Origin: Hydrogenophaga crocea
Lineage (GTDB): Bacteria; Pseudomonadota; Gammaproteobacteria; Burkholderiales; Burkholderiaceae_C
Assembly (NCBI RefSeq): GCF_011388215.1
Contig: NZ_CP049989.1
Coordinates: 1,736,001-1,800,000 of the forward strand
Direction of reading: 5' to 3'
DNA: 64,000 bases
Of this stretch, positions 1 to 64,000 are shown piece after piece (within the stretch, counting starts at the first letter, position 1; every line of letters starts with the position of its first letter). The notes below the pieces were generated by a model. It searched no databases, was not told the DNA's origin, and worked only from the letters and a program-made list of their open reading frames with translations. The position numbers were made by a program, and so were the translations under genes.

Positions 1-2108
1 TCCACACGGCTGTAGTCGGCGCGGCGGTTGTGATAGACCACGAGGCCGTAGAGCGTGGCACGCTCCAGCGCCGAGACGCGCGCGGCCTTCTTTTCCCAGT
101 GGGGATCGAGCAGCTGCTTCTTGAGCAGGTGCGCGCCCACACGTTCGAGCCAGCCAGGCTCGATGGCCGCGATGCCGCGGCCGAACAGGCGCGCGGTTTC
201 CACCAGCTCGGCGCAGACGATCCAGCGCCCCGGCTTCTTGCTCAGGTGGGCGCCCGGGTGGCGGTGGAACTTGATGCCGCGCGCGCCCAGGTACCAGTCT
301 TCGGTGTCGCTCTTGCAGCCGATGTTGCCGAGCAGGCCCGCGAGCATGGCGCAGTGCAGCTGCTCGTAGCTGGCGGGCGCGGTGTTGAGCCGCCAGCCCT
401 GCTCGCTCACCACGGTGTGCAGCTGGTTGTGCGTGTCGCGCCATTCGCGCACGCGACGCACGTTGATGAAGTTTTCCCGCAGCAGGTTCTCGTACTGGCG
501 GTGGCTGAGCTTGTGGTCGGTGCCGTGGCCGCCCTTGCTGTCTTCGAGCCACTTCCAGAGCTTGAGCGTGCCGACGAACTCGCTCTTGTCGTCGTCGAAC
601 TTGGCATGCGCCTGGTCGGCCTGGGCCTGCTTGTCGATCGGGCGGTCGCGCACGTCCTGCGCGCTGAGCGCGGCGGCGATCACCAGCACCTCGTCGAGCG
701 CGCCCGCGTCGCGCGCGGCCAGGATCATGCGGCCCACGCGCGGGTCGAGCGGCAGGCGCGACAAGGCCTGGCCGATGTCGGTGAGTTCGTTGGCCTCATC
801 GACCGCGCCAAGTTCGGCGAGCAGCTGGTAGCCGTCGGCGATGGCGCGGCGCTGCGGCGCGTCGACGAAGGCGAAGTCTTCCACCGCGCCCAGGTGCAGG
901 GCCTTCATGCGCAGGATCACGCCCGCGAGCGAGCTGCGCAGGATCTCGGGGTCGGTGAAGCGCGGGCGGCCGTTGAAGTCGGCCTCGTCGTAGAGGCGGA
1001 TGCAGATGCCGTCGGCCACGCGGCCGCAGCGGCCGGCGCGCTGGTTGGCCGCGGCCTGGCTGATGGGCTCGACCAGCAGCTGCTCGACCTTCTGGCGGAA
1101 GCTGTAGCGCTTCACGCGCGCGGTGCCGGCGTCGATCACGTAACGGATGCCGGGCACCGTGAGCGAGGTCTCGGCCACGTTGGTGGCGAGCACGATGCGG
1201 CGCTGGCCGTGCGGCTGGAAGATGCGGTCCTGCTCGGCCTGGCTCAGGCGCGCGAAGAGCGGCAGCACCTCGGCGTTGCGGTGCAGCGGCTGGTGCGCGA
1301 GGTGCTTGCGCAGGTGGTCGGCGGCCTCGCGGATCTCGCGTTCGCCGGGCAGGAAGACCAGGATGTCGCCGCCCTGCCCGCCGCGCCAGAGCTCGTCCAC
1401 GCCGTCGGCGATGGCGTTGTTCAGGTCGTACTCGCGGCTTTCCTCGAAGGGTCGCCAGCGCACCTCCACGGGATAGGTGCGGCCCGAGACCATGAGCACG
1501 GGCGCCTTGCCCCGGGCCGAGGCGAAGTACTCGGCGAAGCGGTCGGCGTCGATCGTGGCCGAGGTGACGATGAGCTTGAGGTCGGGCCGGCGCGGCAGCA
1601 GCTGGCGCAGGTAGCCCAGCAGGAAGTCGATGTTGAGGCTGCGCTCGTGGGCCTCGTCGATGATGATCGTGTCGTAGGCCTTGAGGTCCGGGTCGGTCTG
1701 CGTCTCGGCGAGCAGGATGCCGTCGGTCATGAGCTTGACGGACGCGTCGCGCGAGAGCCGGTCCTGGAAGCGCACCTTGTAGCCCACCACCTCGCCCAGC
1801 GGGGTCTGCAGCTCTTCGGCGATGCGCTTGGCCACCGAGCTCGCGGCGATGCGGCGCGGCTGGGTGTGGCCGATCAGACGGCCGCGTTCGCCCGGTTTCG
1901 CGTTGAGCTTGCCGCGCCCCATGGCGAGCGCGATCTTGGGCAGCTGCGTGGTCTTGCCCGAGCCGGTCTCGCCGCACACGATGACCACCTGGTGCTCGCG
2001 GATGGCGGCCTCGATCTCGTGCCGGCGCGCGGACACGGGCAGCGATTCGGGGAACTCGAGGCGGAGGGCGGCGGCGGACAAGGCGGGCAAGACAGGGACT
2101 TGGGACAC
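1..2108 (-). CDS. hrpA: ATP-dependent RNA helicase HrpA (partial, C-terminal part off the left edge)
   Basis: DEAH-box RNA helicase of the HrpA/PRP22 group, which unwinds structured RNA in the cytoplasm using NTP hydrolysis. About 703 N-terminal residues are present and family members run to about 1300, so the rest lies beyond position 1. In order one sees Walker A (GETGSGKTT), the DEAH box (IIIDEAHERSLN), the SAT motif (VTSATID) and the helicase C motif QRAGRCGR. The start is taken as GTG at 2106-2108. An in-frame TTG at 2115-2117 is also possible, being 6 nt from a GATAAT hexamer on this strand. The first in-frame ATG, near 1923, would remove Walker A and cannot be right. The gene is divergent from argA. 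Confidence 0.9.
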   Translation of the reverse strand, partial: MSQVPVLPALSAAALRLEFPESLPVSARRHEIEAAIREHQVVIVCGETGSGKTTQLPKIALAMGRGKLNAKPGERGRLIGHTQPRRIAASSVAKRIAEELQTPLGEVVGYKVRFQDRLSRDASVKLMTDGILLAETQTDPDLKAYDTIIIDEAHERSLNIDFLLGYLRQLLPRRPDLKLIVTSATIDADRFAEYFASARGKAPVLMVSGRTYPVEVRWRPFEESREYDLNNAIADGVDELWRGGQGGDILVFLPGEREIREAADHLRKHLAHQPLHRNAEVLPLFARLSQAEQDRIFQPHGQRRIVLATNVAETSLTVPGIRYVIDAGTARVKRYSFRQKVEQLLVEPISQAAANQRAGRCGRVADGICIRLYDEADFNGRPRFTDPEILRSSLAGVILRMKALHLGAVEDFAFVDAPQRRAIADGYQLLAELGAVDEANELTDIGQALSRLPLDPRVGRMILAARDAGALDEVLVIAAALSAQDVRDRPIDKQAQADQAHAKFDDDKSEFVGTLKLWKWLEDSKGGHGTDHKLSHRQYENLLRENFINVRRVREWRDTHNQLHTVVSEQGWRLNTAPASYEQLHCAMLAGLLGNIGCKSDTEDWYLGARGIKFHRHPGAHLSKKPGRWIVCAELVETARLFGRGIAAIEPGWLERVGAHLLKKQLLDPHWEKKAARVSALERATLYGLVVYHNRRADYSRV

Positions 2109-2166
2109 AATCGGCAACCCGCGATTATCCCGCTCACCCGGAACCCGACCTGCCCGCCCGCCTGCG

Positions 2167-3504
2167 ATGTCCAACGTCTTCAACTTCACCTTCGTCCCGT
2201 GGTTCCGTTCGGTCGCGCCCTACATCCACAAGCACCGCGGCAACACGCTGGTGGTGGGCATCGCGGGTGAAGCGATTGCGGCGGGCAAGCTGCAGAACCT
2301 CGTGCAGGACCTCGCGCTGATCCAGAGCATGGGCGTGAAGATCGTGCTGGTGCACGGCTTCCGGCCGCAAGTGAACGAGCAGTTGCGCCTGAAGAACCAC
2401 GAGGCGCGCTACTCGCACGGCATGCGCATCACCGACGAAGTGGCGCTCGATTGCGCGCAAGAGGCCGCGGGCCAGCTGCGCTACGAGATCGAGGCCGCGT
2501 TCAGCCAGGGCCTGCCCAACACGCCCATGGCCGGCGCCACGGTGCGCGTGATCTCGGGCAACTTCATCACCGCGCGCCCGGTGGGCCTGATCGACGGCGT
2601 GGACTTCATGCACTCGGGCCTGGTGCGAAAGGTCGACACCGACGGCATCCAGCGCACGCTCGACATGGGCGCCATGGTGCTGCTCTCGCCCTTCGGCTTC
2701 TCGCCCACGGGCGAGGCCTTCAACCTCACCATGGAAGACGTGGCGACCTCGGTGGCCGTGGCGCTGCAGGCCGACAAGCTGATGTTCCTCACCGAGATCC
2801 CGGGCATCCGCGTGGACGCGGCCGACCCCGACAGCGAGATCGACACCGAGCTGCCGCTGGCCGATGCCCAGCGCCTGCTGGCCGGCCTGCCCAAGGCCGA
2901 GCACCCCACCGACACCGCCTTCTACCTGCAGCACTGCATCCGCGCCTGCCAGGGCGGCGTGGAGCGCAGCCACATCCTGCCCTTCGCGGTCGACGGCGCG
3001 CTGCTGCTGGAGATCTACACCCACGACGGCATCGGCACCATGGTGGTCGACGAGAAGCTCGAGAGCGTGCGCGAAGCCACCATCGACGACGTGAGCGGCA
3101 TCGTGGCGCTGATCGAGCCCTACGAAAAAGACGGCACCCTGGTCAAGCGCGACCGCCACGAGATCGAGCGCGACGCGGGCTACTACACCATCATCGAACA
3201 CGACGGCGTGATCTTCGGCTGCGCCGCGCTCTACCCCTACCCCGAGGAACGCACGGGCGAGATGGCCGCGCTCACCGTGTCACCGCAATCGCAGAGCCAG
3301 GGCGACGGCGAACGGCTGCTCAAGCGCATCGAGGCGCGCGCCAAGGCCCAGGGCCTGCAGAGCATCTTCGTGCTCACCACGCGCACCATGCACTGGTTCG
3401 TCAAGCGCGGTTTCGTGCAGGTGGGGGCCGACTGGCTGCCCGAGGCGCGCAAGCGCAAGTACAACTGGGACCGGCGCAGCCAGGTCCTGATGAAAAAGCT
3501 CTGA
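2167..3504 (+). CDS. argA: amino-acid N-acetyltransferase (N-acetylglutamate synthase)
   Basis: Classical ArgA of 445 aa, the first enzyme of arginine biosynthesis, making N-acetylglutamate from glutamate and acetyl-CoA. The N-terminal two thirds is an amino-acid-kinase fold (VLVHGFRPQVNEQL near residue 60, then the arginine-binding region). The C-terminal 150 residues are a GNAT domain (LTVSPQSQSQGDGERLL resembles the acetyl-CoA loop). The ATG at 2167 gives the usual N-terminus FVPWFRSVAPYI; the open frame runs further upstream but has no family-like sequence there. The end is convergent with dsbB, 12 nt away. Arginine feedback inhibition is known for the family and not visible here. Confidence 0.95.
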   Translation: MSNVFNFTFVPWFRSVAPYIHKHRGNTLVVGIAGEAIAAGKLQNLVQDLALIQSMGVKIVLVHGFRPQVNEQLRLKNHEARYSHGMRITDEVALDCAQEAAGQLRYEIEAAFSQGLPNTPMAGATVRVISGNFITARPVGLIDGVDFMHSGLVRKVDTDGIQRTLDMGAMVLLSPFGFSPTGEAFNLTMEDVATSVAVALQADKLMFLTEIPGIRVDAADPDSEIDTELPLADAQRLLAGLPKAEHPTDTAFYLQHCIRACQGGVERSHILPFAVDGALLLEIYTHDGIGTMVVDEKLESVREATIDDVSGIVALIEPYEKDGTLVKRDRHEIERDAGYYTIIEHDGVIFGCAALYPYPEERTGEMAALTVSPQSQSQGDGERLLKRIEARAKAQGLQSIFVLTTRTMHWFVKRGFVQVGADWLPEARKRKYNWDRRSQVLMKKL

Positions 3505-3516
3505 GGCCGCGCGTGC

Positions 3517-4026
3517 TCAGCGCGCCGGGCGGGCCAACAAGAGGCCCAGCGCCAGCAGCGTGAAGGCCACGAACCACAGGAACGACCAGTTCGCGATCGT
3601 CAGGCCGAGAAAGGTCCAGTCGATCTTCGAGCAGTCGCCGCTGCCGCGGAAGATCATGGGGATCGCTCGGCCCAGCGGAAAAGCCTCGATCATCCCGAAG
3701 AAGTCGCGCCCGCACGAGAGGATCTCGGGCGGGTTCCACTGCAGCCAGCTCTGGCGCGCCGCGGTGAAGGCACCGAAGCCCGCGAACAGGCCCATGAGGC
3801 CCACGCCCACCTGGCGCGCGCCGCGCGACTTCAGGCTGGCGGCCAGCGCGGCCAGCACCGCCACCAGGATCAGCGCGTAGCGCTGCACGATGCACATGGG
3901 ACAGGGCTCGAGCCCCACCACGTGCTGCAGGACCATGCCGAAGGCCAGCAGGGCCACGCAGACCGCGGCCACCAGGGCCAGCACCTGACGGGGCCGCTGC
4001 GCGGGCCAGGCGAGCAAGGCGCTCAT
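3517..4026 (-). CDS. dsbB: disulfide bond formation protein B
   Basis: Inner-membrane quinone reductase that reoxidises periplasmic DsbA. It has 169 aa with four hydrophobic segments. Both redox pairs are present: Cys42-Pro-Met-Cys45 in the first periplasmic loop and Cys105/Cys132 in the second. The size fits the family (about 170 aa). The start codon lies 7 nt after the stop of the upstream fpr gene on the same strand, so the two are probably cotranscribed, although no functional link between them is established. Confidence 0.93.
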   Translation of the reverse strand: MSALLAWPAQRPRQVLALVAAVCVALLAFGMVLQHVVGLEPCPMCIVQRYALILVAVLAALAASLKSRGARQVGVGLMGLFAGFGAFTAARQSWLQWNPPEILSCGRDFFGMIEAFPLGRAIPMIFRGSGDCSKIDWTFLGLTIANWSFLWFVAFTLLALGLLLARPAR

Positions 4027-4033
4027 GGCGCGC

Positions 4034-4804
4034 TCAGCTCACGAACGCACGCTCGATGACGAAGTCACCCGGCGTGGTGGTATTGCCTTCCTTGAAGCCC
4101 AGCTTCTCGCACAAGGCCTTGAGGTCGCGCAGCATCTCGGGGCTGCCGCAGATCATCACGCGGTCTTCGGCGGGGTTGAGCGGGGGAATGCCCAGGTCCT
4201 TGGCGATCACGCCGTCGGCCAGCAGCTGCGGGATGCGGCCCTGGTGCATGAAGGGTTCGCGCGTGACCGTCGGGTAGTAGAGCAGCTTCTGTTTGACCAT
4301 GTCGCCGAGGAATTCGTCCTGCTTGAGCGTCTCTGTGATGAGCTCGCGGTAGGCGAGTTCCTTGACCTGGCGCACGCCGTGGATCAGCACCACCTGCTCG
4401 TAGCGCTCGTAGGTCTCGGGGTCGCGGATGATGCTCATGAACGGCGCCAGGCCCGTGCCCGTGCCCAGCAGGTACAGGCGCTTGGCGGGCAGCAGGTAGT
4501 CGATCAGCAGGGTGCCCGTGGGCTTCTTGCCCACGATCACGGTGTCGCCGGGCTGGATGTGCTGCAGCCGCGAGGTGAGCGGGCCGTCCTGCACCTTGAT
4601 GCTCAGGAATTCCAGGTGCTCGGCCCAGTTCGGGCTCACGATGCTGTAGGCGCGCAGCAGCGGCTTGCCGTCCACGCGCAGGCCGATCATGGTGAAGTGG
4701 CCGTTGGAAAAACGCAGCGAGGTGTCGCGCGTGGTGGTGAAGCTGAAGAGGCGGTCGGTCCAGTGGTGAACGCTCAGCACGCGCTCTTCGTTGAATGCAC
4801 TCAT
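4034..4804 (-). CDS. fpr: ferredoxin--NADP+ reductase (Fpr type)
   Basis: Plant-type-fold flavoprotein of 256 aa that moves electrons between NADPH and ferredoxin or flavodoxin. Visible motifs are the FAD-binding RAYSIVSP segment, the NADP-binding [19 protein letters not shown] segment and the C-terminal ICGSPEML, ending in FVIERAFVS. It belongs to the bacterial subclass with a short C-terminal tail. In proteobacteria these enzymes often serve redox-stress responses, and the divergent neighbour yggX fits that picture. A TACAAT hexamer on the minus strand (4844-4849), 39 nt before the start, is a candidate -10. It is not related to the other FNR of this window, at 13915. Confidence 0.93.
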
Positions 4805-5052
4805 GGTGGGAAACAGGTAGGCCCCGCGAGGGGCGACAGGGGTATTGTAAAAAGCGGCCCCGCCAGGGCCGCAGCGCCGACCCTCACGGGCTTGTGGCAG
4901 ATCAAAGCTTGCTACAGTGCAGGCCCTCGGACGATCGACCGCGACGCTCGGCGCGCATCTTGCCGCAGCCGGCCTCGAACACGAACGAATCGTTTATTCC
5001 ATCCGATATAACTCGGCCGCATAACGCGCCGGCCCACGACAAGGACACCCCG
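4805..5052. other. divergent intergenic region between fpr and yggX
   Basis: 248 bases without a gene. It holds a GC-rich hairpin (GCGGCCC / GGGCCGC, 4854-4872) close to the fpr side, a candidate fpr -10 (TACAAT on the minus strand, 4844-4849), and a candidate yggX -10 (TATAAC, 5007-5012). Neither has a convincing -35. No small open frame with coding character was found. Confidence 0.4.
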
Positions 5053-5328
5053 ATGGCACGAATGGTTCAATGCATCAAGCTGGGCAAGGAAGCCGAAGGC
5101 CTGGACTTTCCCCCCTACCCCGGCGAGCTGGGCAAGAAGATCTATGAAAGCGTGAGCAAGGAAGCCTGGGCCGCCTGGCTGCGCCACCAGACCATGCTGC
5201 TCAACGAGAACCGCCTGAACCTGGCCGACGCGCGTGCCCGCCAGTACCTGGCGCGGCAGATGGAAAAGCACTTCTTCGGCGAAGGCGCGGACGCGGCCGC
5301 CGGCTTCGTGCCGCCCACGGCGCCCTGA
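5053..5328 (+). CDS. yggX: oxidative damage protection / Fe(II)-trafficking protein YggX
   Basis: Small cytoplasmic protein of 91 aa with the YggX/COG2924 signature: [11 protein letters not shown] at the N-terminus, [16 protein letters not shown], and [15 protein letters not shown] in the middle. Family members protect Fe-S clusters from oxidative damage and are proposed to handle labile iron. The ATG at 5053 is fixed by the conserved N-terminus; the longer upstream frame is not conserved-looking. A strong hairpin terminator follows at 5349. It is divergent from fpr, which also belongs to redox and iron metabolism. Confidence 0.94.
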
Positions 5329-5348
5329 GCGCCCGCCCCCAGCCTTGC

Positions 5349-5378
5349 AGGCCCGCCGCGAGCGGGCCTCTTGCTTTC
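5349..5378 (+). terminator. rho-independent terminator after yggX
   Basis: Perfect 8-bp stem AGGCCCGC / GCGGGCCT with the 5-nt loop CGCGA, followed by a T-rich tract (CTTGCTTT). It stands 20 nt after the yggX stop and just before the next gene. Confidence 0.75.
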
Positions 5379-5382
5379 TGAC

Positions 5383-6510
5383 ATGCAACACGATCCCCGC
5401 CACGCCTGTGTCGTGGGCGCCGGCCTGGCGGGTGCGGCCGTGGCCGCACACCTGGTGCGCCGCGGCTGGACCGTGCAGCTGCTGAGCGCGGGCGATCGCC
5501 CCGCCGACGGCGCCTCGGCCTTGCCCGTGGGCATGCTGAGCCCGCACGTGACACGCTCGCCCACGCCCCTGTCGCGCCTGACCGCGCTCGGTGTGCCGCG
5601 GATGCGCGCCGAGCTCGAACGCCTGCTGCCGCCGGGCCGCGGCTGGTGGCCCACCGAGGTCGACAACCACGGCCATGATCCCGGCCGCCACCCGGCCACC
5701 CTGGTGCGCCCGGGCGCGCTGGTGCAGGCCTGGGTCGACGAAGCCCGCGCGAGCGGCCGCCTTTCGCTGCGCCTGGGCGCGCGCCTGGCGCGGCTGGAAC
5801 GCGTGGACGGCGGCTGGCGCCTGTTCGATGCGGCGGGGGCCGAGCTCGCGCGCAGCGCCACCGTGGTGCTGGCCGCCGCGCTGGGCAGCCGCGCCCCCAC
5901 CGACGCCCTGGGCCTGGCGCTGCCGCTGCGACCGGTGCAGGGCCAGCTGAGCCTGGGCCCGCTGCAAGGGCCGGCGCTGGCCGAACGCCCGCAGCGCGAC
6001 GACGGCGTGTTCGTGCCCGATTTTCACGACCCCGGACTGCCCCCCCTGTGGCCCGAGCGCATCTGGGCCATTGGCTCGACCTTTCGCCGCGGCGCCACCG
6101 ACACCGCGCTCGACGCCGCCGCCCACCACGAGAACCTCGAGCGGCTGCGCCCGCTCTCGCCCGCCGCGGCCGAGGCCATGGCGGGCGATCTCGCCGCGGG
6201 CCGGCTGCTGGGCTGGGCCGGGGTGCGCTGCGCCTCGCTCGACCGGCTGCCGCTGATCGGCGCCGCGCCCGACACCGCGGCCTGGCCCGAACGCCCGCAG
6301 CGCTGGCCCGCGCTCGCGGCCCTGCCGCGCCTGGACGGCCTGCACCTGTGCTGCGCCTTCGGTTCGCGCGGCCTCTCGCTGGCCGCGTTCGCGGGGGAAT
6401 GGCTGGCTTCGGCCATCGACGGCGCACCGCTGCCGCTGGAGGCCGACCTGCGCGACGCGATCGACCCGGCACGCTTCGCCTGGCGCGCGGCCCGGCGCGG
6501 GCCCGGCTGA
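5383..6510 (+). CDS. mnmC: FAD-dependent oxidoreductase resembling the C-terminal domain of MnmC
   Basis: A 375-aa flavoprotein of the DAO fold. It opens with the Rossmann motif VVGAGLAGAAVAAHLVRRGW and has the MnmC-type segments ALPVGMLSPHVTRSP, RPVQGQLS and CCAFGSRGLSLA near the end. In E. coli MnmC this domain removes the carboxymethyl group from cmnm5s2U34 of tRNA, after which a fused N-terminal methyltransferase makes mnm5s2U. That methyltransferase is absent here, and none is encoded next door. The ATG at 5383 gives the shortest sensible leader before the FAD motif; a TTG at 5371 is the alternative. It follows the yggX terminator. Confidence 0.8.
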   Translation: MQHDPRHACVVGAGLAGAAVAAHLVRRGWTVQLLSAGDRPADGASALPVGMLSPHVTRSPTPLSRLTALGVPRMRAELERLLPPGRGWWPTEVDNHGHDPGRHPATLVRPGALVQAWVDEARASGRLSLRLGARLARLERVDGGWRLFDAAGAELARSATVVLAAALGSRAPTDALGLALPLRPVQGQLSLGPLQGPALAERPQRDDGVFVPDFHDPGLPPLWPERIWAIGSTFRRGATDTALDAAAHHENLERLRPLSPAAAEAMAGDLAAGRLLGWAGVRCASLDRLPLIGAAPDTAAWPERPQRWPALAALPRLDGLHLCCAFGSRGLSLAAFAGEWLASAIDGAPLPLEADLRDAIDPARFAWRAARRGPG

Positions 6511-6544
6511 GCGGCGGCGCGCCCGGCCTACAGCGGCCCGGGCT

Positions 6545-7333
6545 TCAGAGCATGTCCAGCCACTGCGACACCACCGGCGGCTGCAGCGGCCGCGGCAGCA
6601 CCGCCGACACGCCCAGGCGCCGGGTGTGCTGCTGCACGCGGCGGCGGCGCCACCAGCCGCCGCGCGGGCTGGCCAGCTCGGTGATGGCCAGCGTCATGGC
6701 CTGGGGGTAGCGCTCGCGAAAGAGCTGCATCAGGCCCCAGGCGTCGATGTGGTGGTCGTCGAGGTTGAACACCCCGCACAGGTAGTCGAACTGCGAAATG
6801 CACTCGGCCGCGCGTTCGGTGGTGCGCGCCTCGTCCACGAAGGGCACGGCCGCCAGCGACAGCCGGGTGCGCAGGTACAGGCCCTCTTCCTCGCCCACGC
6901 CCACCACCAGGGCGCGGCGCACCGCGCTCTGCGGGAAGTTGCCGACGTCGATGTCCAGCGGCGCGGGCTGGGTCACGTCCAGATCGAGCAGGCCCGAATC
7001 GCTCTGGGTGGCGGCGAAGACCGCGTCGAGATCGTGCAGCAGGTCGGCCCAGCTGATGGGGCGCTCCAGCACGCGCCAGGCGTGGTCGGGCGCGTCACTG
7101 CCCACCCAGATCAGGCGCTGGCTTTCGTGCGGCGCGCGGGCCGACGACAGCACCGCCTCGGCGCAGTCACCGTCCACCAGCAGCACCGGGGGCGGCTCGC
7201 CCGTGGGGCCGGTGCCGTTCCAGGGCGCATAGACCACCTCGCGCTCGCGCGACAAACGAAAAACGGTGTTCAGGGCGTGGCGCTCCACGTCCGTGAACCC
7301 GATCACCTGAACCAGCACACCAGCACCCAGCAT
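6545..7333 (-). CDS. conserved hypothetical protein with two degenerate receiver-like halves
   Basis: A 262-aa protein that I cannot assign to a named family. Each half resembles a response-regulator receiver domain. Residues about 1-115 run from a hydrophobic strand (VLVQVIGF) through VLLVDGD to LERPISWADLLHDL. Residues about 135-262 run from RALVVGVGEEEGLYLR through CGVFNLDDHH to VLPRPLQPPVV. In both halves the usual Lys-Pro is Arg-Pro, and the acidic phosphorylation site is unclear, so phosphorylation is doubtful. The start MLGAGVLVQV (7333) is preferred; an in-frame ATG at 7411 would add a basic tail. It is divergent from the sulfur operon, and any role in sulfur control would be a guess. 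Confidence 0.6.
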   Translation of the reverse strand: MLGAGVLVQVIGFTDVERHALNTVFRLSREREVVYAPWNGTGPTGEPPPVLLVDGDCAEAVLSSARAPHESQRLIWVGSDAPDHAWRVLERPISWADLLHDLDAVFAATQSDSGLLDLDVTQPAPLDIDVGNFPQSAVRRALVVGVGEEEGLYLRTRLSLAAVPFVDEARTTERAAECISQFDYLCGVFNLDDHHIDAWGLMQLFRERYPQAMTLAITELASPRGGWWRRRRVQQHTRRLGVSAVLPRPLQPPVVSQWLDML

Positions 7334-7428
7334 GGTCCGCGATGGTAGTGCCCCGCGGACCGGTTTCCCGGTGGTTCCGCGAACGGCCCGGGCCGCCGTG
7401 CGCTTGTTCACGCCCCGGTCCGGCCACC

Positions 7429-7484
7429 GGCTTATTCCAGCCAGCTATAGGCGCATGAGAAAAATGTAGTTCGCCGAATAAGCC
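7429..7484. promoter_or_regulatory. 9-bp inverted repeat in the control region of the sulfur operon
   Basis: GGCTTATTC (7429-7437) and its exact inverse GAATAAGCC (7476-7484) are separated by 38 nt in the only AT-rich stretch between the divergent genes at 7333 and 7506. A binding site for a dimeric regulator is likely. CysB, the LysR-type activator of sulfate assimilation, is the obvious candidate, but I have not matched it to a defined CysB consensus. Confidence 0.45.
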
Positions 7485-7492
7485 GTGCTGCC

Positions 7493-7498
7493 TACAGT
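7493..7498 (+). promoter_or_regulatory. candidate -10 (TACAGT) for the sulfur operon
   Basis: TACAGT ends 7 nt before the ATG at 7506 and no Shine-Dalgarno sequence intervenes. If it is used, the transcript would be leaderless or nearly so. No clear -35 is seen. Confidence 0.3.
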
Positions 7499-7505
7499 GC
7501 CGGCC

Positions 7506-8297
7506 ATGCCCGAGTACGCCATCGTCATCGCCGGATTCGCCGTGGGCCTCATCGTGGGGCTCACAGGGGTGGGCGGCGGCTCGCTCATGACGCCGATCCT
7601 GATCTTCTTCTTCGGCGTCAAGCCCTACCTGGCCGTGGGCACCGACCTGCTGTTCGCGGCCACCACCAAGGCCGGCGGCACCCTGAGCCTGGCGCGGCAA
7701 AAGCTCGTGCCCTGGCGCGTGGTGGCCTGGCTGTCGGCGGGCAGCCTGCCGGCCGCCGCGCTCACGCTCTACACCCTGCACCGCGTGGGGCCCGCGAGCG
7801 CACCGGTGCAAAAGGCCATGACGCTGACGCTGGGCGTGGCGCTGGTGCTCACCGCGCTGGCCATGTTCTACAAGGCCGCGCGCGGCCGCCAGCTGCCGCG
7901 CCAGTTGAACCACGCCGACCTCGACCAGGCCATGCGCGCGCGCCACCCCGCGCTGCCGGTGCTGTTCGGCGCGCTCATCGGCACCCTGGTCACGCTGACC
8001 TCGGTGGGCGCCGGCGCCATCGGCGTGTCGGTGCTGCTGCTGCTGTTTCCCCTGCTGCCGCTGCCGCGCATCGTGGCCGCCGACATCGCCTACGCCGTGC
8101 CGCTCACGCTGCTGGCCGGCCTGGGCCACGCCAGCCTGGGCTCGGTCGACTGGCACCTGCTGGGCCTGCTGCTGTGCGGCTCGCTGCCCGGCATCTGGCT
8201 GGGCACGCGCCTGGTGCACCGCACGCCCGAGCGGCTGGTGCGATCGGGCCTGTCCGTGCTGATCGGCTACGCCGGCCTCAAGCTGATCGCGATCTGA
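7506..8297 (+). CDS. TauE/SafE (TSUP) family anion permease, first gene of the sulfur operon
   Basis: Integral membrane protein of 263 aa with about eight hydrophobic helices. It carries the family's glycine-rich N-terminal repeat (GLIVGLTGVGGGSLMTPILIF) and its second copy (GALIGTLVTLTSVGAGAIGVSVL). TSUP proteins export or import sulfite, sulfoacetate and related anions. The position 18 nt before cysI suggests relief of sulfite build-up or sulfur-anion uptake. The ATG at 7506 begins the first helix; an in-frame start at 7485 adds only seven residues and overlaps the putative -10. Confidence 0.85.
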   Translation: MPEYAIVIAGFAVGLIVGLTGVGGGSLMTPILIFFFGVKPYLAVGTDLLFAATTKAGGTLSLARQKLVPWRVVAWLSAGSLPAAALTLYTLHRVGPASAPVQKAMTLTLGVALVLTALAMFYKAARGRQLPRQLNHADLDQAMRARHPALPVLFGALIGTLVTLTSVGAGAIGVSVLLLLFPLLPLPRIVAADIAYAVPLTLLAGLGHASLGSVDWHLLGLLLCGSLPGIWLGTRLVHRTPERLVRSGLSVLIGYAGLKLIAI

Positions 8298-8315
8298 TTT
8301 CCCCCACGCTCCGCC

Positions 8316-10097
8316 ATGTACCGCTACAACGACTTCGACCGCCAATTCGTCCAACTGCGCGCCGCCCAGTACCGCGACCAGCTCCAGCGCTGGCAGGCCG
8401 GCACCCTGTCCGACGACGCCTTCAAGCCGCTGCGCCTGCAGAACGGCTGGTACATCCAGCGCTTCGCGCCCATGCTGCGCGTGGCCGTGCCCTACGGCGA
8501 CATCAACAGCGAACAGCTGCGCGTGCTGGCCCGCGTGGCGCGCGAGTTCGACCACAAGGAAGCGCACGACACCAGCAAGGCCAACGCCGCGCTGGCCGAC
8601 GTGCCCTCGCTGCCCGACCGCACCGCGCACTTCACCACGCGCTCCAACGTGCAGTTCAACTGGATCCCGATCGAGCGCTCGGCCGACGTGATGGACCTGC
8701 TGGCCTCGGTGGGCCTGCACGGCATCCAGACCAGCGGCAACTGCATCCGCAACACCACCACCGATGCGCTCGCGGGCATCGCCGTGGACGAGGTGGCCGA
8801 CCCGCGCCCCTTCGCCGAGCTGCTGCGCCAATGGAGCACGCTGCACCCCGAGTTCGCCTTCCTGCCGCGCAAGTTCAAGGTGGCCATCACCGGCGCGCGC
8901 GAAGACCGCGCCGCCACGCCCTGGCACGACGTGGGCCTGCGCCTGTGGCACAACGTGGACGGCGAGCTGGGCTTCCAGGTGCGCGTGGGCGGCGGCATGG
9001 GCCGCACGCCCATCATCGGCACGGTGATCCGCGAGTTCCTGCCCTGGCACCAGATGCGCAACTACCTCGAAGCGATCGTGCGTGCCTACAACCGCTTCGG
9101 CCGCCGCGACAACGCCTACAAGGCGCGCATCAAGATCCTCGTGAAGGCCGAAGGCCAGGCCTTCGCCGATGCGGTGGAAGCCGAGTACCGCGACATCCTC
9201 GACAAAGACGGCGCGCCGCACACCATCACCCAGGCCGAGCTCGACCGCCTCACCGCCTTCTTCGCGCCGCCGCCCGCGAGCTGCGACCGCAAGAGCGCCG
9301 ATGCCAAGATCGCCCACATCCTCAAGGCCGCGGCCGAGGACGACCTGGAGTTCAGCCGCTGGCTCACGCGCAACGTGAAGCCGCACCAGAACCCCGACCT
9401 GCGCGCCGTCACGCTGTCGTTCAAGCGCGTGGGCCAGGCGCCCGGCGACGCCACCGCCGAACAGCTCGAACGCGCGGCCGACCTGGCCGACCGCTTCTCC
9501 AGCGGCGAAGCGCGCGTGACGCACGAGCAGAACCTGCTGCTGCCCTGGGTGCGCTGCGACCAGCTCCCCGAGCTCTGGCGCGAGGCGCGCCGGCTCGGCC
9601 TGGCCAAACCCAACATCGGCCTGCTCACCGACATGATCGCCTGCCCCGGCGGCGACTTCTGCGACCTCGCCAACGCGCGCTCGCTGCCGATCGCACAGGC
9701 CGTGCTCTCGCGCTACACCGACCTCGACGAGCTGCACGACCTGGGCGAGATCGACCTGCACATGAGCGGCTGCATCAACAGCTGCGGCCACCACCACAGC
9801 GGCCACATCGGCATCCTCGGCGTCGACAAGGACGGCCAGGAGTGGTACCAGGTGACGCTGGGCGGCTCCGACGGCACGCGCCTGTCGGGCGCGGCCACGC
9901 CGGGCAAGGTGATCGGCCCCTCGTTCGCCGCCAGCGAAGTGCCCGAGGTGCTCGAAGCCGTGCTCGACACCTACCGCGCGCAGCGCGAGGCCGACGAGAC
10001 CTTCATCGCCACGCTGCGCCGCGTCGGCATCGAGCCGTTCAAGACCGCCGCCAACGCGGTGCGCAGCGCCACCGCGCGCACGACCGAAACCGCCTGA
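8316..10097 (+). CDS. cysI: sulfite reductase hemoprotein (nitrite/sulfite reductase family)
   Basis: Catalytic subunit that reduces sulfite to sulfide with six electrons, 593 aa. The siroheme/[4Fe-4S] ligands are all present: Cys443 and Cys449 in CPGGDFC, and Cys486 and Cys490 in CINSC. The sulfite-binding arginine segments (TTRSNVQFNW, TSGNCIRN) lie in the N-terminal half. No flavoprotein partner CysJ is encoded in the window, and the length fits ferredoxin-dependent or stand-alone enzymes. It sits between the TSUP permease and DUF934 in one operon. The ferredoxin and FNR at 13584-14967 are the likely electron source (inference from context). Confidence 0.93.
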   Translation: MYRYNDFDRQFVQLRAAQYRDQLQRWQAGTLSDDAFKPLRLQNGWYIQRFAPMLRVAVPYGDINSEQLRVLARVAREFDHKEAHDTSKANAALADVPSLPDRTAHFTTRSNVQFNWIPIERSADVMDLLASVGLHGIQTSGNCIRNTTTDALAGIAVDEVADPRPFAELLRQWSTLHPEFAFLPRKFKVAITGAREDRAATPWHDVGLRLWHNVDGELGFQVRVGGGMGRTPIIGTVIREFLPWHQMRNYLEAIVRAYNRFGRRDNAYKARIKILVKAEGQAFADAVEAEYRDILDKDGAPHTITQAELDRLTAFFAPPPASCDRKSADAKIAHILKAAAEDDLEFSRWLTRNVKPHQNPDLRAVTLSFKRVGQAPGDATAEQLERAADLADRFSSGEARVTHEQNLLLPWVRCDQLPELWREARRLGLAKPNIGLLTDMIACPGGDFCDLANARSLPIAQAVLSRYTDLDELHDLGEIDLHMSGCINSCGHHHSGHIGILGVDKDGQEWYQVTLGGSDGTRLSGAATPGKVIGPSFAASEVPEVLEAVLDTYRAQREADETFIATLRRVGIEPFKTAANAVRSATARTTETA

Positions 10098-10107
10098 GGA
10101 CCGCGCC

Positions 10108-10503
10108 ATGACCATCGAACTCTTCCTGGCCGACCGCTTCACCCCCGCCGAGAGCGAGGCCGAGCGCCGCGTGCTCGCCAACACCGACGACCCGCGCGAG
10201 ACCGACCTCACGGGCGTGCGCGTGGTGGAGCTGCAATTCCCCAAGTTCACCGACGGCCGCGCCTTCAGCCAGGCCTTTCTGCTGCGCCGCCGCCTGGGCT
10301 TCACGGGCGAGATCCGCGCCACCGGCGACGTGCTGATCGACCAGGTGCTGCAGATGCAGCGCAGCGGCTTCACGCAGGCCGTGCTGGCCGCGGGCCAGGA
10401 CCTGGCCCACGCGCAGCGCCTGCTCGCGCACTACCCCGGCTTCTACCAGGGCGATGCGGTGCACACCGCGCCACAAACCGCCGCATCAGCCGCCGCCGCC
10501 TGA
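10108..10503 (+). CDS. DUF934 family protein of the sulfite reductase operon
   Basis: A 131-aa soluble protein of the DUF934 family, which is regularly found beside cysI in proteobacteria that lack cysJ. Recognisable parts are FADGRAFSQA-like (here FTDGRAFSQAFLLRRRLGFTGEIRATGDVLIDQ) and LAHYPGFYQGDA near the end. Its biochemical role is not established; a part in sulfite reductase assembly or electron delivery is a guess from neighbourhood. It lies 10 nt after cysI and 10 nt before cysH, with an Ala-rich tail of about ten residues. Confidence 0.8.
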   Translation: MTIELFLADRFTPAESEAERRVLANTDDPRETDLTGVRVVELQFPKFTDGRAFSQAFLLRRRLGFTGEIRATGDVLIDQVLQMQRSGFTQAVLAAGQDLAHAQRLLAHYPGFYQGDAVHTAPQTAASAAAA

Positions 10504-10513
10504 GGACCGCCCC

Positions 10514-11251
10514 ATGAGTGCCATCGACCTCTACGACCGCCCCTCGGCCGATTTCGACACCAAGGTGCAGCGCGCCATTGCACTGCTGCAGGCGCAGGCC
10601 GCGCTGCACCCGCGGCTGACCCAGGCATCCAGCCTGGGCGCCGAAGACATGGTGGTCACGCACCTGATCCACCTGGCCGGCATCGAGGCCAGCGTGTTCG
10701 TGCTCGACACCGGCAAGCTGCACGCCGAAACCCTGGCGCTGATCCCGCGGATCGAGCAGCGCTACGCCACCGCCGTGCGCGTGTTCCGCCCGCAGCACGA
10801 AGCCGTGGTGCACTTCGTGCGCCAGAACGGCGACGACGCGATGTACCGCAGCATCGAGCTGCGCAAGGCCTGCTGCGACGTGCGCAAGATGGAGCCGCTG
10901 GCGCGCGCCCTCGACGGCCACGACGGCTGGATCACCGGCCTGCGCCGCGAGCAGTCGAACGCACGCGCCGACGTGGGCGAGGTGGTGCAGGAGCCCGCGC
11001 GCGTGAAGCTCAACCCCCTGGTCGACTGGACCTGGGGCGATGTGTGGCATTTCATCGCCACGCACCAGTTGCCCTACAACGAACTGCACGACCGCTTCTT
11101 CCCCAGCATCGGCTGCGAGCCCTGCACCCGCGCCATCAGCGTCGGCGAGGACTTCCGCGCCGGCCGCTGGTGGTGGGAGCAGGAAAGCGCCAAGGAATGC
11201 GGCCTGCATGTGCAAGCCGCCGTGTCCTCTCTTGATCGGACCCCCGCATGA
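10514..11251 (+). CDS. cysH: adenylylsulfate (APS) reductase, [4Fe-4S] type
   Basis: A 245-aa reductase that turns adenylyl sulfate into sulfite with thioredoxin as donor. The [4Fe-4S] ligands that separate APS from PAPS reductases are present: Cys120-Cys121 (KACCDVRK) and Cys201/Cys204 (GCEPC). The catalytic cysteine is Cys229 in ECGLH. APS rather than PAPS is therefore the expected substrate, in line with the absence of cysC and of a CysC domain on CysN. A GAGGA Shine-Dalgarno precedes the ATG, and the stop overlaps the cysD start in ATGA. Confidence 0.92.
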   Translation: MSAIDLYDRPSADFDTKVQRAIALLQAQAALHPRLTQASSLGAEDMVVTHLIHLAGIEASVFVLDTGKLHAETLALIPRIEQRYATAVRVFRPQHEAVVHFVRQNGDDAMYRSIELRKACCDVRKMEPLARALDGHDGWITGLRREQSNARADVGEVVQEPARVKLNPLVDWTWGDVWHFIATHQLPYNELHDRFFPSIGCEPCTRAISVGEDFRAGRWWWEQESAKECGLHVQAAVSSLDRTPA

Positions 11252-12234
11252 ACGCCCGCACCGAACCCGCCGTGGTCGAAACCGCCCTTTTGCACGATTC
11301 GCACGATTCGCACGAGATGCAGGCCTCGGCCCACCAGCTGAGCAACGCCCACCTCGACGCGCTCGAAGAGGAAACCATCTTCATCCTGCGCGAAGTGGCC
11401 GGCGCCTTCGAACGCCCCGCGCTGCTGTTCTCGGGCGGCAAAGACTCGCTGGTGATGCTCAAGTGCGCCGAGAAGGCCTTTGGCGCGGGCCGCATCCCCT
11501 ACCCGCTGCTGATGATCGACACCGGCCACAACTTCCCCGAGGTGACCGACTTCCGCGACCAGCGCGCCCAGGAGCTGGGCGCCGAGCTGATCGTGCGCAG
11601 CGTGGAAGACTCGATGAAGCGCGGCACGGTGCGCCTGGCCCACCCGGGCGAGAGCCGCAACGTGCACCAGTCGGTCACGCTGCTCGAAGCGATCGAGGAA
11701 TTCCGCTTCGACGCGCTGATCGGCGGCGCGCGCCGCGACGAGGAAAAGGCGCGCGCCAAGGAGCGCATCTTTTCGCACCGCGACAGCTTCGGCCAGTGGC
11801 AGCCCAAGGCCCAGCGCCCCGAGCTCTGGACCCTGTTCAACACCCGGCTGCACAGCGGCGAGCACTTCCGCGTGTTCCCCATCAGCAACTGGACCGAGCT
11901 CGACGTGTGGCAGTACATCGCGCGCGAAAACATCGCCCTGCCCTCGATCTACTACACGCACCGCCGCGAAGTGGTGGACCGCCGCGGCCTGCTCGTGCCG
12001 GTGACCGAACTCACCCCGCCGCGCGAGGGCGAGCGGGTGGAGCTGCGCGACGTGCGTTTCCGCACCGTGGGTGACATCACCTGCACCTGCCCGGTGGAGA
12101 GCACCGCCGCGACGCCCCAGGACATCGTGATCGAGACCCTGGCCGCCGAGGTCAGCGAGCGCGGCGCCACGCGCATGGACGACAAGACCAGCGACGCCTC
12201 GATGGAGCGCCGCAAGAAAGAGGGCTACTTCTGA
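11248..12234 (+). CDS. cysD: sulfate adenylyltransferase subunit 2
   Basis: Small subunit of ATP sulfurylase, which activates sulfate to APS. It has 328 aa, with the PP-loop SGGKDS at residues 62-67, the segment LMIDTGHNFPEVTDFRD and the C-terminal end SMERRKKEGYF typical of CysD. It overlaps cysH by 4 nt and cysN by 1 nt (TGATG), so subunit ratios are probably set by translational coupling. The repeated CACGATTCG near the N-terminus encodes HDSHDSHE, a small local duplication. Confidence 0.95.
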   Translation: MNARTEPAVVETALLHDSHDSHEMQASAHQLSNAHLDALEEETIFILREVAGAFERPALLFSGGKDSLVMLKCAEKAFGAGRIPYPLLMIDTGHNFPEVTDFRDQRAQELGAELIVRSVEDSMKRGTVRLAHPGESRNVHQSVTLLEAIEEFRFDALIGGARRDEEKARAKERIFSHRDSFGQWQPKAQRPELWTLFNTRLHSGEHFRVFPISNWTELDVWQYIARENIALPSIYYTHRREVVDRRGLLVPVTELTPPREGERVELRDVRFRTVGDITCTCPVESTAATPQDIVIETLAAEVSERGATRMDDKTSDASMERRKKEGYF

Positions 12235-13538
12235 TGAGCACCGCCACCGCCACCCCCGTCGCCGAAGACACCCGCGCCGCGCTGCGCCTGATCACCTGCG
12301 GCAGCGTCGACGACGGCAAGAGCACCCTGATCGGCCGCCTGCTGGTGGACAGCAAGGCCGTGCTGCAGGACCACCTGGCCGGCGTGCAGCGCCAGGGCCA
12401 GACCGACCTCGCCCTGCTCACCGACGGCCTGTCGGCCGAGCGCGAGCAAGGCATCACCATCGACGTGGCCTACCGCTACTTCAGCACCGAGGCGCGCAAG
12501 TTCATCATCGGCGACGCCCCCGGCCACGAGCAGTACACGCGCAACATGGTCACGGCCGCGAGCAGCGCCGACGCCGCGGTGGTGCTGGTCGACGCCACCA
12601 AGCTCGACTGGCGCAACCCCGCGCTCGCGCTGCTGCCGCAGACGCGCCGCCACAGCCTGCTGCTCAAGCTGCTGCGCGTGCCCTCCGTGGTGTTCGCGGT
12701 GAACAAGCTCGACGCCGTGGAAGACAGCGCCCTGGCCTTCGCGCACATCGGTGCCGCGTTGCGCGCCTTCGCCGTGCAGGCCGAACTCGCCTTCAAGGCC
12801 GTGGTGCCGGTGTCGGCCCTCAAGGGCTGGAACGTGGTCGACGGCCCCGAGGCCGCCGGCTGGTGCGGCTACCAGGGCCCTACGCTGCTCGAACTGCTCG
12901 AACAGCTGCCCGTGACCGCGCCCGACGCCGCGCTGCCGCTGGCCTTTCCGGTGCAGTGGGTGGAGAAGTTCTCGTCCTCGTCGGACACCTCGCAGGGCCG
13001 CCGCGTGTTCTGGGGCCGCGTGGCCGCGGGCACGCTCGCCGCGGGCCAGCGCGTGCGCGTGGCGCCCCACGGCCAGACCGCCGTCGTGGCCCAGGTGCTC
13101 GACCACGTGCGCCAGCCCGGCACCGTGGCCGCGGGCCACAGCGCGGGCATCGTGCTCGACCGCGAGCTCGACGTCTCGCGCGGCGACTGGCTGCTGGCCG
13201 TGGACGAGGCCGGCGAGTCGCTCGCGCCGCAGCGCGAGATCGCCGCCACCCTGGCCTGGCTCGACGACGAGCCCCTGCTGCCCGGCCGCACCTACTGGGC
13301 GCTGCACGGGCACCGCTGGGTCAAGGCCAAGGTCAAGCGCATCGTGCACCAGCTCGACATCCACACCCTGGCCGAGCACGACGCCACCGAGCTGCCGCCC
13401 AACGCCATCGGCCACGTGGAGCTCGCGCTGCAGGAGCCGCTCGCGGTGCAGCCCTTCGTGCGCTCGCGCGCCCTCGGTGCGCTGGTGCTCGTGGACACCG
13501 CCAGCCACCGCACGGCCGCCGCGGTGCTGGTGCGCTGA
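12234..13538 (+). CDS. cysN: sulfate adenylyltransferase subunit 1 (GTPase), without a CysC domain
   Basis: GTPase subunit that drives APS formation by CysD, 434 aa. The G motifs are clear: GSVDDGKST near residue 23, DAPGHEQYTRNM, and NKLD. EF-Tu-like beta-barrel domains follow. The protein ends after these and has no C-terminal APS-kinase extension, unlike CysNC fusions, which agrees with direct APS reduction by the Fe-S CysH. It is the last gene of the tight cys run; 45 nt separate it from fdxA. Confidence 0.94.
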   Translation: MSTATATPVAEDTRAALRLITCGSVDDGKSTLIGRLLVDSKAVLQDHLAGVQRQGQTDLALLTDGLSAEREQGITIDVAYRYFSTEARKFIIGDAPGHEQYTRNMVTAASSADAAVVLVDATKLDWRNPALALLPQTRRHSLLLKLLRVPSVVFAVNKLDAVEDSALAFAHIGAALRAFAVQAELAFKAVVPVSALKGWNVVDGPEAAGWCGYQGPTLLELLEQLPVTAPDAALPLAFPVQWVEKFSSSSDTSQGRRVFWGRVAAGTLAAGQRVRVAPHGQTAVVAQVLDHVRQPGTVAAGHSAGIVLDRELDVSRGDWLLAVDEAGESLAPQREIAATLAWLDDEPLLPGRTYWALHGHRWVKAKVKRIVHQLDIHTLAEHDATELPPNAIGHVELALQEPLAVQPFVRSRALGALVLVDTASHRTAAAVLVR

Positions 13539-13583
13539 GCCCGCCGTAAAATCGCTGTTTTCCGAATTCCCGCCCACCCCACC

Positions 13584-13913
13584 ATGACCCACGTCGTCAC
13601 CGAAGCCTGCATCCGCTGCAAATACACCGACTGCGTCGATGTCTGCCCCGTGGACTGCTTCCGCGAAGGTCCGAACTTCCTCACGATCGACCCCGACGAG
13701 TGCATCGATTGCGCGGTCTGCATCCCCGAGTGCCCGGTGAGCGCGATTTACGCGGAAGAAGACCTGCCCAAGGACCAGCTTCACATGACCGAGCTCAACG
13801 CCGAGCTCGCCAAGCTGCCCACCTGGAAGAGCATCACCAAGCGCAAGGCCCCGCTGCCCGACGCCGAGGAGTGGAAAGACCGCACCGGCAAACTCGGCGA
13901 GCTGATCCGCTGA
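13584..13913 (+). CDS. fdxA: 7Fe ferredoxin FdxA
   Basis: Ferredoxin of 109 aa of the Azotobacter FdI type. The N-terminal cysteines (Cys9, Cys12, Cys17, Cys21, Cys25) and the second cluster Cys40-x2-Cys43-x2-Cys46-x3-Cys50 ([11 protein letters not shown]) fit one [3Fe-4S] and one [4Fe-4S] centre, followed by the usual C-terminal extension. A TAAAAT hexamer at 13547-13552 is a candidate -10, so the gene may also have its own promoter besides read-through from cysN. The next gene, an FNR, starts 2 nt after its stop. Confidence 0.93.
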
Positions 13914-13914
13914 G

Positions 13915-14967
13915 ATGTCCGACATTGCGCCGATCGAAACCGATGCCCTGGTGATCGGCGCCGGCCCGGCAGGCCTGTGGCAGGTGTTCCAGCTCGGCCT
14001 GCAGGGCATCGCGGCGCAGGTGATCGACGCCTTGCCGCACCTGGGTGGCCAGCTCGCCGAGCTCTACCCCGACAAACCGATCTACGACATCCCCGGCCTG
14101 CCGGTCTGCACCGGCCGTGAGCTGGTGCAGCGCCTGCAGCAGCAGGTGCGGCCGTTCGCGCCCACCCTGCACCTGGGACAGTCGGTGACCACGCTGCAGC
14201 GCGAGGCCGACCAGCGCTGGCGCGTGGGCAGCAGCGCCGGCACCACCTTCCTCGCGCGCACCGTGTTCATCGCCGCGGGCGTGGGCGCGTTCCAGCCCAA
14301 ACGCCTCAAGCTCGAAGGCATCGAGGCCTTCGAGCCCGCCCAGGTGCAGCACCGCCTCGACGACCCCGCGGCCTTCGCGGGCCGGCACGTGGTGGTGCAC
14401 GGCGGCGACGACCTCGCGATCGATTGGGCCCTGCGCCTGCTCGACAGCCCCGCCCCGCCCGCGCGCCTGAGCCTGCTGCACCGCCGCGAGGTGCTGGGCT
14501 CGGACGACCCGGCCGCGCTCGAACGCGTGCAGGCCGCGATCGCCGCAGGCCGCATCGCGCTCGTGGTGGGCCAGCCCACGGGCCTGCGCGCCCAGGCCGG
14601 GCGGCTGCAGGCGCTCGAGCTGCTCGACCCGCAAGGCCAGCCGCAAACCCTGGCGCTCGACCACCTGCTGGTGGCGCTGGGCCTGTCGCCCCGCCTGGGC
14701 CCGGTGGCCGACTGGGGCCTGGCGATGGAGCGCAAGCAGCTCGTGGTCCAGCCCGAGAGCTGCGAAACCAGCGAGGCGGGCCTGTTCGCGGTGGGCGACA
14801 TCAACACCTACCCGGGCAAGAAGAAGCTGATCCTCTGCGGCTTCCACGAGGCCACACTCGCGGCCTTCGCCGCGGCCGCGCAGCTGCGCCCCGACGAGCG
14901 CCTGCCGCTGCAGTACACCACCACAAGCCCCAGGCTCAAACGGCTGCTGGGCGTCGCTCCGGGCTAG
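13915..14967 (+). CDS. ferredoxin--NADP+ reductase, thioredoxin-reductase-like type
   Basis: Flavoprotein of 350 aa of the TrxR-like FNR class (homodimeric, no CxxC redox pair). Motifs are FAD-binding VIGAGPAGLWQVFQLG, LGGQLAELYPDKPIYDIPG, a second nucleotide fold with VHGGDDLAIDWALRL, and the C-terminal FAVGDINTYPGKKKLILCGFHEA. It should pass electrons between NADPH and ferredoxin. It starts directly behind fdxA, so the pair is almost certainly cotranscribed, and the position after the cys genes suggests supply of CysI. A TPP riboswitch begins about 40 nt after its stop. Confidence 0.92.
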   Translation: MSDIAPIETDALVIGAGPAGLWQVFQLGLQGIAAQVIDALPHLGGQLAELYPDKPIYDIPGLPVCTGRELVQRLQQQVRPFAPTLHLGQSVTTLQREADQRWRVGSSAGTTFLARTVFIAAGVGAFQPKRLKLEGIEAFEPAQVQHRLDDPAAFAGRHVVVHGGDDLAIDWALRLLDSPAPPARLSLLHRREVLGSDDPAALERVQAAIAAGRIALVVGQPTGLRAQAGRLQALELLDPQGQPQTLALDHLLVALGLSPRLGPVADWGLAMERKQLVVQPESCETSEAGLFAVGDINTYPGKKKLILCGFHEATLAAFAAAAQLRPDERLPLQYTTTSPRLKRLLGVAPG

Positions 14968-14974
14968 GGCCCGA

Positions 14975-14980
14975 TACAAT
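14975..14980 (+). promoter_or_regulatory. candidate -10 (TACAAT) for the riboswitch-controlled transcript
   Basis: GATACAAT lies about 25-30 nt before the first conserved base of the TPP riboswitch, a normal place for its promoter. No good -35 is visible in the 3' end of the FNR gene. Confidence 0.4.
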
Positions 14981-15004
14981 CCGCGCGCGTTTTCACCAAC
15001 GCAT

Positions 15005-15090
15005 CCGCTAGGGGTGTTGTGGCCTTCGCCGGCCGCGACTGAGAGAGTCCCTTCGAACCTGATTGAGGTAATCCTCGCGCAGGGAAGCAG
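15005..15090 (+). promoter_or_regulatory. TPP riboswitch (THI element)
   Basis: All conserved blocks appear in order: AGGGGTG (15010-15016), CTGAGAGAG (15039-15047), CCCTTCGAACCTGAT (15049-15063), then GGTAAT (15067-15072) and GCGCAGGGAA (15077-15086). GCT at 15007-15009 can pair with AGC at 15086-15088 to close P1. A variable hairpin (GGCC-TTCG-CCGGCC region, 15021-15034) fills the middle. Thiamin pyrophosphate binding should lower expression of the receptor gene that follows. A short stem CCGCAC-GCC-GTGCGG (15105-15119) downstream could be part of the expression platform. Confidence 0.93.
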
Positions 15091-15171
15091 CAGCGAAGCA
15101 GCCACCGCACGCCGTGCGGCCCCGGCCGCCCGCCACGCCCACCTGCCATGGACCGTCACCGGACCCACCAC

Positions 15172-17352
15172 ATGGCAACGCACAACCGATTCCGTCTGCT
15201 CCCCGTGGCCCTCGCGGCCGCGCTGTGCGCCACCGCGCACGCCCAGCCCGCCCAGCCCGCCCCGCGCGCCGACACCACGCTCGCGCCCGTCACCATCCGC
15301 AGCGCCGCGCAAGACGCCACGGCCGACGTCACCGGCTTCGGCGACCAGCCGCTGTCGTCGACCCCGGTGAGCGCCACCGTGGTCGGCAGCGATGCCATCG
15401 CCGACAGCGGCGCGCGCACGCTGCGCGACCTCTACCGCTTCGACAGCTCGGTGGGCGACGCCTACAACGCCGCGGGCTACTACGACTACGCGAGCGTGCG
15501 CGGCTTCGTGCTCGACCCGAGCTACAACTACCGCCGCGACGGCCTGCCCATCAGTGCCGAAACCAGCCTCTCGCTCGAACACCTCGAGCGTGTGGAACTG
15601 CTCAAGGGCACCAGCGGCATTCAGGCTGGCACCAGCGCGCCCGGCGGCCTGTTCAACGCCGTGGTCAAGCGCCCCACCAACGAGCCGCTGCGCCGCTTGC
15701 GCGCCGAGGTCAACAGCAACGGCAATGCGCTCACCCACCTCGACCTGGGCGGCCGGCTCGCCGAAGGCGACTTCGGCTACCGCCTCAACCTCGCGGGCGA
15801 ACGGCTCAAGGGCGAGGCGCGCGGCACCGAGGGCTGGCGCGGCCTGGCCGCGCTCGCGGTCGACGCGCGCCTCTCGCGCGACAGCCTGCTCGAAGCCGAG
15901 TTCGAACTCTCGCGCCGCCGCCAGCCCAGCGTGCCGGGCCTGAGCCTGCTCGGCAACGCGCTGCCGCCGGCCGACCCCAAGATCAACATCAACACCCAGC
16001 CCTGGAGCCAGCCAGTGGACTTCCGCAACTTCAGCGGCAGCCTGCGCTACACCCAGGCCATCGACGCGCGCTGGAATTGGCAGGCCCAGCTCGGCACGCA
16101 GCGCCTGCGCACCGACGACTTCCTCGCCTACCCGTTCGGCTGCTTCGACGCCGGCAGCGGCACCTACTATGCCGACCGCTACTGCCCCAACGGCGACTTC
16201 GATCTCTACGACTTCCGCAGCCTCAACGAGAAGCGCAACACCACCGCCGCGCAGTGGCGCATCAACGGCCAGTTCGAGACCGGCGCCGTGGGCCACAAGC
16301 TCTCGGCCGGCGTGCTCACCAGCCGGCTGCGTGTGCGCGGCCAGCCTCAGGCCGACAACAACGCCGCCGTGGGCACGGGCAACCTTTTCACGCTGCCCAC
16401 GCTGCCCGCCGACCCGAGCTTCACCGACCCCTTCACCAACCGCACCGAACGCAGCACCGAGTTCTTCGCCACCGACGTGATCCAGTGGACGCCCGCGCTG
16501 CAGACCTGGCTGGGCCTGCGCCACACGCGCCTGGACCGCCAGAGCGTGCGCACCGACGGCAGCCGCGCCACTGACTACAGCCAGGACTTCACCACGCCCT
16601 GGCTCGCCATGAGCGTGAAGCTCAGCCCCGTGCACACGGCCTACGCGAGCTGGGGCCAGGGCGTGGAGTCGGAGGTGGTGGCGGGCCGCGCGCGCTACAC
16701 CAACAACGGCGAGGCCCTGCCCGCGCTCAAGAGCGACCAGTGGGAGATCGGCGTCAAGGCCGACGACGGCCGCTCGCGCTGGCACGCCACGCTGTTCAAT
16801 GTGGCGCGTCCGGTGTCGGCCGACCGCCTCAACACCGGCGCCAGCTGCAGCGACAGCACGCCGGGCTCGTGCACGCGCGTGATCGATGGCGAAGCGCGCC
16901 ACCGCGGCCTCGAACTCGGGGGCGGCCGCCGCAGCGGTGCGTGGTCGTACGACACCAGCGTGACCTGGATCGACGCCGAGCGCCGCGACTCGGTGCTCAC
17001 GCCCGCGCTCAACGGCAAGCGCCCCACCAACGTGCCGCAATGGGTGCTGCGCGCCAACCTCGGCTACAGCGTGGCCGCGGTGCCGGGCCTGCGCCTGGGC
17101 GCGCACCTCTCGCACGAAGGCAACCGCACGGTGCTGCCCGACGAGTCGATCAAGATCCCGTCGTGGACGCGTGTGGACGCCTCGCTGCGCTACGACACGC
17201 GCCTCATGAACCGACCCACCACCTGGACCGTGGCGATCCACAACCTGTTCGACCGCCGCTACTTCCAGGAATCGCCCTACCAGTACGAACACGTCTACCT
17301 GTTCCCCGGCGCCTCGCGCACCCTGCGCGTGGCGATGGACACCGCTTTCTGA
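15172..17352 (+). CDS. TonB-dependent outer-membrane receptor under TPP control
   Basis: Outer-membrane beta-barrel receptor of 726 aa. A signal peptide (MATHNRFRLLPVALAAALCATAHA) is followed by a plug domain with LEHLERVELLKGTSGIQ and GGLFNAVVKRP, then a barrel ending in aromatic Phe (VAMDTAF). By sequence alone it resembles FhuA-type siderophore receptors. The TPP riboswitch directly upstream instead argues for uptake of thiamin or a thiamin precursor. An in-frame ATG at 15148 would add eight residues before the signal peptide; 15172 is preferred. No other thiamin gene lies nearby. A tRNA-Asn follows. Confidence 0.88.
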   Translation: MATHNRFRLLPVALAAALCATAHAQPAQPAPRADTTLAPVTIRSAAQDATADVTGFGDQPLSSTPVSATVVGSDAIADSGARTLRDLYRFDSSVGDAYNAAGYYDYASVRGFVLDPSYNYRRDGLPISAETSLSLEHLERVELLKGTSGIQAGTSAPGGLFNAVVKRPTNEPLRRLRAEVNSNGNALTHLDLGGRLAEGDFGYRLNLAGERLKGEARGTEGWRGLAALAVDARLSRDSLLEAEFELSRRRQPSVPGLSLLGNALPPADPKININTQPWSQPVDFRNFSGSLRYTQAIDARWNWQAQLGTQRLRTDDFLAYPFGCFDAGSGTYYADRYCPNGDFDLYDFRSLNEKRNTTAAQWRINGQFETGAVGHKLSAGVLTSRLRVRGQPQADNNAAVGTGNLFTLPTLPADPSFTDPFTNRTERSTEFFATDVIQWTPALQTWLGLRHTRLDRQSVRTDGSRATDYSQDFTTPWLAMSVKLSPVHTAYASWGQGVESEVVAGRARYTNNGEALPALKSDQWEIGVKADDGRSRWHATLFNVARPVSADRLNTGASCSDSTPGSCTRVIDGEARHRGLELGGGRRSGAWSYDTSVTWIDAERRDSVLTPALNGKRPTNVPQWVLRANLGYSVAAVPGLRLGAHLSHEGNRTVLPDESIKIPSWTRVDASLRYDTRLMNRPTTWTVAIHNLFDRRYFQESPYQYEHVYLFPGASRTLRVAMDTAF

Positions 17353-17371
17353 CAAGTTCGTGCGAGCGGAC

Positions 17372-17400
17372 TCGAAAACGGCCCAAAATGACGCTATACT
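17372..17400 (+). promoter_or_regulatory. sigma-70-like promoter of tRNA-Asn
   Basis: TCGAAA (17372-17377), 17 nt, then TATACT (17395-17400). The tRNA begins 11 nt after the -10. Confidence 0.55.
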
Positions 17401-17410
17401 CTGAGGCTGT

Positions 17411-17486
17411 TCCCTGATAGCTCAGTCGGTAGAGCGACGGACTGTTAATCCGCAGGTCCCTGGTTCGAGTCCAGGTCGGGGAGCCA
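17411..17486 (+). tRNA. tRNA-Asn (anticodon GTT)
   Basis: Complete 76-nt cloverleaf: acceptor TCCCTGA pairs with TCGGGGA with one G-T pair, D-loop AGCTCAGTCGGTAGAGC, anticodon loop CTGTTAA with GTT, and T-arm GGTTCGAGTCC. The 3' end GCCA is encoded. A strong terminator follows 12 nt later. Confidence 0.97.
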
Positions 17487-17498
17487 CCCAACACACAG

Positions 17499-17530
17499 CA
17501 AAGGCCTTCATCCGAAGGCCTTTGTCGTTT
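17499..17530 (+). terminator. rho-independent terminator of tRNA-Asn
   Basis: Perfect 11-bp stem CAAAGGCCTTC / GAAGGCCTTTG with loop ATCC, followed by TCGTTT. Confidence 0.85.
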
Positions 17531-17566
17531 CTGGAATCCGAGCCATCCGGCACGGCTCTGTCTCCC

Positions 17567-17914
17567 ATGCGCACCCTGCTCCGCCTCGGCTTCTGGCTCA
17601 GCCTCAGCGTGCTGACCATCGCTTCGCTGGTCCCCGTGCAACTGCTGCCCCAGCAGGTCATGAGCATTTGGGACAAGGCCCAGCACGCGCTGGGCTTTGC
17701 GTGGCTCGCGGCGCTCGGGCTGCTCGCGTATCCGCGGCTCGTGTGGCCGCTGGCGGCCGGGCTCGTGCTCTGGGGCGGCGCGATCGAGCTCATGCAGTGG
17801 GGCACCGGCTGGCGCTATGGCGAATGGATCGACTGGCTGGCCGACGTGATCGGCATCACAGCGGCGTTGCTCGTGTGGCACTGCCTGCCCTCACGCTGGA
17901 CGGGTCGCGCTTGA
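17567..17914 (+). CDS. VanZ family membrane protein
   Basis: Small membrane protein of 115 aa with about four hydrophobic helices. It contains the VanZ-like segments IWDKAQHALGFAWLA (DK..H...F) and ELMQWGTGWRYGEWIDWLADVIGI (E..Q......R...DW.A...G). The family is named after a teicoplanin-resistance protein, but stand-alone members like this are of unknown function. The ATG at 17567 is chosen because the upstream part of the frame overlaps the tRNA terminator. It ends 30 nt before aat. Confidence 0.78.
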   Translation: MRTLLRLGFWLSLSVLTIASLVPVQLLPQQVMSIWDKAQHALGFAWLAALGLLAYPRLVWPLAAGLVLWGGAIELMQWGTGWRYGEWIDWLADVIGITAALLVWHCLPSRWTGRA

Positions 17915-17932
17915 TGCGCGGCGGGCGCTGCG

Positions 17933-17938
17933 CACAAT
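17933..17938 (+). promoter_or_regulatory. candidate -10 (CACAAT) for aat
   Basis: CACAAT ends 6 nt before the aat ATG, with no Shine-Dalgarno in between. It is one of several such sites in this window. Confidence 0.3.
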
Positions 17939-17944
17939 AGCGCC

Positions 17945-18712
17945 ATGACCCAGACGCCCCCCACCAGACCGCTGCCCTGGCTGGAGCCGGGGGAGCCGTT
18001 TCCGCCGGTGGAACAGGCCTGGGGCCCCAGCGATCCCGCACCCGGCCTGCTGGCCGCCGGTGGTGTGCTGGATGTGCCCACGCTGCAGGCCGCCTACGCG
18101 CGCGGCATCTTTCCCTGGTACAGCTCGGGCCAGCCCATTCTGTGGTGGAGCACCGACCCGCGCATGGTGCTCGAGCCCGCGCGCTTCAGGCTGCACCGCT
18201 CGCTGCGCAAGACCTTGCAGAAGCTGCTGCGCGAGCAGCGGCTCGAGGTGCGCTTCGACCACGACTTCCTGCGCGTGATCCAGGCCTGCGCCCAGACGCC
18301 GCGCGAGGGCCAGAGCGGCACCTGGATCCTGCCGGCCATGGTGCAGGCCTACACCCGCCTGCACCGCGCAGGCACGGCCCATTGCGTGGAAACCTGGATC
18401 GACGGCGAGCTGTGCGGCGGGCTGTACGCGGTCAACCTCGGCGGCATGGTGTTCGGCGAATCCATGTTCAGCCGCCGCAGCGACGCGTCCAAGATCGCGC
18501 TCGCGGCGCTGGTGGCGTTTTGCCGCGCGCACGGCATCACGCTGATCGACTGCCAGCAGGACACGGCCCACCTGGCCTCGCTCGGCGGGCGCCTGATGCC
18601 GCGCGACGCCTTCGTCCAGCACGTGCGTCTGGCATTGCTGCAGCCCGCCCCGCACTGGGAATTCAGCCCCCTATACTGGCGCGAAATCCTCACCTCTGAC
18701 GACGGCGCGTGA
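17945..18712 (+). CDS. aat: leucyl/phenylalanyl-tRNA--protein transferase
   Basis: Cytoplasmic aminoacyl-transferase of 255 aa that adds Leu or Phe to proteins with N-terminal Arg or Lys, marking them for ClpS/ClpAP. The family core is clear: PGLLAAGG near residue 35, [26 protein letters not shown], and [24 protein letters not shown], with the C-terminal [15 protein letters not shown]. The stop overlaps the GTG start of bpt, so the two N-degron transferases form one operon. Confidence 0.95.
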
Positions 18713-19449
18713 CGCACCCCAAGGAACTCCCGCTCCAGGCGCTGCAGTTTTACGCGACGGCGCCTTACCCGTGCAGCTACCTCGCGGGCCGGCAGGCGCG
18801 CTCCCAGGTGGCCACGCCCAGCCACCTCATCCACAACGACGCGTACTCGGACCTCGTCACGCACGGCTTCCGGCGCAGCGGCATGTTCACCTACCGGCCG
18901 TATTGCGACGGCTGCAACGCCTGCATCCCGCTGCGCGTGCCGGTGAACGGCTTCACGCCCAACCGCAGCCAGCGCCGCGCCCAGCGCCAGCACGCCGGTC
19001 TGATCACGCGCGTGCTCAAGCTGTGCTTCGTGCCCGAGCACTACCAGCTCTACCTGCGCTACCAGAACAGCCGCCACGCCGGCGGCGGCATGGACCACGA
19101 CAGCGTCGACCAGTACACGCAGTTCCTGCTGCAAAGCCGCGTCAACTCGCGGCTCGTGGAGTTTCACGAACCCGACGCGAACGGCGAGCCGTCGCGCCTG
19201 GTCATGGTCTCGATCATCGACGTGCTCAACGACGGCCTGTCGGCCGTCTACACCTTCTACGAGCCCGAGGCGCGCGCGGCCTACGGCACCTACAGCGTGC
19301 TGTGGCAGATCGAGCAGGCGCGGGCCCTGGAGCTGCCGCACGTCTACCTGGGCTACTGGATCGAGCAGAGCCCGAAGATGGCCTACAAGGCCGGGTTCCG
19401 CCCGCACGAGCGGCTGGTGGACGGCCGCTGGAGACGCCTGGAAGACTGA
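18709..19449 (+). CDS. bpt: leucyl-tRNA--protein transferase, ATE1-like (Bpt)
   Basis: Second N-degron transferase, 246 aa, which transfers Leu to proteins with N-terminal Asp or Glu. It has the ATE-type N-terminal cysteine cluster ([16 protein letters not shown]) and the C-terminal motif [23 protein letters not shown]. The GTG at 18709 overlaps the aat stop (GTGA), so translation is likely coupled. The aat-bpt order is common in proteobacteria. Confidence 0.93.
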
Positions 19450-19513
19450 TCCGGGCCGCGTCGGCCACACGGGGTCGATTTCATCTCGTAAGATGGCGCT
19501 TGCACTCCCGATC

Positions 19514-20317
19514 ATGATCAAGCGAACCGACACCCCCCCGTCAGCGCCCACCGTCCAGGTGCTCGAGCGCATGTTCAACCTGCTCGAGGTGCTCGCCTCG
19601 CGAGAGGAGCCGGTCTCCCTCAAGGAAATCAGCGAGAAGACCGGTCTGCACCCCTCGACCGCCCACCGCATCCTCAACGACCTCACGATCGGCCGCTTCG
19701 TCGACCGCCCCGAGGCCGGCAGCTACCGCCTGGGGATGCGACTGCTCGAGCTCGGCAACCTCGTGAAGGCGCGACTCAACGTGCGCGACGCGGCGCTGGG
19801 CCCGATGCGGGAGCTGCACAAGCAGATCCAGCAGCCGGTGAACCTGAGCGTGCGCCAGGGCGACGAAATCGTGTACGTGGAGCGCGCCTACAGCGAGCGA
19901 TCGGGCATGCAGGTGGTTCGCGCCATCGGCGGCCGCGCGCCGCTGCACCTCACCTCCACCGGCAAGCTGTTCCTGGCCGACGACGACGCCGCGCGCGTGC
20001 GCGCCTACGCCACGCGCACCGGCCTCGCAGGCAATACGCGCAACAGCCTCACACAGTTGCCCGCGCTGGAGCGCGAGCTCGCGCAATGCCGCCAGACCGG
20101 TGTGGCGCGCGACAACGAAGAACTGGAGCTCGGCGTGCGCTGCATGGCCGCCGGCATTTACGACGACCAGCGCAAGCTCGTGGCGGGTTTGTCGATCTCG
20201 GCCCCGGCCGATCGCATCGACGAGGGCTGGCTGCCTCGGCTGCAGGCGACTGCGGCAGAAATCTCCGCCGCGCTCGGCCACCCGAGCGACCGCTTGCCGC
20301 GGCCCGGCGCGCGCTGA
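19514..20317 (+). CDS. IclR family transcriptional regulator
   Basis: DNA-binding regulator of 267 aa. A winged helix-turn-helix lies near residues 10-75 (LKEISEKTGLHPSTAHRILNDL), followed by an IclR ligand domain (GRAPLHLTSTGKLFLA and GVARDNEELELGVRCMAAGIYDD). The effector is unknown. The ATG at 19514 is preferred, because the in-frame ATG at 19493 overlaps a TAAGAT hexamer (19489-19494) that could be its -10. It is convergent with pbpG with no gap between the stop codons. No metabolic gene stands beside it to suggest a target. Confidence 0.85.
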   Translation: MIKRTDTPPSAPTVQVLERMFNLLEVLASREEPVSLKEISEKTGLHPSTAHRILNDLTIGRFVDRPEAGSYRLGMRLLELGNLVKARLNVRDAALGPMRELHKQIQQPVNLSVRQGDEIVYVERAYSERSGMQVVRAIGGRAPLHLTSTGKLFLADDDAARVRAYATRTGLAGNTRNSLTQLPALERELAQCRQTGVARDNEELELGVRCMAAGIYDDQRKLVAGLSISAPADRIDEGWLPRLQATAAEISAALGHPSDRLPRPGAR

Positions 20318-21502
20318 TCAGCCCTGCGGGCGGGCGCGCTCGGTGGTGAGCACATCACCGCCGCGGTTCTCGACCCAGCGGCGCACGCGCTCGGCGTCCT
20401 GCAGGCGGCCGAGTTTGCCGGTGGCGTCGAGGAACACCATGATGAGCTGGCGGCCGGCCACGCGGGCCTGCATCACGAGGCAGCGGCCGGCCTCGGAGAT
20501 GTAGCCGGTCTTCTGCAGGCCGATGTCCCAGTCGGGGCTCTTCACCAGGCGGTTCGAGTTGTTGTACTGCAGGGTGCGGCGGCCCACGTCGACTTCATAG
20601 CCGGGCGAGGTGGAGAGGTCGCGCAGCATCGGCCGCTCGTAGGCGGCCGACACCAGGGTGGCGAGGTCGCGCGCGCTCGAGCGGTTGTCGCTCGAGAGGC
20701 CCGTGGGCTCGACGTAGCGCGTGTCGTGCATGCCCAGCTGGGCCGCCTTGGCATTCATGAGGCGCACGAACTCGCGCATGCCGCCCGGGTAGGTGCGGCC
20801 CAGGGCATTGGCGGCGCGGTTCTCGCTCGACATCAGCGCCAGGTGCATCATTTCGCCGCGCGTGAGCGTGGTGCCCACGGCCAGGCGCGAGCCGCTGCCC
20901 TTGAGCGTGTCGATGTCGTCGCGCGTGATGGTGATGGGCTCGTTCATGTCGAGCTTCTCGTCCACCACGACGAGGCCCGTCATGAGCTTGGTGAGCGACG
21001 CGATGGGCAGCACCGCGTGGTCGTTCTTGGAGAACAGCACTTCCTGCGTCTGCTGGTCGATGACCAGCGCGACGTTCGAGTTGAAATCGAGGTGATCGGC
21101 GCTGTCGCGCAGGCCCATGCGCGGGGCCATGGACGGGGACGGTGCGGCGATGGCCGTTTGCATCACCGCGGCAGCGGGCTCGGCCTTGACGGCGCGCAGG
21201 TGGCTGCTGCTGACCTTGACCGCACCGGCCTTGGCCGTGGGCTGCATCACCTTGCTGCGACGCGCCTGCACGGGCGTCTTGGCGCGGGCCACGCTGACCT
21301 TGCGGGTGGCGGTCTTGCGCGAGGCCGCGGCGGTCTTGGCGGCGACGGGCTTTTTCACCGGCACCTTCTTGACCTGCGCTTTTTTGGTCTTGGCGTTGGT
21401 GGTCGAGGCCTGGGCAGCGGTGGGCAGCGTGGTGCCGCCCAGCACAGCCATGGCCATCACCAGGGCACACAGCGATTTCAGGGCATTCGAACGCAACAAC
21501 AT
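20318..21502 (-). CDS. pbpG: D-alanyl-D-alanine endopeptidase (PBP7 type)
   Basis: Periplasmic serine peptidase of 394 aa that cleaves peptidoglycan cross-links. A signal peptide covers residues 1-32. It is followed by a Lys/Ala/Thr/Val-rich low-complexity stretch of about 75 residues, then the S11 peptidase domain with SxxK (ASLTKLM), SxN (SSENRAAN) and KTG (LQKTGYIS). The long basic linker is unusual next to E. coli PbpG (about 310 aa) and may bind the wall or simply act as a spacer. A sigma-70-like promoter sits 36-64 nt upstream. Confidence 0.9.
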   Translation of the reverse strand: MLLRSNALKSLCALVMAMAVLGGTTLPTAAQASTTNAKTKKAQVKKVPVKKPVAAKTAAASRKTATRKVSVARAKTPVQARRSKVMQPTAKAGAVKVSSSHLRAVKAEPAAAVMQTAIAAPSPSMAPRMGLRDSADHLDFNSNVALVIDQQTQEVLFSKNDHAVLPIASLTKLMTGLVVVDEKLDMNEPITITRDDIDTLKGSGSRLAVGTTLTRGEMMHLALMSSENRAANALGRTYPGGMREFVRLMNAKAAQLGMHDTRYVEPTGLSSDNRSSARDLATLVSAAYERPMLRDLSTSPGYEVDVGRRTLQYNNSNRLVKSPDWDIGLQKTGYISEAGRCLVMQARVAGRQLIMVFLDATGKLGRLQDAERVRRWVENRGGDVLTTERARPQG

Positions 21503-21537
21503 GACTCCACACTCCGGCTCAGACCAACGCTGGCGGG

Positions 21538-21566
21538 AGTATAGGGACGCCGAAAAAATTCAGCAA
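21538..21566 (-). promoter_or_regulatory. sigma-70-like promoter of pbpG
   Basis: On the minus strand TTGCTG (21566-21561), 17 nt, TATACT (21543-21538). The pbpG ATG follows 35 nt downstream. Confidence 0.5.
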
Positions 21567-21603
21567 TATCAAAAACTTGGAAGGTTGTCTTGAGCGATCG
21601 GAG

Positions 21604-21631
21604 GAAAAAGGCCACGCATACTGCCTTTTTC
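21604..21631 (-). terminator. rho-independent terminator of the leuA pair
   Basis: A 9-bp stem GAAAAAGGC / GCCTTTTTC with a 10-nt loop; on the minus strand it ends in a T-rich arm, 47 nt after the leuA stop. It is nested inside a larger inverted repeat (21575-21585 with 21650-21660). Confidence 0.65.
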
Positions 21632-21677
21632 TGACCTTTTCGCCCGATGACCTTCCAAGTGCTTGATTTTCTTGAAC

Positions 21678-23219
21678 TTAGCCCTGTGCCGCGACGCGGT
21701 CGGCCTTGCTGTGGAGTTTGTTCAGCGCGCTCAGGTAGGCCTTGGCCGAGGCCACCACGATGTCCGGGTCGGAACCCACGCCGTTGACCACGCGGCCACC
21801 GTGCTGCAGGCGCACCGTGACCTCGCCCTGGCTTTCGGTGGAGCCCGAGGTGATGGCGTTGACCGAGTACAGGAGCAGCTCGGCGCCGCTCTTGACGTGC
21901 TGCTCGATCGCCTTCAGTGAGGCATCGACCGGGCCGTTGCCATCGGCCTCACCGTGGAATTCCTTGCCGTCCACGGTGAACACCACGGCGGCGTGCGGGC
22001 GCTCGCCGGTTTCACTGCGCTGCGAGAGCGACACCAGGCCGTACTGCTCGCGCTCGGCCGTCACGCTCTCGTCGCTCACCAGCGCGAGGATGTCCTCGTC
22101 GAAGATCTCGGCCTTGCGGTCGGCCAGCTCCTTGAACTTGGCGAACGCGGTGTTGATCTCGGACTCCGACTCCATCTCGATGCCAAGCTCCTGCAGGCGC
22201 TGCTTGAAGGCGTTGCGGCCCGAGAGCTTGCCCAGCACGATCTTGTTCGCGGCCCAGCCCACGTCTTCGGCGCGCATGATCTCGTAGGTGTCGCGTGCCT
22301 TGAGCACGCCGTCCTGGTGGATGCCGCTGGCGTGGGCGAAGGCGTTGGCGCCCACCACGGCCTTGTTGGGCTGCACCACGAAGCCCGTGGTCTGGCTCAC
22401 CATGCGGCTGGCGGGCACGATCTGCGTGGCGTCCACGCCCACGGTGAGGCCGAAGTAGTCGCGGCGCGTGCGCACCGCCATCACGATCTCTTCGAGCGAG
22501 CAGTTGCCCGCGCGCTCGCCCAGGCCATTGATGGTGCACTCCACCTGGCGCGCGCCGCCGATCTTCACGCCCGCGAGCGAGTTGGCCACGGCCATGCCCA
22601 GGTCGTTGTGGCAATGCACGCTCCAGATGGCCTTGTCGGAGTTGGGCACGCGCTCGCGCAGGGTGCGGATGAAGTTGCCATACAGCTCGGGCACCGCGTA
22701 GCCCACGGTGTCGGGAATGTTGAGCGTGGTCGCGCCCTCGTCGATCACGGCCTCGAGCACGCGGCACAGAAAGTCCACGTCGCTGCGGTAGCCGTCTTCG
22801 GGGCTGAACTCGATGTCGCCCACAAGGTTGCGCGCGAAGCGCACCGACTGCCGCGCCTGCTCGAGCACCTGCTCGGGCGTCATGCGCAGCTTCTTCTCCA
22901 TGTGCAGCGCACTGGTGGCGATGAAGGTGTGGATGCGCGCCCGGTTCGCGCCCTTGAGCGCCTCGGCCGCACGCGAGATGTCGCGGTCGTTGGCGCGCGC
23001 GAGCGAACACACCGTGGAGTCCTTGATGGTGTCGGCGATCGCCTTCACCGACTCGAAGTCGCCGTTCGAGCTGGCGGCAAAACCGGCCTCGATCACGTCG
23101 ACCTTGAGGCGCTCGAGCTGGCGCGCGATGCGCAGCTTTTCGTCCTTGGTCATCGAGGCGCCAGGCGATTGCTCGCCGTCGCGCAGGGTGGTGTCGAAGA
23201 TGATCAGTTGTTCGCTCAT
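21678..23219 (-). CDS. leuA: 2-isopropylmalate synthase, type 1
   Basis: Committed enzyme of leucine synthesis, joining acetyl-CoA and 2-ketoisovalerate. It has 513 aa with the type-1 layout: [18 protein letters not shown] at the start, the metal site [26 protein letters not shown], and a C-terminal regulatory LeuA-dimer domain. The start ATG at 23219 is fixed by the conserved [15 protein letters not shown]; the frame runs further upstream into the preceding gene without family likeness. It lies 28 nt after a second, unrelated-type IPM synthase, so one operon carries both. Confidence 0.95.
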
Positions 23220-23247
23220 GGTGGGGCTCCGGTGGGTCGCTCGGCGT

Positions 23248-24936
23248 TCAGGACGCGGCGTGTTCGATCGATGCGGATTGTGCTCGTGGGGCGGCGCGCC
23301 GCAGCCCCGAGACGATGGCTTTGAACGAGGCCGACACGATGTTGGTGTCGCGGCCGACGCCGAACACGGTGTGCTGCCCGTCCACGCGCAGCTCCATGTA
23401 GGCCATGGCCTGCGCCTGGGCGCCGGCGCCGATGGCGTGTTCATGGTAGTCGAGCACGCGCACATGGCGGCCCGTGGCGGCGTTGAGCGCGCTCACGAAG
23501 GCGTCGATGGGACCGTTGCCCTGCCCCTGCACGGGCATCACGCGGCCGTTCCAGTCGAGGTCTGCGGCCACGCGCACCTGGCCGTCGGCCTGCTCGGTGG
23601 TGCTCACATGGGCCGGCGCCGCGCTGGCCAGGCCGTATTCGCGTTCGAACAACTGCCACAGGTCACGCGCCACGAGCTCCTTGCCTTCGGTGTCCATCAC
23701 GGCCTGCACCACCTGGCTGAACTCGATCTGCAGGCGCCGCGGCAGTTCAAGGCCGTACTCGGTTTCGAGCAGGTAGGCGATGCCGCCCTTGCCCGACTGG
23801 CTGTTCACGCGGATCACGGCCTCGTAGCTGCGGCCCAGGTCCTTGGGGTCGATGGGCAGGTAGGGCATGTTCCAGACGTCGTTGTCTTGCCGGGCCGCGA
23901 AGGCCTTCTTGATCGCGTCCTGGTGCGAACCCGAGAACGAGGTGTAGACCAGGTCGCCCACGTAGGGGTGGCGCGGGTGCACGGGCAACTGGTTGCAGTG
24001 CTCCACGGTGCGGCGGATCTCGTCGATGTCGGAGAAATCGAGCCCGGGCGACACGCCTTGCGTGTAGAGGTTGAGCGCCACGTTCACGATGTCGAGGTTG
24101 CCGGTGCGCTCGCCGTTGCCGAACAGGCAGCCCTCGAGGCGGTCGGCGCCGGCCATGAGCGCGAATTCGCCCGCGGCGGTGCCCGTGCCGCGGTCGTTGT
24201 GCGGGTGCACCGAGAGCACGATGGCGTCGCGCCGCGCCAGGTGGCGGTGCATCCACTCGATCATGTCGGCGAAGATGTTGGGCGTGCTGTGCTCCACCGT
24301 GGACGGCAGGTTCACGATGCACTTGTGTTCCGGCGTGGGCGCCCAGACCTCGGTCACCGCATCGACCACACGCTTGGAGAAGGCGAGCTCGGTGCCCGAG
24401 AACATTTCGGGTGAGTACTGGAAGGTCCAGCGCGTGCCCGGCTGCTCGGCAGCGAGCTGCTTGAACAGGCGCGCGTTGTCGGTGGCGAGCGCCACGATCG
24501 CGTCCTCGTCCATGCCGAGCACCACCCGGCGCATGATGGGTGCGGTGGCGTTGTAGAGGTGCACGATGGCGCTGCGCGCGCCCTGCAAGGCCTCGAAGGT
24601 GCGGCGGATCAGGGGCTCGCGGGCCTGGGTGAGCACCTGGATCGTCACATCCTCCGGGATCAGGTTTTCCTCGATCAGGCGGCGCACGAATTCGAATTCG
24701 ATCTGCGAGGCCGAGGGGAAACCGACCTCGATCTCCTTGAAGCCGATCTTCACGAGCTGGCGGAACATGCGCAGCTTGCGTTCCACGTCCATGGGCTCGA
24801 TCAGCGCCTGGTTGCCATCGCGCAGGTCGGTGCTCAGCCAGACCGGTGCTTTGCGGATGACGGCATCGGGCCAGGTGCGGTCCTTGAGGCCGACGGGCTG
24901 GAAGGCGGCGTACTTGCTTGCAGGTTGCTTGAGCAT
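23248..24936 (-). CDS. leuA: 2-isopropylmalate synthase, type 2
   Basis: A second IPM synthase, 562 aa, of the long actinobacterial/fungal-like class. N-terminal [20 protein letters not shown] and [13 protein letters not shown], metal site [27 protein letters not shown], and a C-terminal LeuA-dimer domain with [12 protein letters not shown]. It is only distantly related to the type-1 enzyme that follows. Its 5' region carries a Leu-rich leader peptide and a terminator hairpin, so the operon is expected to respond to leucyl-tRNA charging. Confidence 0.95.
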
Positions 24937-24983
24937 GGTGTGGACTCTCTCGGTTCGACAGAACCCGCAGCCCCAGAAACACG

Positions 24984-25014
24984 AACGGCCCGCTGCGGGT
25001 GCAAACGGGCCGTT
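24984..25014 (-). terminator. attenuator hairpin of the leu leader
   Basis: Stem AACGGCCCG (24984-24992) with CGGGCCGTT (25006-25014), 9 bp, 13-nt loop, followed on the minus strand by CGTGTTTCT. The loop sequence CTGCGGGT (24993-25000) can pair with ACCCGCAG (24963-24970), giving a competing structure. It stands between the leader peptide stop and the type-2 leuA start. Confidence 0.7.
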
Positions 25015-25034
25015 TGGTGTGAATCGCTCGCGCG

Positions 25035-25094
25035 CTACCGCATCTGCCCGATCAGGACACCCAGTAGTAGCAGCGAAGCGGCTTGGGAAAACAT
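25035..25094 (-). CDS. leuL: leu operon leader peptide
   Basis: Short open frame encoding [19 protein letters not shown] (19 aa) and ending in TAG. It has four consecutive Leu codons (CTG CTA CTA CTG) plus a fifth; CTA is rare in a genome this GC-rich and would slow ribosomes when Leu-tRNA is scarce. It is followed 21 nt later by a terminator hairpin and 98 nt later by the type-2 leuA. No Shine-Dalgarno is seen; a TACATT hexamer 7 nt before the ATG suggests a leaderless start. This is the classical layout of ribosome-mediated attenuation, although it could still be a chance frame. Confidence 0.8.
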
Positions 25095-25101
25095 GCGGTG
25101 C

Positions 25102-25107
25102 AATGTA
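25102..25107 (-). promoter_or_regulatory. candidate extended -10 (TGATACATT) of the leu leader transcript
   Basis: On the minus strand TG-A-TACATT ends 7 nt before the leader peptide ATG. The TGn extension could make up for the lack of a good -35. Confidence 0.4.
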
Positions 25108-25152
25108 TCACAAGCCCATCAGGCACCCGATAGGGGTTGACGATGGGCGCGA

Positions 25153-25962
25153 TCAGTCGTGCAGGCCGCGCTCGTCGGGCTCGTCGGTCGACGTGCTGAT
25201 CACGCTCGTGGGCCGGCCCTTGGACTTGCGCCAGAAGTACACGCCATAACCCGAGAGGCCGTACACCACGAACAGCAGGAACAGCACGGTGGGCGGGTGG
25301 ATGTTGATCACCGCGATCCCCAGCGCCACGAGCACCAGCGCCGCGAAGGGCACGCTCTTTTTCAGGCTCAGGTCCTTGAAGCTGTAGAAGGGCACGTTGG
25401 TCACCATGGTGAGTCCCGCGTAGAGCGTGAGGGCGAAGAGCACCCAGGTGACGTCCATGGGTGCCACACCGGTCTCCTGCATGAGCCAGATGAAACCCGC
25501 CACCAGTGCCGCGGCCGCGGGCGACGGCAGACCCTGGAAGAAGCGCTTGTCGACCACGCCGGTGTTCACGTTGAAACGCGCGAGGCGCAGCGCGGCGCAG
25601 GCGCAGTACACGAAGGCCGCGATCCAGCCCCAGCGGCCGAGGTCACGCAACGCCCATTCGTAGGCGATGAGCGCGGGCGCCGCGCCGAAGGACACCATGT
25701 CGGCCAGCGAGTCCATCTGTTCGCCGAAGGCGCTTTGCGTGTTCGTGAGCCGGGCCACGCGGCCGTCGAGGCTGTCGAGCACCATGGCCACGAAGATGCC
25801 CACGGTCGCGAGGTCGAAGCGCTCGTTCATGGCCATGACCACCGCATAGAAACCGCCGAAGAGCGCGGCCAGCGTGATCATGTTGGGCAGGAAGTAGATG
25901 CCCTTGGGCCGGCGCGGTGCGTCGGCAGTGCGTTCGATTTCGGTCTCGGTTCCGTCGTGCAT
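25153..25962 (-). CDS. pssA: CDP-diacylglycerol--serine O-phosphatidyltransferase
   Basis: Membrane enzyme of 269 aa that makes phosphatidylserine, the precursor of phosphatidylethanolamine. The CDP-alcohol phosphotransferase motif is intact (DGRVAR then GEQMDSLADMVSFG), with about seven hydrophobic helices. The start MHDGTETEIER (25962) is chosen; the frame extends upstream through the ilvC terminator and is not coding there. It lies in the Burkholderiales order ilvI-ilvH-ilvC-pssA-leuA, but the strong terminator before it means it probably has its own promoter. Confidence 0.93.
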   Translation of the reverse strand: MHDGTETEIERTADAPRRPKGIYFLPNMITLAALFGGFYAVVMAMNERFDLATVGIFVAMVLDSLDGRVARLTNTQSAFGEQMDSLADMVSFGAAPALIAYEWALRDLGRWGWIAAFVYCACAALRLARFNVNTGVVDKRFFQGLPSPAAAALVAGFIWLMQETGVAPMDVTWVLFALTLYAGLTMVTNVPFYSFKDLSLKKSVPFAALVLVALGIAVINIHPPTVLFLLFVVYGLSGYGVYFWRKSKGRPTSVISTSTDEPDERGLHD

Positions 25963-26030
25963 GGGTGCAATGGGTCGCCGCGGCACAAGACGGCCGCCAG
26001 GGGCGCAGTGTACGTGCCACGCGCCCGAAT

Positions 26031-26066
26031 GAAAAAGGCCGGGGCCACCTGCGCGGCCCCGGCCTT
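26031..26066 (-). terminator. rho-independent terminator of ilvIHC
   Basis: Perfect 12-bp stem AAGGCCGGGGCC / GGCCCCGGCCTT with an 8-nt loop; on the minus strand it is followed by TTTC, giving a run of five T including the stem end. It stands 18 nt after the ilvC stop. Confidence 0.88.
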
Positions 26067-26083
26067 GCATCGCGCTGGCGCGC

Positions 26084-27733
<1,650 letters not shown>

Positions 27734-29512
27734 TTACAGGTCTTCCGAACCCAGCAGCATCTCGGTGATGCCCTTGCCGGCCTGGACCATGGGGAACACG
27801 TTCTCGGTCGGGTCGGTGCGGAAGTCCATGAAGACCGTGCGGTCCTTGAGCTTGCGCGCTTCGCGGAGCGCGGGCTCCACGTCTTCGGGGCGTTCGATCA
27901 GCATGCCCACGTGGCCATAGGCCTCGGCCAGCTTCACGAAGTTGGGCAGCGCGTCCATGTAGCTGTGGCTGTAGCGGCCCGAGTACTCGATCTCCTGCCA
28001 CTGGCGCACCATGCCCAGGTAGCGGTTGTTGAGCGACACCACCTTGATCGGGGTGTTGTACTGCAGGCAGGTCGACAGCTCCTGGATGTTCATCTGCACC
28101 GAGCCTTCGCCGGTGATGCAGAACACCTCGGCCTCGGGCTTGGCGAGCTTGATGCCCATGGCGTAGGGAATGCCCACGCCCATGGTGCCCAGGCCGCCCG
28201 AGTTGATCCAGCGGCGCGGCTCGTCGAACTTGTAGAACTGCGCGGCCCACATCTGGTGCTGGCCCACGTCGGACGTGATGTAGGTTTCGGTGCCCTTGGT
28301 CATGTTCCACAGGGTCTCGACCACCATCTGCGGCTTGATCACGTCCTTGTTGCCGCGGTCGTACTTGAGGCAGTCGCGCGAGCGCCAGCCTTCGATGGTG
28401 TTCCACCACTCGCCCAGGGCCTTCTCGTCGGCGCGCTGGCTGGTCTCGCGGACCATGTTGATCAGCTCGGTCAGCACGTCCTTCACGTCGCCCACGATGG
28501 GCACGTCGACCTTCACGCGCTTGGAGATGCTCGAGGGGTCGATGTCGATGTGGATGATCTTGCGTTCGTTCTGCGCAAAGTGCTTGGGGTTGCCGATCAC
28601 GCGGTCGTCGAAGCGCGCGCCCACGGCCAGCAGCACGTCGCAGTTCTGCATCGCGTTGTTGGCTTCGATGGTGCCGTGCATGCCCAGCATGCCCAGGAAC
28701 TTGCGGTCGCTGGCGGGATAGGCACCCAGGCCCATGAGGGTGTTGGTCACCGGGTAGCCGAGCAGGTCGACCAGGGTGCGCAGCTCTTGCGTGGCGTTGC
28801 CCAGCAGCACGCCGCCGCCGGTGTAGATGTAGGGGCGCTTGGCGTTGAGCAGCAGCTGCAGCGCCTTGCGGATCTGGCCGCCATGGCCCTTGCGCACGGG
28901 GTTGTACGAGCGCATCGCCACGCTCTCGGGGTAGCCGGTCCAGGCGGTCTTGTTGAAGGACACGTCCTTGGGCACGTCGACCACCACGGGGCCGGGGCGG
29001 CCCGAGCGCGCGATGTGGAACGCCTTCTTCATCACATCGGCCATGTGCCGCACATCCTTGACGAGGAAGTTGTGCTTGACGATGGGGCGCGTGATGCCGA
29101 CGGTGTCGCACTCCTGGAAGGCGTCGAGGCCAATCGCCGGCGTCGGCACCTGGCCCGAGATGATCACCATCGGGATGCTGTCCATGTAGGCCGTGGCGAT
29201 GCCGGTGACCGCGTTGGTCAGGCCGGGGCCGGAGGTGACCAGGGCCACGCCCACGTCGCCGGTGGCGCGGGCATAACCGTCGGCGGCGTGCACGGCGGCC
29301 TGTTCGTGGCGCACCAGCACGTGCTGGATGGTGTCCTGCTTGTAGAACGCGTCGTAGATGTGCAGCACTGCGCCGCCGGGGTAGCCCCAGACGTACTTGA
29401 CGTTCTCGGCCTGCAGGGCCTTGACGAGGATTTCCGCGCCGCGGAGTTCGAGGGGAGCGTCGCCGGCCGTGGCGGCGGCGGCCGAGGCCAGTTCGGCCTT
29501 GGAGATGTCCAT
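27734..29512 (-). CDS. ilvI: acetolactate synthase large (catalytic) subunit
   Basis: ThDP- and FAD-dependent enzyme of 592 aa making acetolactate from pyruvate. Recognisable are VWGYPGGAVLHIYDAF, VRHEQAAVHAADGYARATG with the catalytic Glu, the FAD region GLGAYPASDRKFLGMLGMHG, and the ThDP motif. The last reads TGEGSVQMNIQEL, with Glu where most families have Asp (GDGS), which I treat as a lineage variant. The start MDISKAELASA (29512) is chosen; the frame extends upstream without conserved residues. It heads the ilvI-ilvH-ilvC operon. Confidence 0.95.
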   Translation of the reverse strand: MDISKAELASAAAATAGDAPLELRGAEILVKALQAENVKYVWGYPGGAVLHIYDAFYKQDTIQHVLVRHEQAAVHAADGYARATGDVGVALVTSGPGLTNAVTGIATAYMDSIPMVIISGQVPTPAIGLDAFQECDTVGITRPIVKHNFLVKDVRHMADVMKKAFHIARSGRPGPVVVDVPKDVSFNKTAWTGYPESVAMRSYNPVRKGHGGQIRKALQLLLNAKRPYIYTGGGVLLGNATQELRTLVDLLGYPVTNTLMGLGAYPASDRKFLGMLGMHGTIEANNAMQNCDVLLAVGARFDDRVIGNPKHFAQNERKIIHIDIDPSSISKRVKVDVPIVGDVKDVLTELINMVRETSQRADEKALGEWWNTIEGWRSRDCLKYDRGNKDVIKPQMVVETLWNMTKGTETYITSDVGQHQMWAAQFYKFDEPRRWINSGGLGTMGVGIPYAMGIKLAKPEAEVFCITGEGSVQMNIQELSTCLQYNTPIKVVSLNNRYLGMVRQWQEIEYSGRYSHSYMDALPNFVKLAEAYGHVGMLIERPEDVEPALREARKLKDRTVFMDFRTDPTENVFPMVQAGKGITEMLLGSEDL

Positions 29513-29753
29513 GATCAACCTTTCGAGAATTTCTCTGACGAAAAACCTTGGGTGCCCCTCGGCCAACCCTTGTGAGGCGACGTCGGGACTTGAGACCAGT
29601 GGCCATGGGCGGAACGTATCCACCGGACCCTGATCCGTTTGCCGTGTGATGACGAAAGCCGCAGATTATGGCACCGCAGCAAAGGCCCGCCGCCGGTTTT
29701 TCGTCGACCGAAGCCGGAATGCGACAATTCCGCGCTTATCCGCGAAACCTCCC
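29513..29753. other. divergent control region between ilvI and the RDD gene
   Basis: 241 bases. I searched the ilvI side for a leader peptide rich in Ile, Val or Leu and found none. A CATAAT hexamer on the minus strand (29666-29671) is a candidate ilvI -10, and GACAAT (29723-29728) a candidate -10 for the RDD gene; neither has a clear -35. Confidence 0.35.
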
Positions 29754-30308
29754 ATGACCCCCGACGCCCCCGCTTCCGGCGCCGCCCGACCCGACCTCAC
29801 CGCCCCTTCGCTGCGCCGCCGCATGGCCTGCTGGCTCTATGAGGGCATGCTCATGTTCGGTGTGGTGTTCATCGCCGGCTACCTCTTCTCGGCGCTCACG
29901 CAGCAGCGTCACGCCCTGGACAACCGCCACCCGCTGCAGGCCTTCCTGTTCGTGGTGTTCGGCATCTACTTCACCTGGTTCTGGCACAAGGGCCAGACCC
30001 TGGCGCAGAAGACCTGGAACATCCGCGTCGTCGATGCCCAGGGCCGCCCCATTGGCCAGTGGCGCGCGCTGTGGCGCTACGTGCTGTCCTGGCTGTGGCT
30101 GCTGCCCCCGCTCGCGCTGAGCGCGGTGTTGGGCACCAGCGGCGGCGAGCTCACGGTGTTGCTGATGGGCTGGGTGCTGGTCTACGCGCTGCTGTCGCGC
30201 TTTCACGCCCAGCGCCAGTTCCTGCACGACGCGCTCGCCGGCACGCGCCTGGTGCACCACGCCCAGGCCCCGGCCCCCAAACGCTCCCGCAAAGGGCTCA
30301 AGGCATGA
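29754..30308 (+). CDS. RDD family membrane protein
   Basis: Membrane protein of 184 aa with three or four helices. The RDD pattern is visible: the family's Arg in RRRMACWLYEGMLMFG, the segment GQTLAQKTWNIRVVDAQGRP, and FLHDALAGTRLV at the end, where HD(A)LAGT is typical. Function is unknown; some RDD proteins are linked to ion transport. The ATG at 29754 fits the family start. It overlaps dgkA by 4 nt (ATGA). Confidence 0.85.
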   Translation: MTPDAPASGAARPDLTAPSLRRRMACWLYEGMLMFGVVFIAGYLFSALTQQRHALDNRHPLQAFLFVVFGIYFTWFWHKGQTLAQKTWNIRVVDAQGRPIGQWRALWRYVLSWLWLLPPLALSAVLGTSGGELTVLLMGWVLVYALLSRFHAQRQFLHDALAGTRLVHHAQAPAPKRSRKGLKA

Positions 30309-30709
30309 CCCCGCAACCCCACGAAGACGTCACCGCGCAAAAGCGCCGCACCGGCCTGAGCCGCATGTGGCACGCCCTGTTCTATTCGTTCGCGGGCCTG
30401 CGCGCGGGCTGGGGCGAGACCGCGTTCCGCCAGGAAGCGATCGCGTCGGTCGTGCTGGTGCCGCTGGCCTTCTGGGTGGGACAGGGCTGGGTGGAGACCG
30501 CGCTGCTGATCGGCACCGTGGTGCTGGTGATGGTGGTGGAGTTGCTCAATACCGGCATCGAAACCGCCATCGACCGCATCGGGCCCGAGTGGCACGTGCT
30601 GTCCAAACGCGCCAAGGACATGGGCAGCGCCGCGGTGCTGCTGAGCCTGCTGCTGTGCAGCGGCACCTGGATCGCGGCACTGTGGATGCACTTCGGGAAT
30701 CCGGCGTGA
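30305..30709 (+). CDS. dgkA: diacylglycerol kinase (DgkA family)
   Basis: Small membrane kinase of 134 aa that phosphorylates diacylglycerol to phosphatidate. Three helices and the family motif VVELLNTGIETAIDRIGPEWHVLSKRAKDMGSAAV are present. Its start overlaps the RDD stop and its stop overlaps the GTG of the next gene, so RDD, dgkA and LOG form one translationally coupled unit. Confidence 0.93.
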   Translation: MTPQPHEDVTAQKRRTGLSRMWHALFYSFAGLRAGWGETAFRQEAIASVVLVPLAFWVGQGWVETALLIGTVVLVMVVELLNTGIETAIDRIGPEWHVLSKRAKDMGSAAVLLSLLLCSGTWIAALWMHFGNPA

Positions 30710-31293
30710 GCGGGCCGGCCTTCTCGCTGTGCGTGTACTGCGGCTCGCGCCCGGGCGCGCAACCCGCGTTCGCCGAGGCCGCGCGCGCCGTGGGCCGCTG
30801 GATCGGCGAACGCGGCGGTCAGCTGGTGTACGGCGGCGGGCGCAATGGCCTCATGGGTCTGGTGGCCGACAGCACGCTGCAGGCCGGCGGCCGCGTGGTG
30901 GGCGTGATCCCGAAGGCCCTGGTCGAGAAGGAATGGGCGCACCACGGCTGCAGCGAACTGCACGTGGTCGACACCATGCACGAACGCAAGCGCCTCATGG
31001 CCGAGCACGCCGACGCGTTTCTCGCCCTGCCCGGCGGCATCGGCACCTTCGAGGAGTTCTTCGAGGTCTGGACCTGGCGCCAGCTCGGCTACCACGACAA
31101 ACCCGTGGGCCTGCTCAACGTGGACGGCTACTACGACGGCCTGATGGCCTTCCTGCGCACCGGCGTGCAGGCGCAGTTCATGGGCGACTGGCAGATGGAC
31201 CTGATCCGCGTGTCGCCCGACGCGCGGGCGCTGCTGCCCGAGCTGGTGCAGTCGGCCGGGCTGGCCCCGGCCCCGCGCCTCGACGCGATCTGA
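30706..31293 (+). CDS. LOG family protein (nucleoside 5'-monophosphate phosphoribohydrolase)
   Basis: A 195-aa protein with both LOG signatures, GGGRNGLMGLVAD and PGGIGTFEEFFEVWTWRQLG. Family members hydrolyse nucleoside monophosphates, including cytokinin ribotides, to base and ribose 5-phosphate. The GTG at 30706 overlaps the dgkA stop codon and gives the conserved N-terminus (SLCVYCGSRPG). Which nucleotide it uses cannot be told from sequence. Confidence 0.9.
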   Translation: MSGPAFSLCVYCGSRPGAQPAFAEAARAVGRWIGERGGQLVYGGGRNGLMGLVADSTLQAGGRVVGVIPKALVEKEWAHHGCSELHVVDTMHERKRLMAEHADAFLALPGGIGTFEEFFEVWTWRQLGYHDKPVGLLNVDGYYDGLMAFLRTGVQAQFMGDWQMDLIRVSPDARALLPELVQSAGLAPAPRLDAI

Positions 31294-31303
31294 AGCGCCG
31301 CGC

Positions 31304-34431
<3,128 letters not shown>

Positions 34432-34433
<2 letters not shown>

Positions 34434-35607
34434 GGAAACAGGTGGGCTGACAGGGGAAAACGATTATGTCACCCGGGTTCTCGACGGCTGGGACGCGCTG
34501 CCCGCCGCCGCCTGGGACGCGCTGCTCGCGCACAGCAGCGACCCCAGCCCGTTCGCGCGCCACGCCTACCTGCGCGCGATGGTCGACAGCGGCAGCGCCA
34601 CGCCCGAGACCGGCTGGGCCCCGCGCCTGGTCACGCTGTGGCGCGGCGACACGCTGCAGGCCGCGTGCGCGGTGCAGGTCAAGTCGCATTCCTACGGCGA
34701 ATACGTGTTCGACTGGGCCTGGGCCAACGCCTACGCCGAACATGGCCTGCGCTACTACCCCAAGGCGCTCGTGGCCGTGCCCTTCACGCCGGTGCCGGGC
34801 GCGCGGCTGCTGGCGGTGGACCCGGCCGCGCGGCGGGCGTTGCTGCGGGCCCTGATCGGCTGGTGCGAAGCCCAGCGGCTGTCGTCGCTGCACCTGCTGT
34901 TCCTGCTGCCCGAGGACGTGGCCGCCTGCGAGGCCGAGGGCCTGATGGCGCGCCACACCGTCCAGTTCCACTGGCAGAACCACGACTGGCCCGACTGGGA
35001 CGCCTTCCTCGCGAGCCTGCAGCAGGACAAGCGCAAGAAGATCCGCCAGGAGCGCCGCAAGGTGGCCGAGGCCGGGGTGCGCTTTCGCTGGGCGCGGGGC
35101 CGCGACATCACGGCCGCCGACTGGGCCTTCTTCTACCGCTGTTACGAGCGCACCTACCTCGAGCACGGCAACCCGCCCTACCTCACGCCCGACTTCTTCG
35201 CCCGCATGGCGCGCGACATGCCCGAACACTGGCTGCTCTTCGTGGCCGAGCGCGACGGCCAGCCGATCGCGAGCAGCCTGATCGCCATCGACCCCGAGCG
35301 CCGCGTGGCCTATGGCCGCTACTGGGGCGCGCTCGAACGCGTCGACTGCCTGCACTTCGAGGCCTGCTACTACCAACCGCTGCAATGGTGCCTGGCACAC
35401 GGCTACCGCCGCTTCGAGGGCGGCGCGCAGGGCGAGCACAAGATGGCGCGGGCCCTGCTGCCCGTGAAGACCACCAGCGCGCACTGGCTCGCGCACCCGG
35501 CCTTTGCCGAGGCGGTCGATCGCTTCCTGCAGCGCGAGGGCGCGGGCGTGGCGCACTACCTCGACCACCTCGCCGAACGCAACCCGCTCAAGGCCCGCGG
35601 CGCCTAG
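34432..35607 (+). CDS. COG3146 (DUF482) family protein with acyltransferase-like fold
   Basis: A 391-aa protein of the COG3146 family, sometimes called peptidogalycan biosynthesis/recognition proteins and predicted to have two GNAT-like halves. Visible are the conserved HAYLRAMVDSGSA near the start, FDWAWANAYAEHGLRYYPKALVAVPFTPVPG, and the C-terminal FEGGAQGEHKMARALLPV. Substrate is unknown. The only upstream start is an ATG that overlaps the divergent nadE start codon in the sequence CATG. No RBS is visible, and family likeness begins only about 12 residues in. Confidence 0.82.
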
Positions 35608-35616
35608 GCGCTTCGC

Positions 35617-35622
35617 TACACT
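35617..35622 (+). promoter_or_regulatory. candidate -10 (TACACT) for the gene at 35631
   Basis: TACACT ends 8 nt before the ATG at 35631, without a Shine-Dalgarno. It would start the unit made of the small membrane protein and the bactofilin. Confidence 0.3.
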
Positions 35623-35630
35623 CGGCCGCC

Positions 35631-35987
35631 ATGGACGAGCAGGACGCCTTCTTCACCCATGCGGTGGTCGGGCCACCGTTTTCGGTGCTGCTCGGGCGGC
35701 GCATGTCGGCGGCCGCGGGCCAGGCCCAGGGCCTGCAGATCGACCCGGCCGATGGCGACGTGCGCGTGAGCCCCGCCTGGCAGCCCTGGGTGATCGAGCG
35801 CCTGAGCGAGCTGCCGCCCGGCGTGCCGCGCCGCCGCCCCAAGGCCTGGCGGCGCTGGGTCGAACGCCATGCACTGGGCATTGCCCTGCTGGGCGCTCTG
35901 GCGCTGCTGGGGGGCGTGGGCCTCAGCCTGCACGCGCTCGGCGGCTTCGCACAGCTCAACCACCTCGTGAGGAGCCTGCCGTGGTGA
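35631..35987 (+). CDS. hypothetical protein with one C-terminal membrane helix
   Basis: A 118-aa protein I do not recognise. Residues 1-80 are soluble and end in a basic stretch (RRRPKAWRRWVERH). A single hydrophobic helix (about residues 82-104) follows, then a short tail, so the protein is probably tail-anchored with its N-terminus in the cytoplasm. Its stop codon overlaps the GTG start of a bactofilin, which suggests the two work together, for example by tethering the filament to the membrane (inference). Confidence 0.7.
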   Translation: MDEQDAFFTHAVVGPPFSVLLGRRMSAAAGQAQGLQIDPADGDVRVSPAWQPWVIERLSELPPGVPRRRPKAWRRWVERHALGIALLGALALLGGVGLSLHALGGFAQLNHLVRSLPW

Positions 35988-36430
35988 ACCCGGTGGCCCA
36001 GGACACGCTCACCATCGACCCGGTGGCGATGAACATCGTCAACCGCGTGGCCGCGGGCTGCGACCTCAGCGGCGACCTGAATTTCGAGGGCGGCCTGATC
36101 GTGCAGGGCCGGCTCGAAGGCCACATCCGCGTGGACGGCCGCCTCATCATCTGGACCGGCGCCAGCGTGCGCGGCCGCATCCGCGTGCTCGGCGACCTGT
36201 ACCTGTTCGGCCAGCTGGGCTCGCCCAACGGCGGGCCGCACGACACCAGCCTGGAGTGCGAGGGCATGGTCTACGTGAGCAAGACCGGTGTGTCCACCGG
36301 CACCCTGCTCGCGCGGCGGCTGCAGATGTACGAAGGGGCCCAACTCAAGGGCCCCTTCCGCACGCTGCAGACGGCCGACCGCCTGCCCGTGTTGCGCGAC
36401 GTGCTGGTGGAACCGCCCGCCGCGCCCTGA
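35981..36430 (+). CDS. bactofilin-like polymer-forming protein
   Basis: A 149-aa protein with the DUF583/bactofilin right-handed beta-helix pattern: CDLSGDLNFEGGLIVQGRLEG, HIRVDGRLIIWTGASVRG and RIRVLGDLYLFGQLG repeat at about 17-20-residue steps. Such proteins polymerise without nucleotide and place envelope or wall enzymes. Two consecutive GTG codons (35981 and 35984) can start it; AGGAG lies 6 nt before the first. Translation is coupled to the preceding membrane protein. It is convergent with ppa. Confidence 0.8.
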   Translation: MVNPVAQDTLTIDPVAMNIVNRVAAGCDLSGDLNFEGGLIVQGRLEGHIRVDGRLIIWTGASVRGRIRVLGDLYLFGQLGSPNGGPHDTSLECEGMVYVSKTGVSTGTLLARRLQMYEGAQLKGPFRTLQTADRLPVLRDVLVEPPAAP

Positions 36431-36443
36431 TCGCCGCGGCCGC

Positions 36444-36986
36444 TCAGGCCTTCTTGAGCGACTTCTCGTAGTTGGCGATGCCGTCCAGGATTTCCTTGTG
36501 CGCGGCGGCCTTGTCGGCCCAGCCCAGCACCTTCACCCACTTGCCCGGCTCCAGGTCCTTGTAGTGCTCGAAGAAGTGCTGGATGGTCTTCAGGCGCATG
36601 GGGTTGAGGTCTTCGGGCTTTTGCCACTGCGTGTAGATCGACAGGATCTTGTCCACCGGCACGGCCAGCAGCTTGGCGTCTTCACCGGCCTCGTCCTCCA
36701 TGCGCAGCATGCCCAGCGCGCGGCAGGTCACCACCACACCGGGGATCAGCGGCACCGGCGTGATCACGAGCACGTCCACCGGATCGCCGTCGCCCGAGAT
36801 GGTCTTGGGGATGTAGCCGTAGTTCGTGGGGTAGTGCATGGCCGTGCTCATGAAACGGTCCACGAAGATGGCGCCGGTTTCCTTGTCGACCTCGTACTTG
36901 ATCGGGTCGGCGTTCATCGGGATCTCGATGATCACGTTGAACGATTCGGGAACCTTGCTGCCAGGGGTGACGTTGTCGAGGGACAT
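36444..36986 (-). CDS. ppa: inorganic pyrophosphatase (family I, soluble)
   Basis: Cytoplasmic Mg-dependent enzyme of 180 aa hydrolysing pyrophosphate. The catalytic motif [10 protein letters not shown] has the three aspartates, and [11 protein letters not shown] and KHFxHYKDLE-like ([11 protein letters not shown]) segments are intact. It stands back to back with the membrane pyrophosphatase hppA across 276 nt. On the minus strand a TAAAAT hexamer (37073-37078) is a candidate -10. Confidence 0.96.
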
Positions 36987-37101
36987 GAAGTGCTCGGGAG
37001 GGGTTGAAGGGAATCTGACCGGGGCGTCACGCGAATGACACCAGGCGCGGCGCGCGCTCCGGATTTACCCTGATTTTACCGACGCGAAGCTGACGGCCCC
37101 G

Positions 37102-37130
37102 GTGGCAAACGGCGCGAATCTCGCTACATT
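37102..37130 (+). promoter_or_regulatory. candidate promoter of hppA
   Basis: GTGGCA (37102-37107), 17 nt, TACATT (37125-37130). Both hexamers match the sigma-70 consensus at four of six bases. The message would have a leader of about 125 nt with two hairpins. Confidence 0.35.
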
Positions 37131-37193
37131 GGTCGCGTTGGCCAATCGCCTCTGCCCTGCTGCAGCTTTCGCAGCAGCGAAGACCGCGAGGAA

Positions 37194-37230
37194 GCAACGC
37201 AGCGGGGGCAGCCCCGGAGGCGTTGCCCCC
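37194..37230. repeat. GC-rich inverted repeat sharing a 12-mer with 47531-47542
   Basis: Outer stem GCAACGC (37194-37200) / GCGTTGC (37220-37226) encloses an inner GGGGC-AG-CCCC hairpin. The right edge GGCGTTGCCCCC is the reverse complement of GGGGGCAACGCC at 47531-47542 in the TRAP operon. It lies in the hppA leader. Confidence 0.45.
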
Positions 37231-37262
37231 TCCAAGTCAAAAACCACTGGCAGGAGAAATTC

Positions 37263-39326
<2,064 letters not shown>

Positions 39327-39346
39327 GCCGCGCCTGGCCCCCGTTC

Positions 39347-39378
39347 ACAAGGCCCGCCGCGTGCGGGCCTTGTGCTTA
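39347..39378 (+). terminator. rho-independent terminator of hppA
   Basis: Perfect 11-bp stem ACAAGGCCCGC / GCGGGCCTTGT with loop CGCGT, then GCTTA. It touches the 3' end of the convergent tetR gene and may serve both. Confidence 0.75.
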
Positions 39379-39963
39379 CTGCGCCAGGCGCCGCACCACC
39401 TCGCTGGCTGCGGGCGCGAGTTCGGTGAGATCGGCCTGCCGGTTCTGCTCGATGGCCTGCAGCACGAGCTCGGTGATCGCGCCCACGGCGGCCACGGCCA
39501 TGGGCTCGCTCAGGGCGCGCGCGGCCGGGCGGTCGCGGTTGACCGTGCCCAGCATGAAGGCCGCGAGCTCGCCCATCACCTCGCGGCGCACCGCACTGCC
39601 CGCTTCGCCGAGGTGGTGGATCTCCACGAACAGCAGCCGCAGCAGCTGCGGGCCCGAGGCCAGGTGCGCGAAGTACGCGCGCAACGCCGTCTCCACCTGC
39701 GCCTGCCAGGGCAGCCCGGGCTGCACCGCCTCGCGCAGCGTGCGCAGCGCCGACGCGCTGGCCAGCCGGTAGAGCTGCAGGAAGCAGGCCTCCTTGTCGC
39801 TGAAGTGTTCGTAGAAGGTGCGCTTGGACACCCCCGCCACGCGCACCACATCGGCCACGGTGACCGCGGCCAGGCCCTTCTCGGCCGCCACATCGGCGAG
39901 CGCCTGCAGCAATCGGGTGTCGGGGGATTCGAGGGTGGCGGTGGCGGCTTCGGGGCGGGGCAT
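39376..39963 (-). CDS. TetR family transcriptional regulator
   Basis: A 195-aa repressor-type regulator. The N-terminal helix-turn-helix reads VTVADVVRVAGVSKRTFYEHFSDKEACFL, followed by a helical ligand domain. It is divergent from the PF10118 hydrolase gene. A perfect dyad TGGTAC-N6-GTACCA sits in the gap right behind that gene's promoter, so this regulator most likely represses the neighbour. The ligand is unknown; fatty or hydrophobic compounds would be a guess from the family. Confidence 0.88.
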   Translation of the reverse strand: MPRPEAATATLESPDTRLLQALADVAAEKGLAAVTVADVVRVAGVSKRTFYEHFSDKEACFLQLYRLASASALRTLREAVQPGLPWQAQVETALRAYFAHLASGPQLLRLLFVEIHHLGEAGSAVRREVMGELAAFMLGTVNRDRPAARALSEPMAVAAVGAITELVLQAIEQNRQADLTELAPAASEVVRRLAQ

Positions 39964-40015
39964 GCGGTGATCTTAGGGCGCGCGCAGCCCTTGGCGGCGC
40001 ACCCGCCAGCCCGGC

Positions 40016-40044
40016 TTGACAGCCCCGGCCGGGCCGGGCACATT
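40016..40044 (+). promoter_or_regulatory. promoter of the PF10118 hydrolase gene
   Basis: Consensus -35 TTGACA (40016-40021), 17 nt, CACATT (40039-40044). The dyad operator covers the expected start of transcription. Confidence 0.6.
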
Positions 40045-40049
40045 CGCCC

Positions 40050-40067
40050 TGGTACGAACCGGTACCA
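40050..40067. promoter_or_regulatory. palindromic operator, probably for the divergent TetR regulator
   Basis: TGGTAC-GAACCG-GTACCA, perfect 6+6 dyad, 6 nt after the -10 of the hydrolase promoter. Its place would block RNA polymerase. Confidence 0.65.
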
Positions 40068-40081
40068 AACGGAGCCGCCCC

Positions 40082-40900
40082 ATGACCGACCTCACCGTCC
40101 GCCGCCTGCTGATCGACCTCGAGCGCCCCGTGGCGCGCCACTGGTGCGGCGGCGACGCCTTCCTCACCGCGTGGTTCAACGCCTTGTCCATGAGCTTTCC
40201 GGTGGGCGAGCAGTTCTTCATCGACTCGGTGCGCGACGGGGCCAAGGCCCTGCCGGAAGCGGAGCGAGCGGCCTGGGAGGCCGAGGTGAAGGGCTTCGTG
40301 GGCCAGGAGGCCACACACCGGCGCATCCACGCGCTGTTCAACGCGCAGATCGAAAAGCACGGCCTGGTGAACGCCTGGGCACCGCGCGCCGAAGCGCGCA
40401 TGAAGGTGCTCGCGGGCGCCGACCCGCGCCACGCGCTGGGCATCACCGCGGCCAACGAACACTTCACCGCCCTGTTCGCCGAATGGCTGCTTGGCCACCC
40501 CGAGGTGCTCGCGAACAGCGAGCCGCGCCTGCAGGCGCTGTGGCTGTGGCACAGCGCCGAAGAGGCCGAGCACAAGAGCACCGCCTTCGATCTCTACCGG
40601 GCCCTTGGCGGCAACCACGCCTGGCGCGTGAAGTGGATGCGCCGCATCACCGTGTTCTTCCTCGTCGACGCCCTGCGCCAGACCGTGAACAACCTGCGCC
40701 GCGACGGCACGCTGTGGCGTTGGTCCACCTGGCGCAGCGCGGCGCGCCACCTGCTGGGTCGTCAGGGCCTGCTGCGCGAGACCTTCGCCCCCTGGCGGGC
40801 CTATTTCCGGCCCGATTTCCACCCCGAACACCAGCACTCGGAACGCTCGGCCACCTGGCTGCGCGAGAACAGCGCGCTGTTCGTCGCGGTCGGCCGCTGA
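40082..40900 (+). CDS. PF10118 family metal-dependent hydrolase
   Basis: A 272-aa helical protein of the PF10118 family, annotated as predicted metal-dependent hydrolases. His/Glu pairs that could bind a di-metal centre are present (GQEATHRRIH, ANEHFTALFAE and WHSAEEAEHKSTAFD), an arrangement that recalls ferritin-like di-iron proteins. Enzymatic activity is not established. It is divergent from, and probably repressed by, the TetR protein. A terminator follows 8 nt after its stop. Confidence 0.82.
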   Translation: MTDLTVRRLLIDLERPVARHWCGGDAFLTAWFNALSMSFPVGEQFFIDSVRDGAKALPEAERAAWEAEVKGFVGQEATHRRIHALFNAQIEKHGLVNAWAPRAEARMKVLAGADPRHALGITAANEHFTALFAEWLLGHPEVLANSEPRLQALWLWHSAEEAEHKSTAFDLYRALGGNHAWRVKWMRRITVFFLVDALRQTVNNLRRDGTLWRWSTWRSAARHLLGRQGLLRETFAPWRAYFRPDFHPEHQHSERSATWLRENSALFVAVGR

Positions 40901-40907
40901 CAGCACC

Positions 40908-40931
40908 AGCCCGGGTTTTCCCGGGCTTTTT
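40908..40931 (+). terminator. rho-independent terminator after the PF10118 gene
   Basis: Stem AGCCCGGG / CCCGGGCT with a TTTT loop, followed by a run of five T in all (40927-40931). Very clear, and it isolates the sugar-acid operon that follows. Confidence 0.9.
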
Positions 40932-40945
40932 CGCGACCGCTCCAC

Positions 40946-40972
40946 TTGTATGATGACCTGACAAACATACAA
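40946..40972. promoter_or_regulatory. inverted repeat, likely operator of the FadR-type regulator
   Basis: TTGTATG (40946-40952) and CATACAA (40966-40972), perfect 7-bp arms with a 13-nt spacer, 16 nt before the regulator's ATG. AT-rich dyads of this kind are usual for GntR/FadR-family proteins, so autoregulation of the whole operon is expected. Confidence 0.6.
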
Positions 40973-40988
40973 AGACAGCGAGACAAGC

Positions 40989-41762
40989 ATGCCCCCCGAG
41001 AACGCAGAGCCCCTGCAGGCGCCCCAGCGCCTGACCGACCGGCTTGCGGCGCTGCTGATGCAGCGCATCGAATCGGGCGAGCTTGCCCCCGACCAGCGCC
41101 TGCCCACCGAGCAGCGCCTGTCCGAGCAGTTCGGCGTGTCGCGCACCGTGGTGCGCGAGGCCATCAGCCAGCTCAAGTCCATCGGCCTGCTCACCTCGCG
41201 CCAGGGCGCGGGCGTGTTCGTGGCGCCCAGCCACCAGGCGCGCGCGCTGGCCTTCGACCCCACGGTGCTGCACTCCATGGAAGCCGTGCTGCAGGTGGTG
41301 GAGGTGCGGCGCGGCCTCGAGGCCGACGTGGCCGAGCTCGCGGCGCGTCGCATCACCCCCGAGAAGGCGCGCGTGATCATGGACGCGCTCGCCGAGCTCG
41401 AGGCCTGCCCGGCCCTGGGCGCCCAGGGTGTGGAGGCCGACCTGCGCTTTCACCGCAGCATCGCGCGCGCCACCGACAACCCGCACTACGAGCGCCTGCT
41501 CGGTTTTCTCGAGCAGTACCAGCGCGACGCCATGCGTGTGACGCGCACCAACGAATCGCTGGACAACGGCTACATGGTGCAGGTGCACGTTGAGCACCGC
41601 GCCATCGCCGAAGCGGTCACGCGCGGCGACGCCGCGGCCGCGCGCGACGCCGCCATGCGGCACATGGTCAATGCCGCCGACCGCATCGAAAACGCCACCC
41701 CTCCCATCCGCCGCGCGCTCGACGCGCTGCTCAAGCCCCCTTCTTCCTCGCGCACCGAATGA
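40989..41762 (+). CDS. FadR-subfamily GntR transcriptional regulator of the tetronate operon
   Basis: A 257-aa regulator with an N-terminal winged helix (LPTEQRLSEQFGVSRTVVREAISQLKSIGLL) and a C-terminal FCD ligand domain with metal-binding His and Asp residues (DLRFHRSIA, HVEHRAIAEAV). FCD regulators bind small carboxylates, so L-threonate, D-erythronate or a derivative is a plausible effector. It is the first gene of the operon, and its stop overlaps the ltnD start (ATGA). The dyad at 40946 is its likely site. Confidence 0.88.
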   Translation: MPPENAEPLQAPQRLTDRLAALLMQRIESGELAPDQRLPTEQRLSEQFGVSRTVVREAISQLKSIGLLTSRQGAGVFVAPSHQARALAFDPTVLHSMEAVLQVVEVRRGLEADVAELAARRITPEKARVIMDALAELEACPALGAQGVEADLRFHRSIARATDNPHYERLLGFLEQYQRDAMRVTRTNESLDNGYMVQVHVEHRAIAEAVTRGDAAAARDAAMRHMVNAADRIENATPPIRRALDALLKPPSSSRTE

Positions 41763-42694
41763 CCGCCGCCGCTGCTCCCTCTTCTTGCACCCTGGGCGTG
41801 ATCGGCCTGGGCTCCATGGGCCTGGGCGCCGCCCGATCCGCGCTGCGCCGCGGCCTCGCCACCTGGGGCTGCGACCCGCAGCCCGCCGCGCGCGCCGCCT
41901 TCGAGCAGGCCGGCGGCCATGCCGTGCAGCATCCGTCCGAACTCGCGCCGCATTGCGACGCCGTGCTGGTGCTGGTGGTCAACGCCGCGCAGACCGAGGC
42001 CGTGCTGTTCGGCGAACACGGCCTGGTGCACGGCCTGCGCCGCGGCGCGGTGGTGATCGCCTCGGCCACGGTCGATCCGGCCCTGCCGCCGCAGTGGGAA
42101 GCGCGGCTGGCCGAGCGCGGCATCCTGCTGATCGACGGGCCCGTGTCGGGCGGCGCAAAGAAGGCCGCCGAGGGCCAGATGACGGTGATGGCCTCGGGCA
42201 GCGACGCGGCGTTCGCCGCCGCCGACGCCGCACTGCAGGCCATCGCGGGCAAGGTCTACCGTCTGGGCGACCGCGCGGGCATCGGCTCCACGGTGAAGAT
42301 GGTGAACCAGCACCTCGCGGGCGTGCACATCGCCACCGCCTGCGAGGCCATGGCGCTGGGCATCAAGGCCGGCGCCGACCCGCGCCAGCTCTACGAGGTG
42401 ATCTGCAACAGCGCCGGCATGAGCTGGATGTTCGAGAACCGCGTGCCCCACATCCTCGACGGCGACTACACCCCGCTGTCGGCGGTCAACATCTTCGTGA
42501 AAGACCTGGGCATCGTGCTCGACGCCGCGCGCGCGCTCAAATTCCCGCTGCCGCTGGCGGCCGCCGCGCACCAGCTCTACCTGGCCACCGCGGCCATGGG
42601 CCTGGGCGGCGAAGACGATTCGGCCGTGGTGAAGTACTACGCCGGGCTCGCGGGCCTCGACCTGCCGGCCCCTGCCGCGAAGGCCGCGCCATGA
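41759..42694 (+). CDS. ltnD: L-threonate 2-dehydrogenase
   Basis: NAD-dependent beta-hydroxyacid dehydrogenase of 311 aa, expected to oxidise L-threonate to 2-oxo-tetronate. It has the Rossmann motif IGLGSMGLGAA, the substrate motif DGPVSGGAKKA and the catalytic Lys in GSTVKMVNQHL. On sequence alone other 2-hydroxyacids are possible; the assignment rests on the kinase, aldolase and isomerase that follow. It overlaps both neighbours by 4 nt. Confidence 0.87.
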   Translation: MTAAAAPSSCTLGVIGLGSMGLGAARSALRRGLATWGCDPQPAARAAFEQAGGHAVQHPSELAPHCDAVLVLVVNAAQTEAVLFGEHGLVHGLRRGAVVIASATVDPALPPQWEARLAERGILLIDGPVSGGAKKAAEGQMTVMASGSDAAFAAADAALQAIAGKVYRLGDRAGIGSTVKMVNQHLAGVHIATACEAMALGIKAGADPRQLYEVICNSAGMSWMFENRVPHILDGDYTPLSAVNIFVKDLGIVLDAARALKFPLPLAAAAHQLYLATAAMGLGGEDDSAVVKYYAGLAGLDLPAPAAKAAP

Positions 42695-43968
42695 TCCTCG
42701 GCGTCATCGCAGACGACTTCACCGGCGCCACCGACGTCGCCAGCATGCTGGTGCGCGCGGGCATGCGCACGGTGCAGGTGCTGGGCGTGCCCCAGGGGGC
42801 GCTGCCCGAGGCCGACGCCATCGTGGTCGCGCTCAAGTCGCGCACCACCGCGCCCGAGGCCGCGGTGCGTGAGAGCCTGGGCGCGCTCGCGGCGCTGCGC
42901 GCGGCCGGCGCGCGCCAGATCTACTTCAAGTACTGCTCCACCTTCGATTCCACGCCGCGCGGCAACATCGGCCCGGTCACCGACGCGCTGATGCAGGCCC
43001 TGGGCACGGACCTCACCATCGCCTGCCCCGCCTTCCCCGAGAACGGCCGCACCGTGTTCCGCGGCCACCTGTTCGTGGGCGACGCGCTGCTCAGCGAATC
43101 GGGCATGCGCCAGCACCCGCTCACGCCCATGACCGACGCCAACCTGGTGCGCGTGCTGCAGGCGCAGACCGCGCAGCGTGTGGGCCTGCTGCGCCACGAC
43201 ACGGTGGCGCAGGGCGCGGCCGCGGCGCGTGCGCGGCTGCAGGCGCTGCAGGCCGAAGGCGTGCGCATCGCCGTGGCCGACGCGGTGGACAACGGCGACC
43301 TGCTCACGCTGGCCGAGGCCTGCGCCGAACTGCCCCTGGTCACCGCGGGTTCGGGCGTGGCCCTGGGCCTGCCGCCGGCCTACGCGCGCCGCGGCTGGCT
43401 GCGACCCGACGCGCAGGCCGCGGCCCTGCCCGCGGTGCGCGGCGCCTCGGCCGTGGTCTCGGGCTCGTGTTCCGAAGCCACCAATGCGCAGGTCGCGCGC
43501 TGGCTGCACAACGGCGGCGCGGCCGTGCAGGTCGACCCGCTCGCACTGCACGAGGGCCGCCAGACCGCAGCCGGTCTGCTCCTGAAAGCAGAGCAAATGC
43601 TGCAGCAGCAACCGGTGCTCGTGTACGCCACGGCCGCGCCCGAGCGGGTCGGCGCGGTGCAGCAGGCGCTGGGCGTGCAGGCCGCGGGCGAACTGGTCGA
43701 GCAGGCGCTGGCCCGCATCGCCGCCGGCCTGGTGCAGGCCGGCGTGCGCCGCCTCGTGGTGGCCGGTGGCGAGACCTCAGGCGCGGTGGTGCAGGCCCTG
43801 GACGTGCAGCAGCTGCGCATCGGCCCCAGCATCTGCCCCGGTGTGCCCTGGACGGCCGCGCGAGACGCCGCCAGCGGCGACACGTTGCTGCTGGCGCTCA
43901 AGTCGGGCAACTTCGGCGGCCCCGATTTCTTCCGCGAGGCCCTGGCGCTCGCGGGGCACGCCCCATGA
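42691..43968 (+). CDS. otnK: 3-oxo-tetronate kinase (DUF1537 family)
   Basis: Four-carbon acid sugar kinase of 425 aa that phosphorylates 3-oxo-tetronate at O4. N-terminal substrate domain: IADDFTGATDVASMLVRAG and KYCSTFDSTPRGNIGPVTDAL. C-terminal nucleotide domain: VVAGGETSGAVVQAL and LLALKSGNFGGPDFF. Both domains are complete. Start and stop overlap the neighbouring genes in ATGA. Confidence 0.92.
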   Translation: MILGVIADDFTGATDVASMLVRAGMRTVQVLGVPQGALPEADAIVVALKSRTTAPEAAVRESLGALAALRAAGARQIYFKYCSTFDSTPRGNIGPVTDALMQALGTDLTIACPAFPENGRTVFRGHLFVGDALLSESGMRQHPLTPMTDANLVRVLQAQTAQRVGLLRHDTVAQGAAAARARLQALQAEGVRIAVADAVDNGDLLTLAEACAELPLVTAGSGVALGLPPAYARRGWLRPDAQAAALPAVRGASAVVSGSCSEATNAQVARWLHNGGAAVQVDPLALHEGRQTAAGLLLKAEQMLQQQPVLVYATAAPERVGAVQQALGVQAAGELVEQALARIAAGLVQAGVRRLVVAGGETSGAVVQALDVQQLRIGPSICPGVPWTAARDAASGDTLLLALKSGNFGGPDFFREALALAGHAP

Positions 43969-44630
43969 ACGCGGCCCAGCAAGCCTGCCGCGAGCAGATC
44001 GTTCGACTCGGCGCCTCGCTGTTCCAGCGCGGCTACGCGCGCTCCACCGCGGGCAACATCAGCGTGCGGCTCACGGCCGAGCAAGGCGGCGGCTTCCTCA
44101 TCACGCCCACCGACGCCTGCCTGGGCATGCTCGAAGCCGACCGGCTCGCCTGGGTGGCCGACGACGGCACGCAGCGCAGCGGCGACCGCGCGAGCAAGAC
44201 CCTCGCATTGCACCGGCGCATCTACGGCGCGGCGCCGCAGGCGCACTGCGTGCTGCACACCCACAGCACCCACCTGGTGGCGCTGAGCCTGCAGGGCGTG
44301 TGGCAGCCGCACGATGTGCTGCCCCCGATCACACCCTACCAGGCCATGAAGGTGGGCCACGTGCCCCATGTGCCCTACCGCGTGCCCGGCGACGCCGCCG
44401 TGGCCGACGAACTCGCCGGGCTTATCGCGCGCGCCGAACGCCCGCTGCATGCCGTGCTGCTCGAACGCCTGGGCCCCGTGGTGTGGCACCAGAGCCCCGC
44501 GCAGGCCATGGCCCTGCTCGAAGAACTCGAAGAGACCGCCCGCCTGTGGCTGCTCTGCAACCCCCGCCCTGCCCCGCTGAGCGACGCCCGCCTCGACGAG
44601 CTGCGCCAGCGCTTCAACGCCCTGTGGTGA
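43965..44630 (+). CDS. otnC: 3-oxo-tetronate 4-phosphate decarboxylase (class II aldolase family)
   Basis: A 221-aa zinc enzyme expected to turn 3-oxo-tetronate 4-phosphate into dihydroxyacetone phosphate and CO2. The class II aldolase features are present: [15 protein letters not shown], the zinc ligands in [11 protein letters not shown], and a third His near VVWHQSP. It is coupled to otnK by ATGA and followed by otnI after 1 nt. Confidence 0.9.
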
Positions 44631-44631
44631 C

Positions 44632-45444
44632 ATGCCCCGCTTCGCCGCCAACCTCACGCTGATGTACACCGAAGTGCCCTTCATGGAGCGCTTCGCCGCC
44701 GCCGCCGCCGATGGCTTCGACGCGGTGGAATTCCTTTTCCCCTACGCCTTCGACGCCGACGCCATCGCGGCGCAGCTGCGCGCCCACGGCCTCACCCAGG
44801 CGCTGTTCAACATGCCCCCGGGCGACTGGGACGCGGGCGAGCGCGGCATGGCCGCGCTGCCCGGCCGCGAGGCCGAGTTCCGCGCCCACCTGGACACCGC
44901 GCTGCGCTACGCCCAGGCCCTGGGCTGCCAGCGCCTGCACGCCATGTCGGGCCTGGTGCCCGCGGGCGCCGACGCCGCGCTGCGCGCACGCCTGCACGCC
45001 ACCTGCGTGGCCAACCTGCGCCACGCGGCCGAGCGCGCCGCCGAGCACGGCATCACGGTGCTGATCGAACCGCTCAACGGCCGCGACGTGCCGGGCTACT
45101 TCCTCACCACGCAGCAGCAGGCGCACGATCTCGTGGCCGAGGTGGGCGCGCCCAACCTGAAGGTGCAGATGGACTTCTACCACTGCCAGATCAGCGAGGG
45201 CGACCTCACGCGCCGGCTCGAACGCCACATCGGCGGGGTGGGCCACATCCAGATCGCGGGCGTGCCCGACCGGCACGAGCCCGACACCGGCGAGATCCAC
45301 CACCCGCACCTGTTCGAGCGCCTCGATGCCCTGGGCTACACGGGCTTCGTGGGCTGCGAATACCGCCCGCGCGCCGGCACCAGCGCCGGCCTGGGCTGGC
45401 TGCGCGACTGGCGCGCACGACAAACCGCAAAGGCTTCTGCATGA
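44632..45444 (+). CDS. otnI: 2-oxo-tetronate isomerase (hydroxypyruvate isomerase family)
   Basis: TIM-barrel isomerase of 270 aa in the AP-endonuclease-2 superfamily, expected to interconvert 2-oxo- and 3-oxo-tetronate. Features include [49 protein letters not shown] and the final [16 protein letters not shown], with Glu and His metal ligands. Hydroxypyruvate isomerase Hyi is a close relative, and context decides here. It overlaps denD by 4 nt. Confidence 0.9.
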
Positions 45445-46469
45445 ACATCCTCATCACCGGCGGCGCCGGTTTCCTGGGCAGCCGGCTCGCGCGCGAGCTG
45501 CTGCAGCGCGGCCAGCTGCGCGGCCAGCGCATCGAACGCCTGATGCTGGCCGACCTCTATGCCCCGCGCGACGCCACGCTCACGGCCGATGCGCGCGTGG
45601 CCACGCACACGGGCGACCTGCTCGCCAACATCCCCGCGCTGTTCGCCACGCGCTGGGACGCGGTGTTCCACCTGGCTTCGGCCGTGTCGGGCGAGTGCGA
45701 GGCCAACTTCGAGCTCGGCCTGCACGCCAACCTCGACACCACGCGCCGCCTGCTCGACGCCTGCCGCGCACAGACGGTGGCGGGTCACGCCGCGCCGGTC
45801 TTTTTCTTCTCCAGCTCGGTCGCCGTCTACGGCAGCGACCCGGCGCTGCCGCTGCCCGCGGTGGTCACCGACGAAACCCTGCCCACGCCGCAATCGAGCT
45901 ACGGCATCCACAAGTTCGTGTGCGAACAGCTGGTGGCCGACTACACGCGCAAGGGCTTCATCGACGGCCGCGCCGCGCGCCTCATGACGGTCTCGGTGCG
46001 CCCGGGCCAGCCCAACGGCGCGGCCTCGGGCTTTCTCTCGGGCATGCTGCGCGAACCGCTCGCGGGCCAGCCCAGCAACTGCCCGGTGCCGCTGGACACG
46101 CCGGTGGCGCTGTCCTCGCCGGCCACCACCATCGCGGGCATCGTGGCCGTGGCCGAAGCCAGCCGCGAGGCCTTCGGCGGCCGCACCGCGATCAACCTGC
46201 CTGCGCTCAGCCTGCGCGTGCGCGACATGCTCGACGCCCTGGCCGCCTTCGCCGGCCCCGAAGCCACCGCGCTCGTGGGCCACGAGCCCGACGCCGCCAC
46301 CGCGCGCATCGTGGCCGGCTGGCCGGCGCGCTTCGACAGCGCGCGCGCCCGCGCCCTGGGCCTCAAGGCCGACCCCGACTTCCATGCCGTTCTGCGCCAG
46401 TACGCGCAGGACCACCCCGATGCCGTGACCCTGCCGGCAGCGCGCCCACGGCCGACTCCCGCGCGCTGA
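45441..46469 (+). CDS. denD: D-erythronate dehydrogenase
   Basis: Extended SDR (NAD epimerase fold) of 342 aa, expected to oxidise D-erythronate at C2 to 2-oxo-tetronate. It has the nucleotide motif [17 protein letters not shown], the active-site SSSVAVYG and the catalytic YGIHK (YxxxK). Together with LtnD it lets both C4 acids enter at the same intermediate. 46 nt separate it from the TRAP binding protein gene. Confidence 0.9.
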
Positions 46470-46515
46470 CCACCCCCGATCCCCGTTCCGTGACCCACCC
46501 CAAGGAGACAAACGC

Positions 46516-47487
46516 ATGATGAAACAGCTGCTCACCCCCGTGGCCCTGGCCGCCCTGTTCGCCGCCAGCGGCGTGCAGGCCCAGACGGTCCTCAAGATCG
46601 GCTACGCCACCGCCGTCACCTCGCACTACGGCGTGGGCTCCACGACCTTCTGCGACGAGATCGAGAAGGGCACGCAAGGCCGCTACAAGTGCCAGCAGTT
46701 CCCCAACTCGGCGCTCGGCGGCGAACGCGAGCAGATCGAGGCCGTGCAGCTCGGCACGCAAGATCTGGTCAACACCTCGACCGGCCCGCTGGGCAACTTC
46801 GTGCCCGAGGTCAAGATCGTGGACATCCCCTTCCTGTTCCGCGACTACGACCATGCGCGCAAAGTCATGGACGGCCCGATCGGCCAGGACCTGAGCAAGA
46901 AGATGGAAGCCAAGGGCCTGGTGAACCTGGCCTGGACGGAGAACGGCTTCCGCCACATGACCAACAGCAAGCGGGCCATCAACCAGGCCAGCGACGCCAG
47001 CGGCCTGAAGATGCGCACCATGGAGAACAAGGTGCACATGGACGGCTACAAGACCTTCGGCATCCTGCCCACGCCCATGCCCTTCCCCGAGCTGTTCACC
47101 GCGCTGCAGCAGGGCACGGTGGACGGCCAGGAGAACCCGATCCCGGTGATCCTGTCGTCCAAGTTCTCGCAGGTGCAGAAGCACCTCTCGCTCACCGGCC
47201 ACGTGTACTCGCCGGCCGCGCTGATCCTCTCGCCCGCGGTGTGGAACAAGCTCTCCGCCGCCGACAAGCAGGTCTTCCTCGAGGCCGGCAAGAAGGCCGC
47301 CGCCGCGCAGCGCAAGAAGGTCAACGACGACGAGGCCAACGGCATCGCCCAGCTCGAAAAAGACGGCATGCAGGTGGTCAAGCAGGTCAACGGCGAAAGC
47401 TTCCGCAAGGCGGTGGCCCCGGCCTACCAGCAGTACGCCAAGGAATTCGGCGCCGACAAGATCGCGGCGATCCAGGCGGTCAAGTAA
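46516..47487 (+). CDS. TRAP transporter solute-binding protein (DctP family)
   Basis: Periplasmic binding protein of 323 aa. A signal peptide (MMKQLLTPVALAALFAASGVQA) is followed by the DctP fold with FPNSALGGEREQIEAVQLGTQDL, LKMRTMENKVHMDGYKTFG and the conserved QGTVDGQENPI. A strong AAGGAG site lies 8 nt before the start. In this operon the ligand is most likely L-threonate and/or D-erythronate. A GC-rich hairpin cluster follows before dctQ, perhaps to favour expression of this subunit. Confidence 0.92.
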   Translation: MMKQLLTPVALAALFAASGVQAQTVLKIGYATAVTSHYGVGSTTFCDEIEKGTQGRYKCQQFPNSALGGEREQIEAVQLGTQDLVNTSTGPLGNFVPEVKIVDIPFLFRDYDHARKVMDGPIGQDLSKKMEAKGLVNLAWTENGFRHMTNSKRAINQASDASGLKMRTMENKVHMDGYKTFGILPTPMPFPELFTALQQGTVDGQENPIPVILSSKFSQVQKHLSLTGHVYSPAALILSPAVWNKLSAADKQVFLEAGKKAAAAQRKKVNDDEANGIAQLEKDGMQVVKQVNGESFRKAVAPAYQQYAKEFGADKIAAIQAVK

Positions 47488-47500
47488 CCCCCCCCTGCGC

Positions 47501-47567
47501 CGGCCCCTGGCGGGGCCGTCACCCCCCCAGGGGGGCAACGCCTGCGGACCGGCGGAGCCGGATCCGC
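47501..47567 (+). repeat. GC-rich hairpin cluster between the TRAP genes dctP and dctQ
   Basis: Three stem-loops in a row: CGGCCCC-TGGC-GGGGCCG (47501-47518), CCCCCC-A-GGGGGG (about 47523-47535), and GCGGACCGGC-GGA-GCCGG(A)TCCGC (47544-47567, one bulge). No T tract follows. The 12-mer GGGGGCAACGCC (47531-47542) recurs inverted at 37219-37230, so this may be a dispersed element. Confidence 0.5.
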
Positions 47568-47606
47568 GGCGTTCTCACCTGGGTTGGTTTGCTCTCTGAG
47601 GTTTTC

Positions 47607-48098
47607 ATGAAGTCACTCATCCTCCACCTGGACCGTTGGCTCACGGGGCTGTGCCTGTACACGGCCTGTCTGCTGCTGGCCGTCATCTCCTGCCTGGGCC
47701 TGTGGCAGGTCACCAGCCGCTTCGTGCTGTCGCAGCCGTCCACCTGGACGGAGGAATCGATGCGCCGGCTGCTGATCTGGATGGTGATGCTGGGCGTGGT
47801 CGCCTCGCTGCGCCAGGGCGCGCTGGTGTCGGTCGATCTGATGCTGCGCCTGTCGCGCGGCGCCTGGCGGCAGGTGGTGCGCTGGACCATCACCCTGGTC
47901 AACCTCGCGTTCCTGAGCGTGCTGATCTGGTTCGGCATCGACCTCGTCGTGCGCGTGCGCTTCCAGACCTTCGCGAGCATGGACCTGTCCATGGGCTGGG
48001 CCTACGCGGCGCTGCCGGTGGGCGCGGCGCTCGCCGTGGTGGCCGTGATCGCGCACCACATCGACCCGCAGAACGAAGAACTCGCCACCGCGCAGTAA
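47607..48098 (+). CDS. TRAP transporter small permease (DctQ family)
   Basis: Inner-membrane subunit of 163 aa with four helices. DctQ-like features include SQPSTWTEESMRRLLIWMVMLGVVASLRQGALVSVD. The ATG at 47607 begins the first helix. It assembles with the large permease encoded 31 nt downstream and is driven by an ion gradient. Confidence 0.88.
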   Translation: MKSLILHLDRWLTGLCLYTACLLLAVISCLGLWQVTSRFVLSQPSTWTEESMRRLLIWMVMLGVVASLRQGALVSVDLMLRLSRGAWRQVVRWTITLVNLAFLSVLIWFGIDLVVRVRFQTFASMDLSMGWAYAALPVGAALAVVAVIAHHIDPQNEELATAQ

Positions 48099-48129
48099 GC
48101 GCCACGGTCAAGCCCCACAGGTCCGCACC

Positions 48130-49458
48130 ATGTCCCTCACCCTCCTCGTCACGATGCTGCTGGGCTTTGCCTTCAGCATCTCCATCGCGGTCGCCATCGG
48201 CGGCTCCGCCATCCTCGGCCTGGCCATCTTCGACAGCAGCAAGCTGATCCTGGTGCCCAAGGAGATGTTCACCGCGATCGACAAATTCCCGCTCGCGGCC
48301 ATCCCCTTCTTCATCCTCGCGGGCAACCTCATGGAAACCGGCGGCATCTCGCGCCGCCTGGTGAACTTCGCCAAGTCGCTGGTGGGCGGCGTGCAGGGCG
48401 GCCTGCCCATGACCTGCGTGCTCACCTGCATGATCTTCGCGGCGGTGTCGGGCTCGTCGGTGGCCACCACCTTCGCCATCGGCGCGATCCTGATCCCCGC
48501 GCTCATCAAGCACGGCTACCCCACGGGCTACGCGGCCTCGCTGCAGGCCACGTCGGCGGAGCTGGGCGTGATCATCCCGCCCTCCATTCCCATGATCCTG
48601 TTCGGCGTGTCGGCCGAGGTGTCCATCGGCGAGCTGTTCATCGCGGGCGTGGTGCCGGGCCTGTTCATCGGCATCACCCTCATGGTGTTCGTGCACCTGT
48701 GGTGCCGCTTCAAGGGCCTGGGCAAGAACGACGGCGACGGCCGCCTGCCCGTGGGCCGCGCCACCATCGAAGCGGGCTGGGCGCTGCTGATGCCGGTGAT
48801 CATCCTGGGCGGCATCTACGGCGGCGTGTTCACGCCCACCGAGGCCTCGGTGATCGCGGTGTTCTACGCGCTGATCGTGGGCATGGGCATCCACCGCGAG
48901 CTGGGCTTCAAGGACCTGGTGCCGGTGTTCCGCAAGTCGGTGATCTCGAGCGCGGTGATCATGTTCATCATCGCCAACGCGGGCCTGTTCGCCTTCCTCA
49001 TCACGCGCGCCGGCATCCCCGACGCCATCGGGATGTGGCTCAAGGAGGTGCTGCAGTCGCCCGGCTGGTTCCTGCTGGGCGTGAACGCCGCGCTGTTCGT
49101 CATCGACATGTTCATCGAGACCTCGGCCGCCATCATCGTGCTCGCGCCCATCCTCGTGCCGGTGGCGATCCACTTCGGTGTCGACCCGGTGCACTTCGGC
49201 ATGATCATGGTCGTCAACCTGGCGCTGGGCATGATCACCCCGCCCTTCGGCGTGAACCTGTTCGCCGCCGCCACGGTGGCGCGCATCTCGCTCGACCGCA
49301 TGATCAAGCACCTGGTGCCCTTCGTGCTCGTGATCATCGGCTGCCTGATGGTCATCACCTACGTGCCCGCGGTGTCGCTCACGCTGCGCGACATGGTGTT
49401 CCACAAACCGCCCGCGGTCATGCCCGTGGGCCCGGCCCCGGCCATCGGCCCGCAGTGA
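48130..49458 (+). CDS. TRAP transporter large permease (DctM family)
   Basis: Twelve-helix-type permease of 442 aa. The DctM signature is clear: FPLAAIPFFILAGNLMETGGISRRLVNFA, AAVSGSSVATTFAIGAIL, GVIIPPSIPMILFGV and LALGMITPPFGVNLFAA. The C-terminus has a short Pro-rich tail (PPAVMPVGPAPAIGPQ). It forms one transporter with the two preceding genes. Confidence 0.93.
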   Translation: MSLTLLVTMLLGFAFSISIAVAIGGSAILGLAIFDSSKLILVPKEMFTAIDKFPLAAIPFFILAGNLMETGGISRRLVNFAKSLVGGVQGGLPMTCVLTCMIFAAVSGSSVATTFAIGAILIPALIKHGYPTGYAASLQATSAELGVIIPPSIPMILFGVSAEVSIGELFIAGVVPGLFIGITLMVFVHLWCRFKGLGKNDGDGRLPVGRATIEAGWALLMPVIILGGIYGGVFTPTEASVIAVFYALIVGMGIHRELGFKDLVPVFRKSVISSAVIMFIIANAGLFAFLITRAGIPDAIGMWLKEVLQSPGWFLLGVNAALFVIDMFIETSAAIIVLAPILVPVAIHFGVDPVHFGMIMVVNLALGMITPPFGVNLFAAATVARISLDRMIKHLVPFVLVIIGCLMVITYVPAVSLTLRDMVFHKPPAVMPVGPAPAIGPQ

Positions 49459-49468
49459 GGAAAGCCCC

Positions 49469-50902
49469 ATGGCCTTGCACTTCATCAACAACCGCGGCGT
49501 GCGCAGCGCCTCGGGCCAGACCCTGCCAGTGACCGACCCGGCCACCGGCCAGGCCTACGACACCCTGGAGCGCGGCAACGCGGCCGACCTCGACGCCGCG
49601 GTGCGGGCCGCGCGCGAATGCCTGGCCGGCCCCTGGGGCAAGCTCAGCGCGGCCGAGCGCGGCCGGCTGCTGTTCAAGTTGGCCGACAAGGTCGCCCAGC
49701 ACGCCGACGAGCTTGCCGCCATCGAGCAGCGCGACTGCGGCAAGCCCACCAAGCAGGCGCGCGCCGACGCGCTCGCGCTGGTGCGCTACTTCGAGTTCTA
49801 CGGCGGCGCCGGCGACAAGCTGCACGGCCACACCATTCCCTACCTCGACGGCTACAGCGTGCTCACCTGGCGCGAGCCGCACGGGGTCACGGGCCACGTG
49901 ATCCCCTGGAACTACCCGATGCAGATCTTCGGGCGCAGCGTGGGCGGCGCGCTCGCGGCGGGCAACGTGTGCGTGGTCAAGCCGTCCGAAGACGCCTGCC
50001 TGTCGCTGCTGCGCGTGGCCGAGCTCGCGGCCGAGGTGGGCTTTCCCGCGGGGGCGATCAACATCGTCACCGGCTACGGGCACGAGGTGGGCGACGCGCT
50101 CGCGCGCCACCCGGGCATCGACCACATCAGCTTCACCGGCAGCCCGCGCGTGGGCACGCTCATCCAGCAGGCCGCGGCCGAGCGGCACTGCCCGGTCACG
50201 CTCGAGCTCGGCGGCAAGGGTCCGCAGATCGTGTTCGACGACGCCGACGTGGACGCGGCCATTCCCTTCATCGTCAACGCCATCGTGCAGAACAGCGGCC
50301 AGACCTGCAGCGCGGGCTCGCGCCTGCTGGTGCAGCGCGGCCTGTACGAGCCGCTGCTGCAGCGCCTGGGCGAGGCCTTCCGGGGCCTGCGCGCCGGCCC
50401 GCCCGCGGCCGACCTCGACCTCGGCCCGCTGATCCGCCAGACCCAGCTCGAACGCGTGCGCGGCTTCCTCGACGAGGTGCGCCGCGACGGCCTGCCCATC
50501 GTGGCCCAGGGCCAGGTGGTGGCCGAGGCCAGCGAACACGGCTACTACGCCGCGCCCACGCTGGTGCGCGACGTGCCGCCGCAGCACCGGCTCGCCCAGG
50601 AAGAGGTGTTCGGCCCGGTGCTCGCGGCCATGCCCTTCGACGGCGAGGACGAGGCGGTGCGCCTGGCCAACGGCACGGCCTTCGGCCTGGTGGCCGGCGT
50701 GTGGACCCGCGACGGCGGCCGCCAGCTGCGCATGGCGCGGCGCGTGAAGGCCGGCCAGGTCTTCATCAACAACTACGGCGCCGGCGGCGGCGTGGAGCTG
50801 CCCTTCGGCGGGGTGCGCTCCAGCGGCCATGGCCGCGAAAAAGGCTTCGAGGCCCTGCTCGGCTTCACCACCCTCAAGACCGTGGCGATCCGCCACGGCT
50901 GA
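49469..50902 (+). CDS. aldehyde dehydrogenase of the sugar-acid operon
   Basis: NAD(P)-dependent aldehyde dehydrogenase of 477 aa. The catalytic residues are present: Glu in LELGGKGPQ and Cys in NSGQTCSAGSRLL, with the cofactor segment VIPWNYPMQIFGRSV. The substrate is not known. Given the operon, oxidation of a C4 sugar aldehyde (erythrose or threose) to the matching tetronate is an attractive guess. It starts 10 nt after dctM. Confidence 0.85.
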   Translation: MALHFINNRGVRSASGQTLPVTDPATGQAYDTLERGNAADLDAAVRAARECLAGPWGKLSAAERGRLLFKLADKVAQHADELAAIEQRDCGKPTKQARADALALVRYFEFYGGAGDKLHGHTIPYLDGYSVLTWREPHGVTGHVIPWNYPMQIFGRSVGGALAAGNVCVVKPSEDACLSLLRVAELAAEVGFPAGAINIVTGYGHEVGDALARHPGIDHISFTGSPRVGTLIQQAAAERHCPVTLELGGKGPQIVFDDADVDAAIPFIVNAIVQNSGQTCSAGSRLLVQRGLYEPLLQRLGEAFRGLRAGPPAADLDLGPLIRQTQLERVRGFLDEVRRDGLPIVAQGQVVAEASEHGYYAAPTLVRDVPPQHRLAQEEVFGPVLAAMPFDGEDEAVRLANGTAFGLVAGVWTRDGGRQLRMARRVKAGQVFINNYGAGGGVELPFGGVRSSGHGREKGFEALLGFTTLKTVAIRHG

Positions 50903-50924
50903 CCCCCTTCAGGAGACCCATCGC

Positions 50925-51686
50925 ATGCGCGTGAAAGACAAATCCATCATCGTCACCGGCGCCGGCAGCGGCATCGGCGAAGGCATTGCGCACCGGCTCG
51001 CGGCCGAAGGCGCGCAGGTCATCGTCAACGACGTCAACGTGGCCGGCGGCGAGCGCGTGGTGGCCGACATCGTGGCGCGCGGCGGCCGCGCGAGCTTCTT
51101 CGCGGCCGACGTGACGCGCAGCGACGACGTGAAGGCCCTGGTGCAGGCCGCGGTGCAGCGCCACGGCCGGCTCGACGTGGTGGTGAACAACGCCGGCTGG
51201 ACCCACAAGAACCAGCCCGCGCTCGACGTGAGCGAAGAAGAGTTCGACCGCTGCTACGCGGTCAACGTGAAGAGCATCTACCTGAGCGCGTTGCACGCGG
51301 TGCCGGTGTTCCGCGCCCACGGCGGCGGGGCCTTCATCAACATCGCGTCCACCGCGGGCGTGCGGCCCCGGCCCGGGCTCACCTGGTACAACGGCTCCAA
51401 GGGTGCGGTGATCATCACCAGCAAGTCGCTGGCGGCCGAGTTCGGCGCCGACAACATTCGCGTGAACTGCGTGAACCCGGTGATGAACCCCTTCACCGGC
51501 CTGGGCGCCTCGTTCGCGGGCGGCGAGCTCACCGACGAGCGCCTGGCCAAGTTCCGCAGCACGATTCCCCTGGGGCGCTTCTCCACGCCCGAAGACGTGG
51601 GCAACGCGGTGCTCTACCTGGCCAGCGACGAGGCCGCGTTCATTTCGGGCGTGTGCCTCGAGGTGGACGGCGGCAGATGTGTCTGA
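50925..51686 (+). CDS. short-chain dehydrogenase/reductase of the sugar-acid operon
   Basis: Classical SDR of 253 aa: TGAGSGIGEGIA, NNAGWTHKNQ, and the catalytic Ser (IASTAG) and Tyr-x3-Lys (YNGSK), closing with ISGVCLEVDGGRCV. An AGGAG site lies 9 nt before the ATG. As the last gene of the operon it may oxidise a polyol or another hydroxy substrate feeding the pathway. The specific reaction cannot be read from the sequence. Confidence 0.85.
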   Translation: MRVKDKSIIVTGAGSGIGEGIAHRLAAEGAQVIVNDVNVAGGERVVADIVARGGRASFFAADVTRSDDVKALVQAAVQRHGRLDVVVNNAGWTHKNQPALDVSEEEFDRCYAVNVKSIYLSALHAVPVFRAHGGGAFINIASTAGVRPRPGLTWYNGSKGAVIITSKSLAAEFGADNIRVNCVNPVMNPFTGLGASFAGGELTDERLAKFRSTIPLGRFSTPEDVGNAVLYLASDEAAFISGVCLEVDGGRCV

Positions 51687-51700
51687 GCTGACAACGCGGC

Positions 51701-52615
<915 letters not shown>

Positions 52616-52633
52616 GGGGGGCTCCGTTGGGGT

Positions 52634-53458
52634 TCAGCCGGGCGCAGGCGGCCAGACCAGGGGAAAGAGCGGATCGTCCATCGCCGCGCCCGCGGGCAGG
52701 CGCTGTTCCAGGCCCGGGAACGGCGGCGAGGTGCGCCAGCGGCGCGGCGCGTGCACGCTGTCGTCGCCCAGGTAGCGGGCCGAGAACACGCGCCGGCGTG
52801 CGCCCGGGCCGGTGCCGCTGGAGGCGTGCAGCGCGAGCATGTGGAAGGCCACGCAGTCGCCGGGTTCGAGCGCCCAGGCCAGTTGCGGCCAGGCCTGCGG
52901 CTCGGCCTCGATCGGCGGCAGTTCGGCCAGCGAGCCTTCGGGGAACCACTTGGCCTGCTGGTCGCGGAAGGTGCGCGGCATGTACCAGGTGCCGCGGTGC
53001 GAGCCGGCCACGAAGCGCAGCGTGCTCGCCAGCGGCACCGGGTCGACCGGGATCCAGAAGCTCACGTTCTGCGCGCCGTCCACGTTGTAGTAGGGCTGGT
53101 CCTGGTGCCAGGGCGTGGGCTGGCGCGTGCCGGGCTCTTTCACGAGCAGGTGGTCGTGGTAGAGCCGCGCGCTGCGGCTGCCCATGAGCTGCGCCGCCAC
53201 GTGCGGCAGCGACGATTCGCGCAGCACGTGGGCGTAGTCGGCGTTGGCCTGCCAGGTGCAGAAGTCTTCGACGAAGCGGCCCGGGTCGTCGGGCTCGCTG
53301 GCCACCAAGGCCAGCGGGCTCAGGTGGGCCAGGTTGTGCTCGATGCCGGCTTCGAGCCGCTGCAACTCCTGCGCGTTGAGCACCCCGCGCAGCACCACCG
53401 CGCCGTCGCGCGCGTAGGCGGTCACGGTGGCGGCGTCGAGCGGGTGGGCGCGCGGCAT
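52634..53458 (-). CDS. phytanoyl-CoA dioxygenase (PhyH) family protein
   Basis: Fe(II)/2-oxoglutarate-type dioxygenase of 274 aa. The iron triad is visible: His-x-Asp in PWHQDQPYYN and the distal His in VAFHMLALHASSG. An Arg (RRRVFSARY) could bind 2-oxoglutarate. The double-stranded beta-helix runs from about residue 90 to 240. The substrate is unknown; PhyH proteins act on lipids, mitomycin-type metabolites and others. It sits 15 nt after purL without an obvious pathway link. Confidence 0.85.
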   Translation of the reverse strand: MPRAHPLDAATVTAYARDGAVVLRGVLNAQELQRLEAGIEHNLAHLSPLALVASEPDDPGRFVEDFCTWQANADYAHVLRESSLPHVAAQLMGSRSARLYHDHLLVKEPGTRQPTPWHQDQPYYNVDGAQNVSFWIPVDPVPLASTLRFVAGSHRGTWYMPRTFRDQQAKWFPEGSLAELPPIEAEPQAWPQLAWALEPGDCVAFHMLALHASSGTGPGARRRVFSARYLGDDSVHAPRRWRTSPPFPGLEQRLPAGAAMDDPLFPLVWPPAPG

Positions 53459-53473
53459 GGGTTCAGCCCACCG

Positions 53474-56400
53474 TCAGCCGACCCAGCGGCGCGCGTTGCG
53501 CCACATGCGCATCCAGCCGCTGTGGGCCGAGGTGTCCTGGTCGGTCCAGCTCATGAGCACGTTGCGGAACACGCGCTCGGGGTGCGGCATGAGCGCGGTG
53601 AAGCGGCCGTCGGCGGTGGTGACGGACGTGAGGCCGCCCGGGCTGCCGTTGGGGTTGAACGGGTAGCGCTCGGTGGGCGCGCCGGTGTTGTCCACGTAGC
53701 GCATGGCCGCAATGGCCTTGGCCGGGTCGCCGCGGTGGCGGAAATTGGCATGGCCCTCGCCGTGCGCCACGGCGATGGGCAGGCGCGTGCCGGCCATGCC
53801 CTGGAAGAACAGGCTGGGCGAGTCGAGCACCTCGACCAGCGAGAGGCGGGCCTCGAAGCGCTCGCTCTGGTTGGTGGTGAAGCGCGGCCAGGCCTCGGCG
53901 CCGGGGATGATGTCGGCCAGCTCGGCGAACATCTGGCAGCCGTTGCACACGCCCAGACCGAAGGTGTCGGGGCGCGCGAAGAAGGCCTGGAACTGCTCGG
54001 ACAGCACCGGGTTGAAGGTGATGGAGCGCGCCCAGCCGATGCCCGCGCCCAGCGTGTCGCCGTAGCTGAAGCCGCCGCAGGCCACCACGCCGCGCACGTC
54101 CTCGAGCTTGGCGCGGCCGCTCTGCAGGTCGGTCATGTGCACGTCGAGCGCGTCGAAGCCGGCCTGGGTGAAGCACCAGGCCATTTCCACGTGCGAGTTC
54201 ACGCCCTGCTCGCGCAGGATCGCGACCTTGGGGCGCGAGAGGTTCAGGAAGGGCGCGGCCACGTCTTCGGCCGGGTCGAAGGTGAGGTGGGTGTGCAGGC
54301 CGGGGTCGTTGGGGTCGCCGGCGGCGGCGTGTTCGGCGTCGGCGCAGGCGGGGTTGTCGCGCCGCTGGTTGATCTTCCAGCTCACGCTGTCCCAGACCTG
54401 CTGCAGGTCGGCCAGCTTCGCGCTGAACACGGCCTTGGTGTCGCGCCACACCTGCAGCTCGCCCTTGCCGGCGTCGATGGCCGATTGCAGCGGCCGCGTC
54501 TTGCCCACGAAGTGGCTGAACTTCGACAGACCGTGCTCGCGCAGCACCTGCATGACCTCGTTGCGCTGCCCGGTGCGCACCTGCAGGACCACGCCCAGTT
54601 CTTCGTTGAACAGGGCCCGCAGCGTGAGCTCTTCGCGGCGCGCGCTGACCTGGGTGCTCCAGTTCTTGGCGTCGCCGAAGTCGGCGCGGCTGTCGCTGAT
54701 GCCGTCGCCTTCGGTGACGAGCTGGTCGACGTTGAGCGCCACGCCCACCTGCCCCGCGAAGGCCATCTCGGCCACGGCGGCGAGCAGGCCGCCGTCGCTG
54801 CGGTCGTGGTAAGCGAGGATGCGGCCCTGCGCGCGCAGCGCGTTCACCGCGTTCACCAGGTTCACGAGATCCTGCGGGTCGTCGAGGTCGGGCACCTCGC
54901 CGCCCGGGTGGCCCAGGGTCTGCGCGAGGATGCTGCCGCCCAGGCGCTTGCGGCCCTTGCCGAGGTCGATCAGCACCAGCGTGGTGTCGTCGATGTCGCG
55001 GTTGAGCTGCGGCGTGAGCGTGCCGCGCACGTCGGCGAGCGAGGCGAAAGCGCTCACGATCAGGCTCACCGGCGCGGTGACTTTCCTGGTCTGGCCGTCG
55101 GCCTGCCACTGGGTGCGCATGGACAGGCTGTCCTTGCCCACGGGAATGGACACGCCCAGCGCCGGGCACAGCTCCATGCCCACGGCCTTGACCGTGGCGT
55201 ACAGCGCGGCGTCTTCACCGGGCTCGCCGCAGGCGGCCATCCAGTTCGCCGAGAGCTTCACGCGCGGCAGTTCGATGGGCGCGGCCAGCAGGTTGGTGAT
55301 GGCTTCTGCCACGGCCATGCGGCCCGAGGCCGCGGCGTCGGTGGCGGCCAGCGGCGTGCGCTCGCCCATGCTCATGGCCTCGCCCGCGAAGCCCGCGTGG
55401 TCGGCCAGGGTCACGGCGCAGTCGGCCACGGGCACCTGCCAGGGGCCGACCATCTGGTCGCGGTGGCTCAGACCGCCCACGGTGCGGTCGCCGATGGTGA
55501 TGAGGAAGCGCTTGGACGCCACCGTGGGGTGGCTCAGCACGTTGATGACGCTTTGCTGCAGGTCCACGCCGGTCAGGTCGATCGCGGGCGATTGGCGCGC
55601 CACGGTCTTCACGTCGCGGTGCATCTTGGGCGGCTTGCCCAGCAGCACGTCCATGGGCATGTCCACGGGGCTGTCGGCGCCCTCGTCCACCAGGCGCAGC
55701 TGGCGTTCTTCGGTGGCCACGCCCACCACCGCGAAGGGGCAGCGCTCGCGCTCGCAGAAGGCCTGGAACTGCGGCAGCGATTCGGGCGCGATCGCGAGCA
55801 CGTAGCGCTCCTGGCTTTCGTTGCACCAGATTTCCTTGGGCGCGAGGCCGCTCTCTTCGAGCGGCACGGCGCGCAGGTCGAAGCGCGCGCCGCGGCCGGC
55901 GTCGTTGGTGATCTCGGGGAAGGCGTTGGACAGGCCGCCCGCGCCCACGTCGTGGATCGCCAGGATGGGGTTGGCCTCGCCCTGCGCCCAGCAGTGGTTG
56001 ATGACCTCCTGTGCGCGGCGCTCGATCTCGGGGTTGCCGCGCTGCACGGAGTCGAAGTCGAGCGAGGCGGCGTTGGTGCCGGTGGCCATGGAGCTGGCCG
56101 CGCCGCCGCCCATGCCGATCTTCATGCCCGGGCCGCCGAGCTGGATCAGCAGCGTGCCCGCGGGGAAGAGCACCTTGTGCGTGAGGCGCGCGTCGATGGT
56201 GCCCACGCCGCCCGCGATCATGATGGGCTTGTGGTAGCCGCGCTGCACGCCGTCGACCTGCTGCTCGTACTCGCGGAAGTAGCCGAGCAGGTTGGGCCGG
56301 CCGAACTCGTTGTTGAAGGCCGCGCCGCCCAGCGGGCCCTCGGTCATGATCTGCAGCGGGCTCGCGATGTGCTCGGGCTTGCCGCCCGCCTGGTCGCTCA

Positions 56401-57484
56401 GGCCGCCCCAGAGCTTGCCCACCGAAAAGCCGGTGAGGCCGGCCTTGGGCTTGGCGCCGCGGCCGGTGGCGCCTTCGTCGCGGATCTCGCCGCCCGCGCC
56501 GGTGGACGCGCCCGGGAAGGGCGAGATGGCCGTGGGGTGGTTGTGCGTTTCCACCTTCATGAGCACGTGCTGCGTGACCGCTTCGCTGCGGTACAGGGGC
56601 GCGCCCTGGCCGTCGTCGCGGGCGCTGAAGCGCTGAACCGCGTGGCCTTCCATCACCGAGGCGTTGTCGGCGTAGGCCACCACGGTGTGCTGCGGGCTCT
56701 TCTGGTGGGTGTTGCGGATCATGCCGAACAGGCTCTTGTCCTGCGGCACGCCGTCGATGGTGAACTGGGCGTTGAAGATCTTGTGGCGGCAGTGCTCGCT
56801 GTTGGCCTGCGCGAACATCATCAGTTCGACGTCGGTCGGGTTGCGGCCCAGGCCGGTGAAGGCGTCGATCAGGTACTGGATCTCGTCGTCGGCCAGGGCC
56901 AGGCCCCAGGCGGTGTTGGCGCGCTCGAGTTCGGCGCGGCCGCCGCCCAGCACGTCCACCCGCTCCATGGGCGCGGCCTGCAGCTCGGTGAACAGGGCCT
57001 GCGCCTCGTCGCGCGTGGCCACCACGGCCTCGGTCATGCGGTCGTGCAGCAGGCCGGCCACGGCCCAGCGCTGCTCGGGCGTGAGCGTGGGCTTGCCGCC
57101 CAGCAGACCGCTCTTGAGCGCGAGCCGGTACTCCACCAGCCGCTCCACACGGTGCACCACCAGGCCGCAGTTGCGCGCGATGTCGGTGGCCTTGGAGGCC
57201 CAGGGCGAGACCGTGCCCAGGCGCGGCATCACGAGCAGCGCGGGCGCGCCCGCGGCTTCGAGTTGCAGGTGTTCGGCCTGCACCGGTTCGCCGTAGGTGA
57301 GCAGCTCGCCCAGGCGCTGCGCGGTGGCGGCGTCGGGCGCGGCGTCGAAGGCCGCCAGGTGCACGAAGCGCGCGCTGAGGCCGACGATCTTGTCGTGGAT
57401 GGCTTGGAGCTGGGGGAGGAGCTGCTGGACTTTGAAGTCGCTGATGGCGTGACCGCCATCGAAGGTGCGCAGGTGCAGGGACAC
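53474..57484 (-). CDS. purL: phosphoribosylformylglycinamidine synthase (large, single-chain)
   Basis: Purine biosynthesis enzyme of 1336 aa turning FGAR and glutamine into FGAM. It is the long fused form: an N-terminal PurS-like domain, two AIRS-like halves ([40 protein letters not shown]), and a C-terminal class I glutaminase with Cys in [10 protein letters not shown] and the His/Glu dyad near [10 protein letters not shown]. The GTG at 57484 gives the family N-terminus ([10 protein letters not shown]); another in-frame GTG at 57511 is less likely. TAAAAT on the minus strand (57540-57545) is a candidate -10. Confidence 0.95.
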
Positions 57485-57601
57485 GGTGGGGCCTGAGGTG
57501 CGTTGAACCACCCGCGGGCGGGGCGGTGGAAAGCCGGCGATTTTACCCGGCGGCCTCCATGGCGATCGGCCAGCGGGCGGCCCCCGGGCGGGGTCCGGTG
57601 G

Positions 57602-57607
57602 GATAAT
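57602..57607 (+). promoter_or_regulatory. candidate extended -10 (TGGGATAAT) for map
   Basis: GATAAT preceded by TG-G ends 8 nt before the map ATG, with no Shine-Dalgarno between. Confidence 0.4.
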
Positions 57608-57615
57608 CCGGCGCC

Positions 57616-58467
57616 ATGAGCATCACCTACAAGGACGCCGCCGGCATCGAGGGCATGCGCACCGCGTGCCGCCTCGCCTCCGAAGTGCTGGACTACCTCA
57701 CGCCGCTGATCCAGCCCGGCGTCACCACGCTCGAGATCGACCGCCTCGCGGCCGAGTACATGAAGCAACAGGGCACGGTGTCGGCCACCATCGGCTACCA
57801 GCCCGCGGGCTATCCGCCCTACCCGGGCCACCTGTGCACCTCGATCAACCACGTGGTGTGCCACGGCATCCCCAACGACAAGCCGCTCAAGAAGGGCGAC
57901 ATCCTCAACGTCGACGTCACCGTGATCACGCCCGAGGGCTGGTACGGCGACAACAGCCGCATGTTCCTGATCGGCGGCGAGGCCGCGGCCACGGTGCAGG
58001 CGCGCCGGCTCTGCCAGGTCACCTTCGAGGCCATGTGGAAGGGCATCGCGATGGTCAAGCCCGGCGTGCGCCTGGGCGACATCGGCCACGCCATCCAGGC
58101 CTACGCCGAAGGCAACGGCTACTCGGTGGTGCGCGAGTTCTGCGGCCACGGCATCGGCCAGCGCTTCCACGAAGAGCCGCAGGTGCTGCACTACGGCCGC
58201 CCGGGCACGCTCGAAGAACTCAAGCCCGGCATGACCTTCACCATCGAGCCCATGATCAACGCGGGCCGCCGCGAGATCAAGGAAATGGGCGATGGCTGGA
58301 CCATCGTCACGCGCGACCGCTCGCTCTCGGCCCAATGGGAACACACGGTGCTGGTCACCGACACCGGCTACGAAGTGCTCACCTGGTCGGCCGGCAACAT
58401 CGCCCCGCCCGCCTTCGTGACCGCGGCCGTGCTGAACCCCCAGGTGCAGGCCGGCGTGCCCGCCTGA
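57616..58467 (+). CDS. map: methionine aminopeptidase, type I
   Basis: Removes the N-terminal Met of new proteins, 283 aa. All five metal ligands are seen: Asp in NVDVTVI and GDNSRMF, His in [12 protein letters not shown], Glu in TIEPMIN and QWEHTVLV. The substrate-site His lies in VVCHGIPN. The C-terminus has about 20 extra residues ([11 protein letters not shown]...). It is followed 16 nt later by glnD. The start has no ribosome-binding site and may be leaderless. Confidence 0.95.
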
Positions 58468-58483
58468 CCCGGGGGACGGCGGC

Positions 58484-61120
58484 ATGGACGACCTGGCCGC
58501 GCTGCGCCAGCGCTACCGCAACGACAAGGCCGCGCTGTTCGCCGAGATCGGCGAATCGGGCGCGTCCACGCGCGGCATCGGCCAGGCCCTGCGCCGCCTG
58601 GCGCGCCTGACCGACCAGACGCTGCAGACCCTGTGGCAGCGCGCCGGCTTCGGCCCGCGCTTCGCGCTGGTGGCGGTGGGCGGCTTCGGCCGGGGCGAGC
58701 TGTTCCCGCATTCCGACGTCGATGTGCTGGTGCTGCTGCCCGACGGCTGCCAGCCCGACGCCGACGCCGAGCTCAAGGCCCGCATCGAAGGCTTCATCGG
58801 CGCCTGCTGGGACCTGGGGCTGGAGATCGGCTCGAGCGTGCGCACCGTGGACGAGTGCGTGGCCGAGGCCGAAAAAGACGTGACGGTGCAGACCTCGCTG
58901 CTCGAATGCCGGCTGATCACCGGCCACCGCGCGGGCTTCAACACCCTGGTGCGCCGCCTGGGCGAGGCCATGGACCCCAAGGCCTTCTTCGTGGCCAAGA
59001 CGCTGGAGATGCGCCAGCGCCACCACAAGTTCGAGAACACGCCCTATGCGCTCGAGCCCAACTGCAAGGAGTCCCCGGGCGGCCTGCGCGACCTGCAGAT
59101 CATCCTCTGGGTGGCCAAGGCGGCGGGCCTGGGCCGCAGCTGGGACGAACTCGCGCGCACCGGCCTGGCCACGCCGCTCGAGGCGCGCCAGATCAAGGCC
59201 AACGAGGCGCTGCTGAGCCTGATCCGCGCGCGCTTGCACCTGCTGGCCAAGCGCCGCGAAGACCGGCTGGTGTTCGACCTGCAGACCGCGGTGGCCGAGT
59301 CCTTCGGCTTCAAGGCGCAGCTGCCCGCCCCCGGCGAGAGCAACCCGCGCGGCACGCGCCGCGCGAGCGAAGCGCTCATGAAGCGCTACTACTGGGCCGC
59401 CAAGGCGGTGACCCAGCTCAACCAGATCCTGCTGCTCAACATCGAAGAGCGGCTGGCCAGCACCGAGCCCGGCGTGCAGCGCCTGCGCCCGATCAACGAG
59501 CGCTTTTTCGACAAGGGCGGCATGCTCGAGGTGGCCAGCGACAACCTGTACCTGCAGCAGCCGCACGCCATCCTCGAGACCTTCCACATCTACCAGACCA
59601 CGGTCGGCATCAAGGGCCTGTCGGCGCGCACGCTGCGCGCGCTCTACAACGCGCGCGCCGTCATGAACGGACGTTTCCGCAGCGACCCGGCCAACCGCGA
59701 GACCTTCCGCCGCATCCTCATGGAGCCGCAGGGCATCACGCACGCCATGCGGCTCATGAACCAGACCTCGGTGCTGGGGCGCTACCTCTGGGTGTTCCGC
59801 AACATCGTGGGCCAGATGCAGCACGACCTGTTCCACGTCTACACCGTGGACCAGCACATCCTGATGGTGCTGCGCAACGTGCGCCGCTTCTTCATCGCCG
59901 AGCACTCGCACGAATACCCGTTCTGCTCGCAGCTGGCCGCGGGCTGGGACAAGCCCTGGATCCTCTACGCGGCGGCGCTGTTCCACGACATCGCCAAGGG
60001 CCGCGGCGGCGACCATTCCGAGCTCGGCGCGAAGGACGTGCGCACGTTCTGCCGCCAGCACGGCATCGAGCGCGAAGACGCCAGGCTCATCGAATTCCTG
60101 GTGGCCGAGCACCTCACCATGAGCCGGCTCGCACAGAAGGCCGACCTGTCCGACCCCGACGTGATCGCGGCCTTCGCGCAGCGCGTGGGCAACGAGCGCT
60201 ACCTCACCGCGCTGTACCTGCTCACCGTGGCCGACATCCGCGGCACCAGCCCCAAGGTGTGGAACGCCTGGAAAGGCAAGCTGCTCGAAGACCTGTACCG
60301 CTACACGCTGCGCGCGCTCGGCGGCCGCGCGCCCGACCCGGGCGCCGAGGTGGAAAGCCGCAAGCGCGAGGCGCTGCAACTCGTGGCGCTGCACGCCCTG
60401 CCCCACAACGCGCACAAGGCGCTGTGGGACACGCTCGACGTGAGCTACTTCATGCGCCACCAGGCCGACGAGATCGCCTGGCACACGCGCGTGCTCACGC
60501 GCGAGCTCGCCAAGGCCGACCGCGACCCCGAGCGCTGCATCGTGCGCGCACGTCTGTCGCCCGAGGGCGAGGGCCTGCAGGTGCTGGTGTACTCGCCCGA
60601 CCAGCCCGAGCTGTTCGCGCGCATCTGCGGCTACTTCGACATGTCGCAGTTCAGCATCCTCGACGCGCGCGTGCACACCACGCTCACCGGCCATGCGCTC
60701 GACACCTTCCAGGTGGTGGTGCCCGAGCTCGCCGAGCACTACCGCGAGCTCGTGGCCATGGTGGAAAACCGGCTGGCACAGATCATCGACGCGCGCGGCC
60801 CGCTGCCGCCGCCCACCAAGGGGCGGCTGTCGCGGCGCGTGAAGAACTTCCCCATCACCCCGCGCGTGGACCTGCGGCCCGACGACAAGGCCCAGCGCTG
60901 GCTGCTGTCGGTGTCGGCGAGCGACCGCGCGGGCCTGCTCTATGGCATCTCGCGCGTGCTCGCGCAGCACGGCGTGAGCGTGCAGCTCGCCAAGATCACC
61001 ACGCTGGGCGAGCGCGTGGAAGACACCTTCCTGATCAGCGGCGCGCCGCTGCAGGTGAACAAGCGCCAGATCGAGATCGAGACCGAGCTGCTCGAAACGC
61101 TCGAAGGCAACGCCGGCTGA
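58484..61120 (+). CDS. glnD: bifunctional PII uridylyltransferase / uridylyl-removing enzyme
   Basis: Sensor of glutamine that modifies PII, 878 aa. Domain order: nucleotidyltransferase ([19 protein letters not shown] near residue 70), GlnE-like linker, HD hydrolase domain ([16 protein letters not shown]), then two C-terminal ACT domains ([24 protein letters not shown] and [21 protein letters not shown]). The PII partner glnB is in the same window at 31304. It ends convergent with rlmB; the palindrome GCCGGC-TGA-GCCGGC covers its stop codon. Confidence 0.96.
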
Positions 61121-61126
61121 GCCGGC

Positions 61127-61894
61127 TCACACCGTGCGTTGCCGCAGGGCCTCGTAGAGGCACACGCCGCTGGCCACGGACACGTTCAGGCTCTCGACCG
61201 CGCCGCGCATGGGAATGCTCACGAGCTCGTCGCAGGTCTTGCGCGTGAGCTGCCGCATGCCCGGGCCTTCGGCGCCGAGCACCAGGGCCACCGGGCCCTT
61301 GAGGTCGACCTGGTAGACCGTTTTGGGCGCGTCGTCGCTGGTGCCGATGACCCAGATGTTGCGTTCCTTGAGTTCGTTCAGGGTGCGCGCGAGGTTGGTG
61401 ACCATGAAGTAGGGAACGGTCTCGGCCGCGCCGCTGGCCACCTTGGCCACGGTGGCGTTCAGGCCCACGGCGTGGTCCTTGGGCGCGATCACCGCGTGCG
61501 CGCCCGCGCCATCGGCCACGCGCAGGCAGGCGCCGAGGTTGTGCGGATCGGTCACGCCGTCGAGCACCAGCAGCAACGGGGCTTCGCCCGTGCCTTCGAA
61601 CTGGTCGAGCAGGTCGTCGAGCGAGCGCGCCTGCTCGACCGGCAGCACGCGCGCGGCCACGCCCTGGTGGCCGTGGCTGCCCGCGAGCTTGGCCAGGCGC
61701 AGGCCATCGGCCTCGATCAGGCGCACATTGGCTTCGCGCGCGCGCTCGATGAACTGGCGCATGCGGGCGTCGCGGCGGGTGCTCTCGAAGTACACCTCGA
61801 CAATGCTCTGGGGTGCGGTCTTGAGCCGCACGCCCACCGCGTGGAAACCGAACAGGACCTTGGTGGTGGACGGGGCTTTGGGGGAAGAAGACAT
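61127..61894 (-). CDS. rlmB: 23S rRNA (guanosine-2'-O)-methyltransferase RlmB
   Basis: SpoU-family enzyme of 255 aa that methylates G2251 of 23S rRNA. An N-terminal substrate-binding domain ([13 protein letters not shown]) precedes the knotted SAM fold with the three SpoU motifs: [27 protein letters not shown] and [18 protein letters not shown]. The ATG at 61894 lies 7 nt after GATAAT on this strand, inside the palindrome GGCGGGATTATCCCGCC. There is no ribosome-binding site. Confidence 0.93.
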
Positions 61895-61901
61895 GGGCGG
61901 G

Positions 61902-61907
61902 ATTATC
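61902..61907 (-). promoter_or_regulatory. candidate -10 (GATAAT) for rlmB inside a palindrome
   Basis: GATAAT on the minus strand, 7 nt before the ATG, is the centre of GGCGGGAT-T-ATCCCGCC (61896-61912). It is either a -10 for a leaderless message or a hairpin end of the upstream ABC gene. Confidence 0.35.
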
Positions 61908-61920
61908 CCGCCCCGGCGGC

Positions 61921-62622
61921 TCAGGCGGCCGCGGTGGCCGCGCCGCTGCTGATGTCCGCCACGCGCCCCGCCGCCACCGTGATGCGCCGCTCGCAGCGCG
62001 CCGCGATGCCGCGGTCGTGCGTGACCAGCACCAGCGTGGTCTGCTGCTCGCGGTTGAGCTCGAACATCAGCGCCATCACGGCCTCGCCGGTGGCGAAGTC
62101 GAGGCTGCCCGTGGGCTCGTCGGCCAGCAGCACGGCCGGGCGCACCACGAAGGCGCGCGCCAGCGCCACGCGCTGCTGCTCGCCGCCCGAGAGCACCTTG
62201 GGGTAGTGGCCGAGGCGCTCGCCCAGACCCACGCGCTGCAGCATGGCAGTGGCCGCGGCGCGCGCGTCGCGCCGGCCCGCGAGCTCCAGCGGCAGCATCA
62301 CGTTTTCGAGCGCGGTGAGGTTGGCCAGCAGCTGGAAGCTCTGGAACACGAAGCCCACCTTGGCCGCGCGCAGCGCGGCGCGCCGGTCTTCGTCGAGCGC
62401 GAACAGGTCGGTGCCGTCGATGTGAACCGTTCCTTGGGTGGGCGTATCCAACCCCGCCACGATGGACAGCAGCGTGCTCTTGCCCGAGCCCGAAGCGCCC
62501 ACGATGGCCACCGTTTCGCCGCGGCGCACGGTGAAATCGATATCCCGCAGAATGGTCAGCGTGCCTGTGGAGTCGGTGACCGACTTGGACACCTGGCTGA
62601 CCGCAATCATCACATCGGACAT
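61921..62622 (-). CDS. ABC transporter ATP-binding protein (YbbA/LolD type)
   Basis: ATPase of 233 aa of the MacB/LolD class: Walker [11 protein letters not shown]-loop FVFQSFQLL, signature [14 protein letters not shown], Walker [12 protein letters not shown], and H-loop VTHDRG. It resembles YbbA, which in E. coli is encoded divergently from tesA exactly as here. The matching permease (YbbP) is not in the window. The start codon overlaps that of tesA in CATG; an internal Met four residues on is an alternative. Confidence 0.9.
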
Positions 62623-63286
62623 GAAGCAATCCCTGTATTCGAACCGCCGCGACTTTAGCCTGAGCCTGCTGGCCGCGCTGGCCCTGGGGCCGGCCGGCCC
62701 GCTGCACGCCCAGGGCAAGGCCCCGCCGGTGGTGCTGGTGGTGGGCGACTCGCTGAGCGCCGAGTACGGCCTGCGCCGTGGCAGCGGCTGGGTCGCGCTC
62801 ACCGAACAGAAACTCGCGGACGAAAAACTCGCCGCGCGGGTGGTCAATGCCAGCGTGAGCGGTGACACCACCTCGGGCGGGCGTTCACGGCTGCCCGCGC
62901 TGCTCCAGCAGCACCGGCCCCGGGTGGTGGTCATCGAACTCGGCGGCAACGACGCGCTGCGCGGGCTGCCCCTGAGCATGACGCGCGAGAACCTCGCAGC
63001 CATGGCCCGGGCGGCCAAGGCCGCGGGCGCGCGTGTGCTGTTGCTGGGCATGGACATGCCGCCCAACTACGGTGCCAGCTACGCCAAAGAGTTCCGCGAA
63101 CTGTTCGTGAGCGTGGCGCGCGAGGAGAAGGCCGCGCTCGTGCCCTTCTTCCTCAAGGGCGTGGCCGACCTCGCCGACCCGCTGGCGCTGTTCCAGAGCG
63201 ACCGCATCCACCCCAACGAGAAGGCCCAGCCCATCATGCGCGACACGGTCTGGCCCGAACTGAGGAAGCTGGTGGCGGCGGGATAA
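62621..63286 (+). CDS. tesA: arylesterase / acyl-CoA thioesterase I (SGNH hydrolase)
   Basis: Periplasmic SGNH hydrolase of 221 aa. It has the four blocks: GDSLSAEYG with the nucleophile Ser, Gly in [17 protein letters not shown], and the Asp/His pair in DRIHPN. The N-terminal signal ([17 protein letters not shown] ... LHAQ) contains Arg-Arg-x-Phe, as in Tat signals, and ends in an Ala-x-Ala-like site. Its start codon overlaps that of the divergent ABC gene. Substrates could be thioesters, lysophospholipids or esters. Confidence 0.9.
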
Positions 63287-63287
63287 T
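63282..63287 (+). promoter_or_regulatory. candidate -10 (GATAAT) for mnmH
   Basis: GATAAT ends 7 nt before the mnmH ATG and overlaps the tesA stop codon (TAA in GGATAATCC). No ribosome-binding site is seen. Confidence 0.35.
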
Positions 63288-63294
63288 CCGCCCC

Positions 63295-64000
63295 ATGCCC
63301 GTTGCCACCCTGCCCGCCACCGAAGCGCTGCGCCGCCTCGACACCTTCGACACCGTGATCGACGCCCGCTCGGAGGACGAGCACGCGCTCGACCACGTGC
63401 CGCACGCGATCAACTGGCCCACGCTGGACAACGCCCAGCGCATCGAGATCGGCACTATGTACAAGCAGGTGAGCGCGTTCGAGGCCAAGAAGCGCGGCGC
63501 GGCCTACGCGGCGCGCAACATCGCGGCCCACATCGAACGCGAGGGCCTGGACAAGCCCAAGGACTGGAAGCCGCTGGTGTACTGCTGGCGCGGCGGCAAC
63601 CGCAGCGGCGCGCTCGCCACCATCCTGGGCGCGATCGGCTTCCAGGTGACGCTGATCGAAGGCGGCTACAAGGCCTGGCGCGCGGCCCTGGTGGATGACC
63701 TGCCGCGCCAGGCCGCGCGGCTGCGCTACTGCGTGCTCTGCGGCCCCACGGGCAGCGGCAAGACGCGGCTGCTGCAGGCGCTCGCGGCCGAGGGCGCGCA
63801 GGTGCTCGACCTCGAAGGCCTGGCCTGCCACCGCAGCTCGGTGCTGGGCCTGCTGCCCGGCCGGCCGCAGCCGAGCCAGAAGCGCTTCGACGCGCTGGTC
63901 TGGGACGCGCTGCGCCGCTTCGACCCGGCGCGGCCGGTGTACGTGGAAAGCGAGAGCAAGAAGGTGGGCAACCTGCGCGTGCCCGATGCGCTCATGGACG
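63295..64000 (+). CDS. mnmH: tRNA 2-selenouridine synthase (partial, cut by the right edge)
   Basis: First 235 residues of MnmH/SelU, which replaces sulfur by selenium (through a geranylated intermediate) at U34 of tRNA. A rhodanese domain comes first (VIDARSEDEHALDHVPHAINWP, with the active Cys in YCWRGGNRSG), then the P-loop domain GPTGSGKTRLLQAL. Full-length proteins have about 350-370 aa. The ATG at 63295 is 8 nt after the tesA stop. Its presence suggests use of selenium-modified tRNA, but selD is not in the window. Confidence 0.92.
   Translation, partial: MPVATLPATEALRRLDTFDTVIDARSEDEHALDHVPHAINWPTLDNAQRIEIGTMYKQVSAFEAKKRGAAYAARNIAAHIEREGLDKPKDWKPLVYCWRGGNRSGALATILGAIGFQVTLIEGGYKAWRAALVDDLPRQAARLRYCVLCGPTGSGKTRLLQALAAEGAQVLDLEGLACHRSSVLGLLPGRPQPSQKRFDALVWDALRRFDPARPVYVESESKKVGNLRVPDALMD

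Follow-up and report, generated by a model that had tools for sequence, protein, structure and literature searches.

A putative TPP riboswitch and a conserved start-codon hairpin precede a TonB-dependent receptor gene in Burkholderiales

The window, i.e. the whole 64,000-nucleotide stretch of DNA analysed here, contains a gene for a TonB-dependent outer-membrane receptor, which is preceded on the same strand by a TPP riboswitch aptamer and by a sequence that pairs with the start region (Table 1). The gene is flanked by syntenic neighbours. FdxA, upstream, scored above the cut-off of NF045490, and the adjoining reductase-like gene has a pyridine-nucleotide oxidoreductase domain; FNR or FdxA was detected before the receptor in 54 of 99 loci, and the tRNA-Asn(GTT) gene follows the receptor in 86 of 100.

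Table 1. Features of the receptor locus, in window coordinates
Feature	Position	Strand	Evidence or remark
fdxA and ferredoxin-NADP-reductase-like gene, upstream syntenic neighbours	13584..14967	+	Profile matches
Promoter -10-like element TACAAT	14975..14980	+	Recurs as TANAAT, similarly spaced from the aptamer that follows
TPP riboswitch aptamer (THI element)	15000..15102	+	Rfam RF00059, 58.4 bits versus gathering score 54.3
Aptamer P4 strands	CCUG 15058-15061, CAGG 15080-15083	+	
Expression platform 5' arm ACCUGCCAUG	15141..15150	+	UGCCAUG pairs with start region
Shine-Dalgarno-like GGA, loop of start-codon hairpin	15161..15163	+	Putative, from sequence and leader alignment
Expression platform 3' arm CAUGGCA	15171..15177	+	Contains start codon 15172-15174
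TonB-dependent outer-membrane receptor, 726 aa	15172..17352, stop included	+	PF07715 Plug, PF00593 barrel
tRNA-Asn, syntenic neighbour	17411..17483	+	Rfam tRNA

The aptamer matches RF00059 end to end (model positions 1-105; E 7e-9 for the window and 3.8e-11 for 351 nt) and contains the motifs CUGAGA (15039-15044), CCUUCGAACCUGAU and GCGCAGGGAAGC. It is a putative TPP binder. A preliminary description of this DNA had claimed a complete THI element at 15005-15090, which the Rfam run recovered above the cut-off. As for the candidate promoter of that description, a TANAAT precedes the aptamer at a similar position in 13 of 13 loci printed, but the element in the window was not picked up by a simple sigma-70 scan. 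The whole 4.56-Mb genome yielded only two TPP riboswitches, that of the receptor and one before thiC, whose downstream frames encode ThiO-like, ThiS, ThiG and ThiE-like proteins. Given these thiC-thiO-thiS-thiG-thiE-like genes, the genome looks able to make thiamin, which speaks against the thiamin-import reading. It had also been stated that no other thiamin gene is nearby: when ThiC, ThiO, ThiG, ThiE, ThiB, ThiP, ThiQ and CytX seeds were compared with the window by tblastn, the sole match was a generic ABC ATPase (62014-62610).

The receptor consists of a plug (49.7 bits) and a barrel (120.9 bits), and its AlphaFold2 model has a pLDDT of 90.3 and a pTM of 0.88. Two in-frame ATGs, at 15148 and 15172, are found at its start. 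The second, giving the 726-aa protein that had been described, is favoured by the conserved CAUGGCA start, the complement of which (15144-15150) spans the first ATG; the 734-aa alternative was rejected, since its ATG lies inside this conserved anti-start arm. In the plug, D96, Y98, N99, G102, Y103, N119, R121 and R122 are conserved in at least 90% of all 58 rows of an alignment whose other rows are 33-76% identical to the window's receptor.

By homology alone the protein would be called a siderophore receptor, as previously remarked. It passed TIGR01783, the NCBI siderophore-receptor subfamily model (263.6 versus a cut-off of 223.5 bits), among 120 listed homologs 28 carry a name and 27 of these read TonB-dependent siderophore or iron complex outermembrane receptor, and Foldseek with the model returned 9ex3_A (FemA) as the best match, and also BauA, FhuA and FoxA, its nearest solved relatives. 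However, the receptor scored far below the equivalog cut-offs of FhuA, FoxA, FauA and PqqU (131, 60, 53 and 42 versus 803, 1300, 900 and 1200 bits), and no match to the Fur-box consensus, allowing up to three mismatches, was found in the window. Given also the thiamin-related context of 99 out of 100 receptor loci, described below, a siderophore or iron-complex receptor placed under a TPP riboswitch by chance is highly improbable.

Of 399 family genomes sampled, 190 have a receptor homolog. We compared 100 loci (L100-L199), comprising the window's own, ten other matches from its genus, the 29 best other family matches and 60 hand-picked from lower among the listed family matches (about 160 of the 190 were listed), favouring room on the contig. 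A same-strand TPP aptamer lies just upstream of the receptor in 95 loci, and in four of the five aptamer-less ones the receptor is directly behind thiE, in a thiO-thiG-thiE row; hence 99 loci have either an aptamer or thiG-thiE directly upstream. The search of Comamonadaceae for the riboswitch-receptor pair, which the preliminary description had proposed, was therefore strongly positive.

The aptamers were detected with a model, R1, built from 47 aptamers, none of them taken from the 100 loci and 45 of them not situated before a receptor homolog; with its P3 loop misaligned, R1 retained only 11 base pairs and thus works mostly by sequence. Rfam was run beside R1 for L101-L139, L034 and 19 order-level loci, while for L140-L199 R1 was used alone, except in genomes included in a 42-genome Rfam scan (42 of 46 receptor genomes, the four less complete ones being left out). 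At its own cut-off, Rfam found the aptamer in 17 of 20 and 14 of 20 receptor loci and in 18 of the 19 order-level loci submitted, and some receptor aptamers reached only 31-42 bits. Among the 42 genomes, G133 was the sole case with no TPP match. Outside the family, the aptamer is kept in 18 of 26 homologs of the order sample, a 19th being cut by the contig end, and it is absent in 7 of 28 distant homologs. In a tree of 127 of the 128 receptors (L126 was excluded for its in-frame stop), a supported clade of 109 has only one member, L193, with neither an aptamer, nor a contig-cut aptamer, nor a thi row. A single gain of the riboswitch does not fit cleanly among the most distant homologs, as the aptamer-less L235, L236, L238 and L240 group with the aptamer-bearing L244 and L245.

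In some relatives, the receptor lies among thiamin genes. Divergent TPP-thiD-thiO-thiG-thiE rows occur at L269 and L276 (the regions of L197 and L185), and TPP-cytX adjoins the receptor at L153. Where thiE precedes the receptor (four loci), the row from thiO to the receptor has no aptamer directly before it; an opposite-strand thiD stands between row and aptamer, so that TPP control of these receptors is putative. A contiguous TPP-cytX-thiO-thiG-thiE-receptor operon was rejected: cytX and thiO are separated by thiD, which is encoded on the opposite strand. The conserved aptamer or thi context (95 and four of the 100 loci) argues that the receptor belongs to the thiamin regulon, and the recurrence of the aptamer-receptor pair across many relatives makes vitamin B1 or a close relative its most likely cargo. 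The ligand would be thiamin, its phosphates or a vitamer.

An expression platform able to block expression is provided by the conserved start-codon hairpin. The pairing of UGCCAU with AUGGCA of the start region is common to the leaders of relatives, and CCTGCCAT is invariant across 14 aligned leaders. From 115 leaders we obtained 109 candidates, 77 of which have the strict anchor context; the anchor CCTG itself sets the left side of the first two hairpin pairs in the count. Each of the six core pairs is formed in 64-75 of these 77 loci. Overall, 78.4% of cells are paired, as compared to a mean of 73.2% and a maximum of 76.1% with re-dealt arms (none of 500 reached the observed value), and slid registers gave at most 50%. 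With all 109 candidates, 71.7% are paired (re-dealt mean 66.3%, maximum 69.0%). The first-start rule misplaced the starts of L147, L175, L189 and L198, which lowered the hairpin score. Compensating changes retain the hairpin, for example in L186 and L150. These changes, together with the highly conserved core of the 14 aligned leaders, speak against a decayed, non-functional relic of a riboswitch. Such a relic might be suggested by an aptamer only 4 bits above the cut-off, with some relatives below it, and by the folding of the window leader, which is not unusual (z -0.38, with the aptamer misfolded in unconstrained folding); we give this explanation almost no credence.

The hairpin points to translational control. 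Intrinsic termination was rejected, as no terminator was found on the plus strand in 14850-17600. The hairpin is present in the minimum-energy fold of the window leader. In a folding set of 69 leaders, for which a second codon beginning with GC was also required, the start codon is paired at 0.98, as compared to 0.53 in shuffles (68 loci used). In the full leaders it is predicted to be paired at a mean of 0.91, falling below 0.5 in 1 of 68; since it is paired anyway, folding predicts no open state.

When TPP is scarce, the leader would let ribosomes reach the AUG and the receptor would be made. When TPP is plentiful, the aptamer would fold, and the UGCCAUG/CAUGGCA hairpin would hide the start codon, so that receptor synthesis falls. 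The 5' arm of the hairpin contains CCUG (15142-15145), a repeat of the aptamer P4 5' strand, and the two parts may be coupled if, in the TPP-free state, this copy pairs with the CAGG of P4. Of the 97 loci for which a platform was called, 89 have both CAGG and CCUG[C/T], which common descent explains as well, and the P4-platform pairing is weak in folding (mean 0.18). We infer this direction of switching, as well as the inner-membrane route considered below. Altogether, it is very probable that a TPP riboswitch controls the translation of a receptor importing thiamin or a close relative, such as thiamin phosphate or another vitamer.

The ligand would next cross the inner membrane, for which the candidate in this genome is a ThiBPQ-like ABC importer (C1:694488) without a TPP riboswitch of its own. 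The names ThiB, ThiP, ThiQ and CytX are used for matches below the NCBI equivalog cut-offs; only that of the ThiB-type subfamily, TIGR01254, was passed. Of the 11 receptor genomes in the window's genus, nine have ThiB and none has CytX; neither frequency is significantly different from that in the remaining genomes (Fisher p 0.18 and 0.054, respectively). In a genus-level comparison, which covered 80 of 136 one-per-genus genomes, ThiB occurs in only 1 of 46 receptor-bearing genera and was dropped as a general partner. Neither ThiB nor CytX was found at E<=1e-40 in 44 of these 46, which leaves neither as a general inner-membrane partner and counts against the import reading. CytX is rarer with the receptor (1/46) than without it (9/34; Fisher p 0.0015, kinship ignored).

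The ThiB and CytX counts in the window's genus, and those of CytX across the 80 genera, speak against import of a pyrimidine or thiazole precursor or a breakdown vitamer (e.g. HMP) in place of intact thiamin. Small neutral precursors also pass readily through porins. In favour of such a ligand, a CytX-like gene, thiD and thiO-thiG-thiE are found close to the receptor in a Variovorax-like genus and its neighbours, the CytX family is named as a putative hydroxymethylpyrimidine transporter, and nine CytX leaders of the genus have, by eye, a similar platform. We regard precursor import as unlikely, and because it overlaps the thiamin-import reading, differing only in ligand, the likelihoods given here do not sum to one.

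Should the riboswitch assignment hold, many receptors are wrongly named as siderophore or iron-complex receptors: at least 4652 protein clusters match the receptor at E<=1e-100 among the best 7998 candidates scored. Outer-membrane scavenging of B1 would then be under regulation in roughly half of the family genomes sampled, and the gene a marker for B1 traffic in communities of these bacteria. The fixed aptamer-receptor pairing predicts that the receptor binds thiamin or its phosphates. A wider proposal is offered only tentatively, as we rather doubt it in full: that these are Burkholderiales-wide high-affinity thiamin or thiamin-phosphate receptors of thiamin makers, carrying siderophore or iron names, governed by a start-codon-hiding riboswitch with a P4-copy arm, and served in most genera by an as yet unrecognised inner-membrane transporter.

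The window's receptor shares the plug-in-barrel fold of FemA, BauA, FhuA and FoxA (TM 0.77-0.82 by query length, about 20% identity), but differs from them in its regulation and its family-wide conserved plug residues, and fails to reach the equivalog cut-offs of both FhuA and FoxA. Outer-membrane receptors linked to TPP have been described or predicted before, in Bacteroidetes, SAR86 and Variovorax, and one map places predicted thiamin receptors in three separate regions (PMC2771747). OMthi (BT2390) of Bacteroides thetaiotaomicron is, by its description, likewise TonB-dependent with a TPP riboswitch, but belongs to another phylum and goes with PnuT; a biosynthesis mutant requires more thiamine once OMthi is lost, and OMthi transcripts are little changed by thiamine (PMC5613172), which counts against the TPP-control reading. 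The omr/Omr1 proteins of metagenomes, SAR86 and Flavobacteriales are predicted B1 receptors with a TPP riboswitch before or near them (PMC2211319, PMC10881298, PMC12442306). Unlike the window's receptor, they are described as btuB homologs or were found with the profiles of marine work; Omr specificity is called unclear in PMC12442306, and the omr/Omr1 passages of the three papers describe no Burkholderiales receptor family.

The closest precedent is a TPP-led Variovorax operon, reported in 2023, that includes a TonB receptor-like protein for which thiamine transport was predicted (PMC10409787). According to that account, the protein comes from the same bacterial family and is encoded within a biosynthetic operon, whereas the window's receptor is a single gene with a riboswitch of its own. 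A Variovorax protein shares 55% identity with the window's receptor and 75-77% with those of L120, L134, L136 and L142, which are presumably Variovorax themselves and lie in a gene cluster similar to the operon, with thiD on the other strand. Judged by these identities, the reported protein is very likely the same receptor. The betaproteobacterial case, earlier thought to be a possible new uptake route, is therefore neither isolated nor wholly new, given the operon as reported (PMC10409787). The present analysis adds the breadth of the family, its siderophore or iron naming, the start-codon hairpin and the 44 of 46 genera without a ThiB- or CytX-like partner.

The preliminary description had placed a TPP riboswitch in front of a TonB-dependent receptor gene, and the Rfam TPP model confirmed this pairing with a match of 58.4 bits (gathering score 54.3), directly followed by a gene encoding Plug and barrel domains. 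No other TPP riboswitch was found in the window. The receptor scored above the cut-off of the NCBI siderophore-receptor subfamily model and far below those of the FhuA, FoxA, FauA and PqqU equivalog models. Its AlphaFold2 model, computed from 58 aligned sequences, has a mean pLDDT of 90.3 and resembles FemA, BauA, FhuA and FoxA in structure, with sequence identities of about 20%. The search of the 4.56-Mb single-contig genome gave one further TPP riboswitch, located before thiC and subsequent frames scoring as ThiO (209.6 bits, below its equivalog cut-off), ThiS (above its equivalog cut-off), ThiG (identified by Pfam) and ThiE (a Pfam match below the NCBI equivalog cut-offs). Elsewhere in the window, an ilvH RNA motif scored 89.5 bits.

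Features located in the window
Feature	Position	Strand	Remark
TPP riboswitch	15000-15102	+	Rfam match
Start-codon hairpin, 5' arm	15144-15150		UGCCAUG
Start-codon hairpin, 3' arm	15171-15177		CAUGGCA, pairs with the 5' arm
Start codon	15172-15174		inside the 3' arm
TonB-dependent receptor gene	15172-17352		726 aa; directly 3' of the riboswitch
tRNA-Asn	17411-17483		3' of the receptor gene
ilvH RNA motif	27625-27692	-	

Receptor homologs were detected in 11 of 67 genomes of the genus (E<=1e-100), and in 190 of 399 genomes and 79 of 141 genera of the family (E<=1e-80). To 100 receptor loci of the family we applied a covariance model trained on 47 TPP aptamers, 45 of them without a receptor homolog behind and none from these loci. 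The search for the same pair in relatives was positive: in 95 of the 100 family loci, a same-strand aptamer ends within 220 nt of the projected receptor start. In two sets of 20 receptor loci, 17 and 14 reached Rfam's own cut-off, as did 4 of 7 named-contig loci and locus L059; some receptor aptamers score just 31-42 bits with Rfam, and one of the 42 receptor genomes scanned (G133) gave no TPP match at all. The five aptamer-less loci are L120, L134, L136 and L142, from one genus and each with the receptor directly behind thiE, and L193 (G294:C1), the only one lacking both an aptamer and an adjoining thiE. In 86 of the 100 loci a tRNA-Asn lies 3' of the receptor (among the 14 remaining, 5 have less than 150 nt of downstream sequence), and FNR or FdxA is encoded upstream in 54 of 99. 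The receptor frame of L126 (G270:C39) carries one in-frame TAA, possibly because the copy is decaying or the assembly is wrong there.

A sample of 300 genomes of the order gave 30 with a match at E<=1e-60; 26 of the 30 belong to other families. The aptamer reached Rfam's cut-off in 18 of these 26 homologs, is represented by its 3' half at a contig end in one (L224), and is absent in seven (32-34% identity). The class sample (369 genomes) yielded just two matching genomes beyond the order, both with the aptamer by our model. In a 127-row tree, the family receptors and those of three other families form one clade of 109 rows with a support of 100, and outside it receptors with and without the aptamer are intermixed. 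Within the clade, L193 is the sole receptor without an aptamer, a contig-cut aptamer or a row of thi genes; an fdxA-like frame lies directly upstream of it.

Besides the aptamer, the aligned leaders share two blocks: CCUGCCAU, some 30 nt 5' of the start, and AUGGCA at the start itself, which reads GUGGCA in a single leader. In the window these regions form a hairpin with GGA in its loop. Seventy-seven loci were picked by an anchor (CCTG plus upstream context), irrespective of whether the arms pair. The core of six pairs is formed in 64, 73, 73, 75, 73 and 74 of them, with the left side of pairs one and two set by the anchor itself; a further four pairs are formed in 44, 58, 33 and 37. Over all ten pairs, 78.4% of cells are formed, as compared to a mean of 73.2% and a maximum of 76.1% in 500 re-deals; slid registers of the arms are at most 50% paired, and compensated pairs occur, for instance in L186 and L150. 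In 68 leaders, the start codon in the platform alone is paired with a mean probability of 0.98, versus 0.53 with the upstream part shuffled. Given this conserved hairpin, the pairing tests and a scan that found no intrinsic terminator on the plus strand of 14850-17600, translational control through hiding of the start codon is well supported. TPP riboswitches usually favor the repressed state upon TPP binding; by analogy, TPP would promote the state in which the platform hairpin hides the start codon. Folding did not predict the open state, as the start stays paired in full leaders (mean 0.91).

The CCUG of the hairpin arm has the same letters as the 5' strand of the aptamer's P4. The other P4 strand carries CAGG in 102 of 115 receptor leaders, and AAAG or TAGG in 40 leaders from an initial set of 61 that included two receptor leaders. 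Nine CytX leaders of the genus also have a similar platform, as judged by eye. On these grounds, a competition between platform and P4 for pairing is an attractive possibility. The likeness could also be due to descent; platform-P4 pairing in folding averaged 0.18, lending the competition weak support.

The genomic context of the relatives' receptors further connects them to thiamin. The wider regions of three thiE-linked loci (L265, L267, L268) contain, in this order, an aptamer preceding a gene similar to cytX, an opposite-strand thiD, and thiO-thiG-thiE-receptor; the fourth (L266) is arranged likewise, with no cytX found. No aptamer lies directly 5' of thiO in these four regions, so TPP control of their receptors is putative. 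In neighboring genera, L264 presents fnr, TPP-cytX, thiD on the other strand, thiO-thiG-thiE and TPP-receptor; L271/L153 presents fnr, TPP-cytX and TPP-receptor; and in L269/L276 TPP-thiD-thiO-thiG-thiE diverges from TPP-receptor. In L264-L267, L269 and L271, fnr and fdxA, which flank the window's receptor, have thiamin genes within about 10 kb, so the thiamin role has evidence besides the window's aptamer. The proposed TPP-controlled receptor for thiamin-related uptake is thus supported by the aptamer's prevalence and these neighborhoods, the evidence on the ligand being indirect.

Several other arrangements were observed. An opposite-strand thiD between TPP-cytX and thiO-thiG-thiE recurs in 12 of 12 regions (L042, L048, L052, L056, L063, L073, L077, L090, L264, L265, L267, L268), possibly a non-contiguous operon with a transcript antisense through thiD. 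Divergent aptamers 51-78 nt apart occur in L270 (7578-7846), L269 (13935-14193) and L276 (8172-8448), with the receptor on one side and, in the latter two, thiD-thiO-thiG-thiE on the other. L094 (G094:C11:385040-385445) bears two back-to-back aptamers, the first before a short-chain dehydrogenase and a luciferase-like monooxygenase, the second before a sodium:solute symporter family protein; vitamer salvage or breakdown is a possible role.

In 58 aligned receptors, the others being 33-76% identical to that of the window, plug residues including D96, Y98, N99, Y103, N119, R121 and R122 and the C324/C338 pair are kept in at least 90% of rows, which fits one constant ligand. As for the inner membrane, receptor genomes of the genus have a ThiB-type gene in 9 of 11 and CytX in none (Fisher p 0.18 and 0.054). 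Across the 67 genus genomes (G000-G066), ThiB occurs in 41, a CytX-like permease in 16 and both together in none, as if two exclusive import routes for thiamin or its precursors existed within one genus. ThiB exceeded the cut-off of subfamily model TIGR01254, and ThiB, ThiP, ThiQ and CytX were all below their equivalog cut-offs. The window's genome has a ThiBPQ-like set at C1:694488, where no TPP riboswitch was found. With one genome taken from each of 80 genera, ThiB was detected in 1 of 46 receptor genera versus 4 of 34 others (Fisher p 0.16), CytX in 1 of 46 versus 9 of 34 (p 0.0015), and neither in 44 of 46 receptor genera.

Of 19 non-receptor TPP sites in receptor-bearing genomes (L246-L258, L260-L263, L272, L274), 16 lead to thiC, with thiO, thiG and thiE behind it in 14, one to ThiBPQ and two to nothing recognized. 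From these thiC sites, the hosts look able to make thiamin as well as scavenge it. At L274 (G170:C1:206508-206615), the 8.5-kb region contains no recognized thi gene or receptor; at L263 (G125:C2:71412-71519; 54.2 bits, just below the cut-off), no thiC was found behind the site, and distant ABC-transporter matches lie on the opposite strand.

A TPP-linked outer-membrane receptor of Bacteroides has been studied by mutants, its transcripts being little altered by thiamine (PMC5613172), and such receptors have been predicted in metagenomes, SAR86 and Flavobacteriales (PMC2211319, PMC10881298). A 2013 survey detected no thiamin transporter genes under TPP control in Burkholderia or Ralstonia; Comamonadaceae are not mentioned in its main text (PMC3766115). 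In the literature searched, subscription papers aside, we recognized no description of a Burkholderiales-wide aptamer-receptor pair. One article reports a Variovorax operon including a TonB receptor-like protein (PMC10409787). A Variovorax protein found in the present analysis shares 55% identity with the receptor of the window and 75-77% with those of L120, L134, L136 and L142, and so very likely belongs to the same family. TPP-linked outer-membrane receptors are thus already known or predicted in other bacteria; the pair described here is widely distributed, and its receptor is probably misnamed.
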